Source: Closterium sp. NIES-65 (taxonomy: Eukaryota; Streptophyta; Zygnematophyceae; Desmidiales; Closteriaceae). From it: a DNA stretch of 64,000 nt. The position numbers were made by a program, and so were the translations under genes. The stretch spans positions 1,612,001 to 1,676,000 of the forward strand of contig CANXME010002181.1 of assembly GCA_948144175.1 (NCBI GenBank), read 5' to 3'. How positions within the stretch are numbered: the first letter of the stretch is position 1; each line of letters starts with the position of its first letter. This document shows, piece by piece, positions 1 through 64,000 of the stretch. The notes under the pieces were generated by a model. The model saw only the letters and a list, made by a program, of their open reading frames with translations. It was not told where the DNA came from and searched no databases.

Positions 1-2274
1 CGCGGGCTGGGCCCCACACGTCCATGTGAAGCGTCTGCATCGGGGCCTCCGTCGGAGGAAACGGGGAGGAGTGAGGGGTAGCCCGCAGGCGACCCTCGAC
101 ACAGGGGACACAGGGAGGGCCAGGCCCCGGAGGAAGGGGAGGGAGGGACCGGGGAAGACCAGAGACAAGAAGGCGAGAGGCCATGCCCCGGAGACGAGGC
201 AGGGAGGGGTGACCCATGCGGTGGTGCCACAGGAGGGTCTCGTGGGACAGGAGGCGACACGAGCAGGGGGCAGACTCAGGACCAGACCTGGACGCTGCAG
301 CAAACACCTGACCCGACGCAGCTACCTGACCAGACGCAGGAGGAGGAGACGGAACAGTGAGTGTGTACAGGCTCGTCCCCGGCCCACGTGTGAACGTGGT
401 CAAGTGTCGACCCGTGTCCGCGTCCGTGCAGTGGGTGTCTCGTCGGCGTGCAGGGGTGAACTGGTCAACCCCTGCATCCTGTAGGTCAGCACCCGCCACC
501 AAGTTCGTAGAGAACGAGGGGAGGTAGAGACCGGACAGGGAGCCAGACGGGACCGCAGGGCACGGAAGGACAGTGGAGTAGCGAGCCAGAACAGGACCCC
601 CAGAGGGGTCCGCCAGGGAGACTGCCACTGGCCGACTAAGCGGCGTGAGTGTGGTGCAGTCTCGAAAGAAGGAGCGAGACGCTCCTGAGTCAAGAGTGAA
701 GGTGAGAGAGGGCGGAGCCGACGCAGTACCTGAGAGAGCAGACTCACCAGCACCTGAGGACACAGACTCACTGGCACCTTGAGCGACAGCCACACCAGTA
801 CCTGGAGCAGCAGCCTCAACAGCACCTAGAGCCGCAGTACCAATGCCCGGGTCGGGCGGGAAACACCGGTAACAGTCACCCTCCTCACTAATAGTCACAG
901 CATACATGGCACCAAGAATAGCATCAAAGTCAAGATCAAAGATAGCTACTCCTGCCCTAGACAGCTGGTCCCAGCGAGGGATCTCAGAGGCGTCAGGAAA
1001 CTGGCGGCGCCAAGCGTTAGTCAGGCGGCCGAAGCAGCGCTGGGTGGAGTGTGGACCACCACACGGCTCACCCGCACGGTCGCTAGTGCGCAGGACGTAG
1101 GTGCACGGACCAGTACCCCCACCCCTCTGACGTGCAGCGTACCACTCACGGAGCTGCTGCGGGGAGAGAGTCTCCTGACCACGCTGCTGCTGCTGGCGCT
1201 GACCACCACCGGAGCCACTCCTCTGCGACGAGCCACGACCTCCGCCGCCGCCTCCACCGCCGCCGCCGCCACCACCTCCGCGTCCACCGCCACTCCCACC
1301 GTCGCCGCCACCACCGCCGCCCCCGCCTCCACTCCCACCACCACCGCCGCCGCCGCCCCCGCCTCCACTGCCGCCGCTGACACCTCCACTTCCGCCACCA
1401 CTACCGCTACCACCCCCACCTCCTCCGCTGCCTCCACCGCCGCCTCCACCGCCCCGGCCGCCTCCACCACCGCCCCTGCCCCCCTTGCCCTTGCCAGGGC
1501 GACGTCTCCCACTGGGGGCAGACGCCGCACCGACCGACTCAAAACCAACTAGGTCGGCCGTAGCAGCAGAGGCGACAGAGGGCAGGAGGGGGGAGGGGGA
1601 ACACCCCTCAAAGATGGGGGTGCGCGGGTCACCACGAGAGGCCCCTACAGCGAGAATGCTCTTCTCGGCCGCTAGGAGGGACTTCTCGAGGAGGTCAACA
1701 GTGAGAGTGGTGGGGCAGACTGAGAGGAAGTCGTCCCTGACTCCGCGAAGGGAGTCAGGGAGGCGGGTGACAATGTGGTAGAGAGTGAAGTACATGGGGG
1801 GGGGGGGGGGGGGTTCTTGGCGTAGAACTCAGCAGGAAGCGCAGCGCGGAAGCGAGCGTCACTAGTGCGCAGGTGGGTAATGAGGTCGGCGACTGTGGCA
1901 AAAGAAGCAAGGTCGGGAAAGAGGTACTGTAGCATGAGGCGGCTCAGTGTAGCAGTGGCAGGGGAGGAGTAGCGTGCAATAACGGCGTCGTACAAGGTCT
2001 GAGCACTCTTGTACGACCCAAAGTGTGCACGCTCAGAGGGAGGGAGGTGGCGACGCACAGCAAGACGTGCAGCAGCATCGCGTGTGGCCCACTGTGAGCG
2101 AACAGTGGCATCCTCAGTAGCAGCAGGGGCGGGAGAGGCACCAGAAGTGAGATCAAAGAGAGAGAGGCCGTCAGCTCTGTCGCACTGTAGGAAAAGCAGC
2201 AGGTCGTCTACCCACACGTCAAAGTCGATGGCTCTGCCCTCAGCGTCAAAGGTGAGGACACTGGGGGTAGCCAT
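1..2274 (-). pseudogene. E1 gag-pol reading frame (partial, frameshifted)
   Basis: The start is ATG at 2274, giving MATPSVLTFDAEGRAIDFDV and then a gag domain of the UBN2/Retrotran_gag_2 type. The frame runs to a G run at 1796-1813 (C run on the coding strand). There the reading frame shifts, and the rest of gag (a Tyr-Phe-Thr-Leu-Tyr segment onward) reads in another frame from 1795 to the window edge without a stop. Beyond it come a long poly-glycine tract, an atypical Cys/His knuckle, the protease motif DSGASRSFF and the pre-integrase domain. E2 reads through the same point with a shorter C run, so this copy is probably inactive, unless the homopolymer length is an assembly error. Confidence 0.85.
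1796..1813. repeat. 18-base G homopolymer in E1 gag
   Basis: The matching tract in E2 (25223-25233) has 11 G and a slightly different right flank. The length difference is not a multiple of three and puts E1 gag out of frame. Homopolymers like this are prone both to replication slippage and to sequencing error. Confidence 0.9.
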
Positions 2275-2329
2275 GACAGCAGTAGGGTGAGGGCCGTGCG
2301 GAGAGTAAAGCTCAGTGCTCACCAGACAG

Positions 2330-3000
2330 GGCAGTGCAGGCGGGTCGGGCGGCTCAGGCGGCTCGGCGGCTCGGCTGCTGGGCGGCTCGGGCGGCTCGGC
2401 GGCTCGGGCGGCTCGAGCGGCTCGGCTGCAGGGGCGGCTCGGCTGCAGGGGCGGCTCGGCTGCTAGGGCGGCTCGGCTGCTGGGGCGGCTCGGCTGCTGG
2501 GGCGGCTCGGCTGCTGGGGCGGCTCGGCTGCTGGGGCGGCTCGGCTGCTGGGGCGGCTCGGCTGCTGGGGCGGCTCAGCTGCTGGGGCGGCGGGGCCGGG
2601 AGATGCAGCTGCGGGGCCGGGAGATGCAGTGGCAGGGCCGTCAGGGGCAGGGGCGGGGCCGGTAGGTGAAGCGGCGGGGCCGTCAGGTACAGTAGCGGGG
2701 CCGGCAGGTGAGACGGCGGGGCCTGCAGCTGAGGCGGCGGGGCCGGCAGGTGCAGCAGCGGGGCCGTCAGGGGTAGCGGCGGGGCCGGTAGGTGCAGTGG
2801 CGGGGCCGGCAGAGGGGACGGCGGGGCCGTCAAGTGCAGCGGCGGGGCCGGCAGAGGGGACGGCGGGGCCGTCGCAGGCGATCGCGGGGCCGTCAGAGAC
2901 GGCGCCGGCGTCGCGAGGGTCAGAGGGGGCGGCGCGCGACTGGAGGGCGGCACGCGCGACGCGGCGCGGCCGTCTGGGGCGGCGCGACGAGGCCGCGTAG
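2330..3000 (-). repeat. Tandem repeats in the E1 leader
   Basis: The 5' leader on the coding (minus) strand consists of short GC-rich tandem units: a roughly 17-bp unit (GGGGCGGCTCGGCTGCT on the plus strand) repeated from about 2420 to 2590, then degenerate units built on GCGGGGCCG up to about 2990. Overlapping ORFs in several frames here are low-complexity by-products of the repeat. E2 has the same kind of leader at 25750-26600. Confidence 0.8.
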
Positions 3001-3160
3001 GTGGCGCGCCAAAAAATCGAGGGCGGCTCGACGCGATCGGGCCGCCAAAGGAAAAAAAAGGCCGAGCGCGACTCGGGCTAGGGCAGAGCGCGCTACGGGC
3101 AGGACGGAATAGTAGGTGGGCCCTAGGAACAGTTCCCACTAAGGAACCTGCTCGATACCA

Positions 3161-3295
3161 TCTCGAGATTAGAGAGAATGAGTGCACTATGGAATGAAAC
3201 AAGGATACAAGTACCAACCCTAATTGGGTTGTACCCCCTATGGTCTACCCCAACAGCAGCCTACATTACATGCATCAGCTAAATATAATCTGACA
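3161..3295 (-). repeat. E1 5' LTR
   Basis: On the minus strand this begins TGTCAGATTATA and ends beside a primer-binding-like TGGTATCGAGC. It shares the internal stretch around ACCCAATTAGGG with the E6 LTR, so E1 and E6 are close relatives. The inner end reads GAGA rather than the usual CA, so this boundary may be off by a few bases. Confidence 0.75.
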
Positions 3296-3623
3296 ATGAG
3301 TGCCTGACACGTGTATTCGAAGGTCGAAATCATATTCATAGCTAAGCTGAAGTAGCTTTGAGAATGCTGAGATGTGCGGCAGAGATTAGAATTCCGTGTG
3401 CTGTGGAAGCGAAACCACAACCAAAGTTACGCTGAAGTAGGTTTCACATTTTTGAGATGTGCGGCACAGATTCGTCGCCACTTTTTCCCTGATGTGTCGC
3501 GAGCTCAAGAGCAACTTCAATATAAGTTTTCCAGCAACCCCAAGGTAGCTCACTCCAAACCAACCACAAAGCTACCGCAAACTTGCTTCGCCGTAACTTT
3601 CAGAAGCTCAATTTTTTGGGATG
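3295..3623. repeat. 329-bp dispersed repeat, left copy
   Basis: This is nearly identical and equal in length to 10691-11019. Its left edge is the E1 insertion point and its right edge truncates an F-box/LRR coding sequence. I see no coding potential of its own. Confidence 0.85.
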
Positions 3624-4056
3624 TTCCCACGTGGAGGCGAGTCAGCTTCGGGCATGACTCAGCGAGGTGAGCGAGGAAGGCGTCGTCGAGCGGCTCTATG
3701 CTGTTGTCGCATACATGCAGGTGGGTGAGGTTGAGGAAGCACGCGACTGCAGCTGAGAGATCTTGGCGGGACACGAGGAGGTCTTCTTTGACGAGCAGCG
3801 TAGTCACGTGAAGCTTCGCCAGACGACGCCATCGATTGCAGACTGACGCAACGAGGAGATTTCGCGCCACGTCTGCGGCCGGAGGCGGGGCTTGAATTTG
3901 CGTCTTGACTATCAGATTTGCTGTAATCCCATCTTCAAAAGAAGACCACATGCTATCAATGTAAGATTCGCATGAAGCGTGCTGCTGGAAGGACCGTCTC
4001 AGGATCGCAAGGAGAAGATCGTCTGGCAGAATATTGATATTCGTGTGAGGCTCCAT
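3624..4056 (-). pseudogene. F-box/LRR-type gene fragment
   Basis: The ORF starts at ATG 4056. Residues 7-18 (NINILPDDLLLA) look like the start of an F-box, and the RNLLVASVCNRWRRLAKL region looks like its second half, with about 45 residues between them. Leucine-rich repeat-like text follows (LTHLHVCDNS, then CPKLTRLHVG). F-box/LRR proteins are substrate receptors of SCF ubiquitin ligases in the cytosol or nucleus. After residue 144 the frame enters the 329-bp dispersed repeat, where the protein text stops resembling an LRR, so the gene appears truncated at 3623. Most of a typical LRR domain is missing. It could instead be a terminal exon of a spliced gene, but no donor site is obvious. Confidence 0.6.
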
Positions 4057-4579
4057 CCAGGAAATTCCAAGATCAGTTCGGCGAAATCAACGGATGACGG
4101 GCCAGAGCGGTAACCTGTTGGGACATCGCAAAAACAGCGAGGGTGGAGGGGTAGCGTTTAGTTCAGCTGCTTCAAAGCTGCTTGGCGTAAACTGACTAAA
4201 GGGTTACGCCATACCTACCGTGGAGCTACTTTCAAGGTTGGCGCTTCAGGATTTAGCGGTAAGTCAGAAACGTGATGAGGGATTGAGATTGCGTGCAGGA
4301 GTTTCATTGGCTGTCGATTCAAAGCTACGGAAAAGCTGCTCCTACCGAATTGCTTGTGCTTCGTGGATTTTGTGTTTTTGGGTTCGCCCATTTCGCCCAA
4401 GATGGGGTTACTGCAAGAATTCTCTCACGATCTAATCCTCGCCGAGAAATCTCGCGTTCTGCTGTGCAGGGTTTTATTGTTGTAAATTAAACGGATGTGT
4501 CTGTCATCCATAAACTGTTAAATAGGTACAAAGTTGACAAATTCGATAATTGCGTTTTGCTGTTCGAAATCAACAATAT
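4057..4579. other. Intergenic DNA, nothing recognised
   Basis: Both strands were read. There is no convincing coding sequence, RNA gene or repeat, and AT content rises toward the satellite array. Confidence 0.6.
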
Positions 4580-4865
4580 AAACTACGAATGCTACCCTTG
4601 TTGTAGTTCATTTATTGTTAAAAATGCTTGAATGATTACAAGACAATATGTTTAAAATTACAAATGGACGCCAAATTGACATCACGAGTCGCACTCGCCT
4701 ATCCTTCCACGATTTTCCTTGCACAATTGCTTGTCACAGCATATCTTCTTACCAGATGCTGCGAACAATACCAACCTTGTCTAGCATGCTTCTATATTGT
4801 TACATGCTTGAATGATCACAAGAAACCATACTTAAAATAACAAATGGACAAATGGACATCTATAT
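4580..4865. repeat. Diverged satellite monomers, left edge of the array
   Basis: Two related segments begin near ATGCTTGAATGATTACAAG (4623) and ATGCTTGAATGATCACAAG (4805), 182 bp apart. They match the period of the core array and resemble the diverged segments on its right side (6514-6545 and 6903-7130). Confidence 0.6.
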
Positions 4866-6358
4866 CCTATTACCTAGCCATATGAACTGATTTTATCTCG
4901 TTAGCACAACTACGCAGCACGTGGCGCTTGTTTGTGCGCTTGCTGGCCTGAATCTGTGCAACGATAGGCCTGTGCGCAACATGTCACTGCGCCAACGCCT
5001 GGATGCCCTTTTTACCACTATTTCTTCACACAGTTGCCTACTACATCCTATTACATGGCCATAGGAACTGGTTTGACCTCCTTCGCACAACTACGCAGCA
5101 CATGGCGCTTGTTTGTGCGTTTGCTGGACTGAATCTGTGCAACGATAGGCCTGTGCGCAACATGTCACTGCGCCAACATCTGGATGCCCTTTTTACCACT
5201 ATTTCTTCACACAGTTCTCTACTACATCCTATTACCTAGCCATAGGAACTGGTTTGACCTCGTTCGCACAACTACGCAGCACGTGACGCTTGTTTGTGCG
5301 TTTGCTGGCCTGAACCTGTGCAAGGATGGGCCTGTGCGCAACATGTCACTGCCCCAACGTCTGGATGCATTTTTTACCACTATTTCTTCACACAGTTCAC
5401 TACTACATCCAATTACCTAGCCATAGGAACTGGTTTGACCTCGTTCGCACAACTACGCAGCACGTGACGCTTGTTTGTGCGTTTGCTGGCCTGAACCTGA
5501 TCAAGGATAGGCCTGTGCGCAACATGTCACTGCGCCAACGTCTGGATGCCCTTTTTACCACTATTTCTTCACACAGTTGCCTAATACATCCTATTACCTA
5601 GCCATAGGAACTGGTTTGACCTCCTTCGCACAACTACGCAACACGTGGCGCTTGTTTGTGCGTTTGCTGGCCTGAATCTGTGCAAGGATAGGCCTGTGCG
5701 CAACATGTCACTGCGCCAACATCTGGATGCATTTTTTACCACTATTTCTTCACACAGTTGCCTACTACATCATATTCCCTAGCCATAGGAACTAGTTTGA
5801 CCTCCTTCGCACAACTACGCAGCACGTGGCACTTGTTTGTGCGTTTGCTGGCCTGAATCTGTACAAGGATAGGCCTATGCGCAACATGCCACTGCGCCAA
5901 CGTCTGGATGCAATGTTTACCACTATTTCTTCACACAGTTCACTACTACATCCTATTACCTAGCCATAGGAATTGGTTTGACCTCGTTCGCACAACTACG
6001 TAGCACGTGACGCTTGTTTGTGCGTTTGCTGGCCGGAACATGTGCAAGGATAGGCCTGTGCGCAACATGTCACTGCGCCAACGTCTGGATGCCCTTTTTA
6101 CCACTGTTTCTTCACACAGTTGCCTACTACATCCTATTACCTAGCCATAGGAACTGTTTTGACCTCCTTCGCACAACTACGCAGCACGTGGCGCTTGCTT
6201 GTGCGTTTGCTGGCCTGAATCTGTGCAAGGACAGGCCTCTGCGCAATATGTCACTGCGCCAACGTCTGGATGCCCTTTTTACCACTATTTCTTCACACAG
6301 TTCTCTACTACATCATATTCCCTAGCCATAGGAACTGATTACATCTCGTTAGCACAAC
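4866..6358. repeat. 181-bp satellite array, eight monomers
   Basis: The marker GGATGC recurs at 5001, 5182, 5363, 5544, 5725, 5906, 6087 and 6268, exactly 181 bp apart each time. Monomers differ by a few substitutions. Because 181 is not a multiple of three, each unit produces a 60-100-codon ORF in a new frame, and these ORFs are not genes. The length is in the range of many plant centromeric satellites, but one short array does not show centromere function. Confidence 0.92.
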
Positions 6359-6545
6359 AGCCGACGGGTGCACAACGGTGCAAGTCGGACCAATCGTTTG
6401 CGCGCACCTGCGAGCGTGCGCACTGCTGCCATCGACGGGTGCAACGCTGGACAGCTGCTCTGCTATAGCGTTAGCACGCCGCCGACCTGCTGTATTGGCA
6501 GGCCGCCCTTATGCAGGAATGTAAAAAAAAATCATTCGTTTAAAA
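6359..6545. other. Junction between satellite core and diverged monomer
   Basis: There is no gene. The last part, including TTTAAAATAACG, belongs to a diverged satellite monomer that continues after the TRIM at 6903. Confidence 0.5.
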
Positions 6546-6550
6546 TAACG

Positions 6551-6897
6551 TGTCAGAGGTCCACTGGTGATCCCCGATTGATCCTAGGGAAGGGTTACAG
6601 GCATGTTGGCCTGGGGGGTTATGGGCGCACTTACCCGCTACACAAACAAGCCCTTTTATCCCAATGGTCTAGTGGTTGGAATTCTGACATGGTATCAGAG
6701 CAAAGGTCTCGGGTTCGAATCCCGGTGTATGCACTTCGGGCATCCCAGTGCGGGGGGGTGTCAGAGGTCCACTGGTGATCCCCGATTGATCCTAGGGAAG
6801 GGTTACAGGCATGTTGGCCTGGGGGGTTATGGGCGCACTTACCCGCTACACAAACAAGCCCTTTTATCCCAATGGTCTAGTGGTTGGGATTCTGACA
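6551..6897 (+). mobile_element. TRIM (miniature LTR retrotransposon), complete
   Basis: Two 139-bp direct repeats (6551-6689 and 6759-6897) begin TGTCAGAGG and end TCTGACA, and differ at one base. Directly after the first is TGGTATCAGAGC (6690-6701), the plant initiator-Met primer-binding site. Directly before the second is a purine tract of seven G (6752-6758). A perfect 5-bp target duplication TAACG flanks the unit (6546-6550 and 6898-6902). The 69-bp interior encodes nothing, so this is a non-autonomous terminal-repeat element that would depend on another element's reverse transcriptase and integrase. It sits in a diverged satellite monomer. Confidence 0.93.
6665..6722 (+). promoter_or_regulatory. 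tRNA-like A box and B box spanning LTR and interior of the TRIM
   Basis: TGGTCTAGTGG (6665-6675) fits the pol III A-box consensus and GGTTCGAATCC (6712-6722) fits the B box. The spacing of 36 nt is as in a tRNA gene. The A box lies in the LTR and the B box just after the primer-binding site. No anticodon-stem structure could be confirmed, so a functional tRNA gene is not claimed. Confidence 0.5.
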
Positions 6898-6902
6898 TAA
6901 CG

Positions 6903-7130
6903 AACGGACGTAACTTTGGCACCACGTGTCGCATAGGCCTATCTTTGTACTCAATTTAATGCGCAATTATTTGAAACACCATAGATTCCTACGTGATGTT
7001 GCGAATGACATTAAATATGTTCAGCATGCTTGTAATATAGTGAATGTATGAATGATCATGATAAACATTGTTTAAGATGGCAAACAGACTTCGAAACGGC
7101 ACCACGTGTCGCTCAGACATTTCATAGTAG
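6903..7130. repeat. Diverged satellite monomers, right edge
   Basis: The CACCACGTGTCGCATAGG segment (6920) and the AATGATCATG segment (7050) align with 4660-4865 on the left edge. If the TRIM and its duplication are removed, the spacing between successive units is about 180 bp. Confidence 0.55.
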
Positions 7131-8343
7131 TGTTTCGTTGTTAAATTATAGTCATATATCAGAGATGTTGGATGTATAATAGTCAAATATATATACGGAT
7201 CTATATATACATGCACATAAACATATTTGTACATAATTATAAATAAACATATTACAAGAGAAATTCCCATTTTTAGTATAAAAAGATATGTACAATTGAG
7301 AACTCGGATTCAAAACACCTATGAACCCCACACTGATTCGGCTGTTTGGTGCTTGTCGTCCGAAATTGCATCTATTCGTGACTATTTGTGCTGCATTTGT
7401 CTGTTTACCAGATTGAGACACGGGGAAACATGGTGCTGTAAACGGGTAAAGTTTTGTTTGAATATTTGTGTACAACGTGAACGTCGTGACACTGTTACTA
7501 CTCAACAGCAGCGCTGGAAAAACTACTTGTCGAGCTGGCACTTATCATCACTTGTTGTACCAGGTGCTTTATGCTTCACCCACTTCGCCAACGCATATCT
7601 GGATTCCAGCTCGATTCCATCCGATTGTTCCCAGAGAATGGAAATCGTTTTTTTTCTGTACGCCAGCACATTTCTTGCCACGCGAGGTTTCCGTCGCCAC
7701 TTCACCAAAACGCCCACACCCGAAAGGTCCGTTTGATGCGATGGTGGCAGTTTCACAAAAAAACGCTCACATCTTACTGGTCCGCGAGATGTGTTGGTGA
7801 CAGTGGTGGTTGTGTGCATTTTTCGTTTGACGTTTTCATTATTTGCTGCCCTTTCCCTGATGGGTCTGTCTTGCAAATTCATGGAAGTCAAACGCTACAC
7901 CCGCTGCCTCAGTTTTCTCATCAAATTTCTGTATTTTCGACTACTTATTCGTTTTGTCTACCCGCAACCAACTCGACTTCCCCTCCCTCCCCCATTCCCC
8001 AGACTCAAAGCCCCAGAACACTTCCCCTCCTTGCTCATTGTCCACCGCGTGCCTGCTCTTTTTTCAGCAGACTGTCTGCCAGTCAATTGTTAGTGCTCGG
8101 TGGATGTGTCTGCTCCTCTCGTTTGTCATTCCACCCTGCGTCCCACCGTAGTGCGTCGACTCTAAAACTACTGCCATTCCACCCTTTTTGCAGGTACTTT
8201 CTGTTGACTAGGCCAACGTTTGAGACACGATGCTCCCGTTCAGCGCTCTCATTTTTCCTCCTGCGCGCTTCCGCGCTTTCATTTTCCCTTTCTATTCTCT
8301 GGCGCGCTCGCAATTTCTCTCTCTGCTCGTTTCTCCGCGTGCA
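7131..8343. other. AT-rich to mixed DNA, no gene supported
   Basis: ORFs of up to 326 codons cross this stretch, but they have biased, low-information composition and no recognisable motif. The pyrimidine-rich part from about 7980 to 8340 may be an intron or 5' region belonging to the possible exons that follow. Confidence 0.4.
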
Positions 8344-9010
8344 GGTGAAGGAGCTGCGCATCCCTCGGCCTGCTCCCGAAACGTCCTCTGATATGTCTGC
8401 TCCGACGCGTGTCTGCGCCGATTCCTGCACGTGCGCAACAGGCACGTGCCGTGTGCGCCGAGCGTATGCTGCGCGACACACTCAAGTGGCGCGACCAGTG
8501 CCGCCCGTAGGAGATTGCATGGGTACCTACGCGCATGCCTACATTCGTTAGCATGTACGTACATTCACACGCACGTCCGCACATGCGTAAGCGCGCATAT
8601 TAACGGGTATTTTCACTTTCCAGCTGTGCTTGTTATCCGTTTTTTCCCTTGTTTCCGGCCTATGTATGGTTAGGTCACACAATAATCGGTTTGAACGTTT
8701 TGATTGTTTTTTAATGGTTTCCTTCTGCATTTGTACAGGTCGTCTGCAAGCCTCACGGAACTCCGTGCATCGTAGATGACATTCTGCCAAGGTTCGTGGT
8801 GAGGTCATGGCCACTCGCTTACTCTGTGACTCACGCCAGTCTATTTCTGTGGATTGGTTTTGTGTGTGCTTTTGTTTACTTGATATTGTTTTGCAGGTCG
8901 TTTATTCTTCACTCAGCGGCGATGAAGAGTTTGTTAAGGTTGAAGCTGTAAGTGAACTCTTATCTTTTAGTTATCTAACGTATATCGCTCTTGTTGTGCA
9001 GCACTCCTAG
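8344..9010 (+). CDS. Possible 3' end of a spliced gene, unknown product
   Basis: A chain of splice-like signals is visible. CGCGTGCAG precedes VKELRIPRPAPETSSDMSAP (8345 on). TTTGTACAG (to about 8739) precedes VVCKPHGTPCIVDDILPRFV, which ends before GTGAGG. TTTTGCAG (8889-8896) precedes VVYSSLSGDEEFVKVEA, ending at 8947 before GTAAGT. A 54-nt intron then ends at 9001 and leaves HS and a stop at 9010. The last three exons join in phase 0. The final intron is a multiple of three without a stop, so it could be retained coding sequence. No family is recognised and the 5' end is not found. Confidence 0.3.
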
Positions 9011-9382
9011 GTGTTTTTAGATGGGTGTAACAGGAAAGTACTTCCTTGAATGCTTGTTAATTGCTTGTCCATAGTAAGTGTGCAGTATTTTTTAAAACCA
9101 ATGACTAGTGATGCAAATTACATGTGTGCATATTCGATGTCTTTTACTAATTTATTTTCACTAATTGAAGACAATCAACGGAAATGATTAAACTCATGGG
9201 TTAATAATAAAGGTCCGAACAATATACAGCAAACATTCTGCTGCATTGTAGGTTGCGTAGTGTACTGGTAACCAGCATGTTGTTACCCTCTTATGCTCCA
9301 GTTTTGATATTTCCCGTTTATTGTTGTTTGTAAGAAGCAAGCCTACAAATCCAAATAACCAAATGTGTAACCAGTAACGCAT
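8969..9382. repeat. 414-bp direct repeat, left copy
   Basis: This matches 10123-10536 over its full length with two substitutions noted. It starts inside the last putative intron of the preceding gene model and covers its last exon and 3' flank. Confidence 0.9.
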
Positions 9383-10123
9383 GCTGTGGGGTGGCGGGTA
9401 TGGGGGTGGCCGGTGTACTCTCCTCCTCCTTCTCCCACTGCTGCAGCTGTCGCTGAGGGGGGTGGTTGTGTGGGAGACTCGGGTTTAGGGTTTAAGGGGG
9501 GTGCGTGGGAGTGCAGCTAGCGGTGTAGCAGTGGGTGTGCATCAGGGGGGTGGGACTGTGTGCGGGAGGTTGAGTGGAGGTTGTCAGTTTGTCGTTCGCA
9601 GCACCTGTAGTCCGGGGCGCTGTCCCGGTAGCCCAGTCGTAGCCAGCTGTGCCAGCCGCCCGTGGGTCTGTTGCCCGTCTGCCGCTACTTGAGCCGCGGG
9701 GCCAGTTACTCCAGTAGTCCGGAGCGCTGTTCCGGTAGCCGCTGTGCCAGTGTAACTCCTGTTGCCCGTGTGCCTGCAGCTTCAGCCGTCGCCTCCTATC
9801 TCCTCTCCCCTCACTCTCTCTCCTCCTCCTCACTTGCCCGTTGTGACTACCACTAGCTCTGCTCATAATTGTGAACTCTAAACTATCTCTTCTTGAACTT
9901 GTGCTCAGAATGTGTGGTGACATTGTGATCCACCCTGAGCTTGTACTGCTTTGCCTGCTCTGCTGATTACACCCCACTTTGGCTATGGGGGTGTGTCAGA
10001 ATATTATCTTATTGTTCTAGCCTGTAGTGGGGTGCTCTATAGCGAGTACAACCCTTCTAGGGTTTGCTATTTGTATCCCCATTTCTGCTAGTTCAACTCT
10101 CTTTCTTCCTTCTAATTTTGTCA
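9383..10123 (+). mobile_element. 3'-terminal fragment of a Copia-type element with LTR
   Basis: The right part carries the 3' signature of the local Copia elements: a CACCCTGAGCTT segment, a purine tract ending ATGGGGGTG, then an LTR beginning TGTCAGAATATT at 9994 and ending near 10123 (about 130 bp, the size of the other LTRs). The left part (9383-9900) is GC-rich, non-coding in my reading, and does not match pol. No 5' LTR is present. The fragment is bracketed by 414-bp host duplications instead of a short target duplication. Confidence 0.7.
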
Positions 10124-10536
10124 GTTATCTAACGTATATCGCTCTTGTTGTGCAGCACTCCTAGGTGTTTTTAGATGGGTGTAACATGAAAGTACTTCCT
10201 TGAATGCTTGTTAATTGCTTGTCCATAGTAACTGTGCAGTATTTTTTAAAACCAATGACTAGTGATGCAAATTACATGTGTGCATATTCGATGTCTTTTA
10301 CTAATTTATTTTCACTAATTGAAGACAATCAACGGAAATGATTAAACTCATGGGTTAATAATAAAGGTCCGAACAATATACAGCAAACATTCTGCTGCAT
10401 TGTAGGTTGCGTAGTGTACTGGTAACCAGCATGTTGTTACCCTCTTATGCTCCAGTTTTGATATTTCCCGTTTATTGTTGTTTGTAAGAAGCAAGCCTAC
10501 AAATCCAAATAACCAAATGTGTAACCAGTAACGCAT
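10123..10536. repeat. 414-bp direct repeat, right copy
   Basis: This is a second copy of 8969-9382. Host sequence continues unduplicated from 10537. Confidence 0.9.
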
Positions 10537-10690
10537 TTATTTTGCAGTCAGGTAACGAAGCTCGTTACCCAATCAGTTTCACCTGTACGCGAACTGTGTG
10601 GCATCCCGTGGTTTGATGACGTTGGCCAATGTCTATTGGTCCAGGCAATTTCGATTGGCTTACGACTTTCAGTTCCATCACACAGGAGGG

Positions 10691-11019
10691 AATGAGTGCC
10701 TGACACGTGTATTCGAAGGTCGAAATCATATTCATAGCTACGCTGAAGTAGCTTTGAGAGTGCTGAGATGTGCGGCAGAGATTAGAATTCCGTGTGCTGT
10801 GGAAGCGAAACCACAACCAAAGTTACGCTGAAGTAGGTTTCACATTTTTGAGATGTGCGGCACAGATTCGTCGCCACTTTTTCCCTGATGTGTCGCGAGC
10901 TCAAGAGCAACTTCAATGTAAGTTTGCCAGCAACCCCAAGGTAGCTCACTCCAAACCAACCACAAAGCTACCGCAAACTTGCTTCGCCGTAACTTTCAGA
11001 AGCTCAATTTTTTGGGATG
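10691..11019. repeat. 329-bp dispersed repeat, right copy
   Basis: This copy is collinear with 3295-3623 with no length change. Here it is followed by unrelated DNA rather than the F-box fragment. Confidence 0.85.
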
Positions 11020-12938
11020 GACGTATCTTAAGAAATATCGCGAGTAATGGGAAGTAGCATACTCACGGGAAGATTAGGCATGTACTAACGGAGTAGGTCG
11101 AGATCTGCGCGATTGACTATCGTATTCCTTTCTTACGCGATCTGCTCATGAGCAGAGAAATTCGAGCAGATGGGAGGACATGAATAGAAGGGAGAACGAA
11201 GTTGGTGCAAGACAATGTGGACGGCGTGTTTGAGACTTGAGCTGACGTCCTAATAACAACACTAGGTTCGACAAATGACACAGCGACGGCGCAGGAGAAA
11301 CATGTGTGGAACGGTGGTAGCGTGGAACGGCTGATCCGAGACACGAGGCTGTCACTCCGTTGAATACTATCAGATCCACACCTGCCAACCCAGGACGAGG
11401 CTGGCTTTTCGATTTCCGTGACCTATTACTATAGATTTCGCATATGCAGGCATTCCGTGTCGCGAGTTTAAGGCCGTTGGGATGAAGCACAGATCATGAC
11501 TGGAGCGAAAACAACGGCATGAGAGCCACGCGGCAAGAGCAGCAAGCTTGTTTCTTCTGGCATTCGCCACAAGTCAACCTAATAAGGAAAACCATTGAGC
11601 TGTAGCAGTGCTGGTGTTTGAGGGATGATGAAAGGGTCCGGATGCTCGTCCTGCGGATTTGCCTGGGGAAAAATGCTCGTCACGCTCGTCTCGTCCTGGG
11701 AGTTGGGATGAGTTGAAAGTGGGCGCAAAGCTGGCGCAAGGCTGCGCCGAGTACGACATCCCCCACCGCCCCTTGTGCACTGCTGCAACTGCCCGTTTCG
11801 TTCCAGTCCTGCCCGAGTTTCGAATGTTTGGAGTTTTGAATTGTGATGTCGCGAATTCGCGATCATCGTCGATGTAACCACTTAGACCGGCTACTGACGC
11901 TGTCCGTTCGCCCGACCGGTTGCGACCTAACTGTCTGAGCGACGTCGTACGACTCAAAATCGGGGATCCGATATTGGGCGACTCCCATTTCAGGTCAGTG
12001 ACTTGATTATTGACTTGCAACCTAGGTGGTATTGCCAATCCTTTCCTACACCTGTTTCTCTTACTCGATGCTTAGTTACGAACGAACTTTGATCTCGGCT
12101 TCGCCGTAAAAGCACATCACTCCATCACGTTAATTCACCGTCCAGTCGTTTTCGTCCACAAACGACACACATTCCCGCCCGCTCGACCGCTATACAACGA
12201 ATAATGAGAAACATAGGTTATTGGTGGTTAGTGTGCGCCAAAATATTTTTTAACCTTAGCACACTTTTTCGTAGATGGTGTTGAAAAATCACTATACCGG
12301 ATAGTCAGTGTGTTGTCGATGTTCCCGCCCTGACGCAACCAATGTCCGTCGATGTCAGAGTCTGACCTCTGCAACATCACTGCTCTGCATCCATCGCGGG
12401 TCCTACCTCTCTGCTGGCACCCAATCGACACATCGGAATCTGGCGGGAGCGAACAGATCTGCAGAGGAGTGTCCATTGCAGTTATGCTCGACGCGATGTG
12501 TGGGGAATGGCCGATTTCGATCTATGTACCGCAGTTTGCTCATTGCTCTCGTTTGTTTCGTCTCTCGTCGTGTGCCATTGTTTCCGTGAAACATGCATCA
12601 TTGCCCATTAGATTGCGCGGCATTTGACATCGACTTTCTCGTCTGCACATTTCTAGTAGATTCACGACTCAATGGTGCATGGGAGATCGTTCGTCAGACT
12701 GATTTGTTGCACTCTCTAGATTAGAAGTCCAGGTGTGGTCTACAGAATTGCAGACGTCGATGTCTTTGTTAGGGGCGGGCTTAGTCTAGAGTAGTGGTAG
12801 ACTAGAGCTCACTTTCATCTTTAGTAGAGTTTCTCACTTAGCCATAAGTTAACCAGTTCATTCTAAACAATCTCGCACAGCGTAAACTGTCGACCTTTTT
12901 CAATGTCGCCCATTCCCGTCTGATTCTACAATATAATA
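11020..12938. other. Intergenic DNA upstream of the recombinase gene
   Basis: Several ORFs of 70-154 codons occur on both strands, the longest on the minus strand at 11574-12038. None has a recognisable motif or splice context. The 5' boundary of a putative Crypton unit should lie here or further left, but I could not place it. Confidence 0.5.
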
Positions 12939-15900
12939 ATGGAACAGCATCAAGAAGCTGGTTGGGTAAACGCTTCCCAACCAGACGATGAGCCGGCAGA
13001 TGTTAACGACACGGATCTGCCAAACGTACCCGAAGGTGTCGACCTTACGGGCGAGGCTCATAATGAGGAGTACTTCGAACCAGTCGAAGTCTTAGATGTC
13101 GAGCAGGACATTCTCGCAGATGGAAGGCAAGCTGTCGAAGAGGAGGACAGGGAGAACGAGCGATTTTACAACGCTCCGGAGGAGCTAGGAGCTACGGGCG
13201 TCGAGCCACCAAACGTACCTGACCTCAATGCGCCGCCGACTTGCGACGGAGTCCAAGGGGAGCACCCTAAGGAAGTTGATCTTTCTGACGAAGATGGGGC
13301 AAGCGGGTCTTCCACGAGTGGGTTGCCAGCATCAGACGGTGGGCGTTGGGGTCCGACAACGGATTTTCGTCAGCAGAATCCGCAGGCAGATTGGAGAGAC
13401 CCTGTCAACATCCCAGCATCGGATAGCGGGCATAGGGGTCCGACAACTGATTTTCGGCAGCAGAATCCGCAGGCTGAGTGGAGGAACCCGGTCAACATCC
13501 CAGCGTCGGACAGCGGGCATAGGGGTCCGACAACGGATTTTCGGCAACAGAATCCGCAGGACGAGCGCAGCAACCCTGTCAACAACCCAGCATCAGCCGG
13601 TGGGTTCAGAGATCAGACAGCGGGTTTCCAACGTCCAATACACAGGACGAGCGGACGGACCCTTTCGACCGCCCTCTTGCACCCAACGTCGAACGTGAAG
13701 AGGGAGGGACGGATACCCGCCGGCGCTTAGACTGGGATCCAGACCAGCCTGTTCCTGGTATCCGCCCTGAAATCGCAATGACACGAGAGAAAAAGGAAGC
13801 AATCACTCGAGCATGGAAGCACGTGATTGCACGTAGGGATCAGACGAACAACTGCTACGTGGGTTGCTGGTGGTACTACAAGAGATGGGTCTTCCTGCTG
13901 ATGGCACAGTTGCTCGATGTTCCGGATGAGGAGAGGCTGGACCCCGGAAACCCGGACGAAATTGGGATATTTCTGGGCGACAACAGGGGACAGGCCTGGG
14001 ACGGCGTGGCGAAGAACGAATCCCACCTGCACGGGCCGAAGCTGACTTTGTGGCGGCTATGTCGTTTCATGGAGTACCTGTTCAACGAGACAGAGGACCA
14101 AGCGAAGAAAATGCGGGAAGGTCGTCAGATGCATGCGGGGAAAGTGCCGAAGGCTTGCACACCTTCCATGCTGAAGGCGAAGATGAACGCGATGAGTTGT
14201 CTCGGAGAGATCGAAGGACGCCTTTTCAGCTACTCTCCCTCTCGTGTGACGGACATGACGAGGGAGGCAAGGGGTTTGCTTCGAATCAAGCTAGCCAACC
14301 TCAGCAACAAGCAGATCGAGTGAGAGAAGTACATGATTGGTTTTTCGGGTACCTTTGTGTTGCTAAGACGCTCACATGTTTGTTTCTGTTTGTTGCAGCG
14401 AGGGTTTTGAACAGACGCGCGGATCACTGAACGACGTGTACACAGCAGCGCAGTACAGGGATCTGTTCCACAAGGTTCTGCCCGAATGGAGGACAACATA
14501 CTTCCGCGCCAGCGTGCATTTCCTATCCGAGGGATTGTGGAGGGTTCTGGCAGTGTCCGTCATGATCATGCTGGCGCATCAGATGCTGGGCAGAGGGTGC
14601 AGTATCCGCTCCCTACGATTTGCCAACATGTACGTCTACGAGACTCGCAGCACTTCTCTCCACGACGAGTTTCTAGACCTTCCAGTCATGGTGTTCGTTT
14701 CTCGACAGACGAAGAACAATCCCACGAACCGTTTGTCCCACCAGTATGTGGCCAGGCACATCGACTACAGGCGGTGCGGATACGGTGGTGTCTTTCTGTG
14801 GATCCATTTCCTGTACGACCTTGTCGAGGTCCGATACAAGAAAAATCTCATTCCACCGTTGAAGTTCGACAAGAACACGGACTGGTTCAAAAAACACATC
14901 TTTTTCCCGATCAACAAGCACACCGACAGATCACCCCAAGAGCAGGACCCGATAGAATACAAGACGCACAACAATTGGATTGGCTGGACGATGGGTAAGG
15001 CGGGATGGTCGTCGAGCAAAGTGACCCACATCTTTCGCAGGTCCGGGGCGCAGGGTCTCAGCGACGACCGGTGCCCTGACGCCCTCATTGCGAAGCTGGG
15101 AGGATGGGAGCAGGGAGAGATGCGGAGGTCGTACCTGTTGGGCGTGCCTTTCGAGCCGGTGCTTTTGATGGCGGGCTTTTCTGGCGATCCCGGGGACTAC
15201 TACATCGGCAGAGCACATGCCAGACTAGCGGACGACACCGAGTGGGAAGAACTCCAAGAATTGTTCCGAAAGCACATCTACCCATGGCTCGAAGAGGAGA
15301 TGACCAAGGTGCGTCATGAGAGCTGGCTTCTTCGTTTTCTCGATTTTGTCTCTTCAACTGTTTCCGTGGCGTTTCGCAGGTCGAAGTGTTCAACAAAGGC
15401 AAGAAGTCGCACGAGAAAAAGCTATCGGCTGAGCAGTTTCTGAAGGCCCTCCGTGACCATGGGCGCGCAACGGTTGCTCAGGACCTTGCGATGTTTTGGA
15501 TATTTTGCGAAAACCCCAAGTGCGAGAAAGAGTTCACTGGTGAAGGGCGTGCGTGCGAGTGTACCCGTCATCCATACGCTGAGATCTCGCCTCTCTGCAA
15601 GGAGCCCTTGTTTCAAAAATGGGCCAACATTGTCGCGAACATGGACGAAGAAGGTCGACGTCTTCGGAAAGATGTTGGCCATTCTGCAAAAGCGGTAAGA
15701 ATGGTTTCTCTGTGCGGATTGTGTTGGTGACATCCTGAGCCCCGCGATTGACATTTGGCGTTTCACGGGTGCAGGATGCCATCTACCGACTCCAAGGAAC
15801 CCAGAAGATGACCAAGCTGCAACTCCAAAACCAGGAGCTCATGGAGAATGCGGGAAGGCTGACGGCGGAGAACGGTCAGTTGAGGATGGAGAACAAGAGT

Positions 15901-16380
15901 CTTCACGAAGAGCTTGAGCTGGTGAAAGCGGCGTTGGCGGCATTGCAACGGGGTGACGACGCTCCGCCCTGTGTTGCGTCGAACGGAGGGTCTGCCGATC
16001 CAAAGACGGAGGTTTGCGACGAGAAGCCCGTGGTGGAAACTAAACAACGAGAGGCTCAGAGGCTGTATTTCGCGGCTGTCCTCGCCCCATGGCTCACATG
16101 CAGCACGCTCTCGGACGCGTGGAAGCTTTGGGACCGGGGCACTGGTAGGATGGACGGCAGGACCATCCGCGATCTGGCGAAGTCTGGAGACTTTCTCGCA
16201 ACGTACTCCGAGTATGGGAACCAGACACTTCCCAAAAACACGCGTTCCAAGCAGTTGGGCCGAAGGAGGAATCAGATGCTCACCATCGACAGTTTGCGAC
16301 CAGATGACTCTGAAGCCGCGACTGCCTATGCGTTGGAGCTCGGTGACTGGTTGCTAGGGCAGTCATCGGAGAGCTCGTGA
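12939..16380 (+). pseudogene. Crypton-type tyrosine recombinase with GCR1_C-like domain (one frameshift)
   Basis: Four exons: 12939-14319, 14399-15308, 15380-15694 and 15775-16380, with introns of 79, 71 and 80 nt. Adding one base lost near 13620-13635 gives 1071 codons. Residues 1-250 are acidic and include 29-residue repeats. The middle resembles the Ndc10/Crypton tyrosine recombinase fold, with likely catalytic residues Arg531 (SIRSLRFANM), Lys566 (RQTKNNPTNR), His671 and Arg674 (THIFRRSGAQ), Trp697 (LGGWEQGEM) and nucleophile Tyr706 (RRSYLLG). Residues 870-929 form a coiled coil. Residues 978-1045 (TLSDAWKLWDRG, later LGRRRNQM) resemble the GCR1_C DNA-binding domain. Such enzymes cut and rejoin DNA to mobilise Crypton transposons. 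Domain calls are by resemblance only. All other splice sites and frames are intact, so the lesion is recent or an assembly error. Confidence 0.8.
13328..13640 (+). repeat. 87-bp (29-codon) tandem repeats in the recombinase gene
   Basis: The segment GPTTDFRQQNPQ recurs every 87 bp (nucleotide markers at 13351, 13438 and 13525), with a degenerate fourth unit. In the fourth unit one base is missing compared with the others, which is the frameshift in this gene. Confidence 0.9.
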
Positions 16381-16582
16381 GGTTTCTACGCGAGTAGTGT
16401 TTGTAGTGGGTTTAGATGATGTTGTGTTGTAGAATTTCATGTAGTTTAGTTAGTTTGACCATGAATTCCAACATGTCTGACACTATGTATTTCACTTTCC
16501 GGTCGCGTAGATGTTAAGCTGTTTATGCTAAACACGCATTCAGCGTGTACAAAAAAGTTGATGGCAGAGCAATTTTCATGAA

Positions 16583-16700
16583 CGAAAAGGTAGATCCCCC
16601 GGACGATTTCGATATAGAATGTAGTGTGACATTGTACGTAGGCTGGGTGCGCTACTAGTCCTTAGGATGCTGGCGCTTACGTGGGCTGTTCAGAAGCAAT
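16583..16700 (+). promoter_or_regulatory. Conserved upstream block, copy 1 (before B1)
   Basis: About 110 bp here (containing GTAGTGTGACATTGTACGTA and CACTAGTCC-like text) resemble 18233-18340 upstream of A1. The two lie 250-350 bp before the respective start codons. A shared promoter or a recombination site are both possible. Confidence 0.4.
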
Positions 16701-16931
16701 GTGGCGAAGCATGACGCAATGTTACAACCTTACGGTAACTACCCGCAACAACAGGCGAGAAACATCGCCACCAATCAGATAGCGATCGCATTGCGTGCGT
16801 TCCATCGGAGACCACGAATTGACGTTCCATGAGCATCCCAACCCCCATATTCAAGAGGACGGTTAACACATTTATAGCATGAGCAACACCAGATGTGCTC
16901 TTTACAGGGCAGAGTTGTCACGCTCACGTTG

Positions 16932-18027
16932 ATGGCGGAGACGGTAAACGCGTTGGGGAAGCAGAATGCGGTGCAGAGGCCATTTAGGTCGTCTGGTTTT
17001 TTTACTAGACGCACGGCTAATGGCGAACTAATTTTTGGGGCGAACCAGTTTGTGGGCGGGAGACGGCGCAGCATGGGAACCCACATCGATGTACGGAGTC
17101 GCAATTTCACTGTCGCCATATGCTTAAAGGCGTACTTTCCAGATACGGACTTGCTTGCGTACGGCATTGGCCACGATGACGTGATTGCATGGAGAACCTC
17201 CTTGATGTACGCAGAGCGAATGCCAACGGGGATGTGGAGTGTGTTGCACAACCTGAAGGTCGACAGAATCGATAAGTGAGGACGGGGTTTCTTGTATGCA
17301 TACTTGGGTAATGAGAGGTGTATATCTCACTCGAAGCAGGTTCGGCAAATTACACAACTGCCCCTGATGTGTCCGTTGCTTGCGTATTGTCTTCTGGTTT
17401 CCTTGACCCTTCAGCTTCAGGACGTTGGCTAATACAGTCGCATGGCGCCAGATGGCGGGGGACGATATAGTGACAGCACTCTGTGTCGCAGCTGGGCGCA
17501 CTGTGCTGGACGCCGAGGGGCGCGGCGTGCCCCATCCGTTGTTTATATCGACAGAGTTGTTTGCAGCCGGCGTTACAGCTGCGCTCTACACGCTAACAGC
17601 AGCGTCATTGGGCCATTCTTCGCTGTCGTACACCAACCGCGCCAGAACAGCTGTTTGCTCCGTTATAAATGACACCGTGATAGCCAGTCGTGCTGCAGAG
17701 TCAGCACGGATAGCCATTGGTCTGATGCGGTGTATCCCGGATGTCCAACTCAACGGTACGACATGGACTGCGTTACTTGGACGAACCATAGTCGCGATTC
17801 AAAGTCCAGCGACTGATGATGTTGACGTGATACACCAAGCCTTCGTCGTCTCTGGAATTTTCGTGTCCTGGTGTGAATGTGGCCACGCCGCATCGAGCCT
17901 TGCCGCTCAGGCTCGTGGTTCTTTCAGATTCGGTGAGGGTCGATTGGGTCATGGCTCTTCGTCACGCGAATTGATTTCAAACTGGCTGTATAGTGCTGCT
18001 GCCGAATGCTGGATCATTCCATACTAG
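16932..18027 (+). CDS. B-form family protein (B1), intact, function unknown
   Basis: Two exons (16932-17275 and 17421-18027, 145-nt intron in phase 2) encode 316 residues. I do not recognise the family. The N-terminal module has RPFRSSGFF (16-24), GGRRRSMG (42-49), a RNFTVAIC then YFPDTDLLAYG segment, and PTGMWSVL before the intron. The C-terminal module is helical and hydrophobic (LFAAGVTAALYTLTAAS, from residue 161) and ends with a conserved WCECGHAASS, so it may be membrane-associated. Exon 1 has exactly the length (344 nt) of the B2 and reconstructed B3 exons. The same two modules form the C-terminus of the long L1 and L2 genes. The ATG at 16932 gives an MA start as in B2 and B3. Confidence 0.75.
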
Positions 18028-18587
18028 ATGCCCCATGCTCTGTTCATCAACCAACTGGGTTCAAAAAACATGTGTACAACGAAGGCTGCTTTGATCCTCA
18101 TCCTTGTTCGTCATCCTCGGCAGGGACATCTGTAATTCACCCTGACAAAAAACAACACCATCATGGGTGATTCTTCAGACCCTACAGACACGTAGAGGTT
18201 TAGATGCTTTGGTAGAAAATACAAGCAAACCACAGGGTGATCTTCGTCGGTTTTAGGGATAGAGTGTAGTGTGATACTGTACGTAACTTCGGTGCGCCAC
18301 TAGTCCATCAATGCTGCGGCTTGCTACATGGGCTGTACAGACTCAATCTTCGCGTGTCTTAACGGATTATTACCCCCTTGATGTAACCCGTCATGTAACC
18401 AGATCCGTAGTACCTCGCTTGAATTCGGAAACATCAATAGCATGGTGTGTTAAAGCCGAGGTCTCTACTCGTGGTCGGAATGGTTTAGGACACCGTATCT
18501 CGATCTTGCCGCCTACCATGTGATGCTGGCAGCACCACTCTACATGTGTATAAATTGCTCATTATTTTGACCTAAACCTTTGCACGC
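18028..18587. other. Intergenic between B1 and A1
   Basis: It holds the second conserved upstream block (18233-18340). Nothing else is recognised. Confidence 0.5.
18233..18340 (+). promoter_or_regulatory. Conserved upstream block, copy 2 (before A1)
   Basis: Resembles 16583-16700. Shared words include GTAGTGTGA, TGTACGTA and ACTAGTCC, in the same order and spacing. Confidence 0.4.
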
Positions 18588-18852
18588 ATGGATTCTCGTA
18601 AGGTGAAAGTAGTGGCTCACCGGTGGCCACCACGTCCTCGACGAGGGAGATTTGAATAGTCTGCTGGATGATACGCAGGAGCTCAACAATATTACTCTAC
18701 AGATGGGTCTTCTGTAAGTGGTTCAATGTTCGGCATATCCAAGAAAGTTGCACTCGCTGAACCACTGTGTTGGTTTCTGCAGATGGGCGAGCGAGTGTAA
18801 GCCTGACGTGAGAGTTCGTATTCTCACCGACAAAGAAATGTCACAGATATGG

Positions 18853-18984
18853 TGTCAGAATGAGAAACAGGAATGATGAGTGACTAGCAGGAACAACAGT
18901 ACAAATGTGAAACCCTAATCTGGTGTACCCCCTATGGTGTGACCCACTACAGCCTAGAACCACACAAACATATATTGTTTGACA
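18853..18984 (-). repeat. E3 3' LTR
   Basis: On the plus strand it runs from TGTCAGAATGAG to TGTTTGACA, with inverted TGTCA ends. The adjacent purine tract (GGGGGTG on the minus strand) starts at 18985. Confidence 0.92.
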
Positions 18985-19312
18985 CACCCCCATAGGCAAA
19001 GTGGGGGAGACCTAGGGGTCACAAGACCAGTCAAGGCAAAGCAAGGTAAACAAGCTCAGGGTGGATCTCGAGGATTCCACACAAATTCCGAGCACAAGCA
19101 AGCGGTCACAAGACCAGTTCACATGCAGTTTTATAGTAGAGCAAGAGGCACAATGATCACAACCTAACAAGGCAAACATTCAGGTATATATATATAATGA
19201 TCACAGTACAGGCAAAGTCAAGAAGTAAGCAAGTGAGGAACAGTCGGCACAAGGCCTAGAAGAGTGCAAAAACGCTGATGGTCAACAGGCGGAAGCGCCT
19301 TGGTGAACACAT

Positions 19313-19440
19313 TGTGAGAGTTGTAGATCAGGAATGAAATGACTAAGGAAAGATTGGGTACAAATACAACCCTAGAAACCTGTACCCCATATGTGCTACC
19401 CCAGTATAGCCTACAGCAACTATGTCATATAAATCTGACA
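19313..19440 (-). repeat. E2 3' LTR
   Basis: On the minus strand it begins TGTCAGATTTAT and ends CTCTCACA. It is preceded on that strand by the purine tract ATGGGGGTG. Confidence 0.93.
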
Positions 19441-19649
19441 CACCCCCATAGGCAAAGTGGGGGAGAACAAGGGGTCACAAGACCAGTCAAGCAAAGCAAA
19501 GCAAAGCTCAGGGTGGATCACAAAGTCACCACACAGTCCGAGCACAAGGTCAAGGCCACAAGGCCAGTTCACATGCAGCAGAGCATATATATATAACAGT
19601 GCTAAACAAGCAAGAGCAAGGATATATATATGCAGCAGTACAAGCAAGG

Positions 19650-22600
19650 TCAAGAGGTAAGCAAGTGAGGCCCAGTGGGCACAAGACCTAGCAGAGTGCA
19701 AAAGCGCTGATGGTCACGAGGCGGAAGTGCCTTGGTGAACACATCAGCAGTGTTGGCCTCAGTGGCCACGAAACGCAGGAGAAGCTGACCACGCTGCTGC
19801 AGCTCTCGAGCAAGGAAGTAGCGCAGAGCAATGTGCTTCGTCCTGTGCTCCAGTCTGTGCTCCTGACACAAGGCAATAGTTGCCTTGTTGTCGACGTACA
19901 GCACTGGAGGAGAACGAGGCCGCTCTCCAAGGTCAGTCAGCAGGTAGGTGAGCCAGCGAAGCTCCTGGGCAGCCATGGCCGTGGCGTAGATCTCAGCCTC
20001 ACAGCTGGAGCTGAGAACCGAAGAAGAGCGAGTAGAGCGCCAAGAGACAGAGCCAGAGCCAAGACTGAAGGTGTAACCCTGAGACGACCTCTGAGTAGCC
20101 TGGTCGTCAGCCCAAGAAGCGTCTGAGTGCCCAGTGAGTACAGGCCGCTCACGCCCTCCAAGCACTAGCCCCATGCCCGACGTACTGCACAAGTAGCGCA
20201 ACACCCTCTTAGCTGCATCCATGTGCTCCTTCCGGTGACGGCCGGGAGCGACATAGCGTGCTAAGATGCTGAGAGGGTATGCGAGGTCAGGTCGAGTGCA
20301 GGTCATCAGGTACATGAGGCAGCCCACAAGCTCTGGATACGGACCACTCGACTCTACGGACTCATCCGAAGGCAGAGCTGAGAGCGAGTGTCCCGTAGGC
20401 AGAGGAGTGGACTGAGGCGAGGAGTACGTGAAGCCGAAGCGCTGAAGGACCTGCTGCACCATGTGTGACTGAGTCAGGGTAATGGTGCGGCGTGCTCTGT
20501 CCCGGGTGATCCGCAAGCCAAGATAGCTTGTCAGTTCACCCAGGTCTGTGCACGTGTGTCTCTTCTGCAGCTCGGACTTCACGTGGGCGAGTGCGGCAGT
20601 GTCCGCAGTGGCAAAGACCAAGTCGTCGACGTACACGAGGATGTAGAACGGCGGCAGTGAGGTGTCGGTGCGCAGAAACAGCGACGGGTCAGCAGTGGAA
20701 GGAGCAAACCCAAGAGCCGCAAGTGTAGTCCTCAGTGTGTCGTGCCACTCACGCGGCGCCTGGCGGAGACCGTAGACTGGCCGCCGGAGGCTCCACTGGG
20801 TACCAGGAGGGAACGACCCAGTGAAACCAGGAGGGCGGCGCAGCCAGATCTCCTCGTGCAGGCGACCCTGCAAGAAAGCAGTGCTGAAGTCAAGAGAGTG
20901 TAGCTCGTAGTCACGCTGAGCAGCGACGTGCAGCAGAACCCGAAGAGTGGTCATCTTCGGGGTCGGGGAGAAAGTCTGAAAGAAGTCAACTCCCTGTCGC
21001 TGACTGAAGCCACGAGCCACGTAGCGCGCCTTGAAGACAGGCGGAGAACCCGGCGGCCGCTTCACCCTGAAGATCCACATGCCACTGACAATGTTCGCCC
21101 CAGGAGGGGGAACAGCGTCAACGTAGGTGCCTGTGGACTTCCAGGAAGCCATCTCTGCGTCCATGGCTGACTGCCACTGAGAGGAGTAGGGACCGGCCAT
21201 CGCCTCTGCGTAAGAGCGTGGGGTCGGGATGTCTAGAGCATCCGGGTCTCCCTCAGGGGCAACAAGCATGGACATGAGATGGGGCAAAGCGGCGGCAAAG
21301 CACTGGAACTCCTCCTGCCTGTCCTCAAGGACGTCCGTGCCAAGAGCACAGTCACCCCCGACGGACGGAGGATAGGCAGACGCAGACGCAGCAGACGCAG
21401 ACTCAGCAGACTCAGCAGACTCAGCAACAAGACTGGCAGCGTAGTCTAAACGACACGCAGCAGCAAAGTCGACCAGCTCCGCAACTAGGGCAGACGCAGC
21501 AGCGGACTCAAAGGAAGGGTCAGTGACAAGAGAAGCAAGAAGACGCGTGACAGTAGGACTGGCAGCACGGCGAGAGTCCGACTCCGGGTCGGCAAGTGTA
21601 GGAAGAGAAGACTGAGGAGGAGAAGGCAAAGGGGCACGCAGAGGAGCAGTGGACAGACGCAGAGACATCTGGTGCGTGCCAGGGACAGGAGGAGGACGCT
21701 GACGCGAACCGCGACCACTAGGGCGAGCAACTCGGACTGGCGACACAGGGCGGGACGCAGGCTCACGACGCTCAGCAAGACCTCCAGTAGGACCATTGTA
21801 GGGAGAAGGAGAAGGCAGGGGAGAGGCGGGCTGTAACTGTGACTGCGACGGGACAGGCCGTGGACACTCTACGGGAGGAGAAGGACCAGTGGAAGGCGGG
21901 AGACCAAGAACCTGCTGGAGGAGCGGAACGAAGTACAGCCGAGGCCGCGCAGCACCGCCAGAGACAGCAGGGACAGCACCAACACCTCCAGAGGCAGCAC
22001 CAGCACCAATAGCAGCTCCAACTCCAGCACCTCCAGCAGCGCCAGAAGTACCCTCAGCAGGACCGACAGTCGTAGTCTCAGCGCCAGCACCCGCAGCAGC
22101 TCCAGCTCCAGAGGCACCCCCGGGCCCGGCAGCTCCAGTACTCTCAGTACGAGCACCTCCGGGACCCGTGGTACTAGCTCCCTCGGCAGCAACAGAAACT
22201 CCAGCACCCGCAGCACCCCCAGCTCCAGCAGCGCGCCTCCAGCGCCTGGCAAACCACTCACGCAGCTCCAGAGGAGAGAGCGGCTCGCGGCTCGAACCAC
22301 CAGGAAGAGAAGCAGCAGGCGCAGCACTCCCAGACGCAGTACCCCCAGGCTCAGCACCCCCAGGCTCAGCACCCCCAGGCTCAGCACCCCCAGTCGCAGC
22401 ACCCCCAGGCTCAGCACCCCCAGGCTCAGCACCCCCAGGCTCAACACCCCAAGGCTCAGCACCCCCAGTCTCAGCACCCCCAGGCTCAGCACCCCCAGGC
22501 TCAGCACCCCCAGACTCAGCACCCCGAGGCTCCGCACCCGCAGCAGCACCAGAGTCACCAGTGACCTCGACAGGCTCGACCGCGTCTACCTGAGACACAC

Positions 22601-25600
22601 CTGAAGGGGCAGGACCCTGAGGGGGGAGGGGGTCTACCGGGGGGGGACCTGGGACCAGGAAGAGGGGCGGTGGGGGAAGGGAGGGAGTGCGGTAGGGGAA
22701 GAGCCGGTAGAAGGGAACCGACTCGTCGAACGTGACGTCCTGGGAGGACAGAACACGACGAGAGGTGGGGTGGTAAAACTGCCACCCAGGTGCGTCAGGG
22801 GGGAAACCCAGGAAGACGCAAGGAGCAGCACGAGGGGACAGCTTGTCCGCAGACAAGTCGCGGACAAACGCCCGAGATCCCCAGACACGGAACGCCGACG
22901 CATCGCCAACCTTCCCCGTCCACAGCAGAGCTGGGGAGGTCTCCAGTCGGGAGACCCTGGGCTGAAGGTTGATCTGATGCGCGGCGTACCTCACCGCAAA
23001 CGGCCACAGAAAATGGGGGGCAGCCGCATGCACCATGGACGTACGGGCGACGTCCATGACAATGCCGATGCGGCGCTCAGCAATCCCATTCTGCTGTGGA
23101 GAGTCCGGAAGCGTGAAGGTCTGGCGGATGCCTCGTGCACGACAGTAGGCTCGCAGAAGGCCGGAGGAGAACTCTCCGCCTCTGTCCGAGTGCAGCCGCA
23201 AAACAGGAAAGTCAGAGCCGAAGCTCCGCCTGAGCTGGAGACGAGCTGCGCGGATCCAGTCGATCAACACCTCAGTGACTTCACCCTTGCTGCGCAAAGG
23301 GAAGACTGTGGTGTAACGCGAGTAGTCGTCAACCACCAGCAGGAAGTAGCGCTCGTGACCCTGTCCACGGACGCGGGCTGGGCCCCACACGTCCATGTGA
23401 AGCGTCTGCATCGGGGCCTCCGTCGGAGGAAAGGTGGAGGAGTGAGGGGTAGCCCGCAGGCGACCCTCGACACAGGGGACACAGGGAGGGCCAGGCCCCG
23501 GAGGAAGGGGAGGGAGGGACCGGGGAAGACCAGAGACAAGGAGGCGAGAGGCCATGCCCCGGAGACGGGGCAGGGAGGGGTGACCCATCCTGTGGTGCCA
23601 CAGGAGGGTCTCGTGGGACAGGAGGCGACACGAGCAGGGAGCAGACTCCGGACCAGACCTGGACGCTGCAGCAAACACCTGACCCGACGCAGCTACCTGA
23701 CCAGACGCAGGAGGAGGAGACGGAACAGTGAGGGTGTACAGGCTCGACCCCGGCCCACGTGTGAACGTGGTCAAGTGTCGACCCGTGTCCGCGTCCGTGC
23801 AGTGGGTGTCTCGTCGGCGTGCAGGGGTGAACTGGTCAACCCCTGCATCCTGGAGGTCAGCACCCGCCACCAAGTTCGTAGAGAACGAGGGGAGGTAGAG
23901 ACCGGACAGGGAGCCAGACGGGACCGCAGGGCACGGAAGGACAGTGGAGTAGCGAGCCAGAACAGGACCCCCAGAGGGGTCCGCCAGGGAGACTGCCACA
24001 GGCCGACTAAGCGGCGTGAGTGTGGTGCGGTCTCGAAAGAAGGAGCAAGACGCTCCTGAGTCAAGAGTGAAGGTGAGAGAGGGCGGAGCCGACGCTGTAC
24101 CTGAGAGAGCAGACTCACCAGCACCTGGGGACACAGACTCACTGGCACCTAGAGCAGCAGCCGCAACAGTACCTAGAGCAGCAGCCTCAACAGCACCTAG
24201 CGCAGCAGTCTCAACAGCACCTGGAGTAGCAGCCTCAACAGCACCTGGAGTCGCAGTACCAATGCCCGGGTCGGGCGGGAAACAGCGGTAACAGTCACCC
24301 TCCTCACTAATAGTCACAACATACATGGCACGAAGAATAGCATCAAAGTCAAGATCAAAGATAGCTACTCCTGCCCTAGACAGCTGGTCCCAGCGAGGGA
24401 TCTCAGAGGCGTCAGGAAACTGGCGGCGCCAAGCGTCAGTCAGGCGGCCGAAGCAGCGCTGGGCGGAGTGTGGACCACCACACTGCTCACCCGCACGGTC
24501 GCCAGTGCGCAGGACGTAGGTGCACGGACCAGGACCCCCACCCCTCTGACGGGCAGCGTACCACTCACGGAGCTGCTGTGGGGAGAGGGTCTCCTGACCA
24601 CGCTGCTGCTGCTGGCGCTGACCACCACCGGAGCCACTCCTCCGCGACGAGCCACGACCGCCGCCGCCCCCTCCGCCGCCTCCTCCGCCACCGCCGCCAC
24701 CACCTCCACCGCCACCGCCACCCCCACCGTTGCCGCCGCCACCACCGCCTCCGCCTCCACCCCCACCACCACCGCCACTGCCGCCCCCGCCTCCACTGCC
24801 GCCGCTGACACCTCCACTCCCGCCACCACTCCCGCTACCACCCTCACCTCCTCCGCTGCCTCCACCGCCGCCTCCACCGCCCCCGCCGCCTCCCCCACCG
24901 CCCCTGCCCCCCTTGCTCCTGCCAGAGCGACGTCTCCCACTGGGGGCAGACGCCGCACCGACCGACTCAAAACCAACGAGGTCGGCCGTGGCAGCAGAGG
25001 CGACAGAGGGCAGGAGGGGGGAGGGGGAACACCCCTCAAAGATGGGGGTGCGCGGGTCACCACGAGAGGCCCCTACAGCGAGAATGCTCTTCTCGGCCGC
25101 TAGGAGGGACTTCTCGAGGAGCTCAACGGTGAGAGTGGTGGGGCAGACTGAGAGTAAGTCGTCCCTGACTCCTCGAAGGGAGTCAGGGAGGCGGGTGACA
25201 ATGTAGTAGAGAGTGAAGTACTGGGGGGGGGGGTTCTTGGCGCAGAACTCAGCAGGAAGCGCAGCGCGGAAGCGAGCGTCACTAGTGCGCAGGTGGGTAA
25301 TGAGGTCGGCGACTGTAGCAAAAGCAGCAAGGTCGGGAAAGAGGTACGGTAGCATGAGGCGGCTCAGTGCAGCAATGGCAGGGGTGGAGTAGCGTGCGAT
25401 AACGGCGTCGTACAAGGTCTGAGCACTCTTGTACGACCCAAAGTGCGCACGCTCAGCGGGAGGGAGGTGGCGACGCACAGCAAGACGTGCAGCAGCATCG
25501 CGTGTGGCCCACTGTGAGTGAACAGTGGCATCCTCAGTAGCAGCAGGGGCGGGAGAGGCACCAGAAGTGAGATCAAAGAGAGAGAGTCCGTCAGCTCTGT

Positions 25601-25694
25601 CGCACTATAGGAAAAGCAGTAGGTCGTCTACCCACACGTCAAAGTCGATGGCTCTGCCCTCAGCGTCAAAGGCGAGGACACTGGGGGTAGCCAT
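19650..25694 (-). pseudogene. E2 gag-pol polyprotein, single amber codon in gag
   Basis: The frame runs from ATG 25694 to a stop at 19650 (about 2014 codons) and is open except for TAG at 25605-25607, codon 30, where E1 has CAG. Domains in order: gag (UBN2-like), poly-Gly tract, atypical knuckle (CTYVLRTG then CGGPHSAQRC), protease (DSGASCSFF), pre-integrase (LLWHHRMGH), integrase (DVWGPA, SDRGGEF, NGIAER), a linker with 5-residue GGAEP repeats, reverse transcriptase (YVDDLVFA) and RNase H (SCEAEIYA). It would make its own capsid, protease, integrase and reverse transcriptase as one polyprotein. The single lesion makes this the most nearly complete member here, together with E4. Confidence 0.92.
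22310..22560 (-). repeat. 15-bp minisatellite coding GGAEP in E2
   Basis: A run of CAGGCTCAGCACCCC-type units (plus strand) encodes Gly-Gly-Ala-Glu-Pro repeats in the integrase-RT linker. Unit number differs between E2, E3, E4 and E6. Confidence 0.9.
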
Positions 25695-25749
25695 GACAGC
25701 AGTAGAGAGAGGGCAGTGCGCAGAGTAAAGCTCAGTGCTCACCAGACAG

Positions 25750-26690
25750 GGCAGTGCAGGGAGGGCTCGGGCGGCTCGGGCGGCTCGGGCGGCTCGGGCG
25801 GCTCGGCGGCTGGACTGCTGGGCGGCTCGGGCGACTCGGCGGCTCGGGCGGCTCGGGCGGCTCGGCTGCTGGGGCGGCTCGGCTGCTGGGGCGGCTCGGC
25901 TGCTAGGGCGGCTCGGCGCTGGGGCGGCTCGGCTGCTGGGGCGGCTCGGCTGCTGGGGCGGCGGGGCCGGGAGGTGCAGCGGCGGGACCGTCTGGTGCAG
26001 TGGCGGGCCGGCAGGTGCAGCGGCGGGGCCGTCAGGTGCAGCGGCGGGCCGGCAGGTGCAGCGGCGGGCCAGCAGAGGTGACGGCGGGGCCGTCAGGTGC
26101 AGCTGCGGGGCCGGCAGAGGGGACGGGGGGGGGCGTCAGAGGGAACGGCGGGGCCGTAAGGTGCAGCGGCGGGCCGGCAGGTGCAGCGGCGGGGCCGTCA
26201 GGTGCAGCGGCGGGCCGTCAGGCGCAGCGGCGGGGCCGGCAGAGCAGGCGGCGGGGGCCGCGTTGTAGCGGACGGCGGGGCCGCGCCTGAGCATGCGGCG
26301 GGGCCGCGTCGTAGCAGGCGGCGGGGCCGCGGCTGGGTAGGCGGCGGGGCCGCGTCTAAGCAGGCGACGCGGCCGCGTTGTAGCGGGCGGCGGGGCCGCG
26401 GCTAAGCAGGCGGGGGGGGCCGCGTCTGAGAGGGCGGCGGGGCCGCGTCTGAGCAGGCGGCGGGGCCGCGTCTGAGCGGGCGGCGGGGCCGCGTCTGAGC
26501 AGGCGGCGAGGCCGCGGTCGAAATGGGCGGCGGGGCCGCGGCATAAATGGCGGCGGGGCCGCGTCAGAGAGGGCGGCGGGGCCGCGAGGGAAGGGCGACA
26601 CGGAGGGTCGCTCGAGCGCGAGAGAAAATAAAGTTGGCGCGCCTCGGGCCGCGCTTCGGTGGGCCCTAGGCGAAGTTCCCACAGGGAACC
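25750..26690 (-). repeat. GC-rich repeats in the E2 leader
   Basis: Short tandem units like those of the E1 leader, followed by GGCGGGGCCGCG-type units to about 26590. No real coding sequence. Confidence 0.8.
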
Positions 26691-26702
26691 CGCTCTATAC
26701 CA

Positions 26703-26830
26703 TGTGAGAGTTGTAGAACAGGAATGAAATGACTAAGGAAAGATTGGGTACAAATACAACCCTAGAAACCTGTACCCCATATGTGCTACCCCAGTATAGC
26801 CTACAGCAACTATGTCATATAAATCTGACA
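26703..26830 (-). repeat. E2 5' LTR
   Basis: One mismatch to 19313-19440. Confidence 0.93.
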
Positions 26831-29800
26831 CACATCAGCAGTGTTGGCCTCAGTGGCCACGTAACGCAGAAGAAGCTGACCACGCTGCTGTAGCTCTCGA
26901 GCTAGAAAGTAACGCAGAGCAATGTGCTTCGTCCTGTGCTCCAGTCTGTGCTCCTGACACAAGGCTATGGTTGCCTTGTTGTCGACGTACAGAACTGGAG
27001 GAGAACGAGGCTGCTCTCCAAGGTCAGTCAGCAGGTAGGTGAGCCAGCGAAGCTCCTGGGCAGCTATGGCCGTGGCGTAGATCTCAGCCTCACAGCTGGA
27101 GCTGAGAACAGAAGAAGAACGAGTAGAACGCCAAGAGACAGAGCCAGACCCAAGACTGAAGGTGTAACCCTGAGACGACCGCTGAGTAGCCTGGTCGTCT
27201 GCCCAAGAAGCGTCTGAGTGCCCAGTGAGAACAGGCCGGTCTCGCCCTCCAAGCACTAGCCCCATGCCCGACGTACTGCACAAGTAGCGCAACACCCTCT
27301 TAGCTGCATCCATGTGCTCCTTCCGGTGACGGCCGGGAGCGACATAGCGTGCTAAGATGCTGAGAGGGTATGCAAGGTCAGGTCGAGTGCAGGTCATCAG
27401 GTACATGAGGCAGCCCACAAGCTCTGGATACGGACCACTCGGCTCTACGGACTCATCCGAAGGCAGAGCTGAGAGCGAGTGTCCCGTAGGCAGAGGAGTG
27501 GACTGAGGCGAGGAGTACGTGAAGCCGAAGCGCTGAAGGACCTGCTGCACCATGTGTGACTGAGTCAAGGTGATGGTGCGCCGTGCTCTGTCCCGGGTGA
27601 TCCGCAAGCCAAGATAGCTTGTCAGTTCACCCAGGTCTGTGCACGTGTGTCTCTTCTGCAGCTCGGACTTCACGTGGGCGAGACCAGCTGTGTCAGAAGT
27701 GGCAAAGACCAAGTCGTCGACGTACACGAGGATGTAGAACGGCGGCAGTGAGGTGTCGGTGCGTAGAAACAGCGACGGGTCAGCAGTAGAAGGAGCGAAC
27801 CCAAGAGCCGCAAGTGTAGTCCGCAGTGTGTCGTGCCACTCACGTGGCGCCTGGCGGAGACCGTAGACTAGCCGCCGGAGGCTCCACTGGGTACCAGGAG
27901 GAAACGACCCAGTGAAGCCAGGTGGGCGGCGCAGCCAGATCTCCTCGTGCAGGCTGCCCTGCAAGAAAGCTGTGCTGAAGTCAAGAGAGTGGAGCTCGTA
28001 GTCACGCTGAGCGGCGACGTGTAGCAGAACCCGAAGAGTAGTCATCTTTGGGGTCGGGGAGAAGGTCTAGAAGAAGTCAACTCCCTCTCGCTGACTGAAG
28101 CCTCGTGCAACGTAACGCGCCTTGAAGACAGGCGGAGAGCCCGGCGGCCGCTTCACCCTGAAAATCCACATGCCACTGACGATGTTCGCCCCAGGTGGGG
28201 GAACCTCGTCGACGTAGGTGCCAGTGGACTTCCAGGAAGCCATCTCTGTGTCCATGGCTGACTGCCACTGAGAGGAGTAGGGACCGGCCATCGCCTCTGC
28301 GTAAGAGCGTGGGGTCGGGATGTCTGGTGCATCCGGGTCTCCCTCAGGGGCAACAAGCATGGACACGAGATGGGGCAAAGCAGCGGCAAGGCAACCAAAC
28401 TCCTCTTGCCTGTCCTCAAGAACGTCCGTGCCAAGAGCACACTCACCCCCGACGGACGGAGGACAGACAGACTCAGACTCAGCAACAAGACTCGCAGCGT
28501 AGTCTAGACGACACGCAGCTGCAAAGTCGACAAGCTCAGTGACTAAGGCAGACGCAGCAGCGGACTCAAAGGAAGGGTCAGTGACAACCGTAGCCAGGAG
28601 ACGTGTGACAGTAGGACTGGCAGCGCGAAGGGTGTCTTACTCCGGGTCAGCAAGTGCAGGAAGAGAGGACGCAGGAGGCGACGGGAGAGCGACACGCTGC
28701 GGAGCGGTGAACTGACAAAGCGCCATCTGGTGAGTGCCTGGGACAGGAGGAGGACGCTGACGCGGGACACGACTACCAGTGGTATCAGCACGAACAGGCG
28801 ACGCTTGACGAGACGCGGGTGACACAGGACGCGACGCAGGCTCACGTCTCTCAGCAAGACCTCCAGTCGGACCAGTGTAAGGAGCAGGCACAGGGAGTGG
28901 GGAGGCAGGCGGTAACTGTGGCTGTGACTGGACAGACGGCGGACACTCTAAGGCGAGAGGAGGACAAGGAGGAGGAGGCTGACCAAGAACCTGCTGAAGG
29001 AGCGGAACGAAGTACGGCCGTGGCCGTGCAGCAACTCCCGAACCAGCAGAGACACCAGCGGCAGGGTCCTCAGTACCAGCAGAAGCTCCACCCGCCGGGT
29101 CCTCCACTCCAGCAGCAGCAGCAGCACCTCCAGCAGCACCAGCAGCACCTCCAGCAGCAGCAGCACCTCCAGTACCAGGGTCCGCAGCACCCGCAGCAGC
29201 TCCAACGCCCGGGTCCTCAGTACGAGCAGCACCTCCAGCAGCACCGCCAGCAGCAGCAGCACCTCCAGCACCGTCAACTCCGGGGACCCCAGCACCAGCA
29301 GCTCCACTCTGGAGACTGATGTGCCGAGCGTACCACTCTCGAAGCTGTGGGGAAGAGGGCGGCTCACGCCGTGGTGGGGAAACACGAGTACCAACTCCAG
29401 AAGCACCACGAGCCCGAGACGCACCCCGCTGGAGGCTGCAGTACCGTGAGTACCACTCACGTAGCTGCTGCGAAGAGGGAGGTCCTCCAGGCGCCTCACA
29501 GTCAACTGCAACACCACCAGGCTCAGCACCCCCAGACTCAGCAACTCCAGGCGCAGCACCCCCAGACTCAGCAACGCCAGGCTCAGTACCCCCAGACCCA
29601 GCACCCCCAGGCTCAGCACCCCCAGTCTCAGCACCCCCAGACTCAGCACCCCCAGGCTCCGCCCGCTCAGGCTCCGCACGCTCAGGCTCCGCACGCTCAG
29701 GCTCAGCACCTCTAGCAGGACGCGAGTCGACAGCTACCTCGGCAGGCTCAACCGGGTCTACCTGAGAGACACCTGAGGGAGCGGCACCCTGAGGGGGAAG

Positions 29801-31852
29801 GGGGTCTACCACTGCAGCACCTGGCGCGAGGAAGAGAGGCGGGGGAGGGAGCGGGGCAGTGCGGTAGGGGAAGAGGCGGTAGAAGGGCACGGACTCGTCA
29901 AAAGTGACGTCCTGAGAGGGGAAGACGCGGTGCGAGGCGGGGTGGTAAAACTGCCAGCCAGACGCATCCGGGACAAAGCCAAGAAAGACACAGGGAGCAG
30001 TGCGGGAGGAGAGCTTGTCCGCAGACGTGTCGCGAACAAAAGCTCGGGATCCCCAGACACGGAAGCGTGACGCATCGCCAACCTCCCCCGTCCACAGCAG
30101 TGTGGGCGAGGTCTCCGGAGCGGAGACACGGGGCCAGAGGTTGAGCTGATGCGCAGCGTACCGGACCGCAAACGGCCACAGAAAGTGGGGGGCAGCCGCG
30201 TGGACTAAGGAGGTACAAGAGACCTCCATGACCAAGCCAATGCGGCGCTCAGCAACCCCATTCTGCTGTGGAGAGGCCGGAAGCGTGAACGACTGGCGAA
30301 TGCCGTGCTCGGCACAGTAGGCTGCCAAGAGGTCGGAGGAGAACTCGCCACCTCTGTCAGAGTGTAAGCGCAGGACAGGAAACTCCGAGCGAAAACGCTC
30401 TCGCAGCTGAAGACGTGCTCTGCTGATCCAAGGGATCAAAACATCAGGGACTTCACCCTTGGTGCGCAAGGGGAAGACCGTGGTGTAGCGCGAGTAGTCG
30501 TCAACTACGATCAAGAAGTACCTCTCCTAGCCCTGACCACGGACGCGGGCTGGGCCCCACACGTCCATGTGGAGCGTCTGCAAAGGAGCAGTCGTCGGGG
30601 GAAACGAGGAGGAGTGAGGGGCAGCGCGCTGCCGTCCCTCGACACAGGGAAGACAAGGAGGAGCAAGGGAGGGTGGGAGGGGAGGGAGTACCCGAGGAAG
30701 ACCAGAGACAAGGTACCGGGAGTGCATGCCCCGAAGGCGCTGCACTGACGGGTGACCAAGTCGGTGGTGCCAGAGGACTGTCTTGTGCGCTAGAGAGCGA
30801 CACGAGCAGGGGGCTGACAGCTGACCTGACGCAGACGCAGACGCAGCTACCTGAGGGGACTCAGTGGTCAGTGTGTACAGGTCCGACCCCGGCTGCCGAG
30901 TGAAGGTAGCCAGGTGACGGCCCGTCCGAGCACACGTGCAGTGTGTCACGCGCCCGTAGGCTGGGGTGAACTGGTGAACACCTCCATCCTGGAGCGCACA
31001 ACCCGCCACCAAGTTCGTAGAGAACGAGGGGAGGTGGAGACCTGACAGTGTGCCCGACGGGACCGCAGGACAAGGAAGGACAGTGGAGGAGGTCGCAAGG
31101 ACCGGACCCCCAGAGGGGTCAGCGAGGGAGACAGCGACTGGTCGAGCAAGGGGCTCAAGAGTAGTGCGGTCACGAAAGAAACAGCGCGAAGCGCCTGAAT
31201 CTAGAGTGAAGGTGTGCAGTGCTGCAGTCGACTCAATACCAGGGGGGGCAGACGCACAAGCACCTAGAGCAGCTGCGTCACCAGCACCTGGGGTAGCAGA
31301 CACACTGGCACCTAGAGCGGCAGCCTCACCAGTACCTAGCGCAGGAGACCGGACACCGGGGTCGGGCAACACACGCAGGCGACAGGCACCCGCTGTACTA
31401 GTAGACAATGCATACATGGCAGTGAGGATAGCATCATAGTCAGAAGCATAGATATCTACCCTCTGCCTAAGTAGCTCCACCCAGTCGGGGAGCTCAGCGT
31501 CGTCGCCAAACTCTGTACGCCAAGCGTCACCTAGACGGGCGAAGCAGTGGGACTCTGTATGACTACGCGTCCCGCAGGGCTGACCAGTCCGAGCACCCGT
31601 GCGAATAACGTACGGGCAGCGAGTAGGACTCAGCGACCCTCTACTCTGAGCGTACCACTCACGAAGCTGCTGGGTCGAAAGAGTCTCGGACGGGCGACGC
31701 TGCTGCTGCCGCACTGGGCCACTACAAGAAGCTCCCGAACTACCGACTCCTGAACGACTCCCACTGCGGCCACTCCGACAACACCAGCTGGCGTACCACT
31801 CACGAAGCTGCTGCGACGTGAGGGAGACACGCGGACGACCCTGGAGCTGCAT

Positions 31853-33224
31853 CTGGCTAAGCCAGGAGCAGCAGTAGCAGCAGTAGTGGCAGTAATAACA
31901 GGAGCAGCAGAAGCAGCGCTAGCAGTGCAGGCAGAGCAGTGCTCACCAGTGGTCGGCGCAGCAGGTGCAAGACGGCGGTGACAGCGGGGCCGGGGGCTGC
32001 TGCTGCAGCGGCGGGCGGCTCCAGGGGCGGCTGCTGCAGCGGTGGCGACTCCAGGGGCCAGGGGCGGCTGCTGCAGCGATGGCGACTCCAGGGGCCAGGG
32101 ACGGCTGCTTCAGCGGCGGGCGGCTCCAGGGGCGGCTGCTGCAGCGGTGGCGACTCCAGGGGCCAGGGGCAGCTGCTGCAGCGGCGGGCGGCTCCAGGGG
32201 CGGCTGCTGCAGCGGCGGGCGGCTCCAGGGGCGGCTGCTGCAGCGGCGGGCGGCTCCAGGGGCCGCTGCTGCAGCGGCGGGCGGCTCCAGGGGCGGCTGC
32301 TGCAGCGGTGGCGACTCCAGGGGCCAGGGGCGGCTGCTGCAGCGGCGGGCAGCTCCAGGGGCGGCTGCTGCAGCAGCGGGCGGCTCCAGGGGCTGCTGCT
32401 GCAGTGGCGAGCGGCTCCAGGAGCTGCTGCTGCAGTTTAGGTCAGGGGCGACGCGGCGAGCAGGGTGACGCGGCGGGCAGGTGGCGACGCCGCGGGCAGG
32501 GCGACGCGGCGGGCAGGTCGCGACGCCGTGAGGAGGGTGACGCGGCGAGCAGGTCGCGACGCCGCGAGTCGGGCGACGCCGCGAGCAGGTAGCGACGCCG
32601 CGGGCAGGGCGACGCGGCGAGCAGGCGCCGACTCCGCGGGCAGGCGACGACGCCGCGGGCAGGCGACGACGCCGCGGGAGGGGACGTCGCCGCGGGCAGG
32701 CGACGACGCCGCGGGTAGGCGACGACGTCGCGGGCAGGGGCTGCGTCGCGGTCAGGGCGACGACGCCGCGAGGAGGCGGCGACGCCGCGGGCAGGGCGAC
32801 GCGGCGGGCGGAAAGCGCTTGCAGGGGCGGCGCGTGGTCGGGCAGAGGCCACGCGTGGCCCTGACGGGTCTGTAGGGGCGGCTCTCGGGTCTGACGGGCC
32901 TGCAGAGGCGGCTCGGGGGGGGCCTGACGGGTCTGCAGAGGCAGCTTGGGGGCCTAACGAACCTGCAGGGGCTTCTCTCGGGCCTGACGGGCCTGCAGAG
33001 GCGGCTCGGGGGCCTTACGGACCTGCAGGGGCGGCACGAGGGCGCACGAGGGCGCACGAGTGCGTACGGGGGCGTACGACAGGCGCACGAGGGCGCACTA
33101 GGAGAGAGAGGCGCACGAGGGCGCACGAGGGCGCAGGTAGGTAGGCGGCGCACTAGGGCGCGGCTAGCGGAAGCGGTGGGCCCTAACGTTTCGGTCCTAG
33201 GTGGAACCTAGGCTCGTAATACCA
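31853..33224 (-). repeat. E3 leader with tandem repeats
   Basis: Repeats built on GGCTCCAGGGGCGGCTGCTG occupy 31985-32450. Arrays of GCGACGCCGCGGGCAGG and then GGGCGCACGAGG units follow to about 33170. Multi-frame Ala/Arg-rich ORFs here are by-products. Confidence 0.8.
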
Positions 33225-33356
33225 TGTCAGAATGAGAAACAAGAATGATGTGTGACTAGCAGGAACAACAGTACAAATGTGAAACCCTAATCTGGTGTAC
33301 CCCCTATGGTGTGACCCACTACAGCCTAGAACCACACAAACATATAATGTTTGACA
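33225..33356 (-). repeat. E3 5' LTR
   Basis: Three mismatches to 18853-18984. The TATGG duplication follows at 33357. Confidence 0.92.
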
Positions 33357-33422
33357 TATGGTCGTCAAGGGGTTACGGGAAGGACCCTACAGTGAAAATC
33401 CAGGATTTTGATGTTTTGGTGG

Positions 33423-33558
33423 TGTCAAATTATATGTTTCTTATAATCTAGCTCTAGGTTGTGTAGGGGTCATCCTTAGAGGGTACAACAAAATTTCTCG
33501 ACATTCTTGTACCCCCCCCTTTGGCCTAATACAACATTCCTACTAAGTTCTCTTAACA
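33423..33558 (+). repeat. E4 5' LTR
   Basis: TGTCAAATTATATG to TCTCTTAACA. Confidence 0.94.
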
Positions 33559-34469
33559 TGGTATTAAGAGCTAGGACGTTCCTAGCCTAGGACGTTTTTT
33601 TTTCAAGGGCCCACCGTTAAATCCTTCCGTGTTCCTGCCCGAATCGAGTTCTCTTTTTTTTCTTCCCGAAATGCGACCTTAGGTGCGTCGATTTTCGTTG
33701 ACCCGCGGCCCTCCCTGTCCTGTCGCGCGTAGCCCACGAGCAGCCCGCGTAGCCCACGTAAGGCCCGCGCGCGGCTTGTGTAGGTCGCGTAGGCCTTCGC
33801 GCCGCCTGTATAGCCTACGTCAGGCCCGCGCGCGGCCTGTACACCCCGCGCCAGGCGTTCGCGCAGCCCGTACAGGCCACGTCAGGCCCGCGCGCGCCCA
33901 GTACAGCCCAAGCCAGGCCTGCACGCTGCACTGCAGCTCCTTACCTGCTGGCGCTACTGCTACTTGCTGCAGCTGCTCTTTCTTGCTGCCGCTGCTGCTA
34001 CTTGCTACAGCCGCCCCTGCAGCTGCCACCTCTGGCCCCTGAAGTAGCCGCCCCTGCAGCAGCCGCCCCTGGCCCCTGCAGCAGCCGCCCTTGGCCCCTG
34101 GAACGCCACCCCTGCAGCAGCCGCCCCTGGCCTCTGGAGCACCTGCCCCTGCAGCAGCCCCAACAGCAACTGCGGTCACTTCTGCTGCCGCCCCTGCCCC
34201 TGCCGCCTCTATTGCGGCCCTGCCCCTCACCTGCAGCGACTGCCGCCACTGGATCTGCAGCAGCTGCCGCCACCGAGCCTGCAGCAGCTGCCACTGCCGC
34301 ACCTGCAGCAGCCGCCACAGCATCAGCCGCTGCTGCCTGACCTGCATCGGCTGCCGCCCCGGGCCTGCAGCAACTGCCGCCGCCCGATCAGCAGCAACAG
34401 CCGCCCCCGGGTCTGCAGCAGCTGCCGCCGCTGGACCTGCAGCAGCTGCCGCCGCCTGGATCTGCAGCT

Positions 34470-35440
34470 GCCGCCCCTTGTGCAGCCGCCCATCTGCAGC
34501 TGCCGCCCCTGGCGCAGCCGCCCATCTGCAGCTGCCGCCCCTGGTGCAGCCGCCCATCTGCAGCTGCCGCCCCTGGTGCAGCCCCCCCCTCTGCAGCTGC
34601 CGCCCCCGGTGCAGCCGCCCCTGGTGCAGCCGCCCTCTGCAGCTGCCGCCCCTGGTGCAGCCGCCAATCTGCAGTTGCCGCCCCTGGTGCAGCCGCCCAT
34701 CTGCAGCTGCCGCCCCTGGTGCAGCCGCCCCTTGTGCAGCCGCCCATCTGCAGCTGCCGCCCCTGGTGCAGCCGCCCATCTGCAGCTGCCGCCCCTGGTG
34801 CAGCCGCCCATCTGCAGCTGCCGCCCCTGGTGCAGCCGCCCATCTGCAGCTGCCGCCCCTGGCGCACCGCCCCTCTGCAGCTGCCGCCCCTTGTGCAGCC
34901 GCCCCTTGTGCAGCCGCCCATCTGCAGCTGCCGCCCCTGGTGCAGCCGCCCATCTGCAGCTGCCGCCCCTGGTGCAGCCGCCCATCTGCAGCTGCCGCCC
35001 CTGGTGCAGCCCCCCCCTCTGCAGCTGCCGCCCCCGGTGCAGCCGCCCCTGGTGCAGCCGCCCTCTGCAGCTGCCGCCCCTGGTGCAGCCGCCAATCTGC
35101 AGCTGCCGCCCCTGGTGCAGCCGCCCATCTGCAGCTGCCGCCCCTGGTGCAGCCGCCCCTTGTGCAGCCGCCCATCTGCAGCTGCCGCCCCTGGTGCAGC
35201 CGCCCATCTGCAGCTGCCGCCCCTGGTGCAGCCGCCCATCTGCAGCTGCCGCCCCTGGTGCAGCCGCCCCTCTGCAGCTGCCCCCCCCCCCCCCCCCCCC
35301 CCCCCCCTTGTGCAGCCGCCCATCTGCAGCTGCCGCCCCTGGTGCAGCCGCCCATCTGCAGCTGCCGCCCCTGGTGCAGCCGCCCCTCTGCAGCAACCGC
35401 CCCTGCAGCTGCCGCCGCTCGATCTGCAGCAGCTTCCGCC
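34470..35440 (+). repeat. 32-bp tandem repeat array in the E4 leader
   Basis: The unit CTGCAGCTGCCGCCCCTGGT plus 12 bases recurs every 32 bp (CAT markers at 34745, 34777 and 34809). A variant block at 34581 recurs at 35009, a 428-bp higher-order repeat. Since 32 is not a multiple of three, all three frames cycle through the same peptides and long ORFs appear on both strands. A run of 27 C lies at 35281-35307. Confidence 0.9.
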
Positions 35441-35830
35441 GCCGGGCCTATAGCAGCTGCCGCCGCTGCAGCAGCAGTCGCCACTGCAGCGGCCGCCCCT
35501 GGAGCAGCCCGCACCTACAGCAGCCGCCCCTGGTCCCTGGAGCAGCCGCCACTGCAGCAGCCGCCCCCGGCACCTGGAGCAGCTGTCGTCGCGGACTGGC
35601 CCCGCCCTGCGGTTGTAGCGGCCCCGCTGTCGCAACCGTCCTGCGCCTGCCGCGCCGACCACTGGTGAGCATTACTCTGCCAGCACTGCTACCTCTGCTG
35701 CTGCTCCTACTGCCTTTTCTACTCCCGCTGCTACCGCTCCTGCTGTTACTACTGTTGCTCCTGCTGTTACTACTGTCGCTGCTGCTGTTCCTGCCGCTAC
35801 TGCTGCTACTGCTGCTGCTGACGCGGCCAG

Positions 35831-38800
35831 ATGCAGCTCCAAGGCCGTGCTCCTGAGTCCCTCACGTCCCAGGAGATTCGAGCGTGGTACGCCAGTTGGG
35901 GCTATCGGGGTGGTCGTAGTGTTAGTCGCTCTGGCGTGGGTAGGTCGGGAGCTTCTGGTCGTAGACAGGCGCAGCAGCCGTGTCCTCTTTCGCCCCAGCA
36001 GCTTCGAGCGTGGTACGCCAGTTGGGGCTGTCGGGGTGGCAGTAGTGGTCGTCGCTCTGGAGTGGGTCGGTCGGGAACTTCTGGTCGTGGACAGGTGCAG
36101 CTGCCTTGTCCTGTGAGTGAGGCTGCCGCCCTAGGTGCTATTGCGTCTGTTACCCTAGGTGCTGGTGAGGCTACCACTCCTGGTACTTACGTGGCTGCTG
36201 CCCTAGGTGCCAGTGAGTCTGCTTCCTCAGGTACTGATGAGTCTGCTCTCTCAGGTACCGCGTCGGCTCCGGCCTCCCTCACCTTCACACTTGACTCGGG
36301 GGCGTCTCGCTCCTTCTTTCGAGACCGCACCACACTCACGCCGCTCAGTCGGCCGGTTGCGGTCTCCCTGGCAGACCCCTCTGGGGGTCCTGTTCTCGCT
36401 CACTACTCCACTGTCCTTCCGTGCCCTGCGGTCCCGTCTGGCTCCCTGTCGGGTCTGTACCTCCCCTCGTTCTCTACAAACTTGGTGGCGGGTGCTGACC
36501 TCCAGGATGGGGGGGTTGACCAGTTCACCCTTGCGCGCCGACGGGAGACCCACTGCACGGACGCGGACACGGGCCGACACCTGGCCACGTTTACACGTCG
36601 GCCGGGGTCGAGCCTGTACACACTCACTGTCGCGTCTCCTTCTCCTCCTGCGTCTGGTCAGGTCCCTGCGTCGGGTCAGGTGTTCGCTGCAGCGTCCAGG
36701 TCTGGTCCTGAGTCTGCCCCCTGCTCGTGTCGCCTCCTGTCCCACGAGACCCTCCTGTGGCACCACCGCATGGGTCACCCCTCCCTGCTTCGTCTCCGAA
36801 GCATGGCCTCCCACTACCTTGTCTCTGGTCTTCCCCGGTCCCTCCCTCCCCTTCCTCCGGGGCCTGGCCCTACCTGTGTCCCCTGTGTCGAGGGCCGCCT
36901 GCGGGCTACCCCTCACTCCTCCCCGTTTCCTCCGACGGAGGCCCCGCTGGAGACGCTTCACATGGACGTGTGGGGCCCAGCCTGCGTCCGTGGACAGGGT
37001 CACGAGCGCTACTTCCTGCTGGTGGTTGACGACTACTCGCGTTACACCACAGTCTTCCCCTTGCGCACCAAGGGTGAGGTCATTGAGGTGTTGATCGACT
37101 GGATCCGCGCAGCTCGTCTCCAGCTCAGGAAGAGTTTCGGCTCGGACTTTCCTGTTTTGCGTCTCCACTCGGACAGAGGCGGAGAGTTCTCCTCTGGCCT
37201 TCTGCGAGCCTACTGTCGTGCACGAGGCATCCGCCAGACCTTCACGCTTCCGGACTCTCCATAGCAGAATGGGATTGCTGAGCGCCGCATCGGCATGGTC
37301 ATGGACGTCGCCCGTACGTCCATGGTGCATGCGGCTGCCCCCCATTTTCTGTGGCCGTTTGCGGTTCGGTACGCGGCGCATCAGATCAACCTTCAGCCAA
37401 GGGTCTCCAGGCCGGAGACCTCCCCCACGCTGCTGTGGACGGGGAAGGTTGGCGATGCGTCTGCGTTCCGTGTCTGGGGATCTCGGGCGTTTGTTCGCGA
37501 CTTGTCCGCGGACAAGCTGTCCCGTCGTGCCGCTCCCTGCGTCTTCCTGGGTTTCCCCCCTGACGCCTCCGGGTGGCAGTTTTACCACCCCACCTCTCGG
37601 CGTGTTCTGTCCTCCCAGGACGTCACGTTTGACGAGTCGGTCCCCTTCTACCGCCTCTTCCCCTACCGCACTCCATCCCTCCCCCCGCCACCCCTCTTCC
37701 TGGTCCCAGGTCCTCCCTCGGTAGACCCCCTCCCCCCTCAGGGTCCTGCCCCTTCAGGTGTGTCTCAGGTAGACGCGGTCGAGCCTGTCGAGGTCACTGG
37801 TGACTCTGGTGCTGCTGCGGGTGTTGGGCCTGGGGGTGCGGAGCCTGGGGGTGCGGGGCCTGGGGGTCTTGAGCCTGGGGTTGCTGAGCCTGGGGTTGCT
37901 GAGCCTGGGGGTGCTGAGCCTGGGGGTGCTGCGCCTGGGGGTGCTGCGCCTGGAGTTGCAGAGTCTGGAGGTGCTGAGCCTGCTGGTGCTATTCCTGGCG
38001 GTTCTCCGAGTCCTTCTTCTCGTCGGGAGCAGCTCTCTCCACTGGAGCTACGTGAGTGGTTTGCCCGGCGCTGGAGGCGAGCTGCTGCAGCTGGAGGTGC
38101 TGCGGGTGCTGGAGGTTCTCTTGCTACTGAGGGAGCTGGTGCCACGGGTCCTGGAGGTGCTCGTACTGGGAGTACTGGAGCTGCCGGGCCTGGGGGTGCC
38201 TCTGGAGCTGGAGCTGCTGAGGGTGCTGCCGCGGAGTCTACTGGCGGTCCTGCTGAGGGTACTACTGGCGCTGCTGGAGGTACTGGGGTTGGGGCTGCTG
38301 CTGGTACTGGTGCTGCCGCTGGGGGTGCTGGTGCTGTTGCGGAGTCTTCTGCTGGCGGTCCTGCTGAGTGTTCTACTCGTGCGGCTGGAGGTTCTGGAGT
38401 TGGTGCTGCTGGGGGTGCTGGTGCTGTCGCTGAGTCCCTTGCTGGCGGTCCTGCTGAGGGCACTACTGGTGCTGCTGGTGGTGCTGGTGTTGGAGCTGCG
38501 ACTGGTGCTGGTGTTGCCGCTGGAGGTGCTGGTGCTGTCCCTGCTGTGCCTGGAGTCGCTGCGCGGCCTCGGCCGTACTTCGTTCCACTCCTTCAGCAGG
38601 TTCTTGGTCTCCCGTCTTCCTCTAGTCCGTCTCCTCCCCTAGCGTGTCCACAGCCTGTCCAGTCACAGCAACAGCTACAGCCCGGCTCCCCACTGCCTGC
38701 TCCGTCTTCCTACACTGGTCCTACTAGAGGTCTTGCTGAGCGTCGTGAGCCTGCGTCTAGGCCTGCGTCGCCTGTTCGTGCTGCTCGCCCCAGTGGTCGC

Positions 38801-40858
38801 GGTTCGCGTCAGCGTCCTCCTCCTGTCCCTGGCACGCATAGGATGTCTCTGCGTCCGTCCACTGCTCCACAGCGTGTCCCTTTGCCTTCTCCTCCTGCGT
38901 CTTCTCTCCCTGCTCTTGCCGACCCGGAGTCGGACTCTCTTCGTGCTGCCAGTCCTACTGTCACGCGTCTCCTTGCTACTGTTGTCACTGACCCTTCCTT
39001 TGAGTCAGCTGCTGCGTCTGCCTTGGTTTCTGAGCTGGTCGACTTTGCTGCCGCGTGTCGTCTTGACTACGCCGCCAGTCTTGTTGCTGAGTCTGAGTCT
39101 GCTGCGTCTGCGTCTGCTGAGTCTACGTCTGCCTATCCTCCGTCCGTCGGGGGTGAGTGTGCTCTTGGCACGGACGTCCTTGAGGACACGCACGAGGAGT
39201 TCCAGTGCTTTGCCGCCGCTTTGCCCCATCTCTTGTCCATGCTTGTTGCCCCTGAGGGAGACCCGGATGCTCCAGACATCCCGACCCCACGCTCTTACGC
39301 AGAGGCGATGGCCGGTCCCTACTCCTCTCAGTGGCAGACACCTATGGACGCAGAGATGGCTTCCTGGAAGTCCACAGGCACCTACGTCGACGAGGTTCCC
39401 CCACCTGGGGCGAACATCGTCAGTGGCATGTGGATTTTCAGGGTGAAGCGGCCGCCGGGCTCTCCGCCTGTCTTCAAGGCGCGTTACGTTGCACGAGGCT
39501 TCAGTCAGCGCGAGGGAGTTGACTTCTTCCAGACCTTCTCCCCTACCCCGAAGATGACCACTCTTCGGGTTCTGCTGCACGTCGCCGCCCAGCGTGACTA
39601 CGAGCTCCACTCTCTTGACTTCAGCACTGCTTTCTTGCAGGGCAGCCTGCACGAGGAGATCTGGCTGCGCCGCCCACCTGGCCTCACTGGGTCGTTCCCT
39701 CCTGGTACCCAGTGGCGCCTCCAGCGGCAAGTCTACGGTCTCCGCCAGGCACCGCGTGAGTGGCACGACACACTGAGGACTACACTTGCGGCTCTTGGGT
39801 TCGCTCCCTCCACTGCTGACCCGTCGCTGTTTCTACGCACCGACACCTCGCTGCCGCCGTTCTACATCCTCGTGTACGTCGACGACTTGGTCTTTACCAC
39901 TGCTGACAGAGCTGGTCTCGCCCACGTGAAGTCGGAGCTGCAGAAGAGACATACGTGCACAGACCTGGGTGAACTGACAAGCTATCTTGGCTTGCGGATC
40001 ACCCGGGACAGAGCACGGCACACCATCACCCTGACTCAGTCACACATGGTGCAGCAGGTCCTTCAGCGCTTCCGCTTCACATACTCCTCGCCTCAGCCCA
40101 CTCCTCTGCCTACCGGTCACTCGCTCTCAGCTCTGCCTTCGGATGAGTCCGTAGAGCCGAGTGGCCCGTATCCAGAGCTTGTGGGTTGCCTCATGTACCT
40201 GATGACCTGCACACGACCTGACCTTGCATACCCTCTTAGCATCCTTGCACGCTATGTCGCTCCCGGCCGTCACCGGAAGGAGCACATGGATGCAGCTATG
40301 AGGGTGTTGCGCTACTTGTGCAGTACGTCGGGCATGGGGCTAGTGCTTGGAGGGCGAGACCGGCCTGTTCTCACATGGCACTCAGACGCTTCTTGGGCGG
40401 ACGACCAGGCTACTCAGCGGTCGTCTCAGGGTTACACCTTCAGCCTTGGCTCTGGCTCTGTCTCTTGGCGTTCTACTCGCTCTTCTTCTGTTCTCAGCTC
40501 CAGCTGCGAGGCTGAGATCTACGCCACGGCCATGGCTGCCCAGGAGCTTCGCTGGCTTACCTACCTGCTGACCGACCTTGGAGAGCGGCCTCGTTCTCCT
40601 CCAGTGCTGTACGTCGACAACAAGGCAGCCATTGCCTTGTGTGAGGAGCACAGACTGGAGCACAGGACGAAGCACATTGCTCTGCGCTACTTTCTTGCTC
40701 GAGAGCTGCAGCAGCGTGGTCAGCTTCGTCTGCGTTACGTGGCCACTGAGGCCAACACTGCTGATGTGTTCACCAAGGCACTTCCGCCTGGTGACCATCA
40801 ACGCTTTTGCACTCTTCTTGGTCTTGTGCCCACTGGGCCTCACTTGCTTACCTCTTGA
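35831..40858 (+). pseudogene. E4 gag(truncated)-pol polyprotein with one amber codon
   Basis: A single frame runs from ATG 35831 to TGA at 40856-40858 (1676 codons), broken only by TAG at 37262-37264 in the integrase core between SDRGGEF and NGIAER, where relatives have CAG. Order: two LRAWYASWG-containing repeats in a gag remnant, protease (DSGASRSFF), pre-integrase (LLWHHRMGH), integrase, a Gly/Ala/Pro linker, reverse transcriptase (YVDDLVFT) and RNase H (SCEAEIYA). Both the N-terminal gag domain and the Cys/His knuckle region are missing, so mobility would need gag supplied by a relative. Confidence 0.92.
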
Positions 40859-41103
40859 CCTTGTTTGTACTGTGATCCCTATATATATACCTGCATGTTT
40901 ACTCTTGCTAGGTTCTGATCATTGTACCTCTTGCTCTATTATAAACCTGCATGTGAACTGGTCTTGTGACCATTTGTTTGTGCTCGGAATTTGTGTGGTA
41001 TCCTTGAGATCCACCCTGGGCTTTGTCTTGTTTGCTCTTCTGCTTGACTGGTCTTGTGACCACTGTTAGGTTTGGCTATCCCCCTACTTCACCTATGGGG
41101 GTG

Positions 41104-41239
41104 TGTCAAATTATATGTTTCTTATAATCTAGCTCTAGGTTGTGTAGGGGTCATCCTTAGAGGGTACAACAAAATTTCTCGACATTCTTGTACCCCCCCC
41201 TTTGACCTAATACAACATTCCTACTAAGTTCTCTTAACA
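41104..41239 (+). repeat. E4 3' LTR
   Basis: One mismatch to 33423-33558. Confidence 0.94.
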
Positions 41240-41992
41240 GGTGGTTCCAATCCGGAACGAGTAAGTGTTTGTGTCTACATTTTTAACACGCAGGTTGAAC
41301 TCCATTGCTGACGCTCCATATGATGCAATCTGCAGCTGGTGCTTCGGATTCGAGACGCCGGGGTGTGCGTTGTTCGTCGTTATTCATCCGGGCGATTTCG
41401 CATTTGCAGAGGGCTCAGTAACGCATTCTCGCAGTTTCTTCCTCGACCCCAAACGCAGAGGCAACAACGCAGGCTGGTCTGGATTCGGCTGCATGTCGGG
41501 TTGGATGAGAAGGTGAGGCTTGCCGCGCGTTCTTCGGCTCGTTGCGTGTTGAAATTTGTTGATATACGTACATTCGAAACCTGCTGCTGCAGATGGTTTG
41601 GGAACCAGGTGCGTCGTGACCTACTGGCCATTGAGAATCCGATTTCTACCGAAATCGTGGAAGCCCGCTTGATGAATCTGCACAACACAGACTTCAACGA
41701 TGATCTTCTCGCAGATGACTTGAACGAGCCTCTCTCCGGGGTTTGGTGTGTGCGCTTTCTGCAAGACCTGCTGGCTGATACGAAGGGGTTTTCTGCTCGA
41801 CGCGCTATGAAATAATTGTACCCTACAACTCTTCCGCGTGATTTCCAAGTCATGCGAGAGACCATATCGCGATTCATCAACGGACTTCTTTCGGGTGCGG
41901 TGTACCAAGTGTGTTATGCAACGCCTATAAGGGGTGGTGCAGTGTCTAGCGAGGTATTCACCCCAGATGACTCTTCTGACGTTTCCGATTGA

Positions 41993-42557
41993 TGAGTATG
42001 TGTCTACAAATGGTGTGGCATGCTATGTGTCTACAATTCATGCCTGACCCTCGTTCAGACGCGTGTGGGCTGTTGTTGAAACAGTTTTACGTTATGTGAC
42101 CATTAGGTGGGGACCCCATGATTACAGTACTCATGCTCGTCGCAGATGGTGGTTATTAGCATGATCCTCGATAGTAATGCGGTGGCGGAATTCATGCCAT
42201 CCCCGCCACGTAAAACGATGCTGCCAAACCCTTGCCGATTATCACCGGCCTAACGCCCTTCAGCTCCTAGGCAGATCTGCCGAGCACGCGACGTCGACGC
42301 AGAGAGCAATCTCTCACTTCACCCTACTCTAGGCTAGCCCCTTTGTACGCAAACATTACACTAACACAGTTCACAAAATGTTTCGTCCTACATTACATGT
42401 TCACGAGTACACGTCACCATGTTACATCAGTTTCGCAACGTCGGCATGTCGCCGCGACTACTCGTCACAATCTGACGTCCATACACACACACACGAGCTT
42501 GTTATAAAGAACCGGCACTTTAGTGATTAGCATCCAGTCAGCAAAAGTGCGGTAATC
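41993..42557. other. Intergenic between A1 and A2
   Basis: No gene or repeat recognised. A2 transcription must start in or near here. Confidence 0.5.
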
Positions 42558-43621
42558 ATGGCTTCCCGGAGGGTGAGAGTACAGTTTCACACAGGGGGTC
42601 AACGCGTCCTCTGTGAGAATGATCTTGGCCAGCTGCTTGATGACACGACGGAGCTCACAGATCTGACACTCGATCTGGGTCTGCTGTACGTCGATGACTT
42701 TTAGCGTGATTCATATTCACAGCACTGGCTGATCTTTTGCGTGTCTGTGCGCAGATGGGCGTGCGAGAGTAAGCCCGAGTTGAACGTGCGCATTATGACT
42801 TGCCAGGAACTGGCAAGTGCTGCATCATCTACGATAAGAATTCTGGATTTCGACGCAATCGTGGTTCCAGTTTGGAACGAGTGAGTGGGTTTAGGCGTTT
42901 CGCCTAGCACAGACATCGCCCCTTGATGACTCAAGAGTCCCCCACCGTTCTCCATACTTTGCAGATGGCGTGTCGGAGTAGGGGCGCCGGCGCTCTTCGT
43001 CGTTGCGCATCCCAACGACTTTGCCAACGCGGAGGGCACGGAAACGCGCTTTTGCAGCTTCTTCTTGGACCCGAAGCGTAAGGGCCACAGTGCACGCCAA
43101 TCTGGATTTGGTTGTATGTCAGGATGGATGCGGAGGTGAGTTGGTTTGGTGATCGTGGTTGTTCTTTGTCTGATGCAGGGTGACAATATTTAACAGCGTC
43201 ATTGCGGTGTAGCAGATGGTTCAAGGACATGGTGCTGCGTGAGTTACGCGACCGTATGCATCACATTACTGAGGGGAGCGCAGGCGACCGTTGGAGGAGG
43301 TTTGCCAACAACTCGTTCGACGTCGACCTCCTCGTAGAAGAGCTGGATTTGGACGAGCCTGTATCAGGGGTGTGGTGCGTGCGTTTCCTGATCGACTTTC
43401 TAGCGGACATGGAAGGCTTCACAGCCCGCCGCGGGGTTGGGGAATTGTACCCATCCTCGTCTGCGCGTGATTTCCACAGCATGCGTGAATCTATCGCCCG
43501 TTTCGTTCATGGACTCCGTTCTGGTGGCGTATACCATACTTGTTCCGCGACTGCCGTCGATGATGAGTGCGAGCGAAGCGAGGTTGACACCCCGGATGTC
43601 ATTTTTGAACATTCCGACTAG
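42558..43621 (+). CDS. A-form family protein (A2), intact, function unknown
   Basis: Four exons (42558-42685, 42755-42880, 42965-43135, 43216-43621), introns of 69, 84 and 80 nt, all in phase 2, give 276 residues. Exon 1 codes a 43-residue header (MASRRVRVQFHTGG, then DLGQLLDDTTEL). Exon 2 ends FDAIVVPVWNE. Exon 3 has LFVVAHPNDFANAEG, FFLDPKRKG and FGCMSGWMRR. Exon 4 opens WFKDMVLREL and carries SGVWCVRFLIDFLAD and a final acidic tail. I do not recognise the family. The exon plan matches the first four exons of L1, where the product continues into a B-type C-terminus. Here it ends with its own stop, and B2 follows 552 bp downstream on the same strand. All frames and splice sites are intact. 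Confidence 0.78.
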
Positions 43622-44173
43622 TCCATGGCATTTGTTGATGTGAAGGAGGTCGATACACGGTGTGGTGACGGGGATTATACTACCATTACTGTAGTATTTG
43701 GTCCTTACATGACTACCAAGCTAGGTTATTGGCGGTACCGTTGAGGGAACTTGTAAATCGTCGACCGTCCATAGACATGGCAGTCACCATCAACGCAACC
43801 GTGACCATCTACAACCCCGTTACATCCTAAAATCATCATAGCGGCATTGCCGAAGCTCCGATCCACGCAGTGTATTCCGCCTATCACCAGTCTACTACAC
43901 GCACTGGTGGCTTTGTCACAACCGTTACAAATTATGTTACCACAGCCGAAAATTTATCGCAGTGCATTTCGGTGACCAAACGAAGATCGCGGTAGCATTT
44001 TGTGGTTTCCAACATAGATCGCGCCGGGAAGCCCACATAGCGGAGCCACCTCCGAACGATGTGAAAAGCGTATATATTCAGCGTCCGTTTTCCAGTAGAA
44101 ATCGGTAATTTTGTACATGCCATCCATTTACCAAGACACAATAGGGTGCATCCAGAGATTTCGTCCCTAGTAG
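43622..44173. other. Intergenic between A2 and B2
   Basis: Nothing recognised on either strand. Confidence 0.5.
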
Positions 44174-45197
44174 ATGGCGGTGTTGGTGGACGCGGTGGGA
44201 AAACAGCATGCGGTGCAAAGGCCATTCAGGTCACACTGTTGTTTCTCTCGTCGAACATCCTCCGGAGACGTAGTTTTCTGTTCCGTGCAAACAGTCGGTG
44301 GAAGAAGGCGCAACATGGGAAACCACAACAGCGAACATAGTCGCAATTTCACAGTCGCCATATGCTGGAAAGCGTACTTTCCTGATACGGACTTGCATGC
44401 GTACGGTCTGGCTCCCGAGCATGACAATTTTTGGCCAACCGCCATGACGTACGCAGAACGACTTCCAACGGGGATGTGGAGTGTGTTGAACAGGCTTCAT
44501 CTCGACAGAATTGAAAAGTAAGGAGGGGTATCTCGCACCACACCTGACGTTCACACCCGTCGATTACTACCTGAAGTTTGCCGTTCTTTCCCATTTCAAC
44601 AGCTTCAGGACCGTGGTGAACACAACCACATGGCGCCAGTTCGCAGGAGACCGATTTATAACAGCAATCAGCGTCGGAGCCGGCCGCACTGTGCTGGACG
44701 CCGAGGGTCGCGGCGTGCCGAATCCGCGATTTATATCGAGGGAACTGTTCGCGGCTGGAGTTACAGCTGCTCTCCACACGTTAACCGCAGCGTCAGTGGG
44801 AGCTTCTCCTCGATCGTACGCTCGTCGCGCCAGATCAGCAGTTTGCAGCGTTATCAACGATAGCGTCATAGCCAATCGTGCTGCATTGTCTGCAGGGATT
44901 GCCATGCGTTTGATGCGGTGTCCCCCGTATGTCGAATACAATGGTCCGACGTGGACTGCCCTGCTTGAACGAGCCATTTTCGAAATTCAGGATCCTGCCA
45001 CAGTCGATGACGACGTTAAATATCAAGCCTTGGTCGTCGCTGGAATCTTCGTTTTCTGGTGTGAATGCGGACACGCCGCATCGCAACTGGCCGCTCAGGT
45101 AGGCGGTGCATTCGTTTTCGGTGAGGGTGGCATGTGTCAGGGCCCTTCGTTTACCGAGGTGATAACAAAATGGTTGATTAGCGCTGGGGCCAATTGA
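44174..45197 (+). CDS. B-form family protein (B2), intact, function unknown
   Basis: Two exons (44174-44517, 344 nt, and 44609-45197) with a 91-nt phase-2 intron give 310 residues. Text parallels B1: RPFRSHCCF, GGRRRNMG, FTVAICWKAYFPDTDL, PTGMWSVLN before the intron, then LDAEGRGVPNP, LFAAGVTAALHTLTAAS and WCECGHAASQLAAQ. The hydrophobic C-terminal segments suggest membrane contact, but this is inference. The middle of exon 1 differs from B1 at many positions without gaps, so the two copies are old or fast-evolving. Start chosen at the first ATG, giving the same MA-x(5-7)-GK opening as B1 and B3. Confidence 0.75.
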
Positions 45198-45630
45198 TGG
45201 GACATTGCAATCTACAAGCTAGTGAAAACTAATGTGTTTTTTCGCATCTATTATTCATGTAGGGGATAAGTGTTTTTACACAGTTCAGGATGTAAGATCC
45301 TCGGTTGATAAAGGTGCGCAATATGAGAATCCTGCAGTACACCGCGCGCCACTTGACGAGACCTACGAAACTCGCACACTTGCTAATACATGTAACGCAG
45401 CTATTCAAAAGTGTCAAATATGACGGTGTAACAAAGATCGGTAACCATTTGCCACGTGTCTCGAGGACGGGAGGCCATTCGGAGAGCACGAAGCCGTGCC
45501 ATGTACCATTGCGGAGATCACGATGCATGATGAACATCGTACACGGGTATATAGGGGACCCCATCCCTAAACAAGGCACATACAGACCTCGTGCCATTTT
45601 GCACTACTGACTGTTACTATTCCCCCGACA
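45198..45630. other. Intergenic between B2 and B3
   Basis: No gene recognised. Confidence 0.5.
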
Positions 45631-45804
45631 ATGGCCGCCCAGTTCAACGCGCTCGGAAAGGTACGTGGATTGGCGAGGCCATTCAGGACGGCTGGTTTTT
45701 ACACGCGTTCCAGGAGCATGCGGGAGGATCTGTTCTGCGCGGAGCAGTTTGTGGGTGGTAGAAAGCGCAACTTGGGTGTCCACCTCGACGAGGCTCATCG
45801 CAAC

Positions 45805-46310
45805 TGTTAGGGTGGTTCGCCACTGCCCTAGTGTCTACTGGCCTACGCGCCTGACCTAGGGACGGTAGATGAACTCTAGGAACGGTGGGAACTACGAACT
45901 AATGTGGGGAACCGATGCCTAGATCGGTGGGACTGAAAACGAGGAATCTACGGGAGGAAAACGTGAGGAAAACGGGGAGAAACAGAATGTTGGAGGATTA
46001 GGGTTCGCGAAATGTCGAGAAGACATTTCCGAAGCCTAGAAATGTCCAACCGAAACCGAACCGTGTTCGGTGCAGAAGGGTTTCGGTTCCGGTGACGGTT
46101 ACCGAAATCGGTTCCGCGTGCGACTCGAGCTGAAACGCGGATGACGCGTTACGCGAGGCGCACATCACAATTCGAAATGCTTAAATGTGTTTGTTTTCAA
46201 TCAGTTCTTTGTACTTCTCTGTTTTGAGTGAAATCAGTCTTGGGAAACCAGAATTCTCTTCAAGCATTTACTACCTTCAACGCTAGCCGGAGGCTATACC
46301 CAAACTAAGA
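45805..46310 (+). repeat. E5 5' LTR
   Basis: Starts TGTTAGGG and ends AACTAAGA, not the canonical CA. The two following bases GC also occur in the target duplication, so the end could be two bases later. It contains a short inverted repeat GAAATGTC...GACATTTC (46010-46040) and several CGGTT/AACCG words. Confidence 0.9.
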
Positions 46311-46312
46311 GC

Positions 46313-46324
46313 TGGTATCAGAGC
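46313..46324 (+). other. E5 primer-binding site
   Basis: TGGTATCAGAGC is complementary to the 3' end of plant initiator Met tRNA (established for plant Copia elements). Confidence 0.9.
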
Positions 46325-46412
46325 TTGGTTCTCGTCGCGTCGAGCCTCGTTATAAAAGCGTTGGAGGCGTTATAATTTTTTAGAGTATTGAAACGGGCGA
46401 TTATTCAACGAC

Positions 46413-49400
46413 ATGGGGAAAGGAGATGGAGAGGCCAGTTCGGGGTCCTCTGTGAACACTGACGGTGTGCAGCTGCAGAGTCTGCTCGATGCCCTTGCCA
46501 AGGGGCAAATCGTGGCCAAACCGACGATTGGCCTAAGTGAAGCTCAACGCTTCAATGGTGAGAACTTCGGCACATGGCGACTGAAGTTCATGAGGCGCGC
46601 TCGGGAGGTAGATTTGTGGCACTTCTACAACCCAGAGGCAGCGACGGAGGACGACGGACTTGCACCTGCAACCGCACAAGAGAAGAAAGCGTTTAAGAAG
46701 AGAAGCCAACAAGCTTTCTTTCAACTCTGCCACTCGGTCTCGGATGCGATCGCGGCACGACTCGACCCGTTCTCTGAGGAGGACAACGCAGCAGAGAAGG
46801 CGTGGACGTACATGGAACGAGTGTACCTCGGGAAAAGCGAGGCAAAGATGACAGCAGTGAGGACGAAACTCATATTGCTGGCCATGGAACCTTCCGAGAC
46901 GGTGGTGGACTACGTGGGCCGTGCTAAAGGCTACAACGACGACCTGACGGCTATGGGAGTGCCCGAATCGGAGAAGCAAATGATGAGCTACATCATTGGC
47001 GGCCTACCGAAATCATGGGCAGCAGAGAAGCGGATGCTGGCCTGCAGACGCCCGACGGACATGACGGACCTAGTGGAGTCCCTTCAAGACGTGGCGCTTA
47101 TACGTGCTGAGGAAGAGCGAAGGGAGGCGCTGCCGGACAACTTCAGCAACGACAAACCTGCCATGTTGAATGCAACCGGGGCGGGGAAGGCATTCGGGGC
47201 TTGCTTCCACTGTGGGAAGAAAGGGCACAAGGCTGCAGAATGTTACTCCAACCCAAAAAGCAAGAATTTCAAAGGAAAGGCAGCAGGAGCAAGCGGAGAA
47301 GGGCAACGACCGAGAGGCGGATTTGCTGGAAACTGCAACCACTGCGGGAAATTTGGGCACAAAGCAATCGACTGCTACAGCAACCCGATGAGCAAGAGCT
47401 TCAGGGGAGGGCAGCAGCAGCAAAGGAATCACGTACCTGCGAAGATCAACGCCACCGAAGCGGAAACCAGCGACGACGACGTCATCCTCGGTGGAGCCCA
47501 CAAGGCCAATGTTGCAAGAGCATCCGGAGCATGCCTGCTTGCAAAGGGCCTTAAGGGGAAGGAGCGGTACATGGACAGCGGTTGTACCCAACACATGACG
47601 AACCGGAAGGAGTGGCTGCAAAATTTCAGAGCATCACCGATCCCGTACATGCTGTTGGGTGACGAGGGAAAACTTCCTGTGAAAGGCGAAGGAGACCTAG
47701 TGCTGCAAAGTGCTTATGGTGAGGTGAAGCTGGACAACGTGCTGCTGGTGGACAAGCTCACACTCAACCTCATTAGCCAATCTCAGCTGGACAGCGGTGG
47801 ATGCAAGACCTTCAGTGATAAGGGCAGCATATGGGTGTTCGGTTCGGATTGGAAGGTGATAGCTGAGGGATCACGCAAGCAGGGGTTGTACGAGATGAAG
47901 CTGCACGAAAAACAGAGTGGGGACAAGGTCACATACCTGACTGAACCGGAAGCGGGCAAGGTGGCTCGAGATGAGCTTCGTACCAAGCTGGAAAAGGTGC
48001 CTATTAAGGAGTTGCAGCAGCAGGCGCTTCCTATGGCAGCAGTAGTGAGCACGGTGGACGTCAACCTGCTGCATAGGAGGATGGGGCACGCTGGTCATTA
48101 TCGAATCAAGGAGCTGATTAAGAAGAACATGGCAGCGGGAGTGAAGGTAGCTGAGGGTGGAGAGGAAAATCTGAAGTGCAGCACATGCGTGGAAGCAAAG
48201 GCAACAAAGGCGCCACATCCCAAGCATTGAGCTCGTGAGCTGTACGAGACGCTGGCTATTGTGGCAGCCGACGTATGTGGACCGATGAGGGTGGCTTCAC
48301 GACATGGCAGCAAGTATTTCGTTACCTTCACCGACCTCGGCACACGACACACGTGGGTGACGGAGATCAAGAACAAGTCGGAAGTCTTCACGAGCTTTCT
48401 CGATTGGCAAGCGGAAGCGGAAAGGCAAAGCGGCAAGAAGCTGAAAGTGTTACGCATGGACAACGGGGGAGAATTCGTCAACGCCGAGTTCAACACGTAC
48501 CTGAAGTCAAAGGGCATACGAAGGCAGCTCACGGTCCCGTACACACCTCAACACAACAGCATTGCGGAGCGGGTGAACCGATCACTGCTGGAGAGTGTGA
48601 GGAGCTTGCTCGCGGACAGCAACCTGCCTCTACACTACTGGGGAGATGCGCTAGGAATGGCATGTTGGCTAAAAAACCGGCTACCGACAAAGGGACTAGC
48701 GGCGGACGTTACCCCTCACGAGGCGTTCTACAAGAGGAAGCCGAATCTAGAGTTCTTACGCGTTTGGGGCTGCATGACGCAATACCGTGAGGCGACGGGA
48801 CCCGATCACAAGCTTCTCCCAAGGACCAAGTGGGGGATCCACTTGGGAATCTGCCCGGAGAGCAAAGGGTGGGTCATACGCGATGTGGAGACCGGGAAAG
48901 TCACTGCGACCAGAGATGTTACTTTCTACGAGAGTGACACCTACGTGGAGTGGAAGAAAAGGAAACAGGGAGCTGTGGTAAAGGAAGCGGCAGCAGCACC
49001 AACTCCAGTGGAGGAGATGATAGATGGGAGTGAGAAGGAGGGGATAGGGGCAGCAAATGGCAGCAGTGACAACGATGACTACGAAGACCACACTACACCA
49101 GGATTCGATTGGGTGTGGGAGGTTCAGGAGCTGCCCCCACCTTCAACTGCTGTGGAAAAGAGTGCAGAAGAAAAGGATAAGGGAGGAGAGACGGGTGACA
49201 ACTCAACGGCTGAAGCGGGTGAGGAAGAAGCTGAAATTTCTGCTGCGGAAGAGAGTGTGGCTGAATCTGCTAGTACGAGCTCCTCCGACCCATGGCGCAT
49301 CATTGACACGGGGAACAACAAAAAGGCGGTAGCAGAGATTGAAGACCTACTTGCGGATGGTGCTATCATCATCGGAAGGGCGATTGAAGGAGATACCGTG

Positions 49401-51267
49401 CAACAAGGAGCGGAAGAAAATGCAGCAGCAGAAGAAGGTGGAGCTGAAAAGGAGCATGAGGAGATGGGCAAAGGGAAACGGGTCAAGAAACCCAATCCCA
49501 AGTATGCCCAAATGCTTCTGACCTGCTGCAAGGACATCCACACCCACCTCCTCCTTACCACCACAGCAACAGCGTTACTATCAAAGGGGAAGGTGGAAAG
49601 CTACAAGCTGCCCACCGAGCCTCTCACCATTGAAGAGGCGCTGTCCGGGCCGGACAAGGAGCAGTGGAGGGCTGCAATCCAGGAGGAACTCGATACATTG
49701 GCTGAAAGGGGGACATGGGAGCTTGTGAACATGCCCGAGGGGAGGAAAGCAGTGGGGGTGCGCTGGATTTTCAAGATTAAAACGGGAGACATGGGACAAC
49801 TTGATCGTTTCAAGGCACGACTTGTTGCTAAGGGCTACACACAGGTGGAAGGAGAGGACTATGATCAACTCTACGCACCCGTGAGCAAGTTAGCAACGGC
49901 AAGGACCATGCTAAAGGTGGTGACGGCACGTGGGTACTTCATGGTGCAGCTGGACATCAAAAATGCCTTCCTCTATGGCATTTTGAAGGAGACTATCTAC
50001 ATGAATCAGCCACCGGGGTGCGAGGACGGCACGGACAGAAAGTGCAAACTCATTAAAGCACTTTATGGGCTGAAACAAAGCCCACGGGAGTGGTACCTAG
50101 CTATGGACGCGCAGCTGGAAAAAGGGGGGTTCAGCAAGAGCCAATGTGACCGTGCATTCTACTGGAAGGGAGAGGGGGAGAACAAGGAGTTCCTACTCCT
50201 CTACGTGGATGATATCCTTGTGGCTGGAGCAAAGGAAGAGAAGGTGGAGGAGGTGTGCACTCACCTCGCAGCTGTATTTCAAGTGAAGAAGATTCCAAGG
50301 ACCACTCTCTTCCTTGGAATGAACATGGAGTGGAATAGGGAGGAGAAGAAGTTGCTGCTATACCAGAAGAAGTACTTTCAGAGGTTGCGGGAGAGGTTTG
50401 GAGAGCAATGCAAGCCCAAATCAGTGACAACACCTCTCAGCAGCCTTGCGGACAAGGAGGTCGATGTGGGAGCAGAAATGGAGGCATGGGGCAGCAAGGA
50501 GAGGGCGCTGAAAGCTTACCAATCCATGGTAGGCTCAGTCATGTACCCGGTGTCATGCACACGGGTTGATGTGGCAGCGGGTGTTGCAGCCCGAGGGACG
50601 CAAGTGGAAGGAAATGGAGAGGACTATCACTTACCTCCTGCAGCGGGACGATGAGGGGCTGCTGTTTGAAGGTGGAGAGGAGAGCCTAGAGCTAGTGGGG
50701 TATGCTGATGCCTCACACGGATCAGACAAGATTGATGGGAGGGGAGCCTATGGCTATGTCTACCTCCTTGGTGGAACGGCAATCATGTGGCAAGCCAAGA
50801 AGCTCACCGACGTCGCTCTGTCCACCACGGAGTCTGAATACATGGCGCTGTTTTTTGCATGCCAAGAGGGTGTGTGGCTGAGGCGCCTACTTCAGGAGAT
50901 GGGGGTCAACGTGGACGGACCTACAACGATCAAATCGGACAGCAAATCAGCAATTGACCTCGCACGAAACGACAACTGGCATGGGCGCACGAAACACATG
51001 AACGTGCGGTACCATTGGGTACAGGAGCAGCTGCAGAAGAAGGCATTCACCTTCGTGCATGTGGGAACACATGAGCAGCCAGCGGATTTCCTCACCAAGG
51101 TGCTGCGAAAGGCAAACTTCGAGTTTTGCAAGTATTTTGTCGGCATACGTACCTTGCAGGACTTGCGGGGGAGCAGCGGAGCAGCAACCCGAGATGTTAC
51201 ACCGTCGTACGGACAAGCTCAGCAAGAGAAGAAGAAGGCTGGTTACATGGTAACCACGGGAGCATAG
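46413..51267 (+). pseudogene. E5 gag-pol polyprotein, one stop and one frameshift
   Basis: ATG 46413 opens a gag of the UBN2 type (FNGENFGTWRLKF). Two canonical zinc knuckles CFHCGKKGHKAAEC (from residue 264) and CNHCGKFGHKAIDC follow, then protease (YMDSGCTQHMT) and pre-integrase (LLHRRMGHAGH). TGA at 48228-48230 interrupts the frame where an Arg codon is expected. The same frame continues with integrase (MDNGGEF, NSIAER), reverse transcriptase (LLYVDDILVAG) and the start of RNase H. Near 50585-50600 a small out-of-frame deletion shifts reading. The RNase H end (YADASHGSD, TESEYMAL, GRTKHMNVRYHW) is readable in the next frame to TAG at 51265-51267. Not functional as it stands. Confidence 0.92.
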
Positions 51268-51299
51268 GAGAGTGGCAGCTGGCAAACCACGGGGGAGAT

Positions 51300-51805
51300 T
51301 GTTAGGGTGGTTCGCCACTGCCCTAGTGTCTACCGGCCTACGCGCCTGACCTAGGGACGGTAGATGAACTCTAGGAACGGTGGGAACTATGACCTAATGT
51401 GGGGAACCGATGCCTAGATCGGTGGGACTGAAAACGAGGAAGCTACGGGAGGAAAACGTGAGGAAAACGGGGAGAAACAGAATGTTGGAGGATTAGGGTT
51501 CGCGAAATGTCGAGAAGACATTTCCGAAGCCTAGAAATGTCCAACCGAAACCGAACCGTGTTCGGCGCAGAAGGGTTTCGGTTCCGGTGACGGTTACCGA
51601 AATCGGTTCCGCGTGCGACTCGAGCTGAAATGCGGATGACGCGTTACGCGAGGCGCACATCACAATTCGAAATGCTTAAATGTGTTTGTTTTCAATCAGT
51701 TCTTTGTACTTCTTTGTTTTGAGTGAAATCAGTCTTGGGAAACCAGAATTCTCTTCAAGCATTTACTACCTTCAACGCTAGCCAGAGGCTATACCCAAAC
51801 TAAGA
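51300..51805 (+). repeat. E5 3' LTR
   Basis: About 98% identical to 45805-46310, without length change. Confidence 0.93.
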
Positions 51806-52811
51806 GCAACTTCACGGTCGCCGTTTGCTGGAAGGCGTACTATCCAGATATAGACATGCTGTCGTACGGGATGAACCCGGAGCAAGTCAACGCCTGGCCG
51901 AGGTATCTGCTGTTCGCGGAGCTTATGCCAACGGGCATGTGGAGTGTTCTTAACGAGCTCCATCTTGACACCTTTGATAAGTGAGTGGCATGAAACGCAC
52001 TGTTTTCCGCAAATTAGGAGTGCTGTTGTAGATGTCGTGGGTCTTGTTATGTAGCTTACATCAATCCCTTACGTTGTCGGTCCCCGTCACCCATCCCTAC
52101 CATAGTTTCCGGGACTTCGTGGCAAGGGCAGAATATCGCTTGAGGGCAGGGGACGGTATGATGACTGCACTCTGCGTCGCTGCAGGTCTCACTGTCATGC
52201 ACACTCAGGATCGCGGCGTGCATCGTCCGCGAGATGTATCCCCAGTCCAGTTCGCTACAGGAGTCACATCTGCCCTCTACACGCTGTCCGCAGTGTCCAG
52301 GGGCGATCCTCCACTAACATACACAACTGGAGCCCGAGCAGCAGTTCGCATCGTCATCGATGACATCGTCATTGCCGATCGTGCTGCTGAGTCAGCTCGT
52401 ATTGGCATAGTTGCTATGCAGAGTCTCGCCGGTGTTGTACATGGCAAGTCTAGATGGGTTACAGTTCTGGGAGAAGCCATTTCCGAAACACAAGATCCAG
52501 GAGGGCTCAACGAGTGAAAATGCTTGCCAGAGTGGTTGCGTCAGTCATTGTTTACTGGTGTGAATGCGGACACGCAGCAGCACGACTAGCCACACAGGCT
52601 GGCACTTCCCTTAGCTTCAGTGTTCGTCGTATAGGTTAAATGCAGAGGTGAGGGATCCTAATTGGCCATGTTCCCGTGGTTTGTGTTATGGTTTCAAGTG
52701 TACCATGCGGAGCTGCTTGTACATGGACGTATCAAATTTGTAAAACAATCTGATGCATTAGATGTTGGTATTCGTAAGTGCGCCGAGCGGCTGACAAGCT
52801 GGAAGTCTAGT

Positions 52812-55800
52812 CTAGGGGAAGCACAGAGAGTGCTTCAGAAACTTTTGGAGACTACTCGAAGAAACATTGCACTGGCACCAATAGACTAGTGCACGTGCCG
52901 CTGTCCTGGATAGCGGCATAGCGGTGGCGTGTGCGCTGTCACTCAGCATACTTTTGATTCTTTCTGCGAGAATGGGAATCCACCCGGTCTTATCGTGCGA
53001 CTCGTTACCCACGCTTGTGAGAGCGGTTGGTATGCAGACGGCAGCATTGGCAACCCTGGTCGCCTCCAAGTCGTCAGGGATCGTGGTTGTAGCCACGTCT
53101 AAAGCCTTCTCCTTGAGACCGTGAAGGGGCGCTCCGACAGACGCCATCCACAACACGTAGATGGAAGCCGCCAAACCAGACCCGAGAATATCGGGGTTGA
53201 CACCCTTTGGGGACGCGACGCAACCTGCACTAATCGCCGAACATCCGATTCCCGCGCACACCGCAATCTCCCATGGCACACCTTGAAGAACTCGCTCGCT
53301 CGTCTTTGAACAAATCATGCGGAACCTGCAAAGGAGGCCACAAACGAGGTGAGTAGACAACGCCACAATCGCCGTAAAACTTCGTACCATACGTACTGGT
53401 CGTATTGGTCGAGTGTCAGCTCGTTCAAGACACTCCATACACCAGTGGGTATACGCCTTGCCAAGTCCAGCTCCTCCCTCCATTTCTGAATGTCAGCGGC
53501 GTCGATCCCGTAGCATCGTAGATCCACGTCCGGGAAATATACACTCCAACAGACAGCGGATATGAAATCTCGCTTCCACTTTTCCGTGTGACAGCCCATG
53601 CTTCGCTTCCGACCCCCCACTGTCTGCTCAGACCGGAACTGATCTGCGTCAGTACCCTTGCGCCTCACACTAAACCCGCTGCTGCAAAACGGTTGCTGTA
53701 CTCCTCCTTTCTTGCCAAGCCTGTCTGGAACCACGATGGAATGATCTTGTGCTTCCACATGCTCACCCTCAGATTCCACCACCGCCCCTGTAAAGGTAAA
53801 CGGCGGTTTTGTCCCCAGGACCGCCCTTAGCGTACTGATAGGTCGATCTTCGTCGATGACGGCTTCATCGTCGTCACTGTACTGGTTCAGAAAGTCCATG
53901 ATTCCTTCAAAAGTCAGCACGGTCCGCGTGACGTTGGCGTCCGTCTGTGTATCTGCGATTTTCGGTTTGCTGGCACGCCCGTCCTTTTTGTTCGCCCGTC
54001 CAACCGTGCCCTCCAAGTCTCTTTTCACGCCTCCTCTTGCTGTCAACCCCGTATCTTTGAAAACCGCCCTTCGATATGCTACATTAGCGCGTTCAGTCCC
54101 ACCCTCAGTATGGAACCTCCTTGGCTGCTTCCCATCGGTATCGAAGGAGACTGCACCCTCAGCTTCTATTCCAGCGTCGTACGTACTGCATGTGGCCTTG
54201 TCTGTGCCGTCGGTGTGATATGCCAATTGGCCCGCATCGTGGCGACGGACGCCCGCAGCTAGTCTCTCACCTACTTGGCTCAGTAGATCCGTCTTCATGG
54301 TTTCGAAGCAAGTATGGAACTCCGCCGTTAGGCCTTCAACACATTTTACAATGCATCGTGTCGATTCCCTCTCAAACCGCGCCAACGATTCAGGATGCAG
54401 TTGCAGTCTGATACCACCATTCTGTGCCGTCTTGTCAATCGCCGCTGCCACTAGATCATCCACGGTGGTGACAAGTGTTAGCATCGCTGACTTGTCGTCG
54501 ACTTCTGCGGATCTCCCTGCTGAATCGTTTAACTTGGATGCATCTGCAAGCTTTGGGACATTATCAGCGGCCAAGTTACGCTGTCGTTCTCCCACGGTTC
54601 CACAATTGCTAATGACGTTTCCTGACGCGAGTACGACTGTTGAGGGGGTGCAGGCTTGGTTGGGACTATTCGATGCATGGGCTGCACAGTCCAACGCACC
54701 GGTGGAGTCGCCCAACGGGTTGTTAACGTTCGCTATGTCATCGAAGAGTGGCTTTAGCGAGGCCACAAGATCCACAAGTATGCTGTCCTTGGACAGCCGT
54801 CCGCGACCCAAGAGGAGCGACTCATTCGAGTTGAGGTTGAGGATGTAATCCCATCTATCTAGTAACTTCCGCCACTCTTAAATCACATGCAGTGCTGATC
54901 CGGCCGACGTCATCGATACTCCGTCCGATGGTCTCTGCGCGAACATTGCCAAGGTGTTTATCCACAGTTCACATTTTCAGAAACCAACCAATAGCACCCG
55001 AATCTACCTTGGCGTCCAGTTGCAGTTCGGTCAGGTAGTTTTCCATGTCGCGCACAACCGCTTGGGCGTGACTGCTCGACACGCTGTTACCGCCAGTGTA
55101 TTCAACTACGAATTGGCGCTTAAGCCACCTGGGTCGGGGGGGGTGCCAGAACAAAACATACGTTAGGAGCGGCTGGAAGGTCGATCGCTACGTTAGCATG
55201 TACGCAAATCTCACTGGAATACGCTGGATGCATGCTCGGCGTGCTTGTGCGTTAAGACAGTCCCTTTTGGATCATAGTGGATCGCCCGGGTGCGGTATAT
55301 TCCTCGCGGCTGCGCAATCAGATCGTCCGGATGAATAATGACGATCATGCTTACGTGCGCTTTTGGCGCGACACCGTGCCTGTCAAACAAAAGAAAAGGG
55401 TTATGGGACCTCGTAATAGGGTATCGAGAAACCACCCGAATTTTGTATACCAACCACTCACTCCGTGTGCAGCGGAACCACGACGATGTCTTTCGACAAA
55501 AGTCCAACGAGTGATGGTAGTCCTAAGGGCTTTAAAGGATCTCGTTCTTTTGCCTCGGTAACCACCGTCGACGATATGATGTGCAGTTTATCCAATTGTT
55601 GCGGGTGTAGTACAGTTGTCGCCTGCTTTCTGCAACGACCAACATAAGGTTGTTACACATCTCCATATGGACCACGACAATCTACGAAATACTTACAAAA
55701 CTGCGTAGTCGAGCAAAGGAGCTGGCCATTCGGACTTGCTGTTTTGCAAAAGTAAGTATAGCGCCCTGTCCACTGAAACATCGACACCACAACCCGCCAC

Positions 55801-55815
55801 GCGCAGTGAAGCCAT
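52812..55815 (-). pseudogene. Long A+B family gene (L1), one nonsense codon
   Basis: Six exons on the minus strand: 55815-55697, 55629-55462, 55379-55215, 55128-55008, 54934-53397 and 53325-52812, introns 67-86 nt. The total is 2625 nt, exactly 875 codons. Exons 1-4 parallel A2: an MASLRV header, DIVVVPLHTE at the end of exon 2, IVIIHPDDLI in exon 3, and exon 4 opening WLKRQFVVEY. The first three introns are phase 2 in both. Exon 5 adds a long linker with charged helical parts, then the B module (PFCSSGF, GGRKRSMG, PTGVWSVLNEL). Exon 6 is the helical B C-terminus ending YWCQCNVSSS. One TAA at 54878-54880 (codon 210) replaces the Tyr codon in L2. Everything else is open. Function unknown. Confidence 0.8.
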
Positions 55816-56351
55816 CGTGAGCTGCGTTGCCGACATATAAAGCTCTCAGAATCGTTGTGGAGCTGGTTAGGGTTTTCCAGCTCTGTAAAGCGTGTCTCGA
55901 AATTGCTTACAACAACTAGCTTGTGCGTCTTAAAGGTTCACAGGCTCATTAAGGGTCAACCAGGGCGTATTCTTGTGATTCTTGTTGGGTTTAAATTACA
56001 GTTTGGAGCGTGCAGATGCTCCGCACATAAATGAACCTTACGGGGTCTGAACATCCTTCTCCATACTACACATAAGTGAGAACAGATGCTATTCCCTTGC
56101 TGAAGTCACGTTGGAGACAGAGTTTGAGGTTGCTTTTTTATCATGCGAGTGAATTGTTGCTAGTACGACACGTGGCTGATCCACCTTAGTATCCGGTGCG
56201 AATCGCGAGGCATGCAACGAATTGACGCCTAATCACGTTTCTCGCCAAGCTATCACATCGACTACAATCATCGACAACTAGGGTTTAGAATACTGTCGTG
56301 CTTTCAAAAGTTTCCGACCACACATCCACAAAGCATACGACGCACCGGTAA
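55816..56351. other. Intergenic between L1 and L2
   Basis: Presumed upstream region of L1 (minus strand) and downstream region of L2. Nothing else recognised. Confidence 0.5.
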
Positions 56352-58701
56352 TTACTTGGTCTTCGATTTGTCGATAGCACCAACGACTTTCTTCTTTGAT
56401 CCCCGCTTTGATGGAACAACCTCCAGAACCACACCCAGGTGTTCTCTGAGACCAGCCGTAGCAACCGAGCACTGGCACCAGTAAACTATGACGCGCAACG
56501 CCACTCTCGCCAGTGTCAAGGCAGAATCGTGCGTGCTGTCTTCCATTAGACTCTGAATCTTCTCCGCCAGAAGAGGGATCCACTGATGCTTGTCGCGAGT
56601 GACGTTTGCAAAACTAGTCACTGCGCCTGGGATACACGAAGCAGCCTCAGCGGCTTTGGTGTCCACTTCAGTGTCGTTTACAGTGGCCTTGGCAGCATTC
56701 ATTGCGACGTCTTTCAATGGCTCTTGAGGGTTTCCCATAGAACCGAACCACAAAACACTGAGAGACGCGGCCACCGCTCCAAAGATCAAAGCGTTGACTC
56801 GAGTTGGGACCGCGCCACTCCCTTTCAGTGTTGCAGCAAAACCTATTCCCGAGCATAGCGCAATCTCCCACCGAACCCCCGCGTTGGCGCGCTCATTCGT
56901 CATCGCCAAGACGTTTACGAAACTGCACCATTCAAAAACATCGCTAACATTGAGGTATGTGTATTGTATCGACAACTCAAAATGCGCCAGACTTACTTGT
57001 CGTAGCGGTCGAGCGTGAGCTCGTTCATCACGCTCCAAACGCCAGTTGGAATTCGCTTCGCTAGCGCGAGCTCTACATGCCACTTCTCGACGTCCGTCTT
57101 ATCCATTCCGTAGCAGAGGAGGTCAACATCCGGGAAAAAGACACTCCAGCAGACCGCGATCGTAAAATTCCTGCGCCACTTTTCCGTGTAGCACCCCATG
57201 TTGCGCCTTCGCCCACCGACCGTCTGCTCCGAAAAGAACTTGGGCTGCGGTGAAATCTTTCTGCCTGACAAAGAAGCCGCCCGATCGGAAAGGTCTACTT
57301 ACCCCAAACTTTTTGCCCAACTTGTCGGGGACGATGTTGGAATGGTCCTGTACCTCAACATGCTTACCATCCTTTTCCTCCGAAATTTCGGGCACTGCTT
57401 GAGTCTGCTGCGCCCCGTCTACTTTCGGGATGTTCCCGATAGGGTCGTCATCTTCTTCCTCGTTCCAGTCAGGCATATTCGCTTGCAGGTAGCGCATTAC
57501 TCCATCCAATGTCAGCTTATGTTCCCCTTGCTTATCGGCGTCATTTGCTGCTCGCGGAATCTTGGCCGGCGGGGTTGTTTCCGTCTGCTTTGTGGGGCTC
57601 GGTGGCCGTTTTCCCCCATCCAAGCCGGTCACTGGCACGTTTGGTGCCGCCGCCTCCATGACCTTCTCAGAGCCATCGGGCACAGCATCGGCCTCTTCGC
57701 CAAACTCCCACTTGGACAGTACATGTTCTGCCGCTCTCAGTGACGACCCAGGTGACTCGTCATCTCTCTTGGTCTGCCTCTCGTGTCCAGATGGAGGCTC
57801 TGCGCAAACTGGAGGCGGCCGCTTCTCGCCTTCCGTAGGCGGGACAACCACGCCAGAAGCATTCAGCTTTTCCTCGATAAGCTTCAAAACCTCTGTTTTG
57901 AGGACTTTGAATCCGGTGGAGATCTCTTGTCGGATCGATGCTACAGCCGCGTCTATGCCTTTCTTAACAGCCTTCTCCACGGTTTGCAGTACGTCGTCTG
58001 GCAGAGTCACAAGGAAACGGCCCTCGCTTGTGGCCTTAACCAGCGACGCAGAGACCGCCGCATCCACCATTTTACCGAGCTCGCTCATCATCAGGTTGGG
58101 CCCCATTGCCACACCATGAGCTGCGGTCGATGGTTTGCTGTCCGCATCCACCGGACGCAGTGGCTCGTCGCCCTTGAGAATTAGCGCGTCCTTCATGGGT
58201 CCACCATCTTGAGGAGCCGAATTTGGAACGTGTAGTGTTTGGTTCGATGATCCAAGCATTTTTTGTGGCCCACCCGATACCGCTGCTGCTGCTGCACCCT
58301 TCTCGTTCGCGATCAGCCGATCTCTCAATTCAGCACGCAAGGCCTCCTTCAGTTCCTCATGAATCTCGGCTTTGCTGAGACGACCAACTCCGAGGTGTAC
58401 TTTCGTGTTTGGTGGACAATCCAGGATGTAATCCCACTTGTCGAGTATTTTGGTCCACTCGTAGATCACATGAAGACCCGATCCAGCCTCCGATTTGGGC
58501 ACGCTAGCCTTGGGCGTCTGCATGTACAGAAAGAACGTGGTTAATAACGACCTTATAGCCAACGGGCACGCCAAATGTCTCAATACCTTTTCATCGAGAC
58601 GTAACTCTGACAGCGACTTTTTCATATCGATGATTTGCTCTTGAGCCTGCTTTGATGGCTGTTCGGTGCCGTCTGTGAACTCAACCACGAGTTGCCGTTT
58701 A
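56352..58701 (-). pseudogene. Long A+B family gene (L2), 5' end cut off by E6, one frameshift
   Basis: What remains is part of exon 4 (58701-58587, KRQLVVEFTDG and ELRLDEK), exon 5 (58517-56997) and exon 6 (56922-56352), introns 69 and 74 nt. Exon 5 has HVIYEWTKILDKWDYI, GRLSKAEIHEEL, a long Ala/Glu/Lys linker with coiled-coil character, then RPFRSGGFF. Near 57240 one extra base shifts the frame before FFSEQTVGGRRRNMG. With it removed, exons 5 and 6 are 697 codons, again a whole number. Exon 6 ends in YWCQCSVATAG and a Lys-rich tail. E6 is inserted in exon 4, so exons 1-3 lie beyond it, outside the window. Function unknown. Confidence 0.8.
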
Positions 58702-58833
58702 TGTGAAAGAGAGAACGAGAATGGAATGACTATGAAAGAAGTGAGTACAAATAGGAAACCCTAATTGGGTTGTACCCCCTATGGGATACCCCACTATAGC
58801 CTACACAATAGTATAAGCTATATAGTTCTGACA
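58702..58833 (-). repeat. E6 3' LTR
   Basis: On the minus strand it begins TGTCAGAACTATATAG and ends TCTTTCACA, 132 bp. Confidence 0.9.
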
Positions 58834-59044
58834 CACCCCCATAGGCAAAGTGGGGGAGAACAAGGGGTCACAAGACCAGTCAAGCAAAGCAAAGCAAAGC
58901 TCAGGGTGGATCACAAAGTCACCACACATTCCGAGCACAAGTTCAAGGCCACATGGCCAGTTCACATGCAAGATCATATATAGAGATATACAAGAGTCAA
59001 GTAAGCAAGAGCAAGAGTATATATAGGCGAAGGTACAAGCAAGG

Positions 59045-62000
59045 TCAAGAGGAGAGCAAGTGAGGCAAGACAGGCACAAGACCCAACTGCGTGCAACAAC
59101 GCTGATGATCACAAGGCGCAAGTGCCTTGGTGAAGACATCAGCAGTGTTGGCCTCAGAGGCCACGTACGCAAGTCACAACTGTCCACGCTGCTGTAGCTC
59201 ACGAGCAAGGAAGTAGCGGAGAGCAATGTGCTTCGTTCTGTGCTCCAGGCTCTGCTCTCGACACAAGGCCAGCATGGCCTTGTTGTCTACGTACAGGACT
59301 GGAGGAGAACGAGGCTGCTCTCCAAGGTCGGTCAACAGGTAGGTGAGCCAGCGTAACTCCTGTGCAGCCATAGCCCCGGCGTAGATCTCAGCCTCACAAC
59401 TGGAGCCGAGAACAGAAGACGAGCGGGTAGCCCGCCACGAAACAGAGCCGGAACCAAGGCTGAAGGTGTAACCCTGTGACGACCGCTGCGTAGCCTGGTC
59501 GTAAGCCCAAGAAGCGTCCGCGTGCCCAGTGAGGACCACTGGACTGCGCCCTCCAAGCACTAGCCCCATGCCCGACGTACTGCACAAGTAGCGCAACACC
59601 CTCTTCGCTGCAGCCATGTGCTCTGGTCGGTGTCTCCCAGGAGCAACATAGCGTGCGAGAATGCTAAGAGGGTATGCAAGGTCAGGTCGTGTGCAGGTCA
59701 TCAGGTACATGAGGCAGCCAACAAGCTCTGCATACGGGCCACTCGACTCTACGGACTCATCCGAAGGCAGAGCTGAGAGCGAGTGGCGAGTAGGCAGAGG
59801 AGTGGCCTGAGGCGAGGAGTACGTGAAGCCGAAGCGCTGAAGGACCTGCTGCACCATGTGTGACTGAGTCAGGGTAATGGTGCGGCGTGCTCTGTCCCGG
59901 GTGATCTGCAAGCCAAGATAGCTGCGCAGTTCACCCAGGTCAGTGCACGTGTGTCTCTTCTGCAGCTCGGACTTCACGTAGGCGAGTCCAGCAGTGTCAG
60001 CTGTGGTAAAGACCAAGTCGTCGACGTACACGAGGATGTAGAACGGCGGCAGAGAGGTGTCGGTGCGCAGAAACAGCGACGGGTCGGCAGTAGAAGGAGC
60101 AAACCCAAGTGCCGCGAGCGTAGTCCTCAGTGTGTCGTGCCACTCACGTGGCGCCTGGCGGAGACCGTAGACTGGACGCCGGAGACTCCACTGGGTACCA
60201 GGAGGGAAAGACCCAGTGAAGCCAGGTGGGCGACGCAGCCAGATCTCCTCGTGCAGGCTGCCCTGCAAGAAAGCTGTGCTGAAGTCGAGAGAGTGCAGCT
60301 CGTAGTCACGGTGAGCAGCAACGTGCAGCAGGACCCGAAGAGTGGTCATCTTCGGGGTGGGGGAGAAGGTCTGAAAGTAGTCAACCCCCTGCCGCTGACT
60401 GAAGCCACGAGCCACGTAACGCGCCTTGAAGACAGGCGGAGAACCCGGCGGCCGCTTCACCCTGAAAATCCACATGCCACTGACGATGTTCGCCCCAGGG
60501 GGGGGAACAGCGTCAACGTAGGTGCCTGTGGACTTCCAGGAAGCCATCTCTGCATCCATAGCTGCCTGCCACTGAGAGGAGTAGGGACCCTCTATCGCCT
60601 CCGCGTAAGAGCGCGGAGTCGGGATGTCTGGTGCATCCGGGTCTCCCTCAGGGGCTAGCAGTACAGACGCGAGACGAGGTGAAGCGGCGGCTAGACACTG
60701 GAACTCCTCCTGCCTGTCCTCAAGGACGTCCGTGCCAAGGGCACACTCACCCCCGACGGACGGAGGACAGGCGGACTCAGACTCAGTGACAAGACGGGCA
60801 GCGTAGTCTAGACGACAGCGCGCAGCAAAGTCGACAAGCTCAGTGACAAGGGCAGACGCAGCAGACGACTCGAAGGAAGGGTCAGTGACAGCTGTAGCAA
60901 GGAGACGCGTGACAGTAGGACTGGCAGCACGAAGAGAGTCCGACTCCGGGTCGGCAAGAGCAGGAAGAGAGGAAGCAGGAGGAGAAGGCAAAGGGGCACG
61001 CAGAGGAGCAGTGGACGGACGCAGTGACATCCGGTGCGTGCCAGGAACAGGAGGAGGACGCTGACGCGACCCGCGACCACTAGCGCGCTCAGTACGAACA
61101 GGCGACACAGGACGAGACGCAGGCTCACGACGCTCAGTAAGACCTCCAGTCGGACCAGTGTAGGGAGACGGAGCAGGCAAAGGGGAGGCAGGCTGTAGCT
61201 GTGGCTGTGACCGGACAGGCTGCGGACCCTCTAAGGGAGGAGGAGGAGGAGGCGGAAGACCAAGAACCTGCTGCAGGAGCGGAACGAAGTAAGGTCGGGG
61301 CCGCGCGGCGACACCAGAAACAGCAGGAACAGTACCAGCAGCCCCGGCAGGAGTACCCACTCCAGCAGCACCTCCAGCAGCACCACCAGAAGCTCCAGAA
61401 CCTCCAGCAGCAGCACCAGGAGCACTGTCAGTCGGACCGCCAACGGCAGGCTCAGCGCCAACACCCTCAGTAGCACCAGCTCCAGGAGAACTCTCAGACC
61501 CAGCAGCTCCAGCACCCACAGTACGAGCACCGGCGGGACGCGAGGCAGCAGTACCCTCTGCAGCCGAAGAACCACCAGCACCAGCAGCACACCTCCAGCG
61601 CCTGGCAAACCACTCACGCAGCTCCTGCGGGGAGAGTGGCTCCCGGCGAGACGAAGCACCCCCAGGCACAGCACCCCCAGGCTCAGCACCCCCAGGCACA
61701 GCACCCCCAGGCTCGGCACCTCCAGGCTCAGCACCCCCAGACGCAGCACCCCCAGGCTCAGCACCCCTAGGCACAGCACCCCAAGGCTCAGCACCCCCAG
61801 GCTCAGCACCCCCAGGCTCAGCACCCCCAGGCTCAGCACCCCCAGGCTCAGCACCCCCAGGCTCAGCACCCCCAGGCTCAGCACCCCCAGGCTCAGCACC
61901 CCCAGCTCAGCCCCCAGATGCCGCACCCCCAGGCTCAGCTCCCGCAGCAGCACCAGAGTCACCAGTGACCTCGAAAGGCTCGACCGCGTCTACCTGGGAG

Positions 62001-64000
62001 ACACCTGAAGGGGCAGGACCCTGAGGGGGGAGGGGGACTACCGGGGGGGGACCTGGTACCAGGAAGAGCGGGGGTGGGGGGAGGGACGGAGTGCGGTAGG
62101 GGAAGAGGCGGTAGTAGGGTACCGACTCGTCGAACGTGACGTCCTGGGAGGACAGAACACGTCGAGAGGTGGGGTGGTAAAACTGCCACCCAGGGGCGTC
62201 GGGGGGGAACCCCAGGAAGACGCAGGGAGAAGCACGAGGGGACAGCTTGTCCGCAGACAGGTCGCGAACAAACGCCCGAGATCCCCAGACCCGGAACGCC
62301 GACGCATCGCCAACCTTCCCCGTCCACAGCAGGGCTGGGGAGGTCTCCGGTCGAGAGACCCTGGGGTGGAGGTTGATCTGGTGCGCAGCGTACCTGACCG
62401 CAAACGGCCACAGAAAATGGGGAGCAGCCGCATGCATCATGGACGTACGAGCGACGTCCATGACCATGCCAATGCGGCGCTCAGCAATCCCATTCTGCTG
62501 TGGTGAGTCCGGAAGCGTGAAGGTCTGACGGATGCCTCGTGCACGACAGTAGGCACTCAGGAGGCCAGAGGAGAACTCTCCGCCTCTGTCCGAGTGCAGA
62601 CGCAAAACAGGGAAGTCAGAGCCAAAGCTCCTCCGAAGCTGGAGACGAGCTTCGCGGATCCAGTCGATCAACACCGCAGTGACCTCACCCTTGCTGCGCA
62701 AGGGGAAGACTGTGGTGTAACGCGAGTAGTCGTCAACCACCAGCAGGAAGTAGCGCTCCTGACCCTGTCCACGGACGCGGGCTGGGCCCCACACGTCCAT
62801 GTGAAGCGTCTGCAACGGGGCCTCTGTCGGAGGAAACTGGGAGGAGTGAGGGGCAGCACGCTGGCGCCCCTCGACACAGGGGACACAGGTAGGGCCAGGG
62901 CCCGGAGGAAGGGGAGGGAGAGACCGGGGAAGACCAGACACAAGGACTCGCGAGGCCATGCCTCTGAGCCGAAGCAGAGAGGGGTGGCCAAGGCGGTGGT
63001 GCCAGAGGAGGGTCTCGTGAGACAGACGACGACACGAGCAAGGGGCAGACTCAGGACCAGACCTGGACGCTGCAGCAAACACCTGACCAGACGAAGGGAC
63101 CCTACCAGACTCAGCACCTGGAGGAGAAGCAGTGGTCAGTGTGTACAGGCTCGACCCTGGCCGACGTGTAAACGTAGCCAGGTGGCGACCTGTATCCGCC
63201 TCCGTGCAGTGGGTCACCCGCTGACGAGCAGGGGTGAACTGGTGGACACCCGCATCCTGGAGGTCAGCACCACTCACCAAGTTCGTCGAGAACGAGGGGA
63301 GGTAGAGACCAGTCAGGGTGCCAGAGGGGGCCGCCGGACACGGGAGGACAGTGGAGAAGCGAGACAGGACAGGCCCCCCAGAGGGGTCAGCCAGGGACAC
63401 CGCAACCGGCCGACTCAGCGGCGTGAGAGTGGTGCGGTCCCTAAAGAAGGAGCGAGACGCTCCAGAGTCAAGGGTGAAGGTGTGAGAGGCCGAAGCCGAC
63501 ACAGTACCTGAGAGGGCAGACTCACCAGCACCTGAGAGCACAGACGCACTGGCACCTAGAGCAGCAGCCTCACTAGTACCTGACGCGGCAGTACCAATGC
63601 CCGGGTCGGGCGGGAAACACCGGTAACAGTCATCCTCATCACTACCAGTCACAGCATACATAGCAGAGAGAATAGCATCAAAATCAAGATCATAAATAGC
63701 TACACCAGCCCTAGACAGCTCTCCCCAGCGGGGGATCTCAGCGGCCTCCGGAAACTGCTGACGCCAGGCGTCGGTCAGGCGGCCAAAGCAGCGGCGGGCT
63801 GTGTGGGCGCCTCCACACCTCTCCCCTGCACGGTCACCTGTGCGAAGAACGTAGGGGCAGGGACCAAGCGCACCACCACGCTGACGCTGCAAGTACCACT
63901 CACGGAGCTGCTGAGGGCCGGGGACGGTGCGAGAGCGCTGCTGCTGCTGTGGCTGCTGCTGCGGCTGCTGCTGTTGCTGCTGCTGCTGCTGGCGCTGACC
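59045..64000 (-). pseudogene. E6 gag-pol (partial), two stops
   Basis: One frame spans the segment, from late gag at the right edge (LREWYLQRQRGG, knuckle CPYVLRTG then CGGAHTARRC) through protease (DSGASRSFF), pre-integrase (LLWHHRLGH), integrase (DVWGPA, SDRGGEF, NGIAER), the GGAEP linker, reverse transcriptase (YVDDLVFT) and RNase H (SCEAEIYA) to a TGA at 59045-59047. Two premature TGA codons lie at 61907-61909, inside the GGAEP repeat where small deletions cancel out, and 59174-59176, where relatives have Arg near the RNase H end. Integrase and RT motifs are intact. Confidence 0.9.
61670..61950 (-). repeat. 15-bp minisatellite coding GGAEP in E6
   Basis: About 18 units of CAGGCTCAGCACCCC type (plus strand), the longest such run in the window. 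It holds the small deletions that create the TGA at 61907. Confidence 0.9.

Follow-up and report, generated by a model that had tools for sequence, protein, structure and literature searches.

A decayed tyrosine recombinase gene and its probable Crypton-like, two-gene relatives in the alga Closterium

Introduction

Cryptons are DNA transposons with a tyrosine recombinase (YR) and short direct repeats, and in CryptonF the YR is combined with a GCR1_C domain (PMC3212892). In the portions of that work consulted, Crypton hosts are fungi, animals, oomycetes and a diatom. Some of the oomycete elements contain a C48 peptidase as an additional gene, and a candidate Crypton-derived gene is mentioned from a green-algal mitochondrion (PMC3212892). 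In the excerpts of the open-access literature searched, no Crypton element from green algae or land plants was found. Closterium is a zygnematophyte, a green alga close to land plants. Repeats make up 64.4% of the genome of Closterium strain NIES-64, and the word Crypton was not found in the consulted parts of the paper describing it (PMC10407611).

Here we analyse a 64-kb stretch of a Closterium genome assembly (874 Mb in 2400 contigs), C1883:1612001-1676000, hereafter the window. An earlier note, made from the letters alone, had read one of its genes as a Crypton-type YR in a plant-like genome. The gene is a YR, and the host does belong to the plant lineage. Beyond that first reading, the window copy is a relic, and larger two-gene relatives lie elsewhere in the genome. 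We consider it probable (about 0.85) that the gene is a decayed member of a Crypton-like DNA transposon family of Closterium, which would move by the mechanism proposed below.

Results

The window gene encodes a tyrosine recombinase

The coordinates of the exons are given in Table 1, and the introns at 14320-14398, 15309-15379 and 15695-15774 fit the GT..AG rule. Exon 1 contains a tandem repeat of 87 bp (13326-13594); its frame stops at 13730 and continues in another frame, which places a frameshift near 13.63 kb. The R, K, HxxR, W and Y motifs reported in the earlier note were all found in exon 2, in that order and where it had put them. They correspond to R70, K105, H210, R213, W236 and Y245, with codons at 14607, 14712, 15027, 15036, 15105 and 15132 respectively. 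Among 28 Closterium sequences, gaps ignored, these residues are conserved in 23/24, 25/27, 27/27, 26/27, 28/28 and 28/28 cases.

Assignment to the Ndc10 type was also borne out. Exon 2 matches Pfam NDC10_II with 25.1 and 24.6 bits (E 1.1e-5 to 1.5e-5), below the cut-off of 26.3, which is passed by its relatives of families A (41.3 bits) and B (46.7 bits). Phage_integrase gave an E-value of 0.012-0.015, under its own cut-off, and this match stops exactly at Y245. A sequence search of the PDB with exon 2 returned no match at E <= 1. The AlphaFold model of the homologue P0004 has a Cre-like fold in its core-binding domain, the equivalent of the 3' part of exon 1, and its catalytic part is modelled with a pLDDT below 50. 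Foldseek found no match at E <= 0.001 for this whole model, catalytic part included. Ndc10 is absent from the structural matches listed for P0004, which says little because the catalytic domain is modelled poorly. The coiled coil claimed for the gene is supported by sub-threshold Pfam matches, by the PDB search with the family profile, in which coiled-coil proteins were the best matches, and by a long helix in the P0004 model. No Rfam match was obtained within the 64-kb window.

Table 1. Positions of the recombinase gene, partner-gene copies and an LTR element within the window
Feature	Position	Strand	Description
YR exon 1, 5' part	12939..13730	+	N-terminus acidic, low-complexity
YR exon 1, 3' part	13778..14319	+	core-binding (N-terminal) domain
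YR exon 2	14399..15308	+	catalytic domain with R, K, HxxR, W, Y; NDC10_II
YR exon 3	15380..15694	+	Cys/His stretch F.G.....C.C.RHPY, also present in relatives such as P0003 and P0013
YR exon 4	15775..16380	+	coiled coil, then C-terminal W..W..G..L domain; stop 16378-16380
Partner gene, conserved domain	16944..17273	+ (YR strand)	5'-truncated
Partner gene, last exon	17416..17901	+	same copy as 16944..17273
Partner-gene remnant, second on + strand	44186..45104	+	conserved domain 44186-44509, last exon 44604-45104
Partner-gene remnant, third on + strand	45637..52636	+	split by LTR element at 45.8-51.6 kb
Copia-type LTR retrotransposon	45805..51599	+	inside partner-gene remnant; RVT_2 and integrase domains
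Partner gene	52812..54877	-	N-terminal motif, conserved domain 53399-53728, last exon
Further partner-gene copy	56352..58760	-	frame broken within conserved domain

The window copy is a relic

The length of 1071 codons given for the spliced gene is arithmetically right, since the exons sum to 3212 bases, stop included, and one base is restored. However, the window YR ends about 85 residues before its homologue P0002, and the tails of five homologues have no match downstream of it; with this tail missing, 1071 codons are no sign of completeness. One frameshift, a lost C-terminal tail and rearranged neighbours thus mark the window copy as a relic.

Nearest to the window YR is a partner-gene copy 1.6 kb downstream that shares its strand; no other such case within 5 kb exists among the 130 YR copies scored. 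The closest copy with the convergent arrangement usual in these families is that at 52812..54877, 38 kb from the YR. Partner-gene copies cluster on both strands from 16.9 to 58.8 kb of the window and on along C1883 to about 1.70 Mb, with one scored YR among them. The terminal repeats of the Copia-type element (45805-46104 and 51300-51599) are 98% alike, and RVT_2 was detected in two window Copia ORFs. A tandem array with a period of 181 bp occupies positions 4860-6358 of the window; family A has an array of the same period near its right end (about 14.8-17.2 kb in L010 joined), and no sequence similarity between the two arrays was detected.

Resemblance of the C-terminal tail to GCR1_C

The earlier note had described the tail as GCR1_C-like. 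Its W..LW..G..IR.L pattern is present in exon 4, but Pfam GCR1_C gave no match there at E <= 1, nor any in the last exons of families A and B. At E <= 0.1, none was found among 20 family members either; in this set, window exon 2 and P0012 contain no C-terminal domain, and in P0018, P0022 and P0023 it is incomplete. A genome-wide scan with PF12550 (GCR1_C) yielded four partial matches above the cut-off. Two of them, L036 and L037, represent another gene, with no YR in the approximately 3 kb examined, mostly on the 5' side. When L036 and L037 were used as a stand-in for GCR1_C, hhalign, run with no negative control, aligned 16 YR C-terminal domains with them over one patch only, the expected W..W......G.S[LI]..L, at P 0.017 and a probability of 2.6%, which is too weak to serve as evidence. 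The resemblance of the YR tail to GCR1_C is therefore suggestive but unproven, and membership in CryptonF is not established because the GCR1_C tail is not. The L036/L037 gene itself may encode a plant-lineage GCR1_C protein. It is found at C1988:106592-106687 (-) and C2270:2144936-2145019 (+), where it covers positions 4-36 of the 80 in the GCR1_C profile and is preceded by a helical exon alike in both; the two further places are on C1862 and C1202.

Relatives of the window recombinase

In a protein search, the spliced gene matched 27 proteins, every one of them from Closterium. P0001 of Closterium sp. NIES-64 is the best match, with 100% identity over the aligned part; this public model lacks exon 3 as well as a portion of exon 2 that contains HxxR. 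All 62 matches of the profile search were likewise from Closterium, among the best 8000 candidates by shared 5-residue words, a requirement under which absence outside Closterium is not implied. The viral contig collection held no close relatives of exon 2. The multiple genome copies that the earlier note had suggested looking for do exist: a search with exon 2 gave at least 130 YR matches (130 of 956 candidates were scored), of which the closest to the window YR have 59-61% identity. A relative in strain Naga37s-1 is closer, at 81% (83% and 91% in its two main segments). Identity to the window YR is about 54% for family A and about 45% for family B. A FastTree phylogeny built from 28 Closterium sequences places the window copy as the sister of L004 and P0003 (support 0.935). 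A third and more distant YR family comprises P0066, P0067, P0069 and P0072, from NIES-64 and NIES-65, with 51 member sequences behind P0066. Three database proteins (P0046, P0060 and P0075) join a YR to the retrotransposon domains PF07727 and PF00665; these fusions are either nested insertions or gene-model errors.

Ends and insertion sites of families A and B

Twenty genome copies were examined, ten of each family. In the main blocks of family A, nine copies are 96.1-98.6% identical to L009; in the main block of family B, nine are 95.8-97.3% identical to L019, with lower values near the left end, and L028 is 94.5% identical to L020. The pairs L012/L013 and L026/L027, which have common flanks, are probably duplicated regions. 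All 20 copies align to their own family along most of the stretch read. A left end sharply set off from the flanks was recognised in 10/10 A copies and 8/10 B copies; it was not found in L023 and L025. Two copies of each family were read end to end (A, 15,884 and 15,451 bp; B, 9,544 and 9,339 bp), and no variable cargo was seen in these four.

Short direct repeats, also anticipated in the earlier note, are found at the ends. The right end of family B is GGTCTTC-CC and that of family A GGATTTCTA-GG, each from two copies compared. A genome search found the 20-base pattern of the B right end 61 times and its reversed control not at all. Family A has GG at the left end in 10/10 copies and at the right end in 2/2. 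Family B has CC at both ends in all ten copies for which both were read (C42, two on C1809, C2199, C2240, C1668, L028, L020, L019 and the second copy of the C2261 tandem). These represent nine independent sites, as the flanks of C42 match those of one C1809 copy; the left end of an eleventh copy, C842, lies outside the stretch examined. The bases that follow are G, T or A after the left CC and A, G or C after the right CC. Thus only 2 bp are common to both ends in the copies read, whereas published Crypton repeats are 4-6 bp long.

Joining the flanks of the family B copy L028 revealed three intact empty sites (97-98% identity over 115-116 bases). The empty site reads GCTAC-CC-AGCGAAAG and the filled site GCTAC-CC-A-ATTATATA...GGTCTTC-CC-AGCGAAAG. 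A fourth empty site, at 79% identity, is contiguous too. Comparison of empty and filled sites therefore shows that the tested B insertion was precise, with the dinucleotide on either side of the element and no other base duplicated. DDE transposases duplicate their target. A precise insertion of this kind fits what YR recombination of a circle would leave. The flanks of the C2240 copy had 193 candidate places, 40 of which were scored. Two of these represent the filled site, and the remaining 38 are repeat copies that span the left flank and CC, followed by 5-11 bases of the right flank. C2240:212056 and these 38 places belong to a high-copy repeat which ends in the hairpin GGGTTGCTACGCAACCC and then A's, and the family B element is located at the end of that repeat. 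At C2261, two B copies lie head to tail with a spacing of 9,364 and a single CC at their junction, an arrangement that fits a circle entering a resident end.

A convergent partner gene

In families A and B the YR gene is accompanied by a long second gene, encoded on the other strand and convergent with it. This partner gene consists of a coiled-coil region that varies, a conserved domain about 100 residues long, in which 23 columns are invariant among 7 aligned sequences, and an Ala-rich last exon. It has no Pfam or PDB match, and its nine database homologues at E <= 1 (from the best 7999 candidates by shared words) are all from Closterium. An AP2/ERF identity considered for the domain was dropped because Pfam and PDB gave it no support. 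The partner gene as a DNA-binding helper is a guess.

The genome has at least 150 matches to the partner domain (150 of 331 candidates were scored). A partner gene lies within 5 kb downstream of 88/130 YR copies, and 87 of these pairs are convergent: 41 among the 56 A-like copies, 45 among the 66 B-like ones, and C139. When the partner coordinates were shifted by 50-300 kb in 200 rounds, the mean number of linked YR copies was 0.47 and the maximum 3. Conversely, 42 of the 130 YR copies have no partner gene within 5 kb, and 62/150 partner-gene matches have no scored YR within that distance, as in the window. Some of the unpaired genes are therefore remnants, non-autonomous forms or kin of unscored copies.

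Selection on the recombinase

Exon 2 contains no stop in the ten A copies, with pS 0.0092, pN 0.0020 and a ratio of 0.21 (averaging 1.9 synonymous differences and 1.4 others between two copies). Nine ungapped B copies, one with a stop, gave pS 0.0269, pN 0.0052 and a ratio of 0.19, the B reference extending a few codons beyond exon 2. Exon 1 (0.68; 8/10 A copies) and the last exon (0.45 for 9/10 A copies; 0.34 for only 2/10 B copies) are less constrained. The pairs behind all these ratios are not independent and the differences are few. The low values for exon 2 fit purifying selection on the catalytic exon during copy spread.

Discussion

Proposed mechanism

We read families A and B as recently active Crypton-like elements that would be moved by YR recombination. 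In the four copies read end to end, an element runs over 9-16 kb from the left end through the YR gene and the convergent second gene to the right end. The predicted YR has an acidic N-terminus, a Cre-like core-binding domain, an Ndc10-like catalytic domain with R-K-H-R-W-Y, a coiled coil and a C-terminal domain. By analogy with the published Crypton model, in the portions consulted (PMC3212892), the recombinase would join both ends to excise a circle, which would then recombine by strand exchange with a dinucleotide, CC for family B and GG for family A. This would leave the dinucleotide at each end without any further duplication, and a circle entering a resident end would give head-to-tail tandems. 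The second gene may supply a DNA-binding or accessory partner in transposition.

Alternative explanations

The window gene could instead be a host gene domesticated from such an element for a DNA-binding role, like yeast Ndc10 and Gcr1. The lack of a near-identical copy among the 130 scored genome matches, the 81% relative in Naga37s-1 and the open exons 2-4 all agree with this, yet exon 1 is frameshifted, the tail is missing and the gene is surrounded by transposon debris. Moreover, all six catalytic residues are kept, whereas domesticated DUF3504 YRs are without most of theirs, according to the parts consulted of PMC3212892. We therefore regard domestication as unlikely. Likewise, the second gene could be a mobile element in its own right or a host gene family. 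The 62 matches away from any scored YR would suit this, as would the five copies or remnants around a single YR in the window. However, in families A and B the gene falls between the mapped ends, and it is convergent with the YR 87 times, across families whose YRs share about 54% (A) and 45% (B) identity with that of the window; its independence appears quite unlikely.

Tyrosine recombinases are also used by DIRS- or Ngaro-type retrotransposons and by viral elements, and DIRS elements are present in green algae. Such an origin is very unlikely: in a Pfam scan of 16 ORFs of families A and B (E <= 0.01; some small and antisense ORFs left out), which recovered RVT_2 in the two window Copia ORFs as positive control, no reverse transcriptase or capsid was found. 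NDC10_II, in both YR exons, was the only match above its cut-off, and one sub-threshold match, TetR_C_14, fell in a coiled coil. A viral origin of the YR was dropped, as exon 2 has no close relatives in the viral contigs. A Starship-like cargo carrier would likewise be a large YR element with more than one gene. The captain family of Starships is DUF3435. Since the Pfam match here is NDC10_II, DUF3435 is not listed, the 20 copies align to their family and the four complete ones lack variable cargo, we consider this reading highly improbable.

More tentatively, and with less than even confidence, the elements may constitute a separate two-component YR transposon superfamily of zygnematophytes. 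In such a superfamily the second protein would be obligate, acting in target choice, circle maintenance or synapsis, and a dinucleotide crossover would suffice; the Ndc10-like recombinase would be common with Cryptons, but the target rule and the architecture would not. If so, an Ndc10-like recombinase lineage would have existed in the green-plant line or have entered it.

Comparison with known systems

The evidence for mobility of the Crypton-like families is good, comprising near-identical copies, defined ends, empty sites (for one B insertion) and low pN/pS, and the mechanism of a eukaryotic YR transposon is therefore testable in an alga. The conserved partner gene raises the question of whether such elements need a second protein. 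As all 62 profile matches are from Closterium, the elements have no tree placement with Cryptons; they are therefore filed simply as Crypton-like YR transposons.

Several known systems can be set beside them. Like the CryptonF elements of fungi and oomycetes, the Closterium elements are YR DNA transposons without reverse transcriptase, with an Ndc10-like YR followed by a C-terminal domain. Short direct repeats at the ends and, in some oomycete members, a second gene (C48 peptidase) are further likenesses in the parts consulted (PMC3212892). They differ from CryptonF in their repeats (2-bp CC or GG, against 6 bp), their length of 9-16 kb, a convergent second gene without known domain, an unconfirmed GCR1_C and a green-plant host. 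Compared by description, CryptonS of oomycetes and a diatom is alike in being a YR DNA transposon with a conserved C-terminus other than GCR1_C and sometimes an additional protein; it differs in its 5-6 bp repeats, its mostly TATGG termini and the C48 peptidase nature of that protein. Ndc10/Cbf2 of budding yeast is homologous in the catalytic domain by Pfam NDC10_II. However, it is a centromere protein whose catalytic site is lost, in the account consulted (PMC3212892), whereas in Closterium the residues are conserved and the elements have proliferated. Cre, whose core-binding fold is matched by the P0004 model at 13-15% identity over that domain, is a phage enzyme and a single protein. As far as can be judged from sequence, the Closterium elements appear to work like Cryptons, from which they are set apart by their host, their size, the 2-bp repeat and an unrelated, convergent gene.
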